Translations under genes and position numbers: made by a program
The notes under the pieces: generated by a model
Databases searched by the model: none
The model's input: only the letters and a program-made list of their open reading frames with translations
Told to the model about the DNA's origin: nothing
In this document: piece after piece, positions 1 to 52,286 of the stretch
How the letters are laid out: the number at the start of each line of letters is the position of its first letter
Numbering within the stretch: the stretch's first letter is position 1
Assembly (NCBI GenBank): GCA_937935075.1
Contig: CALGYB010000134.1
Location: 1 to 52,286, forward strand
Length of the DNA stretch: 52,286 bases
Source: an uncultured Roseiflexus sp.
GTDB lineage: Bacteria > Chloroflexota > Chloroflexia > Chloroflexales > Roseiflexaceae
Direction: 5' to 3'

Positions 1-130
1 GGCGGCTTCGCCGCCGCACCACACCACCTTGATGGTAGTGCCACGCTGCCGCAGGCTCTGGCGAAGCCAGAAAATGCGCCACTGCGTAAGTCCTGTTGTT
101 AGAAGTATTGGCGCGAGATCTCTTTGCAGG
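1..130. other. Left edge, no confident gene
   Basis: The first frame on the plus strand is open from base 1 to a TAG at 100-102, so this could be the last 33 codons of a gene entering from the left. There is no recognisable motif to confirm it. The rest is non-coding and leads into an inverted repeat at 131-206. Confidence 0.3.
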
Positions 131-206
131 GTTGACGCAAAGGCACGAAGACGCAAAGTCGTCTCGTATTTTGCGAAGCCTGGCGACTTTGCGTCTTCGC
201 GCCAAC
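131..206. repeat. Inverted repeat, ACGCAAAG/CTTTGCGT arms
   Basis: The left arm (131-160) carries GACGCAAAGGCACGAAGACG. The right arm (184-206) carries CTTTGCGTCTTCG and closes as GCCAAC against GTTGAC. The arms are near-perfect complements with a loop of about 23 bases. It resembles the larger AAGGGCACAAAGG palindrome family seen elsewhere in the window and may be a divergent copy. It could also stop transcripts arriving from the left. Confidence 0.6.
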
Positions 207-264
207 CTTTTTGAGAAATCAGGCGTCGACAGAGCACCCAAAGCGCGCCTTAGTCTATCAAGAT

Positions 265-567
265 TTATCGTACCACAAGCGGCAGAGCGACGCCAAAGGG
301 CTGCCCGAGAGAGCCGATCAGCGGAATATCCCCGGAGACGCCGAACTGCACGGTGAACTCAGCGGCGCCGCCGTCGCGCGCTGTGTCGCAAAGGAAGCGC
401 TGGTTCGACGGGCGAAAGACACACGGAGCGTCGCCCTGCAACTGTGCGGCGATGGTCAGGAATTGAGGGGTGGTGGCAGGTGTGGACGATACCACTGGTG
501 TGGGCGAACGCTGCACGATCAGGGTGAGCAGCATAACGACGAGCGTCATAAGGATACGGGCGCTCAC
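265..567 (-). CDS. Small predicted secreted protein, unknown function
   Basis: About 100 residues. I placed the start at a GTG (565-567) just before a short basic stretch and a hydrophobic segment (MTLVVMLLTLIV), which gives a normal signal peptide or membrane anchor. A Ser/Thr/Pro-rich linker and a compact domain with two cysteines (in APCVF and FLCDT) follow, and a disulfide is plausible. Longer reading frames extend into the palindrome at 610-644 and are probably artefacts. An ATG lies at 547-549. No family was recognised. It is divergent from the acetyltransferase gene. Confidence 0.5.
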   Translation of the reverse strand: MSARILMTLVVMLLTLIVQRSPTPVVSSTPATTPQFLTIAAQLQGDAPCVFRPSNQRFLCDTARDGGAAEFTVQFGVSGDIPLIGSLGQPFGVALPLVVR

Positions 568-609
568 GATCTTTCTGTTTGTATCTGTCACGACGAAAGA
601 TGATACTAT

Positions 610-644
610 GTTCAACATTGAACGTTGAACGTTCAATGTTCAAC
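610..644. repeat. TTCAACGTT palindrome, copy 1
   Basis: A 35-base, nearly self-complementary stretch made of alternating GTTCAAC, ATTGAAC and GTTCAAT blocks; only three positions break the dyad. Related sequence occurs at 25017-25040 and near 43830. It sits between two divergent genes and could act as a hairpin or a binding site, but its recurrence at unrelated loci argues for a dispersed repeat. Confidence 0.7.
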
Positions 645-649
645 CCCTC

Positions 650-678
650 TTGCCCCTTGCCTCTCGCTCTGGTATGAT
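650..678 (+). promoter_or_regulatory. Putative promoter of the GNAT gene
   Basis: TTGCCC at 650-655 and TATGAT at 673-678 are separated by 17 bases, and TGG before the -10 makes it an extended -10. The ATG is at 688, only 9 bases downstream of the -10, so the message would be almost leaderless. No Shine-Dalgarno sequence is present, in line with that. Confidence 0.45.
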
Positions 679-687
679 GAAACCACT

Positions 688-1890
688 ATGTCCACAAACG
701 ACGACATCACGATCCGTTCGGCAGAGACATCCACTGATCTGGACGCATTCTTCCGGCTCGCGGCGGAGACGTTCGCCCTCGACACGATCCGTAGCGCAGC
801 ACGCTGGCGGCAGCACGTCGAACACGCACCCGATTACGTTTCCGGGCAGGTGCGTTGCGCTTTCGTCGCAACAGCGCTGATCGGCGGTTACATGCTGTAT
901 GAACGAATGTTGCGGGTCGGTTTTGTGACGCTTCCGACCGGATGCTTCGCCGGTCTTGTCACCCGTCCGGAGTGGCGTGGTCGCGGGGTTGGCACGACGC
1001 TGATGCACGATGCCATAGCGCGCGCAGTCGAACGGCGGTTGGGGTTGATCTTGCTCGATGGCATCGCTGGTTTCTACGGTCGCTTCGGGTATATTGACGT
1101 TCTCGATACCACGCGCCATATTGTCAGTCGGGCGCACCTGGCGGCGATACCCCGGAGTCCCTACACGGTACGACTGGCCACAGCAGACGATGCGTCGGTG
1201 TTGCTCGACCTGTACGAACGGCACTATGCCGGTTACAACGGCAGTTTTATGCGCAGCATTGCATGGCAGCGCCACGATCTGGCGTTGCGTCTGGAGGGGA
1301 ATCCGCCACGACTCGCATGTGATGGCGACGGAGAGGTGCGCGGGTATCTGATTCTGCCGTCGCAGGCGCCTGGCAATCACGCGGTCGAAGCCGCCGCTGA
1401 CGACTGGTGCGCGGCGCTGGCGTTGCTCCAACATCACGCAGGCATTGCCGGAGATGCGACGGAGATCGACTGGCCCCTGCCGCCGGATTCGCCGACATTC
1501 TACGCGCTTGCCGATCATCTGAACCTGACGAGCCGTTCCTATCACCATCCCAATGAGGGGTGGATGGCGCGTCCTGCACATCTGCCAACCCTGCTCGACC
1601 GCATCGGTCCGCTGCTCAATGAACGATGCCGGGCATCTGGCGGTGAAACGTTTCGGCTGTGTGTCGCCGGGGCGGAACCATCACTGGCGGTGGGAGCGGA
1701 GGCCAATGCGCCAGACGCGCCAGAAGTCGTGCTGACGCCACAGGCGCTCGTGCAACTGCTGTTCGGCTTTCGCCCGGCGCGATGGGTCGCCGGTTATCCC
1801 GGCGTGCACATTCCAGCGGCGATCCTGCCGACGCTCGACGCACTCTTTCCCCCCGGTCGCGCCTGGATTGCCGGGTCTGACGCATTTTGA
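688..1890 (+). CDS. GNAT family N-acetyltransferase, Eis-like
   Basis: A 400-residue protein predicted to move an acetyl group from acetyl-CoA to an amine. The acetyl-CoA-binding motif A is clear at residues 91-105 (VTRPEWRGRGVGTTL), followed by GFYGRFGY at about 128-135, typical of Eis-like enzymes. A second, weaker GNAT-like fold begins near residue 158. The C terminus, with an aspartate and LFPP shortly before the end, resembles the sterol-carrier-like tail of Eis proteins, which are also about 400 residues. I chose the ATG at 688; a longer frame from 625 only translates the upstream palindrome. The substrate is unknown: Eis enzymes acetylate aminoglycosides and peptides, but that cannot be assumed. 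It converges with the PIG-L gene, 4 bases apart. Confidence 0.8.
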   Translation: MSTNDDITIRSAETSTDLDAFFRLAAETFALDTIRSAARWRQHVEHAPDYVSGQVRCAFVATALIGGYMLYERMLRVGFVTLPTGCFAGLVTRPEWRGRGVGTTLMHDAIARAVERRLGLILLDGIAGFYGRFGYIDVLDTTRHIVSRAHLAAIPRSPYTVRLATADDASVLLDLYERHYAGYNGSFMRSIAWQRHDLALRLEGNPPRLACDGDGEVRGYLILPSQAPGNHAVEAAADDWCAALALLQHHAGIAGDATEIDWPLPPDSPTFYALADHLNLTSRSYHHPNEGWMARPAHLPTLLDRIGPLLNERCRASGGETFRLCVAGAEPSLAVGAEANAPDAPEVVLTPQALVQLLFGFRPARWVAGYPGVHIPAAILPTLDALFPPGRAWIAGSDAF

Positions 1891-1894
1891 AGGG

Positions 1895-2578
1895 TTATAC
1901 TGGCAGTTTCTTGAACGTTTCGGCTGCGGCAAAGCCGTGCTCTTTGCCCGCCTCCGCCATGCGCTGACGCACCCGCTCTTCCCATCCCTGGACTTCGTCC
2001 AGTTGCGTGTGATGCTCGCGCAACGCGGCGATCTTCCGGTTCACGTAGGTCGAGACATCTTCGACGTGATCCGGTTGTTCGGCGCCCCACAGGTAGAGCG
2101 CCTCGGGTCGCCAGACGCCAATGCCGATCTGTCCCAGCCCCGGCATAAACAGATGGTCGCGCGCGCTGACGACCGCTTCAATCACGGCAAATCCGACCGC
2201 GCGATGATCGGGATGGAGCATATAATGCTTCCATGGGTCGTGGGTGTAAATGGCGTGCGGTTTGAAATGGCGAATGTAGAGAGCAAATTCGGCGCGCAGC
2301 GCTGAAGAGGGTTCGAGTTCGCCATCGTTGTTGCGCAGGAAGATCACGCGGCGCACGCCGAGGATTTCGGCAGCGGCGCGCTGCTCCTGTTCGCGGATTT
2401 CCGACAGACGAAACGATGACATCGCCGGATCATGGCTGCCTTTGTTGCCGTTGGTCGCAATGATGAAGGTGATGTCCCATCCCTGATCGGCAAGTTTGGC
2501 GATGGTTCCGCCGGCGCCAAACTCATTGTCGTCGGGATGGGCGCCGATCACAAGTGCGCGCTTGGGTTCGTCGGTCAT
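1895..2578 (-). CDS. PIG-L (LmbE-like) family deacetylase
   Basis: 227 residues, normal for the family. The zinc-binding motif AHPDDNEFGAGGT is at residues 13-25 and the second metal motif HPDH at 122-125. PIG-L enzymes are zinc hydrolases that remove N-acetyl groups from sugar conjugates such as GlcNAc-inositol or GlcNAc-malate in thiol synthesis, or from glycolipids. The substrate cannot be read from the sequence and no thiol-pathway genes are near. No signal peptide, so cytoplasmic. It is divergent from the DUF218 gene, with a promoter candidate in the 79-base gap. Confidence 0.88.
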   Translation of the reverse strand: MTDEPKRALVIGAHPDDNEFGAGGTIAKLADQGWDITFIIATNGNKGSHDPAMSSFRLSEIREQEQRAAAEILGVRRVIFLRNNDGELEPSSALRAEFALYIRHFKPHAIYTHDPWKHYMLHPDHRAVGFAVIEAVVSARDHLFMPGLGQIGIGVWRPEALYLWGAEQPDHVEDVSTYVNRKIAALREHHTQLDEVQGWEERVRQRMAEAGKEHGFAAAETFKKLPV

Positions 2579-2618
2579 AGACAGGTCTCTACAGAAACAA
2601 GGGTCGAATCATTGTTGT

Positions 2619-2627
2619 ATTATACCA
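2619..2627 (-). promoter_or_regulatory. Putative extended -10 for the PIG-L gene
   Basis: On the minus strand the gap between the divergent genes reads TTGGTATAAT, a strong extended -10 (TATAAT at 2624-2619), about 40 bases before the PIG-L start. No convincing -35 is seen. Confidence 0.45.
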
Positions 2628-2657
2628 ACATCCTGGGAGCGAGGTGACGGTCACGAA

Positions 2658-3221
2658 ATGCGCATTCTCATCGTGCTTGGCCGCGGAATCGCAACTGTGC
2701 TTACGAGCGCGCTCCTGATCGTGGCGTTCACGGCAGCCATGGTGGTCGTGCAGAGCGGACGAGACGAGGCGCGCCCGGCTGGCGCTGCACTCGTGCCCGG
2801 CGAGGCGTTTGACAGTGCGCTCACATCCGAACAAAAAGCGCAGTGTGATCGTGCGGTCAATCTCTACCGCCGCGGGATGGTCAGCCGTGTTATCCTGACT
2901 GGGAATGTCATGTTTCGAACGCTGGCTCGCCGGTATCTGATCGAACAGGGATTGCCGCCACAGGCATTGTTTGCTGACGAAACGAGCGAGTCACTGGTTG
3001 GAGGCATACGCTCTGCGGCCAACGTGGCACGCGCGCAGGGCTTCTCGTCGGTTGTCGTTGTGGCTGAGCCGCCGGCGATGCTCACTGCCCTCAAGGTCGC
3101 GCGTGACGAGGGGCTGACTGCTTACGGATCGTCTGCTGGCGGCGTTTCGGTTGTTGAGAATCCGTATGCTGTGGCAGGCGGGACCTGGCGTTATCTGAAG
3201 TATATATTTGTGGGAACATAA
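2658..3221 (+). CDS. DUF218 (YdcF/SanA-like) membrane-anchored protein
   Basis: 187 residues with one N-terminal membrane segment (about residues 5-31) and an extracytoplasmic domain. The layout fits DUF218: a small strand before ALVPGE, a Tyr-Arg-Arg-Gly region leading to VILTGN, a DETSESLVGGIRSA stretch matching the family's conserved Glu/Thr-rich loop, then VVVVAEPPAMLTAL. SanA and YdcF relatives are linked to envelope integrity or unknown ligand binding; no reaction is established. The ATG at 2658 follows GGGAGCGAGG at 2636-2645. Longer upstream frames run antisense through the PIG-L gene and are not real. It converges with the response regulator gene. Confidence 0.75.
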   Translation: MRILIVLGRGIATVLTSALLIVAFTAAMVVVQSGRDEARPAGAALVPGEAFDSALTSEQKAQCDRAVNLYRRGMVSRVILTGNVMFRTLARRYLIEQGLPPQALFADETSESLVGGIRSAANVARAQGFSSVVVVAEPPAMLTALKVARDEGLTAYGSSAGGVSVVENPYAVAGGTWRYLKYIFVGT

Positions 3222-3223
3222 CC

Positions 3224-3886
3224 CTAATCCAACAACCGTAACTGCTGCGCCTTTAGCACCGCCTGCGTTCGATCACGCACGTCGAGTTTCGCCAGAATAT
3301 TCGAGATATGCGTCTTGACGGTGCCTTCGGTAATGACGAGCGCTGCGGCGATTTCTTTGTTCGACATGCCGCGTGCGAGCGCTTTCAACACATCGAGTTC
3401 GCGTTCGGTGAGCGCATTTGGCGATTTTGGCGCCATACGTTCCGGCGCCGGCGGTGAACCAACTGCCAGGCGTGAGAACTCTGCCACGACCTTGCGCGCA
3501 ATACTCGGCTGAATGAGCGCTTCGCCGCGCGCCACGGCGCGCACTGCTTCCGCCATCTCTTCGCTGCTGATATCCTTCAGCAAATAGCCGCGCGCGCCGG
3601 CTTTCAACCCCTCGAACACATACTCGTCGTCGTCGAAGGTGGTCAGAATGATCACGCCAACCTCTGGAAAGCGCCGGCTCAACTCGCGTGTGGCAGTGAC
3701 TCCGTCCATCCCCGGCATCCGAATATCCATCAACACAACATCGGGATGCAGCCGCTCGACCGCCTCGATCGCGGCGCGCCCGTCGCCCACGGCGCCGACG
3801 ACTTCCAGGTCCGGTTCGAGTTCCAGCAGCATGGCGATGCCTTGACGGATCAGGGTTTGATCATCGACCAGTAACACCCGGATCAT
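3224..3886 (-). CDS. NarL/FixJ-type response regulator
   Basis: 220 residues: a REC domain (about 1-120) with acidic pocket Asp8/Asp9, phospho-acceptor Asp54 in LMDIRMPGMDG and Lys104, then a LuxR-type helix-turn-helix at about 157-210 (LTERELDVLKALARGMSNKE). It is a DNA-binding transcription regulator activated by phosphorylation. The start overlaps the 3' end of the sensor kinase gene by 26 bases, so the two are co-transcribed and very likely partners. Target genes are unknown; the FtsX permease just upstream on the same strand is a candidate. Confidence 0.93.
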   Translation of the reverse strand: MIRVLLVDDQTLIRQGIAMLLELEPDLEVVGAVGDGRAAIEAVERLHPDVVLMDIRMPGMDGVTATRELSRRFPEVGVIILTTFDDDEYVFEGLKAGARGYLLKDISSEEMAEAVRAVARGEALIQPSIARKVVAEFSRLAVGSPPAPERMAPKSPNALTERELDVLKALARGMSNKEIAAALVITEGTVKTHISNILAKLDVRDRTQAVLKAQQLRLLD

Positions 3887-5171
3887 GACTCACCTCGTTT
3901 GTGATATCCACGGGTGCAACAATATCCAGCAGAAATCCGCCATCGGGATGCGGACCGGCGTGCAACACCCCGCCCAGCCGTTCGATGCGCTCGCGCAGAC
4001 CGGTCAACCCGAAACCATTGCCCTCGTGAGCGCCATTAATCGGTTGTCCATTGTCGCGGATCATCAGATGCACCGTCTTCGGCTGGCATATCAGTGTGAC
4101 GATGATCTGTGAGGCATTGCCATGCTTGCGGGCGTTGGTCAACCCTTCCTGCACGGCGCGGTACAGGGTCATCGCCAGGGTTTGCGGCAGCGCCGGCAGA
4201 TCACCCGACTGCTCAAAGCGCGTGTCGGTGGCGGTCGAGGTGCGGAAGTCGTCAATGAGACGCTCAATCGCCACATCGAGTGAATGACCGTCGAGCGGCG
4301 ACGGTTGCATGGCAGCGACGCTGCGCCGCACCTCGTCGAGCGCTGTCTGCGCCACTTCGCGGCACGTGGCGATCACGGCGGCGGCGCGTTCTGGATCGCG
4401 CTGGAGCAGGCGCGCTGCCGCCTGCAACTGGACATTCAGGATGGTGAGATAGTGACCAAGTCCGTCGTGGATATCACGCGCCAGGCGCACGCGCTCTTCG
4501 ATTGCCGCTGTTCTCAATTCACGTTCGCGCGCCGCGCGTAGTTCGTCGTGGCTCGCCTGCAACTGCGCCAGCAGCTCCTCGGCGCGTGCGCGTTGCGCCT
4601 CGGCCTGTGCCGTCTGCTGTTCATAGCGCTGGGAAAGCTGAACGAATATCACCACGAACACAACGCCGAAACTGAACGTGGCAGCGCTTTGCAGCGCCGT
4701 CTCCAGGTTGACGAAAAAGGCGATGATTGTGCAGATGCCAGCAACCATTCCGCCAGCATAGAAGAGCGCCGCCGCCAGCGGCAGCGTCCACGTCGCCTGC
4801 CCCACCAGCAGAAACAGGAGCATTGAGATGACCGTACTCGCCGGTCCGCTGCTCAGGCTGAATGCAATCAGGTAGAGCGCGCTTGCGACAATCAGGTAGA
4901 GCGCCACCATGACCGGCGGCGTTGAGCGCGAACGTACATCAGAATACGATGGGATCAGGTTCAGCGCGAGCAGCGCGCCCAGTGCGCCGACAACCACTCC
5001 CCGCCGCCAGAGGGGTGTATCGGGCTGTGCCGTGACGGCAGCGATCAGGGCGCCGACAATCATCACCACGGCGACGATGATGACGCGGTCGGAAAGTACT
5101 GCGCGCCACCAGGCGCGCGCGGCGTCGGCGCCGAATGCGGCGATTCTGAACCTTTGATCGTGTGGCGACAT
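3861..5171 (-). CDS. DesK/NarX-type sensor histidine kinase
   Basis: About 436 residues. Six hydrophobic segments fill the first half (about residues 25-180), followed by a coiled-coil linker rich in Ala, Glu and Gln, then a HisKA_3 dimerisation helix with the phospho-accepting His in LARDIHDGLGHYL (about residue 235) and an HATPase domain (N box in AVQEGLTNARKHG, G box in GNGFGLTGLRERI). No large extracellular sensor domain is visible, so it may sense membrane state or a small molecule, as DesK does. I prefer the ATG at 5171, preceded by GGGAAGG; a GTG at 5192 would add seven residues. It is co-transcribed with the overlapping response regulator. Confidence 0.92.
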   Translation of the reverse strand: MSPHDQRFRIAAFGADAARAWWRAVLSDRVIIVAVVMIVGALIAAVTAQPDTPLWRRGVVVGALGALLALNLIPSYSDVRSRSTPPVMVALYLIVASALYLIAFSLSSGPASTVISMLLFLLVGQATWTLPLAAALFYAGGMVAGICTIIAFFVNLETALQSAATFSFGVVFVVIFVQLSQRYEQQTAQAEAQRARAEELLAQLQASHDELRAARERELRTAAIEERVRLARDIHDGLGHYLTILNVQLQAAARLLQRDPERAAAVIATCREVAQTALDEVRRSVAAMQPSPLDGHSLDVAIERLIDDFRTSTATDTRFEQSGDLPALPQTLAMTLYRAVQEGLTNARKHGNASQIIVTLICQPKTVHLMIRDNGQPINGAHEGNGFGLTGLRERIERLGGVLHAGPHPDGGFLLDIVAPVDITNEVSHDPGVTGR

Positions 5172-5284
5172 GGTGATGCCTGGCCTTCCCACGTTTCCCC
5201 CAAGACCCTTGAGGTCGATCTGCGCGCCCGGTGAGCGCGGCGACTGCTCTGCTGGCGAGTTCCGTCACCCTCCGCGATCTTTGA

Positions 5285-5388
5285 CGAAGACCTCAAAGGG
5301 CGCAAAGGGACACAAAGGAAATGCGCTTCATGTTTATTCCCCTTCGTGCGCTTCGTGTCCTTGGTGGTTAAGCCTTTGTGCAGCGGAC
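5285..5388. repeat. AAGGACACGAAG palindrome, copy B
   Basis: Left arm CAAAGGGCGCAAAGGGACAC, a centre ATGCGCTTCATG, then a right arm CCTTCGTGCGCTTCGTGTCC followed by TTGGTGGTTAAGCC. The arms are imperfect inverted repeats. The same arms and centre recur at 19570-19836 and 51822-52145. It lies upstream of the kinase gene in the gap 5172-5539, which holds no gene. Confidence 0.8.
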
Positions 5389-5402
5389 ACAATCTTGTGA
5401 TC

Positions 5403-5433
5403 GGCGTTGGCTGAGCCTGTCGAAGCCAACGCC
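5403..5433. repeat. Hairpin with GAGCCTGTCGA loop
   Basis: A perfect 10-bp stem, GGCGTTGGCT against AGCCAACGCC, closes an 11-base loop GAGCCTGTCGA. Similar loop sequence with different stems occurs at 29201-29223 and 42388-42412 (there as TCGACAGGTTC), so the loop rather than the stem is conserved. It lies between the FtsX gene and the two-component pair. Confidence 0.7.
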
Positions 5434-5539
5434 AACCGCTTCATAGGTGCAAGCGTGTTTGTCCGAATGTAGATTGATCTTCCTATCAGAAGTCGGGAGC
5501 GTTCTTTCCTCTCTCGCTTCTTGTCTTGCGCCTCTCACC

Positions 5540-7996
5540 TCATCCATCATATGCCAGTGTGTTGCGCACCGTCAAGCCGATTGCCGCGCGCGCCGGCAGG
5601 AGACTCGCACCAATGCCGATTCCTATCGCCGCCACCAGCCAGATTGCGGCGCCGTCCAGCGCGAAGTGATAAAGCAATGGAATCTGCAAAAATGCCAGTC
5701 CCACAGCATTACTCAACAGATAGCCAAGCGGCAGGGCAAGCACCGTCCCGATCAGAGCGCTCGCCAGGCTGATCGCTATGCCTTCGCCGACAACAATGCG
5801 GTACAACGCATCATTCGATGCGCCAATTGCGCGCATGACCCCAATTTCACGGGTGCGCTCGATAATATTCAGGCTCAGTGTGCCGGTTAATCCTAACCCG
5901 CCGATGGCTGCCAGCAGCACCGCCATTGCGAGCAGGAATGAAACGATAATATTGATCAATGTGGCCGCCTGTTCGCGTTCGTCGGCGCGTGTTTGCGCCA
6001 CCGCGACGCTCACCCCCGCGTTTTCCAGCGTCTCCCTCAATGCGGTCGCTACCTGCTGTTGGGCGTCTGGATCGTGCGCGCCGGCAGCCACCCGGATCTC
6101 GCGCGTTTGCCCGAAGGCGCCGGTGATCTGCGCCAGATATGGCTGGCTGGCGTACATGAAGGGCACGCCGAGCAGCCCGCGGGTGACGCCAACGATCTGC
6201 CACTCTGTCTCGCTGTTCCCGATCTTCAGCACAACGCCCTGCCCGACGCGCAGGTCCGGCTCGAAACGTCGCACATCGGCGTTGATGACCAGCGCGTGGG
6301 CGTCGCCGGGCAGCAGCCAGCGCCCTTCAATTATCTCCGGCGTAAAGAGTGCGCTTTCAATCGGCGGAGCAATGATGCCGATCGCCGGTCCTTCGCTGCC
6401 ATCGGGTCGCAGGCGGTATGCCAGCGCGTTGCCCCAGCTTTCGACCGCCGTCACGCCAGGCGTCTGCCGTACAAGGTGTTCGATCTGTGCGACACGATAC
6501 GGACGAACCAGCGTCACCTGCACGTCGTGTCGGGAGGTTGCCAGAATGATTTCGAACGTTTCAAAGAGCGAACGACGCACGCTCAGCACTGAAACCACAA
6601 TTGCCGTCGCCAGTGTCAGCGTCATCAACGTCAGCGCCAGACGTCCCCGCCGCCGGAGTGCATTGCGCAACGAGAGGATCACCGGTGATGGGATGAGCGC
6701 AATCAGCCAGGATGTCGCCGTCGCTTCGCGCACAGTCGCCAGTGGTGGAACGCTGTTTCGGCGCCGCTCCTCACGTTGCCCGGCAATCGCTTCGCGCACG
6801 GTCAGCCGCGCTGTGCTCAGCACCGGTGCGAGCGATGCCAGAAGTGGCGCCAGCAGCGCCATACCAACGTGGAGCACAATCACACCGATAGGGGTTGTGA
6901 ACGTGCCCAGTTTGAAATTGAGGAAATAGGAAAGGAAGCTGACGAATGCCTCGGTGGCGAACCGTGATGCCAGCAGCGCCGGCGGCAGTGCCAGCATTCC
7001 GAATGCCAGCGCGTATACGGCATAGACGACCACGATCTGACCGGGACGCGCCCCAATCGCCTTCATCACGCCGATCTGTCGTGTCTGTTGCAGCAGCAGC
7101 GCTGTGATGGTGTTCGTGACGAGCAGAACGCTCAGAAAGAGCGCCAGTATGCCGAGGGCGCCAAGCACAATCGTGATCGCCTGAAAATAGTTTTGGAGCG
7201 GCAATTCTCCTGGTCGCGCCACATCGACCCGCATCACCCGCGTGCCGGCGCGCTCGACGTGTGTGCGAACTCGCTCCGCGATACGCTGGTTGTACGCTGC
7301 ATCGGTTGGATCATCGGTCAGCAGATAGAGTTCATTGTAGCCGGGTGCGCCGCCGAGCCACTCCAGCGTCTCACGGTTAACATATCCATAAGCGCGTCCG
7401 GTGAATGTCGCCGGCATGCGGGAAAAATCGTAAGCCAGCCCTGACAGGCGCATCGTGCGTATCCGTCCGTCGGCGGTCTCGACCGTGATGGTGTCATTCA
7501 GACGCGCCTGCGCCAGACCCAGGTAACCAACCAGCAATGAGGTGCGCTCGATCACGACCGTGCGACGTGGCGGGGGCCATGCGCCAGGGGGCCAGGAGGC
7601 CGGATCGGGTTCGAACACGATCTCGGGGCGCACTTTGCTCACCCGCGTTTCGCCGTCGTCGGGCAGAACGAAGATCTCGATCAATTGCCATGGGCGATGT
7701 GCAGCAGTGCGGAAGCGCAGCGTCAGGCTCCGACGCCCTTCGGCTTCGGCGACTCCAGGCAGGCGACGCACGGCGCGCACTATCTCGTCGTCGAAGGCGT
7801 CATCGGTGTACACCACTGCGCTCGCCGGACGAACCTCGGCGTAACTCTGTACCAGGTCGCGCGACATGATGGTGGACATATGTGCGACTGTGCCAATCCC
7901 GCTGACGCCAGCGGCAATCGACAGCACAACGAGCAGGGTGCGCACCTTGTAGCGCCACAGATCACGAATCACCTTTTGCCAGCGTGCTCCAATCAC
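5540..7996 (-). CDS. FtsX-type ABC transporter permease, double-domain
   Basis: 818 residues with the two-module plan of large FtsX/MacB permeases. An N-terminal membrane segment follows RYKVRTLLVVLSIAAG. There is then an extracytoplasmic domain, a first FtsX membrane block (about 275-410, containing TRQIGVMKAIGARPGQI), a second leader segment (SLRNALRRRGRLALTLMTLT), a second extracytoplasmic domain and a final FtsX block containing RTREIGVMRAIGASN. The start is a GTG with SD AGGGAG just upstream. Such permeases normally work with an ABC ATPase and often an adaptor to move lipids, peptides or drugs, or to signal mechanically. No ATPase gene is in this window. The small membrane protein 8024-8461 lies 27 bases upstream in the same operon. 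Confidence 0.9.
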   Translation of the reverse strand: MIGARWQKVIRDLWRYKVRTLLVVLSIAAGVSGIGTVAHMSTIMSRDLVQSYAEVRPASAVVYTDDAFDDEIVRAVRRLPGVAEAEGRRSLTLRFRTAAHRPWQLIEIFVLPDDGETRVSKVRPEIVFEPDPASWPPGAWPPPRRTVVIERTSLLVGYLGLAQARLNDTITVETADGRIRTMRLSGLAYDFSRMPATFTGRAYGYVNRETLEWLGGAPGYNELYLLTDDPTDAAYNQRIAERVRTHVERAGTRVMRVDVARPGELPLQNYFQAITIVLGALGILALFLSVLLVTNTITALLLQQTRQIGVMKAIGARPGQIVVVYAVYALAFGMLALPPALLASRFATEAFVSFLSYFLNFKLGTFTTPIGVIVLHVGMALLAPLLASLAPVLSTARLTVREAIAGQREERRRNSVPPLATVREATATSWLIALIPSPVILSLRNALRRRGRLALTLMTLTLATAIVVSVLSVRRSLFETFEIILATSRHDVQVTLVRPYRVAQIEHLVRQTPGVTAVESWGNALAYRLRPDGSEGPAIGIIAPPIESALFTPEIIEGRWLLPGDAHALVINADVRRFEPDLRVGQGVVLKIGNSETEWQIVGVTRGLLGVPFMYASQPYLAQITGAFGQTREIRVAAGAHDPDAQQQVATALRETLENAGVSVAVAQTRADEREQAATLINIIVSFLLAMAVLLAAIGGLGLTGTLSLNIIERTREIGVMRAIGASNDALYRIVVGEGIAISLASALIGTVLALPLGYLLSNAVGLAFLQIPLLYHFALDGAAIWLVAAIGIGIGASLLPARAAIGLTVRNTLAYDG

Positions 7997-8023
7997 GGTC
8001 TCCCTCTCTTTCGGATTGCCCGC

Positions 8024-8461
8024 CTATCGCTGCGCTACCCGCGCCCCAACCAGACTGCACGCCAGCATCACAATCGCATCGACGGCGAACGATATCATCT
8101 GTTCGCCGCTGAGCGGCGCGTTGAAGAGCGTGATGGCCAGCACAATCAGCAGAATGAACGCCAGGACAACCGCGCTCACCACTGCCGGCGTGGCCGGCGT
8201 GACAAGGCGCGCCAGACGCGCGCCGCGCCAGAATGCCACGGCTGCCAGCAGCACCTTTGGTAATGCCTGATACCAGGCAGCGCCGGCAAGTGCAGTGACG
8301 GCGGCATTGATGGCTTCTGGATCGCCGCGTGTCTGGAAACCGATGACAAGACCGTAGCCGACGCTCATGGCGAGCGCAGCGCCCAATGGAATAATGACGA
8401 TCAGGATGCTCGACCAGATCACGGCGCCCCAGGGAAACGATCGGTTGCGTTGCGCTATCAT
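8024..8461 (-). CDS. Small polytopic membrane protein, unknown
   Basis: 145 residues with about four hydrophobic helices (around 14-40, 65-80, 85-113 and 125-142). No family recognised. The ATG at 8461 has a strong SD (AAGGAGGAG) at normal spacing. It ends 27 bases before the GTG of the FtsX permease and is presumably co-transcribed, so it may be an accessory subunit of that transporter. That is inference from position only. Confidence 0.65.
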   Translation of the reverse strand: MIAQRNRSFPWGAVIWSSILIVIIPLGAALAMSVGYGLVIGFQTRGDPEAINAAVTALAGAAWYQALPKVLLAAVAFWRGARLARLVTPATPAVVSAVVLAFILLIVLAITLFNAPLSGEQMISFAVDAIVMLACSLVGARVAQR

Positions 8462-8536
8462 GGTGCTCCTCCTTGGAAATCGTAGCGGTCACTGGTTCTA
8501 CACTAGCGCATGATGACGCAGCACAACAGTCACGAA

Positions 8537-8580
8537 CGGCGGAATTGCTGGATGATTATTCCTGCGCAACAGTTCCGCCG
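8537..8580. repeat. Hairpin between divergent genes
   Basis: CGGCGGAA (8537-8544) pairs with TTCCGCCG (8573-8580), and inner bases extend the dyad partly (TTGC against GCAA). It lies between the small membrane protein gene and the Rsm22 gene. It may be a regulatory dyad or a repeat; no second copy was seen here. Confidence 0.45.
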
Positions 8581-8700
8581 AATGGCGTATGACCTTCGGA
8601 TGAGGCGTCGGTTCGGTGATACAATGACGAGGTGTTCTGGCGCTTCCTGTGGCTGTGTCAGCCCGTTGAATATGCACACCGATGAGCATCGCCATTGCCT

Positions 8701-9717
8701 ATGATTGAACGTTTGCCGCCTGACCCGCGTATGATCGCGATTCCCGTCGAGTTGCGCGGCGCTATCGCACAGGCGCTGGAACATATCCCCGCAACGCGCT
8801 GGATGAATGCGGCGAGGATGTTGAGCGAGCAGTACCGCGCCGTCGATGACACGGGGGAAGCGCCGATCATACAGACCCGCCTCGACGCCCTGGGGTATGC
8901 CGCCCTCCTGATGCCGGCCACCTATGCGCAACTGTACGGCGCAATGCAAGCCGCCGCTGCGCGCGTTCCGTCGTGGGCGCCGGAAACCATGCTCGATATG
9001 GGGAGCGGACCCGGAACGGCGCTGTGGGCAGCCACGGTGTGCTGGCCGTCGCTCCGTGATCTGACTGCCTGGGAACGCGAGCCGGCGTTGATTGCCCTTG
9101 GGCGCGATTTTGCGCGCGCGAGCGCGAACCCGGCGCTGTGTAACGCACGCTGGGTGCAACGCACCCTGCAAGCCCCCGTGGACCATGGCATGCGGTTTGA
9201 TCTGGTCGTGCTTGGCCACGTGCTTGGCGAAATATCGCCGGAGGATCGCAGCGCGATTGTGGCAACCGCCTGGCGCATCACCCGCGGTTTGCTCCTGATC
9301 GTCGAACCGGGCACGCCTGCCGGGTTTGCCGTGGTGCGCAGCGCGCGCGACCTGCTGCTCGCCGCAGGCGCAGCCACGATTGCGCCATGCACTCACGACC
9401 GCCCCTGCCCGCTCAGCGACGACTGGTGCCACTTTCCGCAACGGCTGCGCCGCCCCGAGTTTCAGCGGCGTGCGCGCGGTGCGCCGTCGCCGTGGGAAGA
9501 CGCCAAGTACAGTTATGCCGCGCTTGCCCGCTTTCAGCCTGAACGTTCTGTCTGGGGGCGGGTTATTCGCGAACCAACGTTCAATAAAGCATACGCGGAA
9601 GTTCTGATCTCATCACGTGACGGTATTGTGTGGCATCGCGCGCTCAAACGCGAGCGTGACGCCTTCAAACGGGTCAAACATCTTGAATGGGGACAGACAC
9701 TCGAGGAGCAACCATGA
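8701..9717 (+). CDS. Rsm22-type ribosomal small-subunit methyltransferase-like protein
   Basis: 338 residues. A Rossmann methyltransferase core has the SAM-binding motif LDMGSGPG at 98-105. The family signature near residues 230-275 contains Cys230, Cys236 and Cys243 (in APCTHDRPCPLSDDWCHF), then RLRR and the PWEDAKYSY box. Rsm22/METTL17 proteins assist assembly of the small ribosomal subunit and bind an Fe-S cluster through four cysteines; here only three of the four are visible. I chose the ATG at 8701; a TTG two codons earlier is possible. The stop overlaps the start of the quinone oxidoreductase (ATGA), so the two are translationally coupled. Confidence 0.82.
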   Translation: MIERLPPDPRMIAIPVELRGAIAQALEHIPATRWMNAARMLSEQYRAVDDTGEAPIIQTRLDALGYAALLMPATYAQLYGAMQAAAARVPSWAPETMLDMGSGPGTALWAATVCWPSLRDLTAWEREPALIALGRDFARASANPALCNARWVQRTLQAPVDHGMRFDLVVLGHVLGEISPEDRSAIVATAWRITRGLLLIVEPGTPAGFAVVRSARDLLLAAGAATIAPCTHDRPCPLSDDWCHFPQRLRRPEFQRRARGAPSPWEDAKYSYAALARFQPERSVWGRVIREPTFNKAYAEVLISSRDGIVWHRALKRERDAFKRVKHLEWGQTLEEQP

Positions 9718-10685
9718 AAGCCATCCTGTTCGACACTCCAGGCAGTCCTGATGTTTTGCGGTACGGCGACGCGCCCGATCCGGCGCCTGGTCCCGACGAA
9801 CTCCTGGTGCGGGTGCGCGCCACAGCGGTCAACCGCGCCGATCTGTTGCAGCGGCGCGGCGCCTATGCGCCGCCGCCAGGGGCATCGCCGATCCTGGGGC
9901 TGGAACTGGCCGGCGAAGTCCTGACTCCTGGCGGTCAATGGCGTATCGGCGACCGGGTAATGGCAGTCACGACCGGCGGCGGATATGCCGAACTGGCGGT
10001 CATACCGGCTGGCATGGCGATGCGCATACCGGAGAACCTGTCGTTTGAAGAGGCGGCGGCGATCCCGGAGGCATTCCTGACCGCTTTTCTCAACCTGTTC
10101 ACGCTTGGGATGTTGCAGGCAGGCGAGACGGTGCTCATTCATGCCGGCGCCAGCGGCGTCGGCACGGCAGCGATTCAACTGGCGCGGGTCGCCGGCGCGC
10201 GCGTCTTCACCACCGCCGGTTCGGCGGAGAAACTGGCGCTCTGCCGTGAACTCGGCGCAGAACTGGCGATCAACTACCGTGAAGAGTCGTTTGCGACGCG
10301 GGTGCTCGAAGCCACCGACGGTCGCGGCGTCGATCTGATCCTCGATTTTGTCGGCGCACCCTACTGGCAGCAGAACACCGCTGCGCTGGCGCTCGATGGA
10401 CGGTTGCAGTTGATCGGGTTCCTGGGAGGGTCGGCAGGGTTGATCGACCTGGGTCCGATTCTGGCGAAGCGGTTGCGCGTGACCGGCACAACCCTGCGAC
10501 GCACACCGTTGCCGCAGAAGATCGCCCTCACCGCCGATTTCGTTGCATTTGCACACGACCGATTGGCGCGCGGCGAACTGCGTCCGGTCATCGACACGAT
10601 CTATCCGCTGTGCGATGCCGCCGAGGCGCATCGGGCGATGGAAGCGAACCGCAACGCCGGAAAACTTGTATTACGAATCTCGTGA
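9714..10685 (+). CDS. Zinc-less NAD(P)H:quinone oxidoreductase (MDR family)
   Basis: 323 residues, typical of the QOR/PIG3 branch of medium-chain dehydrogenases. The N-terminal GroES-like domain (ATAVNRADLLQRRGAYAPPP) is followed by the nucleotide-binding fold with HAGASGVGTAAIQLARVAGA at about 142-161. The zinc-binding cysteines of alcohol dehydrogenases are absent. It is expected to reduce quinones or enones with NADPH in the cytosol. The ATG at 9714 is preceded by GAGGAG and overlaps the stop of the Rsm22-like gene. The pairing with a ribosome-assembly protein has no obvious biochemical logic. Confidence 0.9.
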   Translation: MKAILFDTPGSPDVLRYGDAPDPAPGPDELLVRVRATAVNRADLLQRRGAYAPPPGASPILGLELAGEVLTPGGQWRIGDRVMAVTTGGGYAELAVIPAGMAMRIPENLSFEEAAAIPEAFLTAFLNLFTLGMLQAGETVLIHAGASGVGTAAIQLARVAGARVFTTAGSAEKLALCRELGAELAINYREESFATRVLEATDGRGVDLILDFVGAPYWQQNTAALALDGRLQLIGFLGGSAGLIDLGPILAKRLRVTGTTLRRTPLPQKIALTADFVAFAHDRLARGELRPVIDTIYPLCDAAEAHRAMEANRNAGKLVLRIS

Positions 10686-10854
10686 TCCGCCGGGCGAGCA
10701 GGCTTATCGCGGGATGTTTCGTCAACGTCCATAAACCGCGCCTCAAGACGCTTGCGCGTCGCTCGTCGGCCTGCGCCAACGCCGCCCGGTCCACCCAGCG
10801 GGCGGCTGGCCGCAGCATCCAGAGGCGTGAAATAGAACAGACAGGCGGTGGCGT

Positions 10855-11538
10855 GTGAGCAACGAACCTCATCAGGCGCAAATTGAACCACGAGCGCCGA
10901 TGCGACGATCATTCCCTTTTGAATGTCTGGTCGGTGAACGGCTTGTGTTCGACTGGAAGATTGTTGCGGTCACCGTGATCAGCCTGATCTTGCTCGTCTT
11001 CGACGATTATCGGAGCATAACCCCCTTCAAGTACTGGGATCGCGTCATCCTCTACCTGATTATTCCGCTGTTGGTGATCATCGTCATCTTCCGCGAGCAT
11101 CCGCGTTGGTATGGGTTTACCCTCGGCGACTGGAAAGCGGGCATGGTTCTGACAATACTGGGCGCAGCGATCATGGCGCCGATCCTGTACGTCTTTGGGC
11201 AGCGCGATCCTGCACTCAACGCATACTACCGGGATATGACGGCGGGTCTGCCGTGGACGACATTTCTCGATTTGATCGGCTGGGAGTTTCTGTTTCGCGG
11301 ATGGATTCTGTTCGCTTATGCGCGGCGGTTTGGTCCCGAAGCGTTATGGCTCCAGTCTGTGCCATTTGTGATGGCGCATATCGGCAAGCCGGAATTGGAG
11401 ACGTTCTTCACCATTATCGGCGGCTTTGGCTTTGGTTGGGTGGCATGGCGCACCCGATCGTTCGTCTGGCCCTTTCTGATCCACTGGTTCGTGGCGACCT
11501 TTCTCATCATGGTTGCGGCAGCGTCACATACAGGCTGA
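10855..11538 (+). CDS. CPBP-family intramembrane protease (CAAX protease-like)
   Basis: 227 residues with six or so membrane helices. The abortive-infection/CPBP motifs are present: motif 1 as GWEFLFRG (Glu and Arg kept, first Glu of the usual EE pair replaced by Trp, as in some family branches), motif 2 as FVMAHIGKPELE, and motif 3 as FLIHW. These place the Glu and His residues needed for a glutamate-type intramembrane protease. The start is a GTG at 10855. The 170 bases before it hold no gene. The substrate is unknown; family members process prenylated proteins, bacteriocins or anti-sigma factors. Confidence 0.82.
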   Translation: MSNEPHQAQIEPRAPMRRSFPFECLVGERLVFDWKIVAVTVISLILLVFDDYRSITPFKYWDRVILYLIIPLLVIIVIFREHPRWYGFTLGDWKAGMVLTILGAAIMAPILYVFGQRDPALNAYYRDMTAGLPWTTFLDLIGWEFLFRGWILFAYARRFGPEALWLQSVPFVMAHIGKPELETFFTIIGGFGFGWVAWRTRSFVWPFLIHWFVATFLIMVAAASHTG

Positions 11539-11554
11539 TCGCTGCCATAAGCAT

Positions 11555-13072
11555 TTATTCTACCGGCTGCAAGCGGTACTGTAACGCTTCTCCCAGATGC
11601 TGCGCTGTAATCTGTTCGGAACCGGCGAGATCGGCGATGGTGCGCGCCAGTTTGAGAGTCCGGTGATACCCGCGCGCCGAGAGGTCGTGCTGGCGCATGG
11701 CGTTGTGCATAATGAGTTGACCGTTGCTGTTGATCTGACAGTGCTGATGGATCTCCGCCGGACCCATATCACTGTTGGTGAGCAGCCGTGTGCCGCGAAA
11801 CCGGCGCTCCTGGATCTGTCGCGCGGCAATCACCCGCTCGCGGATCGCCGCTGACTCCTCGCCAGGGGTCAGGGTGTTCAGTTTGTCGAAGGGAACGCGC
11901 GGCGCATACACAAACATGTCGAACCGGTCGAGCACCGGTCCGCTGACCCGACGCTGATACCGCGCAACCGCCGCTGCCGTGCAGGTGCACTGGCGCTCCG
12001 GGTCGCCATACCATCCGCACACACAGGGGTTCTGTGCGGCGATCAACATGAACGATGCCGGGTAGGTAATGCTCCCGACGGCGCGGCTCAGTGTGATGAC
12101 GCGATCTTCGAGCGGCTGGCGGAGTACATCGAGTTTGCTGCCAAACTCCGGCAGTTCGTCGAGGAACAGGATACCGCGGTGCGCCAGCGAAATCATGCCA
12201 GGCTTGACCCGCACCCCGCCGCCGCCGACCAGCCCCGCCAGCGAGGTGGTGTGGTGCGGCGCACAGAATGGGCGCTGCTGGATCAGCGGGGTATCCTTTG
12301 GCAACTGTCCGGCGACGCTGTAGATTTTTGTCACCTCAATCGCCTCGCTCATCGTCAGCGGCGGCAGGATCGAGATGAGCGCGCGCGCCATGAGCGTCTT
12401 GCCGGAGCCGGGGCTGCCGGTCATCAGCACGTGATGACCGCCGGCGGCGGCGATTTCCAGGGCGCGCTTGACGTGCTCCTGCCCGCGTATGACGCTGAAG
12501 TCGACCGGGTAGACCGGCGTTGGCGCCGCGTCGATAGGAGTTCCCACATACGCTGGCAATGTCTTCGCGTCGCTCAGGTGCGCCGTCAGGTCATCGAGGC
12601 GCTGCACTGGAATGATGGTGATCCCGCTGACCAGCGCCGCCTCAGCGGCATCTTCTTGCGGTACGAAGACGCGCCGGATGCCCTGTTCCTTGGCGATGGC
12701 GACCATCGGCAACACGCCATCCGTGTGGCGCACCGCGCCATCGAGTCCCAGTTCGCCGATGAACACCGCATCGTAGACATCGCCCTGCACCTGTTCCGAT
12801 GCCAACAACAGACCAATCGCAATGGGCAGGTCATAGGCGGGACCGGCTTTCCGCAGGTCGGCTGGCGCCAGGTTGACCGTAATCCGCTTCATCGGGAACG
12901 AACAGCCGCAGTTGCGCACGGCGGCGCGCACCCGTTCGCGACTCTCCTGCACTGCGGTGTCTCCAAGTCCGACGATGGTAAAACTCGGCAATCCTTGCGC
13001 AATATCGACCTCGACCTCGACCAGTACGCCTTCGAGACCGATGACGGCGCTGCTATAGACTTTTGCCAGCAT
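11555..13072 (-). CDS. comM: YifB/ComM family Mg-chelatase-like AAA+ ATPase
   Basis: 505 residues, normal length. The N-terminal Lon-like ChlI domain (1-170) starts MLAKVYSSAVIGLEG. The AAA+ core has Walker A GSPGSGKT at 219-226, Walker B in GILFLDELPEF, a four-cysteine region (NPCVCGWYGDPERQCTC) and a C-terminal Mg-chelatase domain. ComM drives branch migration during natural transformation, so this suggests a role in recombination of incoming DNA. The ATG at 13072 follows GGGAGGCG; a longer frame to 13123 lacks support. It converges with the CPBP gene. Confidence 0.93.
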   Translation of the reverse strand: MLAKVYSSAVIGLEGVLVEVEVDIAQGLPSFTIVGLGDTAVQESRERVRAAVRNCGCSFPMKRITVNLAPADLRKAGPAYDLPIAIGLLLASEQVQGDVYDAVFIGELGLDGAVRHTDGVLPMVAIAKEQGIRRVFVPQEDAAEAALVSGITIIPVQRLDDLTAHLSDAKTLPAYVGTPIDAAPTPVYPVDFSVIRGQEHVKRALEIAAAGGHHVLMTGSPGSGKTLMARALISILPPLTMSEAIEVTKIYSVAGQLPKDTPLIQQRPFCAPHHTTSLAGLVGGGGVRVKPGMISLAHRGILFLDELPEFGSKLDVLRQPLEDRVITLSRAVGSITYPASFMLIAAQNPCVCGWYGDPERQCTCTAAAVARYQRRVSGPVLDRFDMFVYAPRVPFDKLNTLTPGEESAAIRERVIAARQIQERRFRGTRLLTNSDMGPAEIHQHCQINSNGQLIMHNAMRQHDLSARGYHRTLKLARTIADLAGSEQITAQHLGEALQYRLQPVE

Positions 13073-13402
13073 GCCACGCCTCCCGTTCGCCATGGTTCCA
13101 CAGGTATACCGTGCTGGCATCACGCGCGGATCGGGTCAGGGATCGACAACAGGAAGAATGTCGTGTTGAGCGGGCGATTCTGTGTATCTTCGGCGATGCG
13201 CCGGAGATCTTGTCCTGCACCGTGGCATGCGATGTCCAGGATGTGATCGCAGAGTCGCCGCGCAAGGGCGGGTCTCGGCCCTGCCGTCGTCGGCAGGGTG
13301 AAGGGTCAGGCGCCGGCGCACGTCGCCTTGCCAGCCCGGGGCAGCGTTCGTGCGAGCAAGGTGCACAGGATTGCACGTGAACAGTCCTCGGAGCGCAACA
13401 GT
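13073..13402. other. Unexplained gap upstream of the nusA operon
   Basis: About 330 bases with no convincing gene: the short frames on both strands lack start signals and family features. There are GC-rich dyads, for example CCCTGCCGTCGTCGGCAGGG near 13280-13300. I tested by eye for tRNA, SRP RNA core and similar shapes and saw none. A structured RNA cannot be excluded. Confidence 0.4.
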
Positions 13403-13431
13403 TTGCGTCTGTGGTGCGAAAATGGTATACT
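13403..13431 (+). promoter_or_regulatory. Promoter of the nusA-infB operon
   Basis: TTGCGT at 13403-13408 and TATACT at 13426-13431 are 17 bases apart, and TGG precedes the -10 (extended -10). It is followed by the hairpin leader and nusA. This is one of the best sigma-70-type promoters in the window. Confidence 0.75.
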
Positions 13432-13457
13432 ATAGGTCACGAGTTCGCGGTTGTGTC

Positions 13458-13482
13458 GAAAAGTGGGCGTCCCCCACTTTTC
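13458..13482 (+). terminator. Leader hairpin before nusA (attenuator-like)
   Basis: A perfect 10-bp stem, GAAAAGTGGG against CCCACTTTTC, with a 5-base loop, followed by TTATTGTT. It lies about 20 bases after the predicted transcription start and 60 bases before nusA. Hairpins of this kind, with an AGTGGG arm, are a known feature of rimP-nusA leaders in many bacteria. It may act as an intrinsic attenuator through which NusA limits its own expression; that function is inference. Confidence 0.6.
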
Positions 13483-13543
13483 TTATTGTTAGCGTGATCA
13501 TCGGGCGGTTGAGCGGCTGCGCAAGCACGACGCTGAGGATACA

Positions 13544-14869
13544 ATGAAAAGCGATTTTTATGCAGCAATCTCACAGATTGCTTCCGAGCGCGGCATTCCC
13601 AAGGAAGCCATTGTCGAAGTCATGGAGAAGGCGCTGGCGACCGCCTATCGCCGAACGCTTGGACCAAGCCCGCCACCAGTGGAGATCTCCGTCAAACTGG
13701 ACCCATTGACCGGCGTGGCGCGCGTCTACTCCGAAAAACAGGTCGTAGACGATGTCTTCGATGAGCGCTTTGAGATCGATCTGGAAAGCGCCCGACAGAT
13801 CAAGCCCGATGTTGAGCTTGGAGAGTCGGTCGTGGTCGAAACGACGCCCAAAGATTTCGGTCGGATCGCGGCGCAAACGGCGAAACAGGTCATCCTTCAG
13901 GGGATCAAGGAAGTCGAGCGCGAACACATCTATGGCGAGTATCTGGACCGTGAAGGCGAACTGGTCACGGCGACGGTGCAGCGCATGGCAAAGGGCAACG
14001 TCATCCTCGAGATGGGCAAAGCCGAAGCCATTTTGCCGCCGAAGGAACAGGTCGAGACCGATCGGTACTACCACGGGCAGCGTCTGAAGGTCTACCTGAT
14101 GGAAATCCGGCGTGAGGATCGCGGTCCGAAACTGATTGCATCGCGCGCGCACAAAAATCTGATCACGCGCCTGTTCGAGATGGAGGTGCCCGAGATTTAT
14201 AATGGCACTGTCGAGATCAAGTCGATCGCGCGCGAACCGGGCATTCGCACCAAGGTGGCGGTCGCAGCACGGCAGGAGGGTATTGATCCGGTCGGTTCGT
14301 GTGTCGGGATGCGCGGCATTCGCATCCAGAACATTGTCAACGAACTGAATGGTGAGAAGATCGATGTTGTTCAATGGTCGTCAAATCCAAAAGAGTTCAT
14401 TGCGAATGCGTTGTCGCCGGCACAGGTCGTCGAGGTGCAGTTGCGTGACGATGAGCACGCTGCAACGGTTATCGTGCCGGATAAACAACTGTCGCTGGCG
14501 ATTGGCAAAGAGGGGCAGAATGTGCGCCTGGCGGCAAAGTTGACTGGATGGCGGATCGATATCAAGAGTGCATCGGCGCTGCTCGATGAAGAGCGGGCGG
14601 CGGCGGAGGCGCGTGATGCGGCGGAAGCGGAGGCGCTGGCTACCGAGGCGGCGCTGGCGACTGCCAGGGTCGAGACGCGCAAAGTGTACGCCGATGGAAC
14701 GATTGTATACCGGAAGCATCGCTATGGTCCGCTTGGTGATGACCTGATCGGCGAAACGGTGCAACTACGCGCAACGCCGCAAAAACTGTACATCTATCGC
14801 GGCGATCGCCTGGTGGCGTCGTACATGCTTGTTGACGATGAGGATGACGAGGTCGAAGGCGAGGAGTAG
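13544..14869 (+). CDS. nusA: Transcription elongation/termination factor NusA
   Basis: 441 residues. The N-terminal RNA-polymerase-binding domain (1-130) begins [20 protein letters not shown]. An S1 domain (about 135-200) and two KH domains follow, with [12 protein letters not shown] near residue 250 and [13 protein letters not shown] near 325. After the KH domains a short charged tail ends in a run of Asp and Glu; the acidic repeats of E. coli NusA are absent. NusA binds nascent RNA and tunes pausing, termination and antitermination. It is the first gene of the operon; rimP, which usually precedes it, is missing here. SD GAGGA lies upstream of the ATG. Confidence 0.96.
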
Positions 14870-14891
14870 CACGGCACGGGGTGACGTTGTG

Positions 14892-15212
14892 ATGCAGACG
14901 GCCAGAAAAAAGCAGAAGGGACCACGTCCGAAGCATGTGCCGCAGCGCACATGCGTCGCATGTCGCCGTACCGATGCGAAACGCACGTTGATTCGCCTGG
15001 TGCGCGACGCCGATGGCCGCGTGCATATCGATCCGACCGGGAAACGGAATGGGCGCGGCGCCTATCTGTGTACCGATCCGGCGTGCTGGGATCAGGCGCT
15101 TCGACGTCGTGCTTTGGAGCGTGCGCTGCGAATCGATGCGTTGCATCCAGATGACATTGCAGCGCTTGAAGCATACGCGCGAACGTTGCCGCCGTCGATG
15201 GCGGCGGAATAG
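14892..15212 (+). CDS. ylxR: YlxR/RnpM family RNA-binding protein (DUF448)
   Basis: 106 residues. The signature PQRTCVACRRTDAKRTLIRL is at about residues 18-37, and GKRNGRGAYLC follows. YlxR is a small basic nucleic-acid-binding protein encoded between nusA and infB in most bacteria; in Bacillus it binds RNase P RNA and affects its activity. I used the ATG at 14892; a GTG directly before it is equally possible. The gap to infB contains the infB SD. Confidence 0.92.
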   Translation: MQTARKKQKGPRPKHVPQRTCVACRRTDAKRTLIRLVRDADGRVHIDPTGKRNGRGAYLCTDPACWDQALRRRALERALRIDALHPDDIAALEAYARTLPPSMAAE

Positions 15213-15307
15213 TCCGGTTGCTTCCTCCGCCAGCATCAGAGCGAAGCATTGCAGAAACGATAGCGCGCGTCAACCGCGAACCTGGCCTGTAGTAAGGAGG
15301 AACAACG

Positions 15308-17530
15308 ATGAATAGTATGGATGTTTTTGGGCGTCAGAGCGCCGTTGATGCGCATGATTACAGCCAGGTCGCTGGCGGCGGGCGTGGTCCGGGCGGTTCC
15401 GGCGGCGGGCGTGGTCCGAGCGGTTCCGGCGGCGGGCGTGGTCCGGGCAGTTCCGGCGGTGGACGCGGTCCGGGCAGTCCAGGCAGCGGGCGTGGTCCGG
15501 GCGGTCCGGGCGGTGGACGCGGTCCAGGCAGTCCAGGCGGCGGACGCGGTTCGGGTGGTTCGGGTGGCGGACGCGGTTCGGGCGGTTCCGGCGGTGGGCG
15601 TGGCAGCGGTCGTGGCGGTGATGGACGCCGGCGCGAAGAAAGTGTGGTCGAAAATGAAGGGGGGCGCAGCAATCGCAGCGGGCGCAGCGCGAGCGCAACA
15701 ACTGCACGCGCTTCGAGTACGTTAACGCGCCCAACCACGACAGTGCGCGTTCCGGTGCGACCAAAAGGACCGATCGCGTTGCCGGTCTCTATGACGGTGC
15801 GTGAGTTTTCGGAAGCGACCGGCGTTGGCGCTTCCGAAATCTTGAAGGCGCTGCTGAAGGCGGGTGTGGTCGCCAATATCAATCAACAGATCGACTATGA
15901 AACCGCAGCGGTCATCGCTGCTGATTTTGGCATCGAAACCGTTGAATATGTGCCGCCACAACTGGAGGGGGTCGTCGAGAATATCCGTGATGTGCTCGCG
16001 GCGCAGGATCCAAAGGATCTGAAGCCGCGCCCGCCGGTCGTTACGATTATGGGGCACGTCGACCACGGAAAGACGAAACTGCTCGACGCGATCCGTTCGA
16101 CCCGCGTGGCAGAGAGCGAGGCGGGCGGCATTACTCAGCACATTGGCGCGTATCAGGTCGAATTGCACGGACGGAAGATCACCTTTCTCGACACGCCTGG
16201 CCACGAGGCGTTCACGGCAATGCGCGCGCGTGGTGCGCAGGTGACCGACATCGTCGTGCTGGTGGTGGCTGCCGATGATGGTGTGATGCCGCAAACCCTC
16301 GAGGCGATCTCACACGTGAAAGCGGCCAATGTGCCCATGATCGTGGCAATCAATAAGATCGACGCGCCGAATGCCAACCCGGATCGCGTGCGTCAGCAAC
16401 TTGCCAATGCAGGGGTGATCGTCGAGCAGTTTGGCGGCGATGTGCCATCGGTCGAGGTTTCCGCCAAACTGAAGAAGAACATCGACGGATTGCTCGAAAT
16501 TATTCTGCTCGTCGCCGATCTCAATGAGTACAAGGCGAACCCGAATGCGCCCGCAGTAGGCACGATCGTCGAAGCCGAAATGGATCGCACGCGCGGTCCG
16601 GTGGCGACGGTGCTCGTGCAGAACGGTACTCTGCGCCTCGAGGATAATGTGCTGGTCGGAGGCACGACTGGTACGATCCGCACGATGTTCAACGATGCCG
16701 GGAAACGCCTGCGCTTTGCCGAACCGGCCACGCCGGTGGTTATTCTGGGATTGAATGATGTGCCACAGGCGGGCGATATTCTGCAGGTGATGCCAGACCT
16801 GACCGTTGCGCGCGAGATTGCACTGCAACGGCAGCGTAAGCAGCGCATCGAGGCAATGGCAAATACGCGCGGCGTGAGCCTCGATGGATTGTTCAGTTCG
16901 ATCCAGCAGGGAAAGATCAAGGAACTGAACATCATCCTGAAGGCGGATGTGCAGGGATCGATTGGCGCGATCGAACACGCGCTGAGCCAGCTCAATACCG
17001 ATGAGGTGCAGATCAGGATTATCCATCGTGGCACCGGCACGATTACCGAGAGCGATGTCAACCTTGCGATTGCATCACACGCGATTATCATCGGGTTCAA
17101 TGCTCGCCCCGACCCGGCAGCGCGCCGGCAGGCCGAGCAGTATGGCGTCGATATCCGGTTCTACAGCATTATTTACCAGTTGACCGAAGATATCAAAAAG
17201 GCGATGATCGGCATGCTGGAACCGGAGTACCGCGAGGTGACCGAAGGGTTCGCCGAGGTGCGCAATACCTTCCGCCTGCCGACCCGTGAGATTGTGGCCG
17301 GGTTGTATGTGACCGAGGGCAAGATTACGCGCCAGTATAATGTGCGTGTGCTGCGCAACGGCGTTGTCATTCACGATGGCAAGATCGCCAGCCTGAAACG
17401 CTTCAAGGACGATGTTCGCGAAGTTCAGGCGGGGTATGAGTGTGGTCTGATTGTCGAAGGGTTCAACGACATTACAACCGGCGATACGATGGAGTTCTAT
17501 CGCAGGGAGCGGGTGGAACGCACTGTATGA
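15308..17530 (+). CDS. infB: Translation initiation factor IF-2 with Gly/Arg-repeat N terminus
   Basis: 740 residues. The GTPase domain is intact: G1 GHVDHGKT at 249-256, G3 DTPGH at 295-299, G4 NKID at 349-352, followed by the usual IF2 domains II, III and C2 that bind fMet-tRNA. The IF2_N-like fold ([20 protein letters not shown]) is at about 163-182. Unusually, residues 23-103 are nine perfect-length repeats of the nine-residue unit GGGRGPGxx, followed by an Arg/Ser-rich stretch to about 155. This replaces the charged Lys/Glu-rich N terminus of typical IF2. SD AAGGAGG is at ideal spacing. The stop overlaps rbfA (ATGA). Confidence 0.96.
15374..15616 (+). repeat. 27-bp tandem repeat inside infB (9 units)
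   Basis: Nine consecutive 27-base units encode GGGRGPGGS-like nonapeptides. The first six units carry GRGP and the last three GRGS. Synonymous differences between units show they are not all recent copies. The unit count may vary between strains by slippage or recombination. Confidence 0.9.
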
Positions 17531-17919
17531 GCAAGCGCACCGAACAACTTGGGCACGAGATTCAGCGTATTCTGGGGGAGATCATTCAGTATGAACTGAA
17601 AGACCCTCGGATTGGCTTCGCAACGGTCGTCGGCGTCGAGATGACCGCCGATCTGCAGATCGCACGGGTGCGTATCTCGGTTATGGGAACGCCGGAGGAA
17701 CGTCGGGAGACGATGGCGGCGCTCGAACGCGCAAAAGGATTCCTGCGCCGTCGCCTCGCCGAAGAGTTGAATTACCTGCGCTTCGTTCCGGAATTGCGAC
17801 TGATCCTCGATACGTCGGTCGATTACAGTCTGCATATCGATGAAGTGCTCAGGCGCGCTGCCGCTGAGCGCGCCAGTTCTCAGCCAAACCAACCCGAAGA
17901 TGATCAATCGGTGGAGTAG
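17527..17919 (+). CDS. rbfA: Ribosome-binding factor A
   Basis: 130 residues with the single KH-like RbfA fold: [19 protein letters not shown] at the N terminus, KDPRIGF, then VRISVMG and the [18 protein letters not shown] segment near 95-112. RbfA binds the 30S subunit during maturation of 16S rRNA. The start overlaps the infB stop (ATGA), the conserved infB-rbfA order. The tail is Ser/Gln/Asp-rich and probably disordered. Confidence 0.95.
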
Positions 17920-17958
17920 TGGCTGACGCAATGGTTTGCCGCGAGAGACTGGTGTGCA

Positions 17959-18555
17959 ATGACGACGGTCGCGTCCCCTGTCGATGTCTATTATAAGAAG
18001 CGGATTTCCTATGCCTGCCGTGGTCGAACGTTCGTGTTCGATGTGGCGCATACGCTCTTTTCGTCGTACCAGGTCGATGAGGGGACCGATCTGTTCCTGC
18101 GCACCATCACACCGCAACCGCCGCAGACGATCCTCGACCTGGGATGCGGTTGCGGCGTGATCGGGATCGTCCTGGCGAGCTGGTTTCCACAGGCGCGCGT
18201 CATTCTCGTCGATCGCGATTTGCTGGCGGTGCGCTATGCGCGCCACAATGCCGCACTCAATCAGACGCCGAACGTCGAGGTGATTGGGAGCGTCGGATTC
18301 GAGCACGTTCCGGATCTTCCTTTCGATCTGATCGTCTCCAACATCCCGGCAAAAATCGGCGATGAGGCAATCGAACGTGAGTTCATCCTTGAGCCGCTGG
18401 ACCACCTCCGACCCGGCGGCGAGTACTGGTTTGTGGTCGTCAGCGGTCTCAATCGCCTGATCCCGGTGTTGGGACGCCGCCATCAGCTGCGTATGAAGGA
18501 AGTCAAAAAACGTGCCGGACATACGGTGTATCATCTTCACAGGATGCCTGCATGA
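17959..18555 (+). CDS. Class I SAM-dependent methyltransferase (RsmC/MTS-like)
   Basis: 198 residues. The SAM-binding motif ILDLGCGCGVIGIVLA is at about 58-73 and the acidic motif II at VDRD. Motif IV reads SNIPAK where RsmC-type guanine-N2 methyltransferases have NPPF, so the target base or even the substrate class is uncertain. The order of motifs and the N-terminal YYKKRISYACRGRTFVFDVA resemble the MTS family. The stop overlaps the nrnA start (ATGA). Its place in the ribosome-maturation operon suggests RNA as substrate. Confidence 0.75.
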   Translation: MTTVASPVDVYYKKRISYACRGRTFVFDVAHTLFSSYQVDEGTDLFLRTITPQPPQTILDLGCGCGVIGIVLASWFPQARVILVDRDLLAVRYARHNAALNQTPNVEVIGSVGFEHVPDLPFDLIVSNIPAKIGDEAIEREFILEPLDHLRPGGEYWFVVVSGLNRLIPVLGRRHQLRMKEVKKRAGHTVYHLHRMPA

Positions 18556-19553
18556 TCTTCAATGATCCCGCCCTCTTTGCAGCGCCGCTTGCTGAACGGA
18601 TCGCCGCTGCGCAGCATATTCTCATTCTGACTCATATCAACCCCGATGGCGATGCGGTCGGCGCTTCCCTCGCAGTCTGGCACGTACTTGGCGCGCTGGG
18701 CAAGCAACGCACGGCGATCCTGACGCCGCCTATTCCAGGCTATGCCGGCTGGCTCCCCGGCGCTGATCAGATTGTGCTCTATCAGTCGGGTATGGCGCTG
18801 CCGCCTGCCGATCTCGCCATCCTGGTCGATACCGCCCACCTGACTCGTATCGGTCCGATCTACGATGAGCACGCGGCGATCCTGGCGACATTGCCTGTTG
18901 TCGTCATCGATCATCACGTGACGAATGATGGCGGCGCCACCCTCAATCTGGTCGATCCCGACTCGGCATCGACGTGCGATCTGCTCTATCGCCTGTTTTG
19001 CGCGATGGGGGCGCCGATCACCAACGCGATTGCCACCTGCCTGTTGCTTGGGTTGACCACCGATACGCAGAGTTTTCAAACAAATGCCACCCGTCCGGCG
19101 TCGCTGCGCGCGGCTGCGGCGCTCCTCGAAGCCGATGCCGACCATGCGCAGATTGTGCGCGCGGTGTACTATGGGCTGCCTGCGAGCAGCGCGGCGTTGA
19201 TGGGGCGTGCACTCGCCGGTCTCCGTTGCGAACACGGCGTTGTCTGGACAACGGTTGAGAAGCGTATGTTTGAGGAAACCGGCGCTGAAGAAGAAGCGGC
19301 GGACGAGGTGATACGGGTGTTGCAACGGATCGGCGAGGCGCGGGTGATGGCCTTGTTCAAGGAGCGCTCCGACGGCACAACGAAGATAAGCCTGCGGGCG
19401 CGGACGCCGCTGAATGTGGCAGCGATTGCGCAACGCTGGGGCGGCGGCGGGCACGCGCAGGCGGCTGGCGCCAATCTGCCGATGACGCCCGCCGAAGCTG
19501 CGATGGTCGTCGTTCCTTTGCTCAAGGAATTAGCAGCGTCCAACGCGTTGTGA
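18552..19553 (+). CDS. nrnA: DHH-family oligoribonuclease/pAp phosphatase NrnA
   Basis: 333 residues. The DHH motifs are in order: HINPDGDAVGAS near 32, LVDTAH near 93, DHHVTNDGG near 119, and the DHHA1 substrate-binding motif GGGGHAQAAG near 299. NrnA degrades short RNAs and dephosphorylates 3'-phosphoadenosine-5'-phosphate using manganese. In this order, between rbfA and truB, the gene is common in Gram-positive and Chloroflexota genomes. It starts within the stop of the methyltransferase gene. Two palindromic repeats separate it from truB. Confidence 0.92.
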   Translation: MIFNDPALFAAPLAERIAAAQHILILTHINPDGDAVGASLAVWHVLGALGKQRTAILTPPIPGYAGWLPGADQIVLYQSGMALPPADLAILVDTAHLTRIGPIYDEHAAILATLPVVVIDHHVTNDGGATLNLVDPDSASTCDLLYRLFCAMGAPITNAIATCLLLGLTTDTQSFQTNATRPASLRAAAALLEADADHAQIVRAVYYGLPASSAALMGRALAGLRCEHGVVWTTVEKRMFEETGAEEEAADEVIRVLQRIGEARVMALFKERSDGTTKISLRARTPLNVAAIAQRWGGGGHAQAAGANLPMTPAEAAMVVVPLLKELAASNAL

Positions 19554-19569
19554 GCCGAATGCCTGCCAT

Positions 19570-19698
19570 GCATGACTTCACTGCAAAAAGCTGTAACCAC
19601 GAAGGGCACAAAGGGACACAAAGGACATGCGCTTCATGGTTCTTCCCCTTCGTGCGCTTCGTGTCCTTGGTGGTGAAGCCTTTGTGCAGTGGACTCAT
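19570..19698. repeat. AAGGACACGAAG palindrome, copy C
   Basis: Outer ends ATGACTTCACTGCAAAAAG and CTTTGTGCAGTGGACTCAT are inverted, then inner arms AACCACGAAGGGCACAAAGG and CGTGTCCTTGGTGGT, with a centre ATGCGCTTCATG. It is the most complete copy, about 130 bases. It is followed 25 bases later by a near-identical copy D. Confidence 0.85.
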
Positions 19699-19723
19699 AG
19701 CATGGACCGCATCGGTTCCGTAT

Positions 19724-19836
19724 TAACCACGAAACCACGAAGGGCACAAAGGGACACAAAGGACATGCGCTTCATGGTTCTTCCCCTTCGTGCGCTTCGT
19801 GTCTTTGGTGGTAAAGCCTTTTTGCAGTGGACTCAT
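19724..19836. repeat. AAGGACACGAAG palindrome, copy D, abutting truB
   Basis: About 60 central bases are identical to copy C, including the centre ATGCGCTTCATGG. The right end reads TTTTTGCAGTGGACTCATG, and the truB start codon is formed at that very end. The pair C/D looks like a recent tandem duplication. Confidence 0.85.
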
Positions 19837-20728
19837 GCATGGTTTTCTCAACATCGACAAGCCATCCGGCATGACCTCGCACGATGTCGTGGCACGGATC
19901 CGGCGGTTGAGCCGGCAACGACGCATTGGGCATGCTGGAACGCTCGACCCGGCAGCGACCGGGGTGCTGGTGGTTGCGCTCGGCGGAGCGACGCGGTTGG
20001 TTGAGTATGTGCAGCACCGGACGCTCAAACGCTACCTGGCGACGGTATGCCTGGGAGTGACGACCACAACCGACGATGCCGATGGTGAGATCATCGCACG
20101 GCAGCCGGTCCCGCCGCTCGATGCCGCAATCATCGAGCAGGCGCTGGCGCCGTTGCGCGGGATAACCTGGCAAACGCCGCCGATGTACGCGGCGCTGCAC
20201 TACCAGGGGCGTCGCCTGTATGAACTGGCGCGCGCCGGGGTGACGGTCGAAATGCCGCCGCGCCAGGTGCATATCGAGCGACTCGAAGTAGTTGAATATA
20301 ATTCGCCTCTGCTGACGCTCGATGTGGTATGCAGCAGTGGCACATACATTCGCGCACTGGCACGGGATCTGGGTGTGGCGCTGGGATGCGGCGCGCATCT
20401 CACAGCGCTCCGGCGCACGGCGGTGGGCGCCTTTCGTGTCGAAGACGCGATACCGCTCGATGTGCTGGAAGAGGAGGCGCCTGCCGACGCGCACGAGGCG
20501 CTGCGTCGGCGGCTCTTGCCGCCAGAGATTGCGGTTGCAGACTGGCATGCCCTGCGCCTCGATGAAGAGCAGGCCCGCCGGATCCGGCACGGCCTCGCGA
20601 TCCCTGCTCCGGCTGATGCGCCATCACAGGCGCGTGCGCACGCTCCCGATGGCGCATTGCTGGCGTTGTTGCGGTATGATGGCAGTCATTGGCGCCCGAT
20701 AAAAGTATTCGATTGGACTGATGCATGA
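19835..20728 (+). CDS. truB: tRNA pseudouridine(55) synthase TruB
   Basis: 297 residues. The N terminus MHGFLNIDKPSGMTSHDVV is the normal TruB start, and the catalytic aspartate lies in HAGTLDPAATGVL at about residue 41. TruB makes pseudouridine 55 in the tRNA T loop. The start at ATG 19835 coincides with the end of repeat copy D, which leaves no clear SD in front of it. The last third, after the GAHLTALRRTAVGAF segment, carries a C-terminal domain like the PUA-type tail of other TruB proteins. The stop overlaps ribF (ATGA). Confidence 0.94.
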   Translation: MHGFLNIDKPSGMTSHDVVARIRRLSRQRRIGHAGTLDPAATGVLVVALGGATRLVEYVQHRTLKRYLATVCLGVTTTTDDADGEIIARQPVPPLDAAIIEQALAPLRGITWQTPPMYAALHYQGRRLYELARAGVTVEMPPRQVHIERLEVVEYNSPLLTLDVVCSSGTYIRALARDLGVALGCGAHLTALRRTAVGAFRVEDAIPLDVLEEEAPADAHEALRRRLLPPEIAVADWHALRLDEEQARRIRHGLAIPAPADAPSQARAHAPDGALLALLRYDGSHWRPIKVFDWTDA

Positions 20729-21660
20729 AGATTGTTCACGGTCTCCCGCAGCCGATCAACGAATTGCCGACGGTGCTCACAATTGGCGCTTTCGATGGCG
20801 TCCATCGCGGGCATGCCCATCTGATCAGCGCAACGGTGCAGCGCGCGCGCGCCTTTGGACGACAGGCGGCAGTGCTGACCTTTGATCCGCACCCGGATGT
20901 CGTCGTTCGTCCGGGCAATGAACGTCCCACCCTGACGACGATTACCGAGCGCGCAGAGTTGATCGCCGCTCTTGGCGTCGATCTGATGATTGTCATACCG
21001 TTCACCACCGAGTTGATGGCGCTCACGGCACACGAGTTCATGGCGCGTATCTGCGGCGCGCTGGCGCTCCGCGAACTCTGTATCGGTTGGGACTTCGCCC
21101 TGGGACGCGGACGTGAGGGGAACGCCAATCGCCTGGCAGCCATCGGTCAGACGTTGGGTTACACGGTGCATCGCGTCGAGCCGTTTCTGCTCAACGGCGA
21201 AGTTGTCAGTTCAACGCGCATTCGCGCTGCGCTGAATGCCGGTGATATTGCGGCCGCGAACCGGCTGCTGGGCTACCCCTACGGTCTACGCGGTCCCATT
21301 GTCGAGGGCGACCGGCGCGGGCGCACGATTGGCTTTCCGACTGCCAACATCAATGTTGATCCGCGCCGCATGCTGCCATCACACGGCGTGTATGTCTGCC
21401 GCGCCGTGCTCAACGGCGTCACCTATGGAGCAGTGGCCAACGTCGGCGTGCGCCCGACATTCGATGGAACACGACGGACGGTTGAGGCGTACCTGCTTGA
21501 CTTCAGCGGCGAAGTCTACGGCGAAGAGTTGCGGCTGATGTTTCTGCATCGGCTGCGCGGCGAGCAAAAGTTCGACGGCATTGCGGCGCTGGTGGCGCAG
21601 ATCACCTGCGACGTCGCTGCTGCGCGCGCGTGGCTGGAGGAACATGAGGGAGGACAATGA
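20725..21660 (+). CDS. ribF: Bifunctional riboflavin kinase/FAD synthetase
   Basis: 311 residues. The N-terminal FAD synthetase half has [11 protein letters not shown] at about 21-31 and the STRIR motif near 165-169. The C-terminal riboflavin kinase half has [11 protein letters not shown] near 196 and VRPTFDG near 240. It converts riboflavin to FMN and FAD. It follows truB with an ATGA overlap, a common order. Its stop overlaps the start of a restriction-modification methylase gene, which is not expected and marks the boundary of an inserted segment. Confidence 0.95.
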
Positions 21661-23085
21661 TGCTGAGTCCGGTCAACGTTCCTCATACGCTCATCAGTAA
21701 ACACTATGTGAGTCTGAGCGACATAAGTCGCCTCGATCATCAACTCTTCCAACGCTTCAAAAGTAAGTTTGTCGTTCAACCATCGCTTTCTCGTCTTCTT
21801 GTCAGTTTTCAGGCGAATAAAACCAGACCTGTGTATCGATGGTATAAGTTCAAGGAGGCATTCTCAGCTTCTCTGGTTGAATATTTGTTTTCTCACTATG
21901 GTATCGTCCAGGGAAGAGTCCCTGATCCATTCGCAGGCAGCGGTACGACTTTGTTTGTAGCGAGTTCGCTGGGACTGGACGCAGATGGTATTGAATTACT
22001 TCCCATCGGGCAAGAAATCATTGGAACCAAGCAAATCCTTGACACAGAGTTTACGCCCGAAGACTTTGAAAGACTGCGCTACTGGGCGGAAGAGAAGGTT
22101 TGGAATATGTCGGAAGTGCGGATTGCCCTGCCGGAGTTGCGGATTACAAGGGGGGCTTACTCTAAAAAACGAAAGAAGCTATCGAAAGGTATGTTGGCGC
22201 CTTTCAGCAAGAGAATAGCAGAGTTCAGACTGTTCTACGCTTCGCTTTACTCTGCGTTCTGGAGTCGATCAGTTTCACTCGAAAGGATGGTCAATATCTT
22301 CGTTGGGACTATCGATCCGGTCGCACACAAGGCAAAAAGATTTTCGATAAAGGTGTCGTTCCTGGGTTTGATCAGGCAATTTGTGGTAAGATAAACGAAA
22401 TTATAGCGAATACTACGCCTGTTTATCAAAAAAGCTTTTTTGCCGAAAAGAGGAAGGGGGAGATTCGATTGTATGATGGCTCTTGTCTTCGAATATTGCC
22501 CGAATTGCCGGATGGCGTCTACGACCTATTATGACCTCTCCTCCTTACTGTAATCGCTATGATTACACACGCACATATGCATTGGAACTGGCGTTGCTGG
22601 GTATCAGTGAGCAAAGGCTATCGAAACTTCGACAGGAGATGCTCAGTTGCACGGTAGAGAATCGGGCAAAAGACCTGTTAAGTATTAATCCGACACGGAT
22701 AACGGTGCTATCTGCTGCAGAAGAGCAAGAACTATTACAATCTATTCTAAAGTATCTCGAGGATCAGAAAACGGCAGGTCTTTTGAACAACAATGGTATT
22801 CCCGGAATGGTTAGAGGTTATTTTTATGAAATGGCGTGCATCATTGCAGAATTTGCGCGGATTTTGAAACCTAATGCGATGTTATTTATGATCAACGATA
22901 ACGTTCGCTATGCGGGTGCAAGTATTTCAGTAGATATGATCCTTTCTGACATTGCCGAGAAGTTGGGCTTTCATACGGAAAGCTTCCTTGTTTTGCCAGG
23001 CGGCAAAGGGAATAGCAGTCAACCGATGGGGGAGCATGGACGTGAAGAGTTGCGTAAATGCATGTACGTTTGGAGAAAGATATGA
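21657..23085 (+). pseudogene. Frameshifted DNA methyltransferase, probably N4-cytosine (type II RM)
   Basis: Three reading frames must be joined. The first (21657 to about 22164) has the SAM motif DPFAGSGTT at about residue 90. Adding one A to the run of six A at 22164-22169 opens a second frame containing [14 protein letters not shown] and [21 protein letters not shown]. Adding one base at about 22527-22530 restores the frame for [19 protein letters not shown], the catalytic motif, which continues to the stop at 23083-23085. SPPY is typical of N4-cytosine methylases; motif I before motif IV is the gamma-like order. The region is visibly AT-richer than its neighbours, which suggests transfer. 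The start overlaps ribF and the end overlaps the endonuclease gene (ATGA). Sequencing error is possible but less likely with three such sites. Confidence 0.82.
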
Positions 23086-23578
23086 TGTCCTCCCCTCCTT
23101 ATCAACGTCATCTTGCTTCCAGTGATGATCTTGTCACAAGCTACGAGGCGACACGTGCAGGGTTTGTAGCCCTCGCGCTTGAAAAGAATCGTCGTGCAAC
23201 GCCTTATGTTGCCGAAGCGCGAGCATTGCAGGCGGCTGCATCACAGGCAAGAAGGCCCGACGACTTACTCACCATGACTGGCATAGAAGCAGGTCTCCTC
23301 GCAGCAGCGGGCGTATCTGATAAGGCTCTGGTTCATCTCAAATCAGAAGATAAGCGAATGGCCACTGATGGTCTTATCGAAAATTTTCTTGAGCCAGCAG
23401 GCGAGAAGTTCGTTGAAGAACTGGTGTTCCGGTTTCTACTGACGCGCGGTGACACGCTTGCGGTTCAATGCGGAACATCGGCGGCGTCCTGGCGCAGAGG
23501 AAACTGACCCGGGCCATCATAGCAGCGCTGCGAATTGCTGGCATCAGTTATAAATTCAATTACAACAGGGGCTGCTGA
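23082..23578 (+). pseudogene. Truncated, frameshifted type II restriction endonuclease (AvaI/BsoBI-like)
   Basis: The intact part starts [17 protein letters not shown] and runs to GDTL at 23459. Restoring one G at 23460/23461 gives [17 protein letters not shown] and then [18 protein letters not shown] up to a stop at 23576-23578. That is about 165 residues, roughly half of a full enzyme, and the catalytic C-terminal half is gone. The N-terminal sequence reminds me of the AvaI/BsoBI family (recognition CYCGRG), but I cannot verify that by search. The gene overlaps the methylase stop by four bases, as in a functional RM operon. I infer that the nuclease is dead. Confidence 0.7.
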
Positions 23579-23770
23579 CCAATGCGGCTAATCTCAATAA
23601 AGATGATCAGGTCACATCCATTTCGATGTGGTTGTGCGCGCTATAAGCCCTATCAAAGGCAAAAAGCCCGACCCACAACGCTACTGTTATGCTCTCTCCG
23701 TGCCTTCGTGCCTTTGTGTGAGTCGTCCAAAAGGTGAGGCGCTCCGCTTTCTATCAGTCAGACATTGCCC
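23579..23770. other. Remnant DNA and partial repeat arm
   Basis: No gene seen. At 23699-23722 CGTGCCTTCGTGCCTTTGTG matches one arm of the AAGGACACGAAG palindrome family. The rest is probably debris at the right edge of the restriction-modification insertion. Confidence 0.5.
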
Positions 23771-25015
23771 ATGAGTCTTGTTGAAACCATTCGCATCGCC
23801 CTGAACAGCCTGTCTGCCAATAAACTGCGTTCGGCGCTCACGATGCTCGGCATTATTATCGGCGTCGGTGCGGTGATTACCCTTCTTGCGCTCGGCGGCG
23901 CGATCCAAACGCTGGTGACGCGCGAATTGCAGGGGTTGGGATCGAACCTGGTTTTTGTGTTCCCCGGAACCAATGACCCTGAACAGAACCGGCGCGTGCC
24001 GCCGCGCCTGACGAATGAGGATGTTGCGGCGCTCGCCGATCCGCTCAACGTTCCGGCCGCCGCCGCCGTGACGCCGCAGTTGACCCGTGGCGCACTGATC
24101 GTCTACTCTGGCGCCAGTTTTGATGGGCGCGTCGCCGGGGTGACGCCCAACTATCCGCAGGTGCGCAATGCCAGGGTGTCCAGCGGTCGGTTCTTCGATC
24201 AAACCGAACTCGATCTGCGCTCGCGTGTGGCGGTCATTGGCGCCGATGTGCGCACGTCGCTCTTCCCCGACGAAGACCCGATTGGGAAGCGGATTCGCAT
24301 CAATGATGTCAGCTTCGAGGTGATCGGCGAAATGGCGCCGCGTGGCGGCAACTTCGGTCCCAGCGAGGACAATCTGGTGTTCGTGCCGATCTCCACGGCG
24401 CAGACGCGCCTGTTCCCGCCGCCGCCGGGCGCTTTGAGCCGGATCGATGTGAGCGTGGTCTACATCCAGGCGATTGATGAACGCAGCATCGATGATGTGA
24501 TCGATCAGGTGACCGACGTGCTGCGCCGTCGGAACGGGTTGACCTTTCAGGACAACAACTTTACGATTGTGACGCAGCAGGACCTGATCGCCTCGTTTGG
24601 CACGATCACCGGCGCTTTGACTGCATTTCTGGGCGCTATTGCGGCGATCTCGCTATTGGTTGGCGGGATCGGCATTATGAACATCATGCTCGTCTCGGTA
24701 ACTGAACGTACCCGCGAAATCGGGCTGCGCAAGGCGGTCGGCGCGCGGCGGCGCGACATCCGGTTTCAGTTCGTTATCGAGGCGATGATGCTGAGTCTGC
24801 TCGGCGGACTGCTCGGCATTGCCCTTGGCTATGCGCTCTCGGCGCTGGGAACGGCGCTGCTGCAAGGGGTGGCGGAAGGCGCCGAGGCGCGCGTGCAACT
24901 CGATGCCATTCTACTCGCCACACTGACCTCTATTGCGGTCGGGTTGATCTTCGGCATCTATCCTGCTATTCGCGCCTCGCGCCTGAACCCAATCGATGCG
25001 CTGCGGTATGAGTAA
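23771..25015 (+). CDS. MacB-like ABC transporter permease
   Basis: 414 residues, single-module MacB/FtsX type. Membrane segment 1 (about 20-45) sits in LRSALTMLGIIIGVGAV, then a large extracytoplasmic MacB_PCD domain (about 50-275). Three C-terminal segments follow, with VGGIGIMNIMLVSVTERTRE at the start of the FtsX block and PAIRASRLNPIDALRYE at the end, the standard terminus. The ATG at 23771 is chosen over a TTG two codons upstream. These permeases pair with a LolD-type ATPase and a periplasmic adaptor to export lipids, peptides or drugs; neither is in the window. It converges with the polytopic protein at 25021. Confidence 0.92.
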   Translation: MSLVETIRIALNSLSANKLRSALTMLGIIIGVGAVITLLALGGAIQTLVTRELQGLGSNLVFVFPGTNDPEQNRRVPPRLTNEDVAALADPLNVPAAAAVTPQLTRGALIVYSGASFDGRVAGVTPNYPQVRNARVSSGRFFDQTELDLRSRVAVIGADVRTSLFPDEDPIGKRIRINDVSFEVIGEMAPRGGNFGPSEDNLVFVPISTAQTRLFPPPPGALSRIDVSVVYIQAIDERSIDDVIDQVTDVLRRRNGLTFQDNNFTIVTQQDLIASFGTITGALTAFLGAIAAISLLVGGIGIMNIMLVSVTERTREIGLRKAVGARRRDIRFQFVIEAMMLSLLGGLLGIALGYALSALGTALLQGVAEGAEARVQLDAILLATLTSIAVGLIFGIYPAIRASRLNPIDALRYE

Positions 25016-25016
25016 A

Positions 25017-25040
25017 ACGTTCAACGTTGGACGTTCAACG
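25017..25040. repeat. TTCAACGTT palindrome, copy 2
   Basis: AACGTTCAACGTTGGACG followed by TTCAACG lies between two convergent genes and supplies the last codons of the minus-strand one (its terminal Asn-Val-Gln-Arg). It is related to 610-644. It may serve as a transcription stop for either gene. Confidence 0.6.
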
Positions 25041-26532
25041 CTACCAACACCACCGTCTCCTCATCCGCATACGCCTCGCGCCATCGATCAGGGCGGGAGC
25101 GGACATATTCCAGCAAAGGCTTCTGTTCTTCGACGCTCAGCATCATGCCGTCGATGGCGTACTTCGCCAGCAGCGCCTCGACATCGACGCCCTGACCGAG
25201 CAGAATGTAGTCGCGCCACTGATCGTAGGGGTACAACTCGATCCGCGGATCGATGAAGACTTTCTGCTCCGGCGCTGCCCAGATCAGATACGACCCGTAA
25301 CTCATCGCGTGAAACAGCCGCTGGGGGCGCTGCGGCAGGTTTTGAAGCGCCCGCGTCGCCTCCACCGGCGTGCCTTTTGCCAGCAGCGCGCCGACTTCCG
25401 GCGGCAGCAGCGCCGGTTTGACCCATGGTGAGCCGATCAGCAACAGAGTCGCCAGCAGACCGATGAGCGCAGCATTCATTGCTGGAACGCCCTGAAACCG
25501 TCGGGGGGGCGGCGGCGGCAGCAAGGTGGCCGCCTGCGTCGCCAGGAGCGGCGTCGCCACAAACCCCAGCCAGACGATGTTGCGCGTGGCGCCGAGCGCC
25601 AGCCACAGGAACGCGCCAACCAACAGCAGATCGGTGAGGTCTGGTTTGGAGCGCGCGTAGATCATCACCAGCGCAGTCACAATGACGAACAGGAAGAAAA
25701 TCGCGCCATTGATGTCGCGGATGGTCGGCGGCGACCATTCGGTGACCAGTTCGGTCACCTGGCTGCTGCCGATCAGATTCGTCACGTACCCGAGCACCTC
25801 GACGCCGCGCGGATTGAGCAGCGTTGCAAGAGCCGCCGCCGCTCCCCACCCAATGAGCGATGTGTCGATAACGCCGGGAGATAAACCTCGCTCACGCCAG
25901 CGCCGGATCGCTTCGCCTGTGAACACAAGACCGATCAATGCAAAACCCAACACAAACGAGCCGTGCATATTGACCCACAGTGCCATGAGGATCGGCAACA
26001 GCCACAAACGACGCGCCATACCGAGGCGATATTCGGTCAATACCGTCAGATACCCGGCGAAGAGCGGGAACACATACGTTTGTGGACGCACTGTCCAGTT
26101 ATCGAACGAGAGCGGCAGCGTCGCCAGCAATAGAATGGCGACGCTCAAGCGCACCCGGTTGGTGCGCAGGATGCAGAGGCGCAACAGGATGCCATACGCG
26201 AGCGTCAGCACCAGCGCCTGCACGACGATGATCAGCGGCAAGCCGCCGATCCGATGCAGCAACGCCATCAGGAGTTGCGCCAGCCATCCCTGGTTGAAGA
26301 ATGGCTCGCCGGCGCGTGTGTAGGAGAACAGGTCAACCTGCGGGATCGTTCCGCTTTCGACAATGATACGCCCGTTCGCCATATGCCACCAGAAGTCGTG
26401 TGGTGGAATGGGGGTCAGCAGCGGACGCAACGCAATGAGCATGAGTGCTGCGGCGATATAGACCTGATCAAGTGTTGGGCGCAGGCGCGTCTGTTGCTCG
26501 GAAACCGATTCCAGCGTCGAAGTCGAAGGCAT
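25021..26532 (-). CDS. Polytopic membrane protein A, GT-C-like (tandem paralogue)
   Basis: 503 residues with about 11-12 hydrophobic helices. The first loop after helix 1 has PIPPHDFWWHMANGRIIVES (Asp46), then FSYT and FNQGWLAQ; near the C terminus KVFIDPRIELYPYDQWRDY. The gene at 26543 shares this plan. The layout of an acidic residue and Trp/His in the first outer loop, many helices and a C-terminal outer domain is that of GT-C glycosyltransferases using polyprenyl-phosphate sugars. I do not recognise a named family, so this role is inference. The ATG at 26532 has AAGGTGAC upstream; a longer frame runs into the neighbour. The stop codon falls in the palindrome at 25017-25040. Confidence 0.8.
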   Translation of the reverse strand: MPSTSTLESVSEQQTRLRPTLDQVYIAAALMLIALRPLLTPIPPHDFWWHMANGRIIVESGTIPQVDLFSYTRAGEPFFNQGWLAQLLMALLHRIGGLPLIIVVQALVLTLAYGILLRLCILRTNRVRLSVAILLLATLPLSFDNWTVRPQTYVFPLFAGYLTVLTEYRLGMARRLWLLPILMALWVNMHGSFVLGFALIGLVFTGEAIRRWRERGLSPGVIDTSLIGWGAAAALATLLNPRGVEVLGYVTNLIGSSQVTELVTEWSPPTIRDINGAIFFLFVIVTALVMIYARSKPDLTDLLLVGAFLWLALGATRNIVWLGFVATPLLATQAATLLPPPPPRRFQGVPAMNAALIGLLATLLLIGSPWVKPALLPPEVGALLAKGTPVEATRALQNLPQRPQRLFHAMSYGSYLIWAAPEQKVFIDPRIELYPYDQWRDYILLGQGVDVEALLAKYAIDGMMLSVEEQKPLLEYVRSRPDRWREAYADEETVVLVALNVQR

Positions 26533-26542
26533 GGTCGATCCG

Positions 26543-28063
26543 TCACCTTTCACGACGATACACAATCGAGAAACGATCTTCGTACTCAACAATCCAGCCG
26601 GGATCATCGGCAAGCGCAGCAACCAGCGGCGCCTGCCGTGATCGACTGAGCAACGTCCGTTCAATACCGTAGCGTTCCATCAATGTTGCATAATTGCGCG
26701 CCTCGCCGATGGCAAGGTAATCTTCCCACAGGGTGAGCGGGTAGAGTTCGACGCGCGTATCAACAAACACCTCTGGTTCGGGAAGCGTCCAGATCAGGTA
26801 CGAGCCATACGCCATGTCGTTGAACAGCCGCCCGCCAGGGTGATCGCGCAGGTATGCCGCAGCGCCGACCGGCGTGTCGGCGCTGTAGAGCAGCGGTGCG
26901 CCGGGAACATCAGCGAACAGCGCCCGGTACGGCGCCGGCAGAGCAAGCAACGGCTTGAACGGCGGTTGCAGCGCCGCCACCCCAACGACCAGCGTGAGCG
27001 CAAGAACACCCGCAAACGGATCACCGCGCTGCGGAGTTGGACGCGCCGCAGGACGCGCCATGCACTGCGCCAGCATCGGCATCGCCAGCATGCCGAACCA
27101 GACCACATGTCGCATCCCGCTCCACGCCAGCCAGAGGAAAGCGCACAGCAGCAGGGTGTCGGTCAGATGCAGGCGGCGGCGACCAAGCGCCAGCGCTGCT
27201 ATCAGCAGCAGTGTCGCCAGAAAGAATGCCTGCCCCGCCAGGCTCCGCACCGTAGGCGGCTGCCACTCATTTACCAATCCCTGAATTGACGGATCGGTCA
27301 GTAATTTCAGCACATACCCGAAAATATCCGCGCCGATCGGGTTCACCACCGTTGTTGCCAGAGTCGCACCTGCTGTCGCCGCCAGCGCCGCCAGCCGTCG
27401 CAGGGTAGGTGCATCCGGTTGGCGTAACAGTATCCGTACTCCTTCGCCGACGCAAGAGAGTGCGAGCAACGCCAGACCGAGCACAAACGACCCGTGAGCA
27501 TTGACCCAAACAATCATCAGCGGTGGAAGCGCCAGGAGCGCGCGCCATCCGACCTGCCGCGCCGTGTAGGCGCCGAGGATGGTGACATACGCCATAAACG
27601 GCGCCCATGCCCAGTTCTGTGGTCGCGTCGTCAGATTGTTGATCGTCATTACTCCGGCAAGAAAGACTGCCAGACCTGCCAGGCGCCAGGAGCCACTGCG
27701 CCGACGGGCATCGAGCAATACCAGTGCAAATGCGAGCGTGCCCAGGAAGTTGCGCGCCAGTACCGGACCCTGCAAACCGGCGAGCAGGTAGGTTTGATAG
27801 AACAGCCAGTCGCCGAGCCATGCAGCGTAGACGAAGGGTTGATCGCGCGGAACCGTCCAGGCGAACATATTCGTGCGCGGCACGCCAGACTCAGCGACAA
27901 TCCGCCCGATCCGCAGATGCCACCAGAAATCGTGCGGGTCGGTAGGGGCGAGTGCAATGAGCGCCGCGACGAGCGCCAGCGGCATCAAGGCGTACAGGTG
28001 AGCAAGTGAGGGCAGGATCACTCTGCCGGTCGGTCGAGGAACTGCGTCATCAGTCGTATTCAT
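26543..28063 (-). CDS. Polytopic membrane protein B, GT-C-like (tandem paralogue)
   Basis: 506 residues, about 11-12 helices. The first loop has PTDPHDFWWHLRIGRIVAES (Asp45), then FAWT and VYAAWLGDW. The C-terminal domain has EVFVDTRVELYPLTLWEDY. It matches protein A in length and in these motifs, so the two arose by tandem duplication. They are separated by 10 bases and are co-transcribed, B first. Divergently placed is a DPM1-like enzyme that would make polyprenyl-phosphate sugars, which would suit a GT-C role. The ATG at 28063 is preferred; longer frames cross the promoter repeats. Confidence 0.8.
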   Translation of the reverse strand: MNTTDDAVPRPTGRVILPSLAHLYALMPLALVAALIALAPTDPHDFWWHLRIGRIVAESGVPRTNMFAWTVPRDQPFVYAAWLGDWLFYQTYLLAGLQGPVLARNFLGTLAFALVLLDARRRSGSWRLAGLAVFLAGVMTINNLTTRPQNWAWAPFMAYVTILGAYTARQVGWRALLALPPLMIVWVNAHGSFVLGLALLALSCVGEGVRILLRQPDAPTLRRLAALAATAGATLATTVVNPIGADIFGYVLKLLTDPSIQGLVNEWQPPTVRSLAGQAFFLATLLLIAALALGRRRLHLTDTLLLCAFLWLAWSGMRHVVWFGMLAMPMLAQCMARPAARPTPQRGDPFAGVLALTLVVGVAALQPPFKPLLALPAPYRALFADVPGAPLLYSADTPVGAAAYLRDHPGGRLFNDMAYGSYLIWTLPEPEVFVDTRVELYPLTLWEDYLAIGEARNYATLMERYGIERTLLSRSRQAPLVAALADDPGWIVEYEDRFSIVYRRER

Positions 28064-28110
28064 TGCTATTTTGCTACACTCTTGCGCCGCGATTGTGATC
28101 GTAGCGCGCA

Positions 28111-28144
28111 TAGTATGCTGAGTATAATAGTATGCTGAGTATAA
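28111..28144. promoter_or_regulatory. 17-bp perfect tandem duplication carrying TATAAT
   Basis: TAGTATGCTGAGTATAA occurs twice head to tail, so two TATAAT boxes lie at 28123-28128 and 28140-28145 on the plus strand, 64-86 bases before the DPM1-like gene. No good -35 is seen. Both may be active -10 elements, or the unit may be an operator. The divergent gene for protein B starts 48 bases to the left. Confidence 0.5.
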
Positions 28145-28208
28145 TAGACTGGCGTCGGCAGAGCAACTGCGCTGGCTCTGGTTCGCTGTGCATCGACAAG
28201 GAGACGCC

Positions 28209-28964
28209 ATGACATTGCTGCAACCAACGACACGACGACAGAGAACCTCAGATGTCGTGCTCGCTGATTGTACGGTGGTTATTCCCACCTACAACGAGCG
28301 CGAGAACATTGCCGAACTCATCCAGCGCATTCTGGAGGGGTCACGCTTTCGGGTGCTGGTCGTTGACGACAACTCGCCCGACGGCACTGCGGCAGTTGTT
28401 GCCGAACTGGCTGCCGACGAACCGCGTGTCGGATTGTTGCTCCGCCCGGAGAAGCGTGGGTTGGGCAGCGCCTACGTTGCAGGGTTCCGCCGCGCGCTTG
28501 ACGAAGGCGCCGCGTTCATCTGCGAGATGGACGCCGACTTTTCCCACGATCCCTCGTATCTGCCGCAGTTGCTGGCGGCTGCCGAAACGCGCTACGACCT
28601 GGCGCTCGGTTCACGCTACGTTCCAGGCGGCGGCACGACCGACTGGGGGATCATTCGGCAACTGATCAGTCGCGGCGGCAACCTGTACGCCCGTGCCATT
28701 TTGGGGTTGCCGGTCATGGATGCCACCGGCGGCTTTCGTTGCTACCGGCGGCGCGTTCTGGAAACCATCAACCTGGACGACATCCAATCGAATGGCTATG
28801 CCTTCCAGATCGAACTAGTATACCGAACCCTGCGCGCCGGTTTTCGCATTGGCGAGCTGCCGATCATCTTTCCAGACCGGCGGGTTGGGCGTTCGAAGAT
28901 GTCGAAGCGTATTGTGCTCGAGGCGCTGATCAATGTCTGGCGTCTCCGGTTTCGCAAGTTGTGA
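28209..28964 (+). CDS. DPM1-like polyprenyl-phosphate glycosyltransferase (GT2)
   Basis: 251 residues, soluble, GT-A fold. Motifs run VVIPTYNERENIAELI (about 22-37), VVDDNSPDGT (about 54-63), GLGSAYVAGF, then the metal-binding CEMDADFSHDP (about 101-111) and GGFRCYRRRVL. These are the dolichol-phosphate mannose synthase signatures. It would transfer mannose or glucose from a nucleotide sugar to a polyprenyl phosphate on the inner membrane face. The C-terminal membrane anchor of some homologues is absent. The ATG at 28209 follows AAGGAGACG. It is divergent from the two GT-C-like genes that could use its product. Confidence 0.9.
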   Translation: MTLLQPTTRRQRTSDVVLADCTVVIPTYNERENIAELIQRILEGSRFRVLVVDDNSPDGTAAVVAELAADEPRVGLLLRPEKRGLGSAYVAGFRRALDEGAAFICEMDADFSHDPSYLPQLLAAAETRYDLALGSRYVPGGGTTDWGIIRQLISRGGNLYARAILGLPVMDATGGFRCYRRRVLETINLDDIQSNGYAFQIELVYRTLRAGFRIGELPIIFPDRRVGRSKMSKRIVLEALINVWRLRFRKL

Positions 28965-29068
28965 GTGTCATACCAGGGCGGCTTTCAGTCAGACGAGGTG
29001 GTCGCGTGTTCGTTGTGCCAGGCGCACCGGTCAACGCGCACCGGCAGGCGTGTCGTGGATCGCAGTCC

Positions 29069-29142
29069 GCCCGGCGGCTGAAGCCGCAGGCTACGGTTGC
29101 CAAGCCCGCCGGCGCGGGCTTCACCGGGCGATGCCGGATTCT
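29069..29142. repeat. REP-like element, copy 1
   Basis: CCGGCGGCTGAAGCCGCAGG, CTACGGTTGC, then CGCCGGCGCGGGCTTCACCG and GCCGGATTCTT. Copies lie at 42242-42309 and, inverted, at 52172-52240. It contains two internal dyads (GGCTGAAGCC and GCCCGCCGGCGCGGGC). It occupies the gap 28965-29316, which has no gene. Confidence 0.8.
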
Positions 29143-29200
29143 TTGCTCAAACACTTGGCCAAATGACCGCGTATTAGTATCAGATGCGCGGCGCAGGCGC

Positions 29201-29223
29201 CGGGCTGAGCCTGTCGCAGCCCG
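29201..29223. repeat. Hairpin with GAGCCTGTCGC loop
   Basis: CGGGCT pairs with AGCCCG around GAGCCTGTCGC, nearly the same loop as 5413-5423 and the complement of that at 42388-42412. Confidence 0.55.
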
Positions 29224-29267
29224 ACGACGTCTCAGACTCCACAAACTGTGAATGCCCGATGTGCGAG

Positions 29268-29276
29268 TGGTATAAT
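29268..29276 (+). promoter_or_regulatory. Extended -10 promoter of the DegS-like kinase
   Basis: TGGTATAAT at 29268-29276 is a consensus extended -10, 40 bases before the ATG at 29317. No clear -35 is present, as is common with extended -10 promoters. The SD GGAGG is at 29301-29305. Confidence 0.55.
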
Positions 29277-29316
29277 ATCCAACAATTGAAGATAGACTCG
29301 GGAGGCCGCTATACCG

Positions 29317-30390
29317 ATGACTGACGCCCCTCCGTCTCTCAAAGAACTCTACGACAAAGCGAATGCCGACCTGGAAAAAGCGCGCCGCGAACTGACCGAG
29401 ATCGAAGCGCTCCTGCGCCAGACATCGAACGAAGTCGAAAAATTGCAGCAGCGCGAGTTGACGGTCTCGAACCGTCTTCGTGATCTGGACGTCAATATTG
29501 ATCGCTACAGCAAAGCCGACATTAAGAATTTTTATGCATCTGCGCAGGAAGTGCAGATGCGCCTTCTGACCATGCGGAGCCAGCTCGAACAACTCCAGTA
29601 CCGTCAGCAGGCGACCAAGCAACGTCAGAGTCTGTTATTCGAACTGATTACCTCCCTGGAGCCATTCCTTGGCGCTGCCACACCCGGCGGCAATGCGACG
29701 GGAATGGTGGGCAGCGACCAATTGATCGCCGACATCATCCAGGCGCAAGAAAAGGAGCGTCTGCGTATCTCATTGCAGATGCACGATGGCCCTGCGCAGT
29801 CGATGAGCAACCTGGTGCTGCGTGCCGAAATCTGTCAGCGGCTGCTCGACCGTGACCCCGAAATGGCGCGCGCCGAACTGAGCGCACTCAAAAATGCCAT
29901 TAACACCACGCTCCAGGACACGCGCCGTTTCATCTTCGACCTGCGACCGATGATCCTCGATGACCTTGGTCTGGCGCCGACCCTGCGCCGGTATGTGCAG
30001 CAGGTCAGCGAGAAGAACAAACTCGAGATCAACCTGATGGTGCAGAACCTGGATATGCGGTTGCCTTCGCACTACGAAGTCGCCATCTTCCGCTTCATCC
30101 AGGAAGCGCTCAACAATGTCATCAAGCACGCAAACGCTTCCCAGGCGCGGGTGCTGGTTGGCGTCCGCGACGATGTTGGCGGAGTGCGCGTGATCCATGT
30201 ATCGGTTGAAGATGACGGTAGCGGGTTTTCTGTGAGCGAGGTGCTGTCCGACGAGAGTGGACGGCGCAACATGGGCATCGCCACCCTGCGCCAGCAGGTC
30301 GAAACGCTCCTCCGTGGCGAATTCGGCATCGAAAGCGCTATTGGGCGCGGCACGCGCGTTGAGGCGTTGATTCCGCTGCCTGTGGGGTAG
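29317..30390 (+). CDS. Soluble DegS-like sensor histidine kinase
   Basis: 357 residues, no membrane segment. Residues 8-110 form a long coiled coil of Glu, Leu, Gln and Arg. The HisKA_3 helix follows with His156 in LRISLQMHDGPAQSMSN, then an HATPase domain (FIQEALNNVIKHANAS, VEDDGSGF, MGIATLRQQ). The coiled coil before an MHDGPAQ motif is the DegS plan, a cytosolic kinase that senses through its N-terminal region. No response regulator is adjacent, so it is an orphan kinase; the NarL-type regulator at 3224-3886 has its own kinase. Confidence 0.9.
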   Translation: MTDAPPSLKELYDKANADLEKARRELTEIEALLRQTSNEVEKLQQRELTVSNRLRDLDVNIDRYSKADIKNFYASAQEVQMRLLTMRSQLEQLQYRQQATKQRQSLLFELITSLEPFLGAATPGGNATGMVGSDQLIADIIQAQEKERLRISLQMHDGPAQSMSNLVLRAEICQRLLDRDPEMARAELSALKNAINTTLQDTRRFIFDLRPMILDDLGLAPTLRRYVQQVSEKNKLEINLMVQNLDMRLPSHYEVAIFRFIQEALNNVIKHANASQARVLVGVRDDVGGVRVIHVSVEDDGSGFSVSEVLSDESGRRNMGIATLRQQVETLLRGEFGIESAIGRGTRVEALIPLPVG

Positions 30391-30463
30391 GGTATGGGTT
30401 AGGGGTTAATTCTCATTGCACTCCTTGAACCCCTAACTCCTAATCCCTAACCCCTAACCCCTA
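30389..30463. repeat. CCCCTAA heptamer repeats, telomere-like
   Basis: The left arm GGGTATGGGTTAGGGGTTAA lies just after the kinase stop. After 17 bases the complementary strand motif CCCCTAA or its one-base variants occurs five times (30430-30463). The arms can fold on each other. It may act as a terminator or be an expanding repeat. A weak hairpin (ACGG-AGTA-CCGT) with eight T follows at 30517-30538. Confidence 0.65.
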
Positions 30464-30552
30464 TCATCCTCCACCGTCCTGCCCAAAAGTCCTACCAGTT
30501 CAGTAAGAAAGTATTCACGGAGTACCGTCTTTTTTTTGGGACTGATTGCCTA

Positions 30553-30581
30553 TTGAGAACCAGAGATTGAACACCTATACT
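30553..30581 (+). promoter_or_regulatory. Promoter of the Flp pilin gene
   Basis: TTGAGA (30553-30558) and TATACT (30576-30581) with a 17-base spacer: a strong sigma-70-type promoter, about 49 bases before the pilin ATG. Confidence 0.7.
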
Positions 30582-30629
30582 GTAACCGTGGTTCATTTAG
30601 TTCTACCCAATTTCTAAGGAGGTCTCGCA

Positions 30630-30788
30630 ATGGTTCGCAGCTTTTTCGCCAAGGAAGAAGGCCAGGGTCTGGTTGAGTACGCGCTGATCCTCGTGCTGAT
30701 TGCCATCGTCGTCATCGGCATCCTCACCCTGCTCGGCAACCGCGTCAGCACGGTCTTCAGCCAGATCAACAGTGGTCTGTCCCGCTAA
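30630..30788 (+). CDS. Flp/Fap-type pilin, 52 residues
   Basis: A very small gene. It reads MVRSFFAKEEGQG then LVEYALILVLIAIVV and ends in SGLSR. This is the class IVb Flp pilin plan: a short charged leader, a Gly cleavage site, Glu at +5 and Tyr at +6 after cleavage, then one hydrophobic helix. The SD AAGGAGG sits 7 bases before the ATG. Flp pilins are matured by a TadV-type peptidase and assembled by a Tad secretion system into thin adhesive pili. No tad genes are in the window, so assembly proteins must be elsewhere. Its own promoter and terminator make it a single-gene unit, probably strongly expressed. Confidence 0.9.
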   Translation: MVRSFFAKEEGQGLVEYALILVLIAIVVIGILTLLGNRVSTVFSQINSGLSR

Positions 30789-30811
30789 GTCGCGGTTCGT
30801 TCACGTCGGAG

Positions 30812-30851
30812 CATCGCCCCTCCGGGTTATCCAGGGGGGCGATGATTTTTT
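30812..30851 (+). terminator. Rho-independent terminator after the Flp pilin
   Basis: CATCGCCCC (30812-30820) pairs with GGGGCGATG (30836-30844), followed by A and six T. It lies 24 bases after the pilin stop. Confidence 0.85.
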
Positions 30852-30853
30852 AA

Positions 30854-31549
30854 TCACCCAGCAAGGATTGCCGCGAGCGCAGCCTTGGTGTCGGCGAGGC
30901 TGGGGAGCGCTGCATCGGGTGCGTGGGCGCGCAGTTCTTCAACACTAAACGGACCGGTCGCAACCGCCACAGCCCGCGCGTTGGCAGCGCGCGCACAGGC
31001 AATATCGTTCGGCGTATCCCCAATCACCACAATATCAGCGTTCGCAAAGGCGCGCCGGTAGCGCTGAGCGGCGCGTGCGGCTGCAATCGGCGCCAGGTCG
31101 ATCCGGCGTGGGCTGTCGCTGCCATAGGCGCCGCTGTCGAAATCGAAGAACTCCGCCAGTCCCATCAGATCGAGTTTGAGCCGGGCAATCGGCGCAAGGT
31201 TGCCCGTGAGCAGCGATTGGACCACTCCCCTGGCGCGCACATGCTGCAGAACGTCGATCACCCCATCGAGCACCCGCCCGCGGGTACGAAACGCCTCCGC
31301 CCACTCGCTGAGGATGTCGAGGTACGTTGCAGTAAACACGTCCAGTTGACCGAGGAGTTCCGCTGCCGGACGGTCGGGAAATGTTTCGAGAATAATCTGT
31401 TGATCGGTTTTACCGGCGTAGGCGCGCCGCTCATTGTCGGAAGGGCGACCATAGACGCGTGTCATCGCGGCGCGCATTGCTTCACCGGCGACGCCGCCGC
31501 TGTACAGCAGCGTGCCGTCGATGTCCCACAGGATCAATTTGTGCATCAT
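30854..31549 (-). CDS. HAD-superfamily hydrolase (PGP-like)
   Basis: 231 residues. Motif I is LWDIDGTLLYSGG (residues 7-19), the cap domain spans about 20-90, motif II is LLTGN near 117, and motif IV is VVIGDTPNDIACARAANARA near 177-196. It is a Mg-dependent phosphatase of the phosphoglycolate phosphatase type; the substrate is open. The start forms TAATG with the stop of the upstream membrane protein gene, so the two are coupled. It converges with the Flp pilin terminator. Confidence 0.9.
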   Translation of the reverse strand: MMHKLILWDIDGTLLYSGGVAGEAMRAAMTRVYGRPSDNERRAYAGKTDQQIILETFPDRPAAELLGQLDVFTATYLDILSEWAEAFRTRGRVLDGVIDVLQHVRARGVVQSLLTGNLAPIARLKLDLMGLAEFFDFDSGAYGSDSPRRIDLAPIAAARAAQRYRRAFANADIVVIGDTPNDIACARAANARAVAVATGPFSVEELRAHAPDAALPSLADTKAALAAILAG

Positions 31550-32331
31550 TACGGTTGTTGTGATGGCTGATAACGTGGCGCCGGCGGCGCAGGCGGGATC
31601 GGATCAAGTCCCAGGAGCGGCGCGAGTGGACCGACGAGGCGATCCACGAGCCATCCCAGACGCTCGAACTGCGGACCAAGTTCTGTATCCTTGAGCGGAA
31701 TCTCCACCGGCACGTTGAGACGCACCGGAATGGTGACATCATCGAGCGGAATGTCCATCTTGAGCGCGATGCGCAGCGGTGTGCCTTCGGGAAGTGTCAG
31801 GCGGATATTATTGGCGCGCAGCCGGTTGCCGTTGCCGAGGTCGATGTCGGCACCGTTCAATTGCAACGGCACCGGTTCCACCAGCGTGACCGTCGTTTGC
31901 TGGTCGACCGGAACGATCACACCGGCGTCTTTGAGCGGCAGTGGTTGATCAAGCGGGATGGTCGTGCGAATCGTAGCGCCTTGCAAACCCGCGACGATGC
32001 TCCGCAGCTCGGCGACATTATCGGCGGCAAATCCCTGACCGAGCACGGCGGTTGCTGCGATCTGCTGCCGCCACTGGATCAGAAACCCGACCAGCAACAG
32101 CACCACCGTCAGGAGGACAATGTTCATGATGAACGACGTCACAATCAACGCCTTCCAGAACGACGTCAGGTGCGATCCGCGCTGAATTCGCCCGCTACCC
32201 GTCTGCACCTGCGTTTGATTGCGCGATCGACCGAACAACAACGTCGGACGCTGGCGCGGCGCCAGCGATGTAGACGAGGTATTCGTCGATGGACGTTCAG
32301 ATGCGGTGCGGTGGGTCTGCGTATCAGCCAT
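31549..32331 (-). CDS. Single-pass membrane protein, unknown
   Basis: 260 residues. A Ser/Thr/Arg-rich cytoplasmic stretch (1-55), one membrane helix (about 60-85, IMNIVLLTVVLLLVGFLI), then a long outer domain with repeated patterns of Pro, Leu and Asp (IPLDQPLPLKDAG, VPVEIPLKDTE) and a Pro-rich end. No family recognised; the repeated PLxLxD pattern suggests stacked short strands. The start at 32331 follows GGAGGC; the longer frame to 32520 reads antisense through the kinase gene. It is coupled to the HAD gene. Confidence 0.65.
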   Translation of the reverse strand: MADTQTHRTASERPSTNTSSTSLAPRQRPTLLFGRSRNQTQVQTGSGRIQRGSHLTSFWKALIVTSFIMNIVLLTVVLLLVGFLIQWRQQIAATAVLGQGFAADNVAELRSIVAGLQGATIRTTIPLDQPLPLKDAGVIVPVDQQTTVTLVEPVPLQLNGADIDLGNGNRLRANNIRLTLPEGTPLRIALKMDIPLDDVTIPVRLNVPVEIPLKDTELGPQFERLGWLVDRLVGPLAPLLGLDPIPPAPPAPRYQPSQQP

Positions 32332-32388
32332 CTGGAAGCCTCCTTTGTGTGCAAGATTGGAACGGTGGCGCAAACGCATACTTTCGTC

Positions 32389-32399
32389 AGTATATACCA
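32389..32399 (-). promoter_or_regulatory. Extended -10 for the membrane protein-HAD pair
   Basis: On the minus strand the gap between the kinase stop and the membrane protein start reads TGGTATATACT, an extended -10. This suggests the two downstream genes are not solely dependent on the STAS/kinase transcript. Confidence 0.4.
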
Positions 32400-32425
32400 C
32401 CGTATGTGGTAAAGCAAGACTCCAT

Positions 32426-32887
32426 CTACTTTTTCTTGACCAGTTTCCAGCAGTTGTATCCGCTGCGGGTCCGCCGGTACCGCAGCGAGTCGAGCGCGGT
32501 GCGGGCGATGAACAGGCCATACCCGCTTTCTGGCAGCAGTGCGATGTCGGGTTTGTGATCAGGAGCGTTGTAGGTGGACGGGAGCGGCTCGTAAGGCGCG
32601 CCGTGATCGATCAAGAGCGCTTCGACACGATCAGGAAAAAGACGCAACCGCACCCGCAACGGTCGCTCGGTTGCAGTCATCGGGTAGGCATGCCGTAACC
32701 CGTTTGCCGCCACCTCTGCCAGCGCCGTTGTGAAGAGGTGTCGCCACATTTCGGGGGGCAATCGATCAATGCGCGCAGCGTCGTTCCAGAAGCGGTCGAT
32801 CATGTCATGGAGCGCATCAAGTCCCTCGTCGATCGTCTGTGTGGCGACATATGCTTCAATCAGCAGCGATCTGGGAGTAGCCAGCAC
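32426..32887 (-). CDS. RsbW-like anti-sigma/serine kinase (HATPase_c_2)
   Basis: 153 residues. The GHKL ATP-binding fold is visible: N box ALAEVAANGLRHAYP with Glu58 and Asn62, then LLIDHG (G1) and ESGYGLFIARTALD (G2). Proteins of this type phosphorylate a STAS antagonist on serine and sequester a sigma factor or other target. The 5' end overlaps the STAS gene by 32 bases, so the pair is co-translated. No sigma factor gene is nearby, so the controlled target may be another protein. Confidence 0.88.
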   Translation of the reverse strand: MLATPRSLLIEAYVATQTIDEGLDALHDMIDRFWNDAARIDRLPPEMWRHLFTTALAEVAANGLRHAYPMTATERPLRVRLRLFPDRVEALLIDHGAPYEPLPSTYNAPDHKPDIALLPESGYGLFIARTALDSLRYRRTRSGYNCWKLVKKK

Positions 32888-33209
32888 GCGCCTCCTCGAT
32901 CGTCTCGTAAGGTCGCAAGACCCGCTCCAGCATCGTCAAATTGAGCAATGCGCGCACCTGTTGGTTGGCGCGCGCAATTCGCAAGTCACCACCTGCCTGC
33001 CGCGCAGCCTTCAGCCCGCTGATCAACGCGCCAAGCCCGGAACTATCAATGAAACCAACGCGATCCAGATCGAAGATCAATCGTCGGTGCCCACCGGCAA
33101 TCAGGTCAGCCAGTTGTTGCTTGACCTCCGCCGCTGTCAACAGGTCGAGGCGACCATCCATTTGCACGATGGTGATCCCGTCATCACCAGACTCGCTGTG
33201 GAGTGACAT
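32856..33209 (-). CDS. STAS-domain anti-sigma factor antagonist (RsbV-like)
   Basis: 117 residues, one STAS domain: VQMDGRLDLLTAAEVKQQL, then LIFDLDRVGFIDSSGLGALI with the phosphorylatable Ser56/Ser57. In partner switching, the unphosphorylated form binds the RsbW-like kinase and frees its target. The phosphatase that would reactivate it may be the PP2C at 37876-39051. It lies 107 bases downstream of the cellulose-synthase-like gene on the same strand, with two hairpins in between. Confidence 0.9.
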   Translation of the reverse strand: MSLHSESGDDGITIVQMDGRLDLLTAAEVKQQLADLIAGGHRRLIFDLDRVGFIDSSGLGALISGLKAARQAGGDLRIARANQQVRALLNLTMLERVLRPYETIEEARAGYSQIAAD

Positions 33210-33223
33210 GGTGTGCTCCTGTT

Positions 33224-33283
33224 GGCGGGTGAGAGACCCGCCCGTCCTCCTGTGCTCCGATCGAGGCGGGTCTGCGACCCGCC
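33224..33283. repeat. Two GGCGGGT/ACCCGCC hairpins
   Basis: GGCGGGT-GAGAG-ACCCGCC (33224-33242) and GGCGGGT-CTGCG-ACCCGCC (33265-33283) lie in the gap between the GT2 gene and the STAS gene. Each has a 7-bp stem and a 5-base loop. They may attenuate read-through from the synthase into the STAS/kinase pair or stabilise the 3' end of the synthase mRNA; no T tract follows. Confidence 0.65.
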
Positions 33284-33315
33284 CGTACAGAATAGCGCCG
33301 ATGGATCAGAGATGA

Positions 33316-35349
33316 TCAGGGATACGCCGCCGCCGTCTGCGGCTGTTCCTGCTCCTCCGGTTGATAAAGCGCCGCGTCGATGACGACGCTCAACATAAGT
33401 AAATCATACCCGATCCAGAAGACGTTGACCAGTGTTGGAATCCCGTCTATTTGGAGACCAAGCGCCAGGCGCGCCATTCCCCAGATTGCCGACAGGGTCA
33501 GCGCCGCCATCGTAATCGCCTGGAGACGAACCAGGCGTAGTTGCCCCCAGATGTGCAGCCCTCCCTGCCGCACCTTTGGCGTGACGACAAACCCCAGCGG
33601 TCGACCGGCGTACACGTTGCCGATGGCGCTGATTACCGCCTGAATCCAGAGCGGGAACAGCGCCAGGCTGTACTGGCGACCGCGCCAGGTCGCCCGCTTC
33701 CAGCCCGCGACGGCGAAGACCAGTTCATTCGTTATCAGGTATGGGACGAGCCGCCAGAAGAACTCCTCCGCTTGCGTGCGCACCGGCAGCATGCCAAAGA
33801 TGAGATAGAAGATCGGTGCAGAAAGGTAGATCACAACGAAAAAGCCCGAAAGGTAACTCCACATCGTGGCAAAGTACATCAGGCGCTGCCCCAGGCTTAA
33901 TCCCGGCACGAAGAGCGGGTTCTCGCGCAACAACACCTGAATGGTGCCCTGCGCCCAGCGGAGACGCTGCTGGAGCGCCGAGCGCAGGTCCTCCGGCGCC
34001 AGCCCGCGCGCCAGGATTTCGTCATGGTAGACCGAACGCCATCCGGCTGCGTGGAGCCGCATAGCCGTCGCCATGTCCTCGGTGACCGAGATGGTTGCCA
34101 GCGGCATCACCGGTTGCGCCTCGTCGGCGCGATCCACGTCCACCGCCAGCAGGAGTTCGCGCACCGTGGCGATGGCAGCCAGTGGCGAGCGTTCACGCAC
34201 GGTCAGTGCGTGCAGGATGCTGTCGTCATCGAGAGATCGGCTCAGGCAGGTCGTCAGGTCCTCATCAGCGTCGAGACCCGGAATGGTTGCGACTTCTGCG
34301 CGCAGGCGCGCCAGGTCTTCGGCGACGAGCGGACGCGCTGCTACGGCTGCGCGCTGCTGAAAATACCAGGTCACTTCCTGGATTGGTCGCCCTTCGCGCA
34401 GCATCCGCTGACTCGCGCGCACCGCCGCCTGGAGTTTATCGATTGCCGCCCGTAGTGCGCCATTTTCAACGGTTTGAGTCTGGCGAACGGCGATGCGCAG
34501 CATGGCGTCGGCAGTGCGCAGGGCGCGCACCACGCGCAATTCCAGGTCGCGCACGTAGTTGGCAATGCCGATCTGCATAAGCGCTTCGCGCCGCAGCACA
34601 GCGTTGGAACCGCAGAAGAACGCAGCATTCCAGCCATCCTTGCCCTGCATGATCGGTCCATAGAAGAGCGGCGCCTGACTGCCGAGCGGATCATCCGGCG
34701 GGACGTTGTAGAACCACTGCGGCGTCTGCACCAGCGCCACACGTTCGTCGGCGAAGTAGCCCAGTGTGCGATCCAGAATATCGGGTGATGGGATCTGATC
34801 GGCGTCCAGCACCAGGATAAATTCGCCATTCGTCTGGCACAGCGCGTTGTTCAGGTTGCCTGCTTTCGCGTGGCGTTGCTTCCCCTTCCACTCCTCGGAA
34901 CGCACCAGGTATCCGATGCCGATCTCTTTCGCCATGGCGCGCATCGCCGGCGAGTTGCCGTCGTCGAGCAGGTAAGTGCGATGAGGATAGCGAATGTCGC
35001 GCGCGGCGATGGCGGTTTCGCGCACAATCGCCACCGGTTCGTTGTAACAGGTGATGAAGACATCGACTGTGGCGTTGGGGAGCGGCGGCGGAGGTTCGCC
35101 GCGCTGTTTCAAGCGCCAGAGGGTCAACCCGAAGAGCCACGCATCGATGTAACTGTACGTTTCGGCAATGACCAGACCCAGAGCGATGGGCCAGGCTGCC
35201 CAGTTGATGGTGGCGGTGTAGCGCCAGCTCAGGTAGAGGAAGCCAAGGAGCAGATTTGCCGCAACCAGAACGCGCAGCAACCCCAGACGCAATTCCGCGC
35301 GCAAGTCGGGATCGGCGGGCAACACGGCTTGCACGAAGCGACTCATCAT
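33316..35349 (-). CDS. Cellulose-synthase-like processive glycosyltransferase (BcsA-like) with insertion
   Basis: 677 residues. Two N-terminal helices (about 26-42, 52-75), then the GT2 catalytic domain: VDVFITCYNEP (95-105), DDG (129-131), LDADQIP (181-187), FFCGSNAVLRREAL (244-257), TED (423-425) and QQRLRWAQGT (460-469). All D,D,D,QxxRW residues of BcsA are present. The stretch 260-418 between the FFCGS and TED motifs is an insertion of about 155 residues, helical and Arg/Ala/Leu-rich; in BcsA these motifs are about 25 residues apart. At least five membrane helices follow. No PilZ domain is visible, so c-di-GMP control as in BcsA is not evident. The start overlaps the BcsB-like stop (ATGA). 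The product is probably a beta-glucan-type polysaccharide. Confidence 0.9.
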   Translation of the reverse strand: MMSRFVQAVLPADPDLRAELRLGLLRVLVAANLLLGFLYLSWRYTATINWAAWPIALGLVIAETYSYIDAWLFGLTLWRLKQRGEPPPPLPNATVDVFITCYNEPVAIVRETAIAARDIRYPHRTYLLDDGNSPAMRAMAKEIGIGYLVRSEEWKGKQRHAKAGNLNNALCQTNGEFILVLDADQIPSPDILDRTLGYFADERVALVQTPQWFYNVPPDDPLGSQAPLFYGPIMQGKDGWNAAFFCGSNAVLRREALMQIGIANYVRDLELRVVRALRTADAMLRIAVRQTQTVENGALRAAIDKLQAAVRASQRMLREGRPIQEVTWYFQQRAAVAARPLVAEDLARLRAEVATIPGLDADEDLTTCLSRSLDDDSILHALTVRERSPLAAIATVRELLLAVDVDRADEAQPVMPLATISVTEDMATAMRLHAAGWRSVYHDEILARGLAPEDLRSALQQRLRWAQGTIQVLLRENPLFVPGLSLGQRLMYFATMWSYLSGFFVVIYLSAPIFYLIFGMLPVRTQAEEFFWRLVPYLITNELVFAVAGWKRATWRGRQYSLALFPLWIQAVISAIGNVYAGRPLGFVVTPKVRQGGLHIWGQLRLVRLQAITMAALTLSAIWGMARLALGLQIDGIPTLVNVFWIGYDLLMLSVVIDAALYQPEEQEQPQTAAAYP

Positions 35350-37490
35350 CCTCTCCGTCGCATGCGCCCACGCACCTGAATGGTCAGCAGAATGACGAGG
35401 GCGCTCAGGAATGCGCCAAGCAGAACGGCGCCGGCGATCTGCCAGCCGGGAAGTCGCTCGAGGAGCGGCGTCTCGATCTGCGGCGTCAGACTGGACGGCG
35501 GCAACGCATCGGTTGCGGCAGGACCGGTCTGCGGCGGTCCGCCACGCCGGATCAGCGCAACCGGACCGCGGAGTTGTTCGAGCGTCTCGCGTTGTTCGAG
35601 CGCGGCGATCCCAAGGATAAGGTCATCTGGCGTAGCGCCGTCAATGATCAACAATCCGGCATCCCGTTGCCACGGGGAAGGACCCAGGATCAGGCGGGCC
35701 TGACTGGTTTCGTCTGGTCGGTAGACTGCCGGTTGTGGCGAGGTGAAGCGATCTGACAGTCGCACGATGGCTTCGGCGCTGAGCGGGTTGCGTTCTGCTC
35801 CCCCGATGAGAATAAGGTGGCGTCCGTTGCGTTCGTCCGTCTGATCGGCAGTGATCAGGCGTGGCGGCGGCAAAGCATCGGAGTCGGCCCAGCGACCAAG
35901 TGCTGCCATCAGACGCAATCCCGCAGCGCGTTCTTCCACAGTGGGTTGTTGCGGCAGCACAACATCCAGCGGCAGCGATGCATCGACACTCAGCAGCGGT
36001 GCAGGAAAACGTCCCAGGTCGAAGGCTGAACTGACGCTGTGTGGAAGACGCCAGGCGGAGGTAGAGAGGAGCGTGGCGCGTAAACCATCGCCGTCTATGA
36101 CGACGCATCCTGTCTCTGGAGGATCAAGAAACAGGCGCACGGTCAGGTCGAGATGACGCACCGATCGACCGTCGAGCGTGGCGGTCAGCAGATCGGCGGG
36201 AAGCGCAAAGGTGTATCGATGCGGATGTGTTCCGTCTATGTGAAGCGATTGCGCTCCCAGGTCGATGCCATTGACGCTTGCAGCGATCCACGAGGTTTCC
36301 AGGCGCACCGCAGGCGCCGTCTCGACATCGAGGGTCAGCATACTCCCGTCGCGCAAGAGCCATGCGGCTGGACGGTCGAATGTCAGGTCGATCCGGTGCT
36401 CGCCAGGACCGCTGACGGTGCGGGATGCAACGCCGAGTTGGGCGAAACTGGCGGCGCCGTTTGTCCAGGGCAACGGTGATGATGCCGGCACGGGCGCGCC
36501 GGTTACTGCCACATACGCGCCATTCAGCAACGCGCGTCGTGCCGGGTCGTTCAGTGTTTGGGCAGCCAGACGCACCGCCGATGGCGTCGCGCCGGTCACA
36601 AGCAGGCGTGGCGCACCGCTTCCAGCCAGCGCCAGCACGCCATGATCGTCGGGGATAGGGACGCTGGCGAGGGTCAAGGTGCGCCCGTCCCAATCGACGA
36701 CGCTCTGCGGCAGCATCGGCGCCAGCGCGGGGGCGCTGCCAACAATGACAACCGCGCGGTCGGGAGGCGTTGTGAACACCTCCAGCCGGGGATCGGCGCG
36801 GATTGCGGCAGCACGACGCCCCAGTTGAAACGCGACCAGTCCGGCAGCGTCGAGTTCTTCCGCTGATTGGTCGGAAGGAATGACCAGTGCCAGCGGCGAG
36901 CGATTGGCGGGAGGCGGCGCGAATAGCCGGTCGAACTGTTCAAGGCGGTAGGCGCCAGTCGGTTGGGTTGGCAGCACCAGCCGCGAGTCACCGTGAATGG
37001 TCGTCCACAACGCCGGATTGCGCGTCTCCTCGCACTCATCGCGGGTCAGGCGCATATGAAAGCGCACCTGGACGAAGAAACCATCGCCGCCGAACGCTGC
37101 GAGCGGCAGCGGGACGGTGAGCATTGCACGTTCGCGGTTCTCTGGAGTCAGGCGCACGCTTTGCACCGACAGACCGTTGACGATAATCGTCATGGTTGAG
37201 CGTTCGGATTCGAGCAACGGTGAGTGACTGTAGACCAGTTCCAGGCGCGCGCCGTCGAGCGGTTCTTCGCCTGCGGGAACCGGGAAGAAATAGTCCAGCG
37301 CGCCATACATCGTCCGCGCCGTGCGGTCGCCGTAGCCAAGATCGGCAAAGCGGTAGGCGACGTCGGACTGCGTCTGCGCTGCAGAAGGGGTTGCGGAAGA
37401 CGCAGCGACCATTGCGAGCGCGCCCAGAAACAGCAGCACCCAAGCCAGGCTCAGCAACGTATGGGCTTGACATCTTCGGAACGTGTGCAT
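35346..37490 (-). CDS. BcsB-like cellulose synthase regulatory subunit
   Basis: 714 residues. Signal peptide or anchor at 10-33 (LLSLAWVLLFLGALAMVAA), a long outer part with alternating beta-rich and flavodoxin-like domains (YFFPVPAGEEPLDGARLEL, LVIPSDQSAEEL, then a second round with LPLDVVLPQQP), and a C-terminal membrane helix (WQIAGAVLLGAFLSALVILL) ending in basic residues. This is the BcsB plan, the partner that docks on BcsA from outside. I set the start at 37490; upstream in-frame sequence is translated repeat DNA. It overlaps the synthase gene by four bases. Confidence 0.82.
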   Translation of the reverse strand: MHTFRRCQAHTLLSLAWVLLFLGALAMVAASSATPSAAQTQSDVAYRFADLGYGDRTARTMYGALDYFFPVPAGEEPLDGARLELVYSHSPLLESERSTMTIIVNGLSVQSVRLTPENRERAMLTVPLPLAAFGGDGFFVQVRFHMRLTRDECEETRNPALWTTIHGDSRLVLPTQPTGAYRLEQFDRLFAPPPANRSPLALVIPSDQSAEELDAAGLVAFQLGRRAAAIRADPRLEVFTTPPDRAVVIVGSAPALAPMLPQSVVDWDGRTLTLASVPIPDDHGVLALAGSGAPRLLVTGATPSAVRLAAQTLNDPARRALLNGAYVAVTGAPVPASSPLPWTNGAASFAQLGVASRTVSGPGEHRIDLTFDRPAAWLLRDGSMLTLDVETAPAVRLETSWIAASVNGIDLGAQSLHIDGTHPHRYTFALPADLLTATLDGRSVRHLDLTVRLFLDPPETGCVVIDGDGLRATLLSTSAWRLPHSVSSAFDLGRFPAPLLSVDASLPLDVVLPQQPTVEERAAGLRLMAALGRWADSDALPPPRLITADQTDERNGRHLILIGGAERNPLSAEAIVRLSDRFTSPQPAVYRPDETSQARLILGPSPWQRDAGLLIIDGATPDDLILGIAALEQRETLEQLRGPVALIRRGGPPQTGPAATDALPPSSLTPQIETPLLERLPGWQIAGAVLLGAFLSALVILLTIQVRGRMRRRG

Positions 37491-37493
37491 GGA

Positions 37494-37870
37494 TTTGTCT
37501 TCCACGAAGGGCGCGAAGCGGCACGAAGCCGTTGCCTCTCCGAACTGTATGGTTCTGCGCGCTGCTGGCGGATACGCGCCGCCGCTCAGCCCGCGCCAGG
37601 GCATGGTCCACGAAGGGCGCGAAGCGGCACGAAGCCGTTGCCTCTCCCAACCTTTCTTGGGACTTCGCCGCCGACGCTTTTCATACATCCTGCGCGAAGC
37701 GGCACGAAGCCGTTGCCTCTCCGAACCTGTATGGTTCTGCGTGCTGCTGGCGGATACGCGCCGCCGCTCAGCCCGCGCCAGGGCATGGTCCACAAAGGGC
37801 ACGAAGCGGCACAAAGAATGTGGATGCTCCTACCCTTTGTGTCCCTTCGTGTTCTTCGTGGATAAGAGAC
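37494..37870. repeat. Composite repeat block, directly repeated GAAGCGGCACGAAG units
   Basis: GCGAAGCGGCACGAAGCCGT followed by TGCCTCTC occurs three times (starting near 37513, 37619 and 37697). A longer unit containing CTGCTGGCGGATACGCGCCG and CCAGGGCATGGTCCAC occurs twice, offset about 184 bases. The right end (CACAAAGAATG to CCCTTCGTGTTCTTCGTGG) is another arm pair of the AAGGACACGAAG family. The block fills the gap before the BcsB-like gene and holds no gene. Confidence 0.8.
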
Positions 37871-37875
37871 ACATG

Positions 37876-39051
37876 TCACCCCTGATCGGTCTTGCGATAC
37901 AACACCAGCAGCGTCATATCGTCCGGCGGCATCTGCACCGGCGCCAGCAATGTCACCAGTCGGTCGAGCATAGCAAGTGCGCTGCCGGCGCCAGACAACT
38001 GGTGTGCCAGCACCTGCGGCGTCAAGTCGAGATCGACACGTGCATCGACCAGACCATCACTATACACCACAAGCGCATCGCCTGGATTCATGAGAATCTC
38101 ACGCTGGTGATAGGATGCATCGGGCAGAATGCCAAGCGGCAGTCCGCGATGATCATCGAGGGTTTCGACGCTGCCATTGGCGCGGCGCACGAACGCCAGA
38201 CCGTGACCGGCATCGATTGACATCAGTCGTCCGTTCGATGTATCGAGTTGCGCCAGAAAGAGGGTCACAAACCGGTCGGACTGCCGCAGATCGTCGTCGA
38301 GGGCGGCGCTTACATAGCGCATGGCCTCGGCAGGCGGGCTGTTCCGCACCACAGCGCGCATCACGGCGCGCACCGTCGCCATGAGCAGTGCGGCGTCCAG
38401 CCCTTTTCCCATCACATCGCAGAGCCAGAAGCTGAGCAGATGCGGCGTTGGTTGTTGCCAGTCGTAGAAGTCGCCGCCGACGTCGCGCGCGGGGATGCAC
38501 TCGGCAGCCAGCTGAAACCCTGGCACAACCGGCGCCAATTGAGGCAGCAGGCGCGCCTGAACCTCGGCGGCGCGCGCCATTTCGCTTACCAGGCGGCGAT
38601 GATGCGCTTCGAGTTGCTGGCGCAGCAGGCGATTCTGCCGTTCGAGTTGCAGGCGCTGAACCGTGCGCTCAAGGACGCGGCGAAACTCATCCGACTCGAA
38701 CGGCTTGCGCAGATAGTCGTCGGCGCCCTGGCGTAACGCCTCGATTGCAATTTGTTCTGAGCCGAACGCGGTTGTCATAATGACCGCGGCATCCAGCCTG
38801 CGTTGACGCACTTCCGCCAGGGTTTGCAACCCGCTGATGCCAGGCAAGGCAATATCGAGAAAGATAATATCGGCAGGCATGTCAGCCAGCAGCGCCAGCG
38901 CCTCTTCGCCGCTTGCCGCCGTCGACACGTCATATCCGCGCGCCGTGAGGCGCACCCGCAACAGGCGGTTGATGTCGGGATCGTCATCGACCACCAGGAT
39001 GTGTCGCACAGGAGGCGTCTGAGCGTCAATCTGGGCGAAAGGCTCATTCAC
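37876..39051 (-). CDS. REC-PP2C (RsbU-like) serine phosphatase
   Basis: 391 residues. An N-terminal receiver domain (15-130) has acidic residues Asp22-24, phospho-acceptor Asp66 and Lys116. A coiled coil (130-165) links it to a SpoIIE/PP2C domain with DVGGDFYDW (190-198), CDVMGKGLDA (211-220) and DDMTLLVL near the end. It would dephosphorylate a phospho-STAS protein when its receiver is phosphorylated; the STAS protein at 32856-33209 is the obvious candidate. The GTG start overlaps the stop of the PAS kinase (GTGA), so kinase and phosphatase are made together. Confidence 0.92.
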   Translation of the reverse strand: MNEPFAQIDAQTPPVRHILVVDDDPDINRLLRVRLTARGYDVSTAASGEEALALLADMPADIIFLDIALPGISGLQTLAEVRQRRLDAAVIMTTAFGSEQIAIEALRQGADDYLRKPFESDEFRRVLERTVQRLQLERQNRLLRQQLEAHHRRLVSEMARAAEVQARLLPQLAPVVPGFQLAAECIPARDVGGDFYDWQQPTPHLLSFWLCDVMGKGLDAALLMATVRAVMRAVVRNSPPAEAMRYVSAALDDDLRQSDRFVTLFLAQLDTSNGRLMSIDAGHGLAFVRRANGSVETLDDHRGLPLGILPDASYHQREILMNPGDALVVYSDGLVDARVDLDLTPQVLAHQLSGAGSALAMLDRLVTLLAPVQMPPDDMTLLVLYRKTDQG

Positions 39052-42000
39052 ATGCGTCCTCCTATCGTCGTGGCAACCGGCGTCTCATCGTTATGCTCGT
39101 TGTTCTGCGATGTGAGCAACGGAAAAGAGACCAGAAACGTCGATCCCTTTCCCGGCTCGCTTTCGATAGTGATATGGCCCTGATGCAGTTCCACCAGCGA
39201 ACGGGTGATCGCCAGACCAAGCCCGGTGCCGCTGGCTTCGTGCGTTGCGCGGTTGCGCGCGCGATAGAAACGCTCGAAGATCCGTTCCTGCTCTTCAGGC
39301 GTCAATCCGATGCCGGTGTCCTGCACGGCAATGCGGAGCCAGGGCGGTTCTTCAAAGAGACGGATTGTAATCGTTCCGTGCTGGGGCGTGTACTTGATCG
39401 CGTTGGAGAGCAGATTGGTCAGAATCTGATGCACTCGCGCCGCATCGCCGAAAATAAGCGGCGCCGCGCCGTCCGGCGGGGTCTCAGGAAGGTCCAGGTT
39501 CAGCCGGTGGTGTTTCGCATCGAGTTGCGGGCGCAGGGTCGCGGCCACCTGGCGAATCAGGGGACGAACATCGAGCGGCGCGCGGTGGAGCAGCAGTTTC
39601 CCCGCTTCGATCCGCGACATATCGAGCAGATCGTTGATCAGCAGCAGCAGCCGATCCGCATTCGCTTTAACGACTCGCAGGAGTTCCTCGTGCCCGGCAT
39701 TGAGGGGTCCGGCGTCGCCATCGAGCAGCATATCCACATACCCCTTGATCGATGTCAGCGGGGTGCGCAGTTCGTGCGACACCATCGCCACGAACTCGGA
39801 TTTCATACGTTCGACGGCGCGCTCGTGGGTGATGTCGCGGAACACATAGAGTCGACCGAGATACACCTGATTGGCCGTCCACACCGGCGCCGAGAAGATG
39901 GCCAGTTCGCGCTGCTGCGGTTTGCGCTGAACCACCCGTTCGCGGAAGATGGTTTGGGTATCCTGCAACGCATGCTGCATGCGCGGATACAATTCCTCGG
40001 CGTTATCGAAAACCCACAGGATATCGGCGCGCATCTCGGTGAGCCGTTGACCGAGCACCTGGTTCGCAGCAACACCGAACATGTCACAAAAACAACGATT
40101 AACGGTCAGGAACGCGCCGTCGGGGCCAAGGAGCGCAATGGCTTCGCTGGAGGCGTCGAGAATGGCGCGAATTTCGCTCTGGGCGCGATCCGCCGCCTGA
40201 TATTGCGCTGCCAGCGCCGTCATGGCCGCATGCAATTCTTCATCCGCCTGCTTCCGTTCAGTGACATCTTCAGAAATCGCTGCAATGCGATACACCCCCC
40301 CCGCTTCGTTCATGACCGGAAAGGCGCGGGTCAGGATCCAGCGGCGTTGTTCATCACTGCGCTGAATCTGAAATTCGATGCTGTACCCGCGCATATGCTC
40401 CGCCTGGTGGAGCGCAAGCACCCGCTCACGGTCTTCGGGGATGATCGCCTCGAAGAGCGACGACGGTTGAGCATACAGGCTATCGCGGGAACGTCCCCAG
40501 ATGCGCTCATAGGCGGGATTGACGTACAGAATCTGGTCAAGCAACGGGGTGGACATCCAGAAGACCTGATTGACATTCTCTGCTAATTGACGAAACCGTT
40601 CCTCACTAGCGCGGAGCGCAGCTTCCGCCAGGCGCTGGCGCGAAATATCGCGGATGGTCGTCACCCGCGCCGTGCGACCGTGGTAGGGAATATTGCGTCC
40701 GGTCACTTCGGCGGGAAAGAGCGTTCCATCACTGCGCCGGGCAAGCACTTCGTAAGGGTGTTCATATCCAATAGCCAGCGCGTGCGCGATTTTTTCCCGT
40801 CCTTCCGGGGTGGTGAACTCGAAAATGGACATGCCGCGCAGTTGTTCGGGCGGATAGCCAAGCAGGGTTCCGGCAGCGGCATTGGCGTCCACAATGATCC
40901 CCTGCTCGCTGATGACAACTCCTTCGGTCGTGACGCCGGCAAGCAATGCGAAGCGTTCCTCGCTTTCGCGCAGCGCAGCTTCGGTTTGCAGGCGATCCTG
41001 CTCGCTGCCGATCCACTGCGCCATGAGGCGGATCAGATCGAAATCGCCGTCGGTAAGCGGATGTTCTCTGGGTGTGGCGCTTGCAAAACAGAGCGTCCCG
41101 ACCGTTTTCCCGCGCACCTGAATCGGTGCGCCGATGTATGCCTCCATGCCGGTCAGCACGTAGCAGCGGTGGTCGACCCAGCACGATTGCGCGGCGTGGT
41201 CGATGCTTACCGGCGCATTGGCTTCAAGGACGGCTGCACAGTAGCGGTCGGCAAGCGGGAAACGTGCGCCTCGCGTCACCTGGTTGGTCGGGTCGCGTGC
41301 TGCAATGATTTCGAGTTCCTCGCCGTCAATGCGCGTCAATAGTCCAACCGGCATGCGGAAGTAGTCGCATCCCATGTCGAGGAGCGCCTGGATCTTCTGG
41401 AGATGATCCATCTGCGTCGTCGAAGTAATATTGTACAGCGCGCGTGTGATTCGTTCTCGCGTGCGCAGGCGTGTCTCGCTGGCATTGCGTTGTGATATAT
41501 AGCGGCGCGCGTCTTGAACGATGGGGCGAAAGATGAATATCCCCTCAAACGCCAGCACCACGAGGGTCATAACCAGAAACGTGGTGTGCATGACGTTCAA
41601 CGTCTCCAGGAGATCACGGCGCTCTTCGATGTAGAAGCGGGTTGCGCGGTGGAACAGTGGCGGCAGGTCGTACAGCGCCGCCTCCCGTATCGTCTGCAGA
41701 TCGGGATGGCGCGGATCGGGTTCGGCGTCGAGCAGTCGTTGCGCGCGTGTCAGGAAATCTCGCACCCGTGCGTCGAGCGCCGTCGAGGGATCCATGTACA
41801 GACGCCGGAGCGGATCGTCCATCGGCAGCGACGCGACAATGGACGACAGTTCCTGATGCGACCGCGCCATCTCGTCAACTGCGGTGCGCAATGTTGCACG
41901 CGCCTGCGCCGCCGCCGCTGCGTCGGGCGCGTCGCCCAGTTCTTCGGCTGCCAGCGCAATCTGCTGCGAGAGCACGCGCTGCCATCCGTTGGCAGCCAGC

Positions 42001-42185
42001 AGATCGAAGCGTTCTTGCTCGTTTGCCAGAATGGATTGTGTCCATCCATAGGCAATCAGTGCAATGACGACCAGCAGCCCGAGGGCAAGCGCAAACCCCA
42101 CGATGATGCGCCGGATCACGTGTGTTGCAGATGACGAATCGGCGGGGTTTTCGGTGGCGCTTATACGCTCACGTGCAGAATACAT
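39048..42185 (-). CDS. Membrane GAF/multi-PAS sensor histidine kinase
   Basis: 1045 residues. Two membrane helices (about 27-48 and 202-220) enclose a four-helix-type outer domain of about 150 residues. Then come a GAF domain (about 255-400, with CWVDHRCYVLTG and GAPIQVRGKTVG), three PAS domains (about 415-530, 545-660 and 685-800), and a HisKA domain with the His in MVSHELRTPLTSIKGYVD. The HATPase follows (LTNLLSNAIKYTPQ, VQDTGIGL, GTGLGLAITRSL). The many PAS/GAF modules suggest light, redox or ligand sensing in the cytoplasm. I used the ATG at 42185. It overlaps the REC-PP2C gene, its likely target. Confidence 0.92.
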   Translation of the reverse strand: MYSARERISATENPADSSSATHVIRRIIVGFALALGLLVVIALIAYGWTQSILANEQERFDLLAANGWQRVLSQQIALAAEELGDAPDAAAAAQARATLRTAVDEMARSHQELSSIVASLPMDDPLRRLYMDPSTALDARVRDFLTRAQRLLDAEPDPRHPDLQTIREAALYDLPPLFHRATRFYIEERRDLLETLNVMHTTFLVMTLVVLAFEGIFIFRPIVQDARRYISQRNASETRLRTRERITRALYNITSTTQMDHLQKIQALLDMGCDYFRMPVGLLTRIDGEELEIIAARDPTNQVTRGARFPLADRYCAAVLEANAPVSIDHAAQSCWVDHRCYVLTGMEAYIGAPIQVRGKTVGTLCFASATPREHPLTDGDFDLIRLMAQWIGSEQDRLQTEAALRESEERFALLAGVTTEGVVISEQGIIVDANAAAGTLLGYPPEQLRGMSIFEFTTPEGREKIAHALAIGYEHPYEVLARRSDGTLFPAEVTGRNIPYHGRTARVTTIRDISRQRLAEAALRASEERFRQLAENVNQVFWMSTPLLDQILYVNPAYERIWGRSRDSLYAQPSSLFEAIIPEDRERVLALHQAEHMRGYSIEFQIQRSDEQRRWILTRAFPVMNEAGGVYRIAAISEDVTERKQADEELHAAMTALAAQYQAADRAQSEIRAILDASSEAIALLGPDGAFLTVNRCFCDMFGVAANQVLGQRLTEMRADILWVFDNAEELYPRMQHALQDTQTIFRERVVQRKPQQRELAIFSAPVWTANQVYLGRLYVFRDITHERAVERMKSEFVAMVSHELRTPLTSIKGYVDMLLDGDAGPLNAGHEELLRVVKANADRLLLLINDLLDMSRIEAGKLLLHRAPLDVRPLIRQVAATLRPQLDAKHHRLNLDLPETPPDGAAPLIFGDAARVHQILTNLLSNAIKYTPQHGTITIRLFEEPPWLRIAVQDTGIGLTPEEQERIFERFYRARNRATHEASGTGLGLAITRSLVELHQGHITIESEPGKGSTFLVSFPLLTSQNNEHNDETPVATTIGGRM

Positions 42186-42241
42186 GGATGTTTCACATTT
42201 CGGTCTGATGAACATTTCCAGAAGAAACCGGCATTCGCCCT

Positions 42242-42309
42242 GCGCCCGGCGGCTGAAGCCGCAGACTACGGTTGCGAAGCCTGCCTTTGCGGGCTATACC
42301 GGATTTCTT
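42242..42309. repeat. REP-like element, copy 2
   Basis: CCCGGCGGCTGAAGCCGCAG, CTACGGTTGC, then GCGGGCTATACCGGATTTCTT, the same order as at 29069-29142. It lies in the 331-base gap 42186-42516, which has no gene. Confidence 0.8.
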
Positions 42310-42387
42310 AATGTTCATAAGCCCTTGCTGCGCGTATACAAGCCCCTGCAGGGGTTTCCATGTCACTGGATCAGGCGATGCTTTTGT

Positions 42388-42412
42388 GGCGGCTTCGACA
42401 GGTTCAGCCGCC
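42388..42412. repeat. Hairpin with TCGACAGGTTC loop
   Basis: GGCGGCT pairs with AGCCGCC around TCGACAGGTTC, the complement of the loop seen at 5403-5433 apart from one base. Confidence 0.6.
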
Positions 42413-42516
42413 GTGCGCCACTCTATGACAAGAGTTGTAGTGCATGTGACGAACGGCGTCAATCGTGCTTCAGTCCTATGCTGCACGATGACGATGGGTC
42501 AATGGTGCGTATGACC

Positions 42517-43110
42517 TTACGGTGCGCCGAAGTATCGCAGCGCCAGGCGCAGGCGCTCTTCGAGATCGAGCGGCGCATCGGGCGGCAGCGCCGCAATTGC
42601 ATTGGCCGCCTCGACGCTGCTGAACCCCAGGCTGACGAGCATTTCCGACAGTTCGGCGTTCGCTGCGGCGACTGCCGGTGACCCTCCCGTGGCGGTCGGC
42701 ACCCCCTTGATGTCGAGTTTGCCCTTCAACTCGAGCACCAGCCGTTCCGCCAGTTTCTTACCGATACGCGGCGTGCGCGCCAGGCGCGCCACGTCGCCAG
42801 CGGCAATCGCAAGCCGGATTTCGTCGGTCGTTCCCGATGAGAGCAGGTTCAGCGCCGCCTGTGGACCCACGCCGGTGACGCCGAGCAGCGTCTCGAACAA
42901 CTGGCGCTGCTCGACCGAGTCAAATCCGTAGAGGGTCAGCGAGTCTTCACGCACCAGCAGGTGCGTGAACAGGCGCGCTTCGGTTCCGATCGCGCCAAGC
43001 GCAGCGAGCACCTGGCGTGGCGCGTAGATCAGCCAGCCGACGCCGCCGGTTTCGATGACGGCATGATCCGCAGCGATGGCGATCAGGGTTCCTCGTACAG
43101 ACGCGATCAT
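42517..43110 (-). CDS. ruvA: Holliday junction branch-migration protein RuvA
   Basis: 197 residues, full length. The N-terminal OB fold begins [20 protein letters not shown], the helix-hairpin-helix pair lies at [20 protein letters not shown] (about 69-88) and [19 protein letters not shown] (about 110-128), and the C-terminal RuvB-binding domain is at 150-197. RuvA binds Holliday junctions and loads the RuvB helicase. ruvB and ruvC are not adjacent. Its start overlaps the Nudix gene stop (ATGA). Confidence 0.96.
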
Positions 43111-43592
43111 TGAGTTTCCGTTGCCCTCGATGGATTGCGTTTGCCCAGAAGCGTTGCTGCGTAGATGATAATATCACGGATGCGTTTGCGTTTGACTCGC
43201 CGCAGCGCTTTTCGTGGGCTGATCCAGCGAACCTGTTCGATCATTTCGCCGGGATGAGCGCCGGGGATGGCGATTGCGTCGGACGCCACACGCACCAGAT
43301 AGTAGGTGACGATCTTGCGCCGCGGAAGCCGCCGTCGCGGGGTGAGGTATTGAACGCGCGCCACCTTATCTTCGACAATGCCGGCCAGCCCGGTCTCTTC
43401 GCGCAACTCGCGTAGTAGCGCCGACGCCTCATCCTCGACCGCATGCATCCCTCCTTTGGGCAGCGTCCAGTAGCCGTTGCGCTTTTTGATCAGCAGTATC
43501 TGGAGACGTCCGCAGACGTCATACCGATAGGCGACTGCGCCAACGGCGTAGATTGGTTGACGATGTGCAAGTGGGGATGGGTTGCCGGCCAT
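43107..43592 (-). CDS. Nudix hydrolase
   Basis: 161 residues. A complete Nudix box is at about 47-69: G-x5-E-x7-REUxEExGU, seen as GGMHAVE then RELREETGL. Basic residues are frequent ([16 protein letters not shown]). Family members cleave nucleoside diphosphates linked to another group; MutT-like clean-up or Ap4A hydrolysis are both possible. It precedes ruvA with a four-base overlap. Confidence 0.93.
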
Positions 43593-43600
43593 GTTCTCCT

Positions 43601-43800
43601 GCCTGCCCGCAGTGGGCGCCTCCAGGGGGGGCCCTACGGCGAACCATCGGGCGCCCCTCCAACGCCACCATCATCGTAGGGGCAGGCCCCTGTGCCTGCC
43701 CGCAGCGGGCGCCCCCAGGGGCGTCCCTCCAACGCCACCATCATTGTCAGGGCAGGCCCCTGTGCCTGCCCGCAGCGGGCGCCCCCAGGGGGCGCTCCTG
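43601..43800. repeat. GC-rich tandem repeat, about 70-bp unit
   Basis: The unit has CCCTCCAACGCCACCATCAT, then GGGGCAGGCCCCTGTGCCTG and CCCGCAGCGGGCGCCCCCAG. Two units and a partial third lie in tandem from about 43601. Inner dyads (GGGGCAGGCCCC, GCCCGCAGCGGGC) can form stems. Related but inverted sequence lies at 48225-48352, which suggests a mobile or spreading repeat. Confidence 0.8.
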
Positions 43801-43808
43801 CATTGCGG

Positions 43809-46559
43809 TCAACCTGCAACCTTCCCTCGTTCAACGTTCAGCGCATTCCGCAACCGCAGCGAGTTGGTGACAACGAAGACTGAACTGCACGCCATCGCGC
43901 CGGCCGCCAGCATCGGGTTCAACTGCCAGCCGGTGAATGGGTAGAGCGCGCCGGCGGCAACCGGAATCAGCGCGACGTTGTAGATGAATGCCCAGAACAG
44001 GTTCCAGCGGATGGTGCGTAGCGTGCGTTTGCTGAGGTCGATTGCCTGTGCCACACCGCGCAGATCGCCGCGCATGAGAGTAATGTCGGCAGTTTCCAGC
44101 GCCACATCCGCGCCGCTGCCAATGGCGATGCCGACGTCTGCCTGCGCCAGCGCCGGTGCATCGTTGATCCCATCGCCGACCATTGCGACCACCCGGCGCG
44201 CGCCTGCGCCTTCCTGCAACTCGCGGACGATGCGCGCCTTGTCTTCCGGGCGCACCTCGGCGTACACCCGTTGCGGGTCGATTCCAGCCTGCTGCGCAAT
44301 GGCTTCCGCTGTTCGCCGGTTGTCGCCGGTGATCATCAGCGCCTCGATTCCCTGGCGTCGTAATGCCTCGACCGCAATGCGCGACGTTGGCTTGACCGTA
44401 TCGGCGACGGCGATGACCCCCAGCGCCACGCCATCGACGGCGACGATCATTGCGGTCTTGCCTTCACCCTGCAACCGCGCCACATCCTCGTCGAGCGCCG
44501 ATGTGTCGATGCCGCGTTCGCGCAGGAGCGCCGGGTTGCCGATGATCACGGCGCGTCCTTCAACCGCGGCAATCACGCCGTGACCGGCAATCGCCTCGAA
44601 GCGTTCTGGCTGAACGATGCCAATGCCAGCGTCCTGCGCCGCACGGACGATCGCCTCGCCAAGCGGGTGTTCGCTGCGCGACTCGGCGCTCGCCGCCAGA
44701 CGCAGCAGTTCGTTCCGCTGCTGCGCAACCCGGTTGACCGCTTCGGGCGTGTCGTCATAGGCGACACCGCTCAGAATGCGTTCGAGATCGGCAGCGGCGT
44801 CGTGGTCATTAATCGTTGCCGTTGTCGAAATATCGGCCTCTCGATGAGCGACGATCAACCCATCGCTCTGCGGCGCCCCATCGTTTTCCTGCGCCTGGCT
44901 CAGCGTCGCGCTCTGCACGACGAACGACAGCGCATCCGACATGGGGACGACGATGTCGGTCACCGACGGCTTTCCCGCCGTCACTGTGCCGGTCTTGTCG
45001 AGTACGACCGTCTGCACTTTTCCGGCGCGCTCCAGACTTTCGGCGTTTTTGATCAGAATGCCATGCGCCGCGCCTGTCCCGACCCCGACCATAATAGCAG
45101 TCGGGGTTGCCAGCCCAAGCGCGCAGGGGCAGGCAATAACCAGCACCGCCACGGCAAAGATCATCGCCTGGGTAAAGCCCGTTCCACCGATGAAGAACCA
45201 ACCGAGAAATGTCACGAGCGCAATGACGAGCACAATCGGCACGAACACCGCGGCCACGTGATCGACGAGGCGCTGAACCGGTGCGCGGCTGCCCTGCGCC
45301 TGCTGCACCAGCGCAATGATCTGCGCCAGCGCCGTCTCCCTGCCGACCCGCGTTGCGCGCATCTGGAAACTGCCGCTGCGGTTCAGCGTCGCGCCAATGA
45401 CAGTATCTCCCTCGTGTTTTTCCACCGGCATGCTTTCGCCGGTGATCATGCTTTCGTCGATAGCCGAGGCGCCGGCGATAATGACGCCATCGACCGGTAT
45501 CTTCTCGCCGGGGCGCACAATGACGATCTCTCCGCGCCGCACGTCGGCAGCGGGAATGTCCGTCTCGCGTCCGCCGCGCACCACCCGCGCCGTCTTTGGT
45601 TGCAACCCGATCAACGCCCGGATCGCTGCGCCGGTCTGGCTCTTTGCCCGCGCCTCCAGGTATTTTCCGACCAGAATGAGCGTAATGATGACCGCTGCTG
45701 TCTCGAAATAGACATGCCCCGCCATGCCGGTGATCATCAGCGCGACGCTGTAGAAGTACGCCGCCGACGACCCGACTGCAATAAGCGTGTCCATGGTTGC
45801 TGTGCGGTGGTTCTTCAGCGCCTTCCAGGCGTGGATGTAGAAATCGCGCCCGGCATAGAATTGCACCGGCGTTGCCAGGATCAGGAACAGCCAGTTGAGC
45901 AGATCATCACGCGCTGCGATATGGTTCATCATCTCGTGGAGCGGACCGCTCATCGAGCGCGCCATCTCCGCGCCTGCGCCGATCAGCCAGGGTGTCACCA
46001 GCCCGAAGTCGCGCCCCATCGAGAGCAGGAAGAGCGGCGCAGTCAGCACAGCGGCAACGATCAGCGTGCGGCGACGGTTTGCCAGTTCGCGCGCACGCGC
46101 CGCCGCCTCACTGTCCTCGCCGGCGCCCGTTGCACCGCGCTGGTCGATCACGCCATACCCGGCGTTTTCAATCGCGGCAACCAGATCGTTCCAGGTGACA
46201 TCCGTCGGAGTGAACGTCACCGTGGCGTGTTCGCTTGCCAGGTTGACGGTCGCATCGATGACACCGGGAACGTTGCGCAGCGCCTTCTCGACCCGCGCCG
46301 AGCATGAGGCACAGGTCATCCCGGTAATTGGAATATCAACGCAATCGGTGATCACACCATACCCGGCTTCTTCAATCGCTGTAACCAGGCGATCCGGCGC
46401 CGCCAGCGTCGGGTCGAACTGCACCTCCGCCTGTTCGCTTGCCAGGTTAACGGTCGCATCGGTCACTCCTGGCGTCTTCTTAAGCGCCTTTGCGACGCGC
46501 GCTGAACAGGAGGCGCACGTCATGCCGGTGACTGCCAGGCGTATCTGTTGTGTTGGCAT
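43809..46559 (-). CDS. copA: Copper-translocating P1B-type ATPase (CopA-like)
   Basis: 916 residues. Two heavy-metal-binding domains with GMTCASC motifs (Cys15/Cys18 and Cys83/Cys86), eight membrane helices, the CPC ion site at 477-479, TGES at 373-376, the phosphorylated Asp521 in DKTGTVT, the HP motif in SEHPLGEAI (631-632) and [10 protein letters not shown]. This is a Cu(I) exporter that protects against copper or supplies cuproproteins. About 60 extra residues, low in structure and rich in Asp/Ala/Thr (about 536-615), sit between DKTGT and the HP motif. The last residues (NALNVERGK) are encoded in a TTCAACGTT-like sequence. Confidence 0.95.
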
Positions 46560-46668
46560 TGGTACTTCCTATATGGTTGTGAGCAACGCGAGCGGCCGGT
46601 ACCGCCCTTCCGGCGCCACGTCCACGTGCGGCCATTGGCATTGCCTGATAGAAGTGATGTGACATAAC

Positions 46669-46698
46669 ATTATACCCGATCAATCGTATTGCGACCAA
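46669..46698 (-). promoter_or_regulatory. Promoter of the copper ATPase gene
   Basis: On the minus strand TTGGTC (46698-46693) and TATAAT (46674-46669) are 18 bases apart; GGG precedes the -10. A leader of about 100 bases follows. No obvious CueR or CsoR dyad was recognised between the boxes. Confidence 0.5.
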
Positions 46699-46699
46699 C

Positions 46700-47010
46700 G
46701 GACCTGTTCACCGAGGGGCGGTCGTGTTTGATGGGTAGGAAGCGTTGTATCGCTGCAGGTGAGCCGCCTGCGCTCCCGGGGAGCGCGTTGGGGGCGGGCG
46801 AGCCGCGCGCGTTCCCGGGGTGCGGGCGAGCCGCGCGCGTTCGGGGGAGCGCGTTCGGGGAGGTGGCGCCTGCACGTCAAGGTGGTGATGCCCATGCTTC
46901 CAGAGGAGGCGCACATGGCAGCGGGCAGACGCTCTTCCCATGCAGGCGCAGCCCCTGCGCTTCCAACCAACGTCAACGGGTGAATCCGGCGAAAGACTAT
47001 GCCGCAGCGT
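46700..47010. repeat. GC-rich block with repeated GCGGGCGAGCCGCGCGCGTTC
   Basis: GCGGGCGAGCCGCGCGCGTT occurs twice between about 46794 and 46843, flanked by runs such as GGGGGCGGG and CGGGGGAGCGCG, and by two GGGGAGCGCGTT-like blocks. No gene is supported on either strand. The rest, up to the acyl-CoA dehydrogenase promoter, shows nothing clear. Confidence 0.55.
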
Positions 47011-47012
47011 GT

Positions 47013-47018
47013 TATAAT
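47013..47018 (+). promoter_or_regulatory. -10 box of the acyl-CoA dehydrogenase gene
   Basis: TATAAT at 47013-47018, 33 bases before the ATG, with SD GAAGGGAG at 47036-47043. The -35 is weak. Confidence 0.45.
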
Positions 47019-47051
47019 GGTTAAAAGGTGTAGTAGAAGGGAGAACAGACA

Positions 47052-48218
47052 ATGGAGTACGACCTTCCCGAAGATCTTCGGCTCTTACGGCAAACTGTCC
47101 GTGACTTCGCCAACAAGGAGATCGCCCCGATTGCCCGCGAGATCGACGAAGAGGAGCGGGTTCCGTTCGAGATGCTGCGGAAAGCCGCCGATCTTGGCCT
47201 GCTCGGCGTCCCCTTTCCCGAAGAGCTTGGCGGTTCCGACGCCGGCATTACCGGCTACTGCGTGTTGCTGGAAGAGATCAACCGGAAGTGCGCCTCTACC
47301 GGCACCATCATCGGTGCGCACGTCCAACTTTGCTCGATGTCTATCCACCTCGCCGGGACGCCTGACCAGAAGGAACGCTACCTGCGTCCGCTGATCGAGG
47401 GACGCATGTGGGGCGCGTGGGCGCTAACCGAACCGAATGCGGGCAGCGACGCCGCCCACATCCGTACGACTGCCGTGCGTGATGGCAATGACTGGGTGCT
47501 CAACGGCGGCAAGATGTGGATTACCAATGGCTCTTTTGCCGATGTGATCGTGGTGTTTGCCACCACCGATCCGAGCGCCGGACCGCGCGGCATTACCGCC
47601 TTTATTGTCGAGAAGGACTTCCCCGGCTTCAAGGTGGGGAAAGTTGAGCCGAAGATGGGGTTGCGCGCATCACACACAGCGTCGATCTTCTTCGAGGATT
47701 GTCGCGTGCCGGCTGCGAATGTGCTCGGCGAAGTCGGGCGCGGGTATGCGCTGGCGCTGCAAACGCTCGACATTGGGCGGTGCGGGTTGGGAGCGGCGTG
47801 TCTGGGGGCGGCGAAGGAAGCCTACGAACTGTCGCTCAAATATGCTGTGGAGCGCCAGCAGTTCGGTCGCCCGATCGCCGATTTCCAGGCGATCCAGTTC
47901 AAACTGGCCGACATGGCGGTGAAAATCTACACCATGGAGCAGATCGTGTACGATTGCGCCAAGAAGGTCGATCGTGGCGAAACGGCGCGGCTGGAGTCGA
48001 GCATTGTCAAACTCTACTGCACCGATGCGCTGGCGTGGATTCTCGATGAAGCCATTCAGGTTCACGGCGGTATGGGCTTCTCGCGTGAACTGCCGCTCGA
48101 ACGCATGTACCGCGATGCGCGTGTCTTCCGCATCTACGAGGGAACCAACGAGATTCAGCGGTATGTCATCGCCAGCGAATTGCTGAAGACCGTTGGGTAC
48201 AAGGTGCGGTTGTACTGA
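47052..48218 (+). CDS. Acyl-CoA dehydrogenase
   Basis: 388 residues, typical length. N-terminal helical domain (1-120), the FAD/substrate signature WALTEPNAGSDAA near 116-128 and WITNGSFAD near 156-164, then GRPIADFQAIQFKLADMA near 274-291. The catalytic-base region is IYEGTNEIQRYVIASELL near 362-379, where the Glu of YEGT is the expected base. It oxidises an acyl-CoA to the enoyl-CoA with FAD and passes electrons to ETF. Sequence alone does not separate short-chain from branched-chain substrates. It stands as a single-gene unit with its own promoter. Confidence 0.95.
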   Translation: MEYDLPEDLRLLRQTVRDFANKEIAPIAREIDEEERVPFEMLRKAADLGLLGVPFPEELGGSDAGITGYCVLLEEINRKCASTGTIIGAHVQLCSMSIHLAGTPDQKERYLRPLIEGRMWGAWALTEPNAGSDAAHIRTTAVRDGNDWVLNGGKMWITNGSFADVIVVFATTDPSAGPRGITAFIVEKDFPGFKVGKVEPKMGLRASHTASIFFEDCRVPAANVLGEVGRGYALALQTLDIGRCGLGAACLGAAKEAYELSLKYAVERQQFGRPIADFQAIQFKLADMAVKIYTMEQIVYDCAKKVDRGETARLESSIVKLYCTDALAWILDEAIQVHGGMGFSRELPLERMYRDARVFRIYEGTNEIQRYVIASELLKTVGYKVRLY

Positions 48219-48224
48219 GAGGCG

Positions 48225-48352
48225 AGAGGCGCCCCCCATGGGCGCCCGTATGGGGGTCTGTCGTGGCGTCATTCTGGGTGGGGCAGGCACGGGGGCCTGC
48301 CCCTACAATAATGGGGGCGTTCGCGGTAGGGGCGTCCACAGGGGGGCGCCCG
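48225..48352. repeat. GC-rich repeat related to 43601-43800
   Basis: GGGGCAGGCACGGGGGCCTG followed by CCCCTACAATAATGGGGGCG and CACAGGGGGGCGCCCGTG. It is the reverse orientation of the 70-bp unit near the Nudix gene, in diverged form. Confidence 0.65.
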
Positions 48353-48379
48353 TGAGCAGGAGTGCAAGAGGCGCTGCCA

Positions 48380-49717
48380 TCAGACCGCCCACGCCGGAAT
48401 AGAGATCATTGTTGGCGGCAGGGATTGTTCCGCCAGACAGATCACCCCGCCGCTGCCGATGCGTATGTCCAACCGCTCCAGCGCCCCGAAATGCTGAACA
48501 TCCTTCCGTCCTGGCGATGCGGTCTTCTTGATCTCCAGCGGGTGGATCACCCCGTCTTGCACCAGCAGCAGATCAATTTCTCGCCCGTCTCTGTCGCGGT
48601 AGTAATAGAATGGCGGTCGTCGCCCGGCGTGCCGGTAGCTCTTCAGCAATTTTGCGACGACCCAGGTTTCCAGAATGGCGCCCGACATCGCGCCTGCCTC
48701 AAGCGTCTCCGGTGTCGCCCATTCCGTCAGATACGCCGTCAGACCGGTATCGAAGAGATAGATCTTGGGCGTCTTGACCAGCCGTTTGGTCACGTTGCTG
48801 TGATACGGTTCCAGCAGATAGATGATGCCAGATGCCTGGAGGATTGACAGCCAGTGTTTCGCTGTATTCGTCGCCACATCCGCAACGCGTGACAGATCAG
48901 CGAGGTTCAGGATCTGCGCTGTGCGTGCAGCCGCAGCTCACAGAAAGCGCAGAAACGCGAGTTCATCGCCGACGCGCGCCAGATCGCGCACATCGCGCTG
49001 GAGGTAGGTCTGAACGTAGGATCTGTAGAACAGGTCACGATCCATCGCTTCGTTGAGCGCAATGGCAGGCAGCGATCCACGCCGGATCAGCCGGTACAGT
49101 TCCTTGAGCGTCAGTTGCTTCATACCCGCAGTACGATAGACGATCTCCTCCGGCGTCGGCGTGGAGGGGCGCGCCTCCAGTCCCCGGCGCATCAACTCCC
49201 ATCTGGACAGCCCCAACAGGTTCAGCACAGCGACACGACCAGCCAGTGACTCGGAAATGCCTTTCATAAGGTGAAACTGCTGCGAACCAGTAAGCCAGAA
49301 CATACCCGGCTCACCGGCGCGATCCACTGCCATTTTGAGGTATGGCAGCAGACCGGGGGCATACTGGATTTCGTCGATCAGGAGAGTGGGCGGAAACCGC
49401 TGCATAAACAGCGCCGGATCGGTTCTGGCAAGATCCAGAACGAGCGGATCGTCCAGAGTGATATAGGTGCGCCGTTCCTCAGCGAGATGTCGCAGGAGCG
49501 TCGTCTTGCCCACCTGGCGTGCGCCGGTCGCCAGCACAACGGAAAAGTGCCGGGCGGCGTCGAGGATAAGCGCTTCGAGCGTTCTTGGAACGTATACCCT
49601 GCATCTCTCCTGTATCGGCTGATCTGCATTGCGGTTGCAGGATAGCCGATTATCGTCGGGCCGACAAAGGCGCTGGGCGCGGATCGACTCTGCTGCTCCG
49701 GGAAGTACGGACTGCAC
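48380..49717 (-). pseudogene. AAA_14/DUF4143 ATPase interrupted by one TGA
   Basis: The N-terminal half has the P-loop VVLATGARQVGKTTLLRHLA, Walker B TLLIDEIQYAPGLLPYL and LTGSQQFHLMKGISESLAGR. It runs through DLFYRSYVQTYLQRDVRDLA to FLRFL and a TGA at 48938-48940. Directly after, in the same frame, come AAAARTAQILNLADLSRVAD and TAKHWLSILQASGIIYLLEP, then the DUF4143 nuclease-like end (YRDRDGREIDLLLVQDG, PLEIKK). One C-to-T change in a CGA codon would explain the stop. Its start is uncertain: conserved sequence begins at about 49597, where GTA stands in place of a start codon, and the nearest GTG is at 49717. Members of this family are common in variable regions; their function is unknown. 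Confidence 0.85.
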
Positions 49718-49731
49718 CTGACCAGAAATGA

Positions 49732-49740
49732 TGGTATATT
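49732..49740 (+). promoter_or_regulatory. Putative extended -10 for the OLD-like gene
   Basis: TGGTATATT at 49732-49740 resembles the extended -10 seen at other genes in the window. It is 170 bases before the chosen ATG, so the leader would be long, or the true start lies further upstream. Confidence 0.3.
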
Positions 49741-49909
49741 TTTGATACGCGAAACCGGCACGCGACGTTGCGTCGCGCAATGTGCGCTGTTTGTCCCTTT
49801 CACATCGGTCGATGATTTGGGAAAGTCCTATGACATCGTGCAAGGCAGCGTGCAAGCGGAATGTGCGACGCGTCATTCATCACCTGTCGCTGCTATCAGC
49901 GAGGCTGTT

Positions 49910-51625
49910 ATGCTCACTGCGCTGACGATCAGAAACTTCAAGCTGTTCACCGATGTTGCCATCGATCTGGGTGAACGGGTCGTATTCATCGGGCCGAACA
50001 ATTCCGGCAAAACATCGGCATTGCAGGCCCTTGCCTTATGGGATGTCGGCGTGAAGCGGTGGCTGGAACGGCGGGGGAGCGGCGCCATTCCGGCTGAACG
50101 GGCTGGCGTGACGATCAACCGTAAAGATCTCCTTGCCATTCCTGTGCCTTCCGCAAATTTGTTGTGGCGAGAATTGCGCGTGCGGGAAGGTGAGCGACAC
50201 GACGGCAAATCGCGCACGCGCAACGTGCGTATCGAGATTGGCGTTGCGGGCAGCGATGATCAGCAGTGGCAGTGCTGGTTAGAGTTCGATTATGCGAACG
50301 AAGAGTCGATCTACTGTCGCCCTCCTCTTGGTCCCGACAATGCCCGCATGGCGGTGCCGGCGCATCTCAAACGCTTGCAAGTCGCATATTTGCCGCCAAT
50401 GTCCGGTCTGGCAGCCCGTGAGGATCGGCTTGAGATGGGATCAATTCGGGTGCGACTTGGTGAAGGACGAACCGCAGAAGTGCTCAGGAATCTCTGCTGG
50501 CAGGCGGTGCAGAGTGAGAACGGCGAGCAGAAGTGGCAGGAGATATGTGAGTCTATCGAACGACTCTTCGGTTCCCGATTGCTTCTTCCACAGTATATTG
50601 CCGAACGGGGCGAGATAACACTGCACTATCGCACCCGTTCCGGCACAACGCTCGACATCTCCTCCAGCGGGCGCGGTGAGCAGCAAACGCTTCTCTTATT
50701 GGCGCATATGGCCGTCCATAGCGGCGCAGTGCTGCTATTGGACGAGCCGGATGCGCATTTGGAGATTCTCCGGCAACGGCAAATCTATGATGTGCTGACC
50801 CGTCAGGCCGAACGCACCAAGAGTCAACTCATCGCAGCCAGCCACTCCGAAGTGGTCATGAACGAAGCAGCGCAACGGGATGTGGTCGTCGCCTTTGTCG
50901 GTCGCCCCCATCGAATTGATGATCGCGGATCGCAGGTGTTGAAGGCGTTGCGCGAGATTGGTTTTGAGCACTACTATCTGGCTGAAACGATCGGTTGGGT
51001 GCTCTATCTCGAAGGCGCTACCGATCTGGCCATGCTGCGCGCCTTTGCAGAACGGATCGACCATCCGGCTCGATCACTCCTGGAGCGCCCATTCGTTTAT
51101 TACGTCGCCAATCAACCGCGCAAAGCGCAGGAACATTTTTATGCACTCCGTGAGGCGAAATCCGATCTTGTCGGCATTGCCGTGTATGACCGGTTAGAAC
51201 GGGGGTTGCCAGACGACCCGAACCTCAGACAGTACATGTGGTCGCGCTATGAACTGGAAAATTATCTCTGCTGGCGCGAAACGCTGCTGTCCTTCGCTGC
51301 CAGCAAAGGCGAGGAATACGAAGGGGCGCTCTTCACCGGCCGCTGGCGCGACGCTATGGCTCAGGCAATACAGGAAATTGAACATGCGCTGCGCTTGCTC
51401 GGCAAAGATCCGTGGGGAGGCGACATCAAAGCCGGTGATGATTTCCTGACGCCGCTGTTTCAGCGTTTTTTTCAGATTCTTGATCGACCGAATGAGATGA
51501 ACAAGACCAATTTTCACGTACTGGCTGCATTCGTGCCACCAGAAGCGATCGATGACGAGATCCGACAGGTGCTCGACGCCATTAGTGACGTGGCGAAGCT
51601 GGCGCGCCCCCGCGTCGATTCGTGA
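49910..51625 (+). CDS. OLD-like ATPase with TOPRIM-like C-terminal domain
   Basis: 571 residues. An SMC/RecF-type ATPase half: MLTALTIRNFKLF, Walker A FIGPNNSGKTSAL (about 24-36), signature SSSGRGEQQTLLLLAHM and Walker B GAVLLLDEPDAHLE (near 245-290), and a His in IAASHSEVV. The second half (from about 360) has LYLEGATDLAMLRAF, VYDRLERG and SRYELENYLCW, matching the Glu and Asp signatures and the ENYL box of TOPRIM domains in OLD, Gabija and PARIS-type proteins. Such proteins are ATP-controlled nucleases, often anti-phage. No helicase or second subunit is adjacent, so it is a stand-alone candidate. I chose the ATG at 49910, just before the beta strand of the ATPase fold. The metal site looks reduced relative to DxD-type enzymes. 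Confidence 0.82.
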   Translation: MLTALTIRNFKLFTDVAIDLGERVVFIGPNNSGKTSALQALALWDVGVKRWLERRGSGAIPAERAGVTINRKDLLAIPVPSANLLWRELRVREGERHDGKSRTRNVRIEIGVAGSDDQQWQCWLEFDYANEESIYCRPPLGPDNARMAVPAHLKRLQVAYLPPMSGLAAREDRLEMGSIRVRLGEGRTAEVLRNLCWQAVQSENGEQKWQEICESIERLFGSRLLLPQYIAERGEITLHYRTRSGTTLDISSSGRGEQQTLLLLAHMAVHSGAVLLLDEPDAHLEILRQRQIYDVLTRQAERTKSQLIAASHSEVVMNEAAQRDVVVAFVGRPHRIDDRGSQVLKALREIGFEHYYLAETIGWVLYLEGATDLAMLRAFAERIDHPARSLLERPFVYYVANQPRKAQEHFYALREAKSDLVGIAVYDRLERGLPDDPNLRQYMWSRYELENYLCWRETLLSFAASKGEEYEGALFTGRWRDAMAQAIQEIEHALRLLGKDPWGGDIKAGDDFLTPLFQRFFQILDRPNEMNKTNFHVLAAFVPPEAIDDEIRQVLDAISDVAKLARPRVDS

Positions 51626-51821
51626 TCACCTGTCGTCACGCAGTTCGCCGGTACTGAAGACTTCGTGTAGAAGAAAAGAACAATGTCGAAGTGGAGACCA
51701 CATTGCGCCGGTCGCGCTCAGGCAGCCGTCTCCCGCATCCGTTGGGCGGCAGCAGGGCAGGGCGCCGACCGACGGATGCCGAGGTCAACGCTCATACTCA
51801 TGCGCGGTCATTTGGACAATC

Positions 51822-52145
51822 ATGAGTCTACTGCAAAAAGGCTTAACCACCAAGGACACGAAGTCAAGGACACGAAGCACACGAAGGGGGATAAAGATGA
51901 AGCGCATGTCCTTCGTGTCCCTTGGCGCCCTTCGTGGTTGCTTGGTGCGGTGAAGTAACCACCAAGGACACGAAGAGCACGAAGGTGAGTAAAAATGAAG
52001 CGCATGTCCTTTGTGTCCCTTGGTGACCTTCGTGGTTGCTTTTTGCCGTGAAGTCATGGAAGGCTCAACCGCCAAGGACCCGAAGTGCACGAAGGTGAAT
52101 AAGAAGAGCATTTCCTTTGTGTCCCTTTGTGACCTTCGTGGTTTC
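51822..52145. repeat. Three tandem AAGGACACGAAG palindromes
   Basis: Three units in a row, each with a left arm (ACCACCAAGGACACGAAG), a centre ATGAAGCGCATG and a right arm (CCTTCGTGTCCCTTGG or close): about 51822-51956, 51957-52054 and 52066-52145. The first has an extra ACACGAAG block. Orientation is opposite to copies B-D. This and the following REP element fill 51626-52286, where I see no gene. Confidence 0.85.
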
Positions 52146-52171
52146 ATGGTTGCTTTTTATGGTTTTCGAGA

Positions 52172-52240
52172 AAAGAATCCGGTATCGCCCGGTGAAGCTC
52201 GCGCAGGCGGGCTTTGCAACCGTAGCCTGCGGCTTCAGCC
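52172..52240. repeat. REP-like element, copy 3 (inverted)
   Basis: AAAGAATCCGGTATCGCCCG followed by GCGGGCTTTGCAACCGTAGC and CTGCGGCTTCAGCCGC: the reverse complement order of the copies at 29069-29142 and 42242-42309. Confidence 0.8.
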
Positions 52241-52286
52241 GCAGTGCAGATGAGTGGATCGCTAATGCCAGGGCGCAGTCTGCGTC

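Follow-up and report, generated by a model that had tools for sequence, protein, structure and literature searches.

PARIS, which Ocr-like proteins trigger and whose AriB cuts tRNA-Lys, couples an ABC ATPase to a TOPRIM nuclease. AriA keeps the tRNase AriB in check, and the arrival of an anti-restriction protein ends this restraint (PMC11455837), a scheme also laid out in PMC12409363; fused, single-gene AriAB forms are described as well (PMC9122126, PMC12409363). In the class 1 OLD layout, the ATPase and the Toprim domain share one chain (PMC10568477). Lone ATPase-TOPRIM proteins include P2 Old, cited as cutting host tRNA, and YbjD (both in PMC13261556), together with IbfA and HEC-04 (PMC12111858); the gene of HEC-04 lies inside a different defence system, and protection against T4 and T5 is reported for it. 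According to PMC12796447, Cran1, an archaeal OLD-class protein, is essential for cell-cycle progression. A review of the field asks whether lone OLD proteins defend alone and whether single-chain AriAB should count as a separate class (PMC10568477).

We herein describe a gene from an uncultured Roseiflexus sp., located in a stretch of 52,286 nucleotides (the window), that encodes a 571-aa ATPase-TOPRIM protein (positions 49910-51625; the gene and all its features lie on the plus strand). The reading frame is intact, the ATG start codon at 49910 is backed by the family alignment and kept among homologues, and the gene occurs once in its own 4.85-Mb genome. The product combines an ABC/SMC-type ATPase (residues 1-354) with a TOPRIM domain (about residues 361-565) in one polypeptide, so that the one-chain arrangement proposed in the initial annotation is upheld by the Pfam matches and the C-terminal fold. 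A scan of genome contigs yielded 31 relatives. Twenty-five are complete homologues, alignable with the window protein over their whole length (54-77% identity), and make up, with it, the 26 members referred to below; L007, L019, L026, L029, L030 and L031 were left out of the alignment as broken or cut. The start, Walker A, SGRGxQQ, Walker B, H-loop and C-terminal motifs agree across the alignment, and the relatives form a coherent family. In all seven pairs compared, dN was 0.11-0.28 while dS was at least 1.2 or saturated in both halves; hence the ATPase half and the C-terminal half are each under purifying selection. The family thus represents a known general kind, the single-chain ATPase-TOPRIM protein, and is well conserved, with a distinct active site. 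It is not named as such in the profile libraries and open-licence literature searched, and we found no description of it in the latter.

The N-terminal domain (49910-50971) is supported by Pfam, with AAA_21 (4.8e-19) and AAA_15 (7.2e-18) as matches, and by structure comparison, in which its fold resembles PtuA, SMC heads and AriA (Z 16-19.5) and likewise Rad50. The ATP site is conserved. Walker A, GPNNSGKT (residues 28-35; 49991-50014), is invariant or nearly so among the 26 members, as are SGRGxQQ, LDEPDAHLE and ASHSE; the first two of these belong to an ABC signature-like SSSGRGEQQ (residues 251-259; 50660-50686) and a Walker B region LLLDEPDAHLE (residues 275-285; 50732-50764), both assigned from the alignment. 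The loop LPPMSGLA...GEGRTAEVLRN (residues 160-196; 50387-50497) is one of the best-conserved parts of the family, yet it has the lowest model confidence (pLDDT below 50 at residues 165-186), and a version of it is retained in distant prophage-type relatives. The loop possibly serves in sensing or coupling. The PADLOC AriA profile matches the window protein at 2.6e-20 and all 26 members, a match that is unspecific since NsnB, mad3, GajA and others match too.

The C-terminal part (TOPRIM core and C-terminal helical part; 50990-51604) matches no Pfam family at a meaningful score. Its structure, predicted from 27 aligned fragments, reached a pLDDT of 95.3, and the best PDB matches of the model are two AriB chains, 8ux9_A (Z 10.9; 191 of 226 residues at 4.3 A) and 8v46_D (Z 10.4), which align over 191-192 residues at 4.3-4.4 A. 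Lower ranks are taken by BpOLD (8.3), Eco8 (6.9), GajA (up to 6.9) and TsOLD (6.8), with PH0156 and XccOLD also present. Foldseek likewise places AriB 8ux9_A on top, with a weak E of 1.9e-3, and nothing in the viral structure library was matched at E<=0.001. At the sequence level, the window domain alone, compared with 5027 defence models, matched only AriB (0.016) and AriAB (0.052) at E<=1. When the 27 fragments were compared with the defence models, AriAB matched seven and AriB two, the best value, 5.7e-6, possibly stemming from a longer L031 fragment that reaches into the ATPase. The AriAB model PDLC02981 has its best match of the genome here, one that begins ahead of Walker B and extends into the ENYL box, whereas a second AriAB model, PDLC02982, gave no match at the gene. 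The PDLC02981 score is 66 bits, against published fused-PARIS cut-offs of 80 bits for AAA_15 with DUF4435 and 20 bits for AAA_21 with DUF4435 (PMC9122126), the model possibly being a different profile from the one used there. DUF4435 (PF14491) was absent from all 26 members at E<=1 and had no match in the window's own genome; hhalign of the C-terminal profile with four DUF4435 proteins was not significant (probability 0.5%, E 0.11), and the same profile matched no PDB sequence at E<=10. Kinship with AriB is thus suggested weakly by sequence and well by the predicted fold. We rejected PARIS membership by sequence, DUF4435 being missing in 26 of 26, and describe the protein as AriB-like without filing it as PARIS. 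The PARIS/OLD-like fold anticipated in the initial annotation nevertheless stands: a TOPRIM fold is predicted, AriB and then OLD proteins and GajA are its matches, and these reach beyond ordinary DNA-repair ATPases.

The C-terminal motifs singled out from the window alone, namely LEGATD, a conserved Asp and an ENYL box, all proved near-invariant over the 26 members. LEGATD (51008-51025) provides E368 and D372, each kept in 25 of 26. D427, kept in 26 of 26, opens the sequence D427-R-L (51188-51196), in which the first Asp of the DxD motif is retained and the second is Leu; position 429 is acidic in no member (Leu in 21, Ile in three, Ser and Pro in one each). In the ExENY box, E448-L-E450-N-Y (51251-51265), E448 lies two residues ahead of the ENY glutamate E450, and both are invariant, as is K507 (51428-51430), which may correspond to the catalytic lysine of OLD proteins. 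In BpOLD, metal A is associated with E400, D455 and D457, and metal B with E404, T506 and E508, with K562 nearby; the TsOLD sets are E377/D431/D433 and D381/S478/E480 (PMC6755086, PMC7049728). Assigned by motif order and spacing rather than by structural alignment, the window equivalents would be E368, D427 and Leu429 for metal A and D372, E448 and E450 for metal B, with K507 presumably corresponding to K562. Five of the six OLD nuclease positions are kept.

A wider active-site table comprised 86 distinct rows (91 selected ORFs and the window protein, six duplicates dropped); since the rows are related, its counts are not independent events. E368, D372, D427 and E450 occur together in 80 of the 86. 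The second DxD Asp is missing in 63 rows, of which 60 have E448, two (L086 and L087) lack it and one is unscorable. It is present in 23 rows; seven of these, all DGD, carry Glu at 448, and the other 16 have a different residue: Asn in seven D[YF]D rows, His in seven prophage-type rows, and Cys and Asp once each. Read from these residues, the simplest order of change would be that E448 was gained first and the second Asp lost later. The reduced acidic cluster noted from the window alone is therefore real, but the accompanying suggestion that the protein may not cut does not follow from it. E448 is invariant in the 26 members, and together with the distant relatives that keep DxD it suggests how the site originated, so that a missing second Asp does not imply a dead enzyme. 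Moreover, in BpOLD this Asp contacts metal A through waters only, and the D457A single mutant cleaves in vitro with no discernible effect of the substitution (PMC6755086). Separately, two members found in the phylum of G408, L086 and L087, have lost E368 to Ala and carry Gly or Lys in place of E448; they look dead and are possible pseudo-enzymes.

Set against the described systems, the window family resembles PARIS in joining an ABC ATPase to a TOPRIM domain whose closest solved structure is AriB, and differs from it in having neither a DUF4435 match nor the second DxD Asp. With the class 1 OLD proteins P2 Old, TsOLD and YbjD/OldB it shares the single chain, the N-terminal ATPase, the C-terminal Toprim and the lack of a fixed partner. 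Unlike them, however, it keeps the conserved Toprim set of Glu, DxD, (S/D)xE and Lys only incompletely, the second Asp being gone; its presumed metal-B site reads ExE as opposed to SxE in TsOLD and DxE in P2, and TsOLD is a weaker C-terminal structural match than AriB (Z 6.8 versus 10.9). GajA, the class 2 OLD protein of Gabija, likewise combines ATPase and TOPRIM in a single chain but matches less well in structure (Z up to 6.9). Gabija membership was rejected, there being no adjacent GajB helicase or other common partner. HEC-04 and IbfA, compared by description only, are also single-chain ABC ATPase-TOPRIM proteins. IbfA has 518 aa, and its close homologues are described as mainly Enterobacteriaceae plasmid genes (PMC12111858), in contrast to the eight distant plasmid matches of the window family. 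HEC-04 was neither among the best 25 defence-model matches of the window protein nor among the C-terminal domain matches at E<=1.

The gene occurs widely, yet patchily. The family spans 11 named phyla, which are intermixed in the tree; Chloroflexota and Pseudomonadota each require at least two changes at supported branches, yet members of one phylum still group together somewhat better than chance. At E<=1e-60, the gene was found in 12 of the 400 genomes from the window's phylum (two of the five from its genus among them), in 30 of the 396 from the phylum of G408 (L017's genome, Acidobacteriales) and in eight of the 398 from that of G412 (L025's genome, Gammaproteobacteria), where seven are merely distant.

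The window locus itself is variable, as was supposed initially, and the flanking features reported there are confirmed. Synteny with four congeners ends at the end of an acyl-CoA dehydrogenase gene (window position 48219), past which two of them, G166 and G335, show mutual collinearity; the G335 copy of the family gene is on a different contig from the acyl-CoA dehydrogenase, and the family gene occupies different places in two congeners. On one side, outside the system, lies an AAA_14 ATPase gene (48380-49876, minus strand) broken by a single in-frame stop (48938-48940), and on the other, equally outside it, are three imperfect repeat units of about 100 bp with palindromic arms (51845-52150, plus strand; spacing 98 and 106). 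No restriction-modification (RM) or other defence gene neighbours the gene in the window. A short stretch at about 48280-48350 matches many places in congener G395.

No partner gene is conserved: any neighbour family is common to at most three of 32 loci, in agreement with the earlier view that there is no helicase or second gene. RM or helicase genes nevertheless adjoin eight of the 31 loci of the first set, a count based on Pfam searches of 20 neighbour proteins picked by eye from the ORF list, and four of these loci lie within RM operons. In L005 the gene sits between a type III methylase and the restriction subunit, in the sister lineages L012 and L014 it is flanked by genes for a ResIII protein and a methylase, and in L013 it comes after HsdM and HsdS and before GmrSD and HsdR. 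The remaining neighbours are an Eco57I-type protein (L002), a C5 methylase (L016), a type ISP protein (L025) and a helicase with NOV_C (L026); an HSDR_N protein 1.7 kb upstream in L015 was left out of the count. In the second set, none of 28 loci matched any of 13 probes derived from the first-set RM and helicase neighbours, nor did the probes match anything in 40 control stretches taken from those genomes. A DISARM-like gene was found by PADLOC beside at least one of the 40 control centres, so the RM background is not zero; this figure of 1/40, read from the PADLOC tally with no assignment of hits to ORFs, may be low. The tallies covered 111 of 112 adjacent member ORFs (L020:1328-5791 was dropped) and 80 control ORFs. 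Fisher's test gave p 0.0045 for 8/31 versus 1/40, and p 0.058 for 8/59 versus 1/40 with both sets combined. Hence the RM link is not general, and enrichment as a general rule was rejected on the second-set result; because the two sets were examined by different methods (Pfam versus first-set-derived probes), the association is only a lead. The anti-phage role put forward in the initial annotation accordingly receives only indirect support: patchy spread and the first-set neighbours speak for it, the second set against it.

Since a patchily distributed gene joins a sensor-type ATPase to a domain resembling the PARIS effector with an altered site, we consider the protein probably a stand-alone immune protein. 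A single-gene system of class 1 OLD-like build with an AriB-like TOPRIM effector is the reading we favour, with somewhat better than even confidence, and we lean slightly more firmly towards defence by a live nuclease. Nuclease activity, an RNA target, trigger sensing and phage defence are functions that we infer from these comparisons. Counting against this reading are the non-significant DUF4435 comparison, the lack of a defence neighbour in the window locus, the second-set loci and the loss of E368 and E448 in L086 and L087. The ATPase half would probably dimerise on ATP and would hold the TOPRIM half silent as long as no phage cue is sensed; the freed TOPRIM half would then act as a metal-dependent nuclease and halt the infection. 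Its most likely cut would be in RNA such as tRNA, as for AriB, with DNA nicking less likely; tRNA specifically is a tentative choice of target. That the family is a separate lineage of single-chain immune proteins with a rewired two-metal site, the second DxD Asp having gone once an invariant Glu had arisen in the ExENY box, and that it plugs into unrelated RM systems as a second line and fires when restriction is blocked, seems to us unlikely.

One alternative is an immune nuclease whose substrate is DNA, nicked or degraded as by class 1 OLD proteins in vitro or by GajA, and not RNA. It would suit the class 1 OLD layout (PMC10568477) and the fold matches to BpOLD, XccOLD, GajA and TsOLD; we regard it as doubtful, given that structure and HMM comparisons both put AriB on top, that a helicase partner is missing and that P2 Old is cited as a tRNA cutter (PMC13261556). 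It is improbable, in turn, that the TOPRIM half is catalytically dead and merely binds or regulates, any defence then coming from the ATPase half. All 26 members lack the second DxD Asp, L086 and L087 have lost further site residues, and in P2 Old every nuclease-site single substitution tested abolished lethality (PMC7049728). However, E368, D372, D427 and E450 are co-retained in 80 of 86 rows, E448 is found in 60 of the 62 scorable rows that lack the second Asp, the C-terminal half is under purifying selection, and BpOLD D457A is silent alone (PMC6755086).

Two further readings would place the gene outside immunity or make it selfish. A role as the cell's own repair, replication or cell-cycle protein, like RecF/SMC-type ATPases or Cran1, would agree with the likeness of the ATPase half to SMC heads and Rad50, with the many loci beside non-defence genes (e.g., L003, L022 and L030), with its carriage by 30 of 396 genomes in the phylum of G408 and with the cell-cycle essentiality of Cran1 (PMC12796447). 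We hold this to be improbable too, if marginally less so than a dead TOPRIM half, because the gene is missing from 388 of 400 genomes of the phylum and three of five of the genus, occupies different sites in two congeners, is inserted inside RM operons and has its phyla intermixed. A selfish gene of the addiction type, carried along with RM systems and penalising their loss, is brought to mind by the positions between RM subunits in L005, L012, L013 and L014; such neighbours are missing at 23 of 31 first-set and all 28 second-set loci, however, and we find this very unlikely. Returning to the favoured single-gene immune protein, the family would provide many compact natural examples, some within RM operons, for the question raised in the review cited above. 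Defence annotation would be broadened as well, since searches that depend on DUF4435 would miss the members of this family. Moreover, the evolutionary series DRD with His, DYD with Asn, DGD with Glu and DRL with Glu makes the role of the second DxD Asp directly testable.

Relatives on viral contigs and plasmids are mostly distant, which counts against the immune reading. No relative was found in the phage records searched, and the eight plasmid matches are all distant (about 22-26% identity). Viral contigs carry 21 relatives, two of them close; full-length prophage-type relatives at 22-28% identity are found there in L037, L039, L043, L045, L046 and L049. These have the same loop and ENY box as the family but carry DRD with His448, in an RRHxENY-type arrangement (LDNY in L039). 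Partial forms were seen as well. In Solimonas variicoloris, the ORF L030:6001-7140 stops after about 379 codons near a contig end, the TOPRIM half being missing, and on a viral contig L035:6001-8219 comprises the ATPase half only, with a second ATPase-like ORF directly after it.
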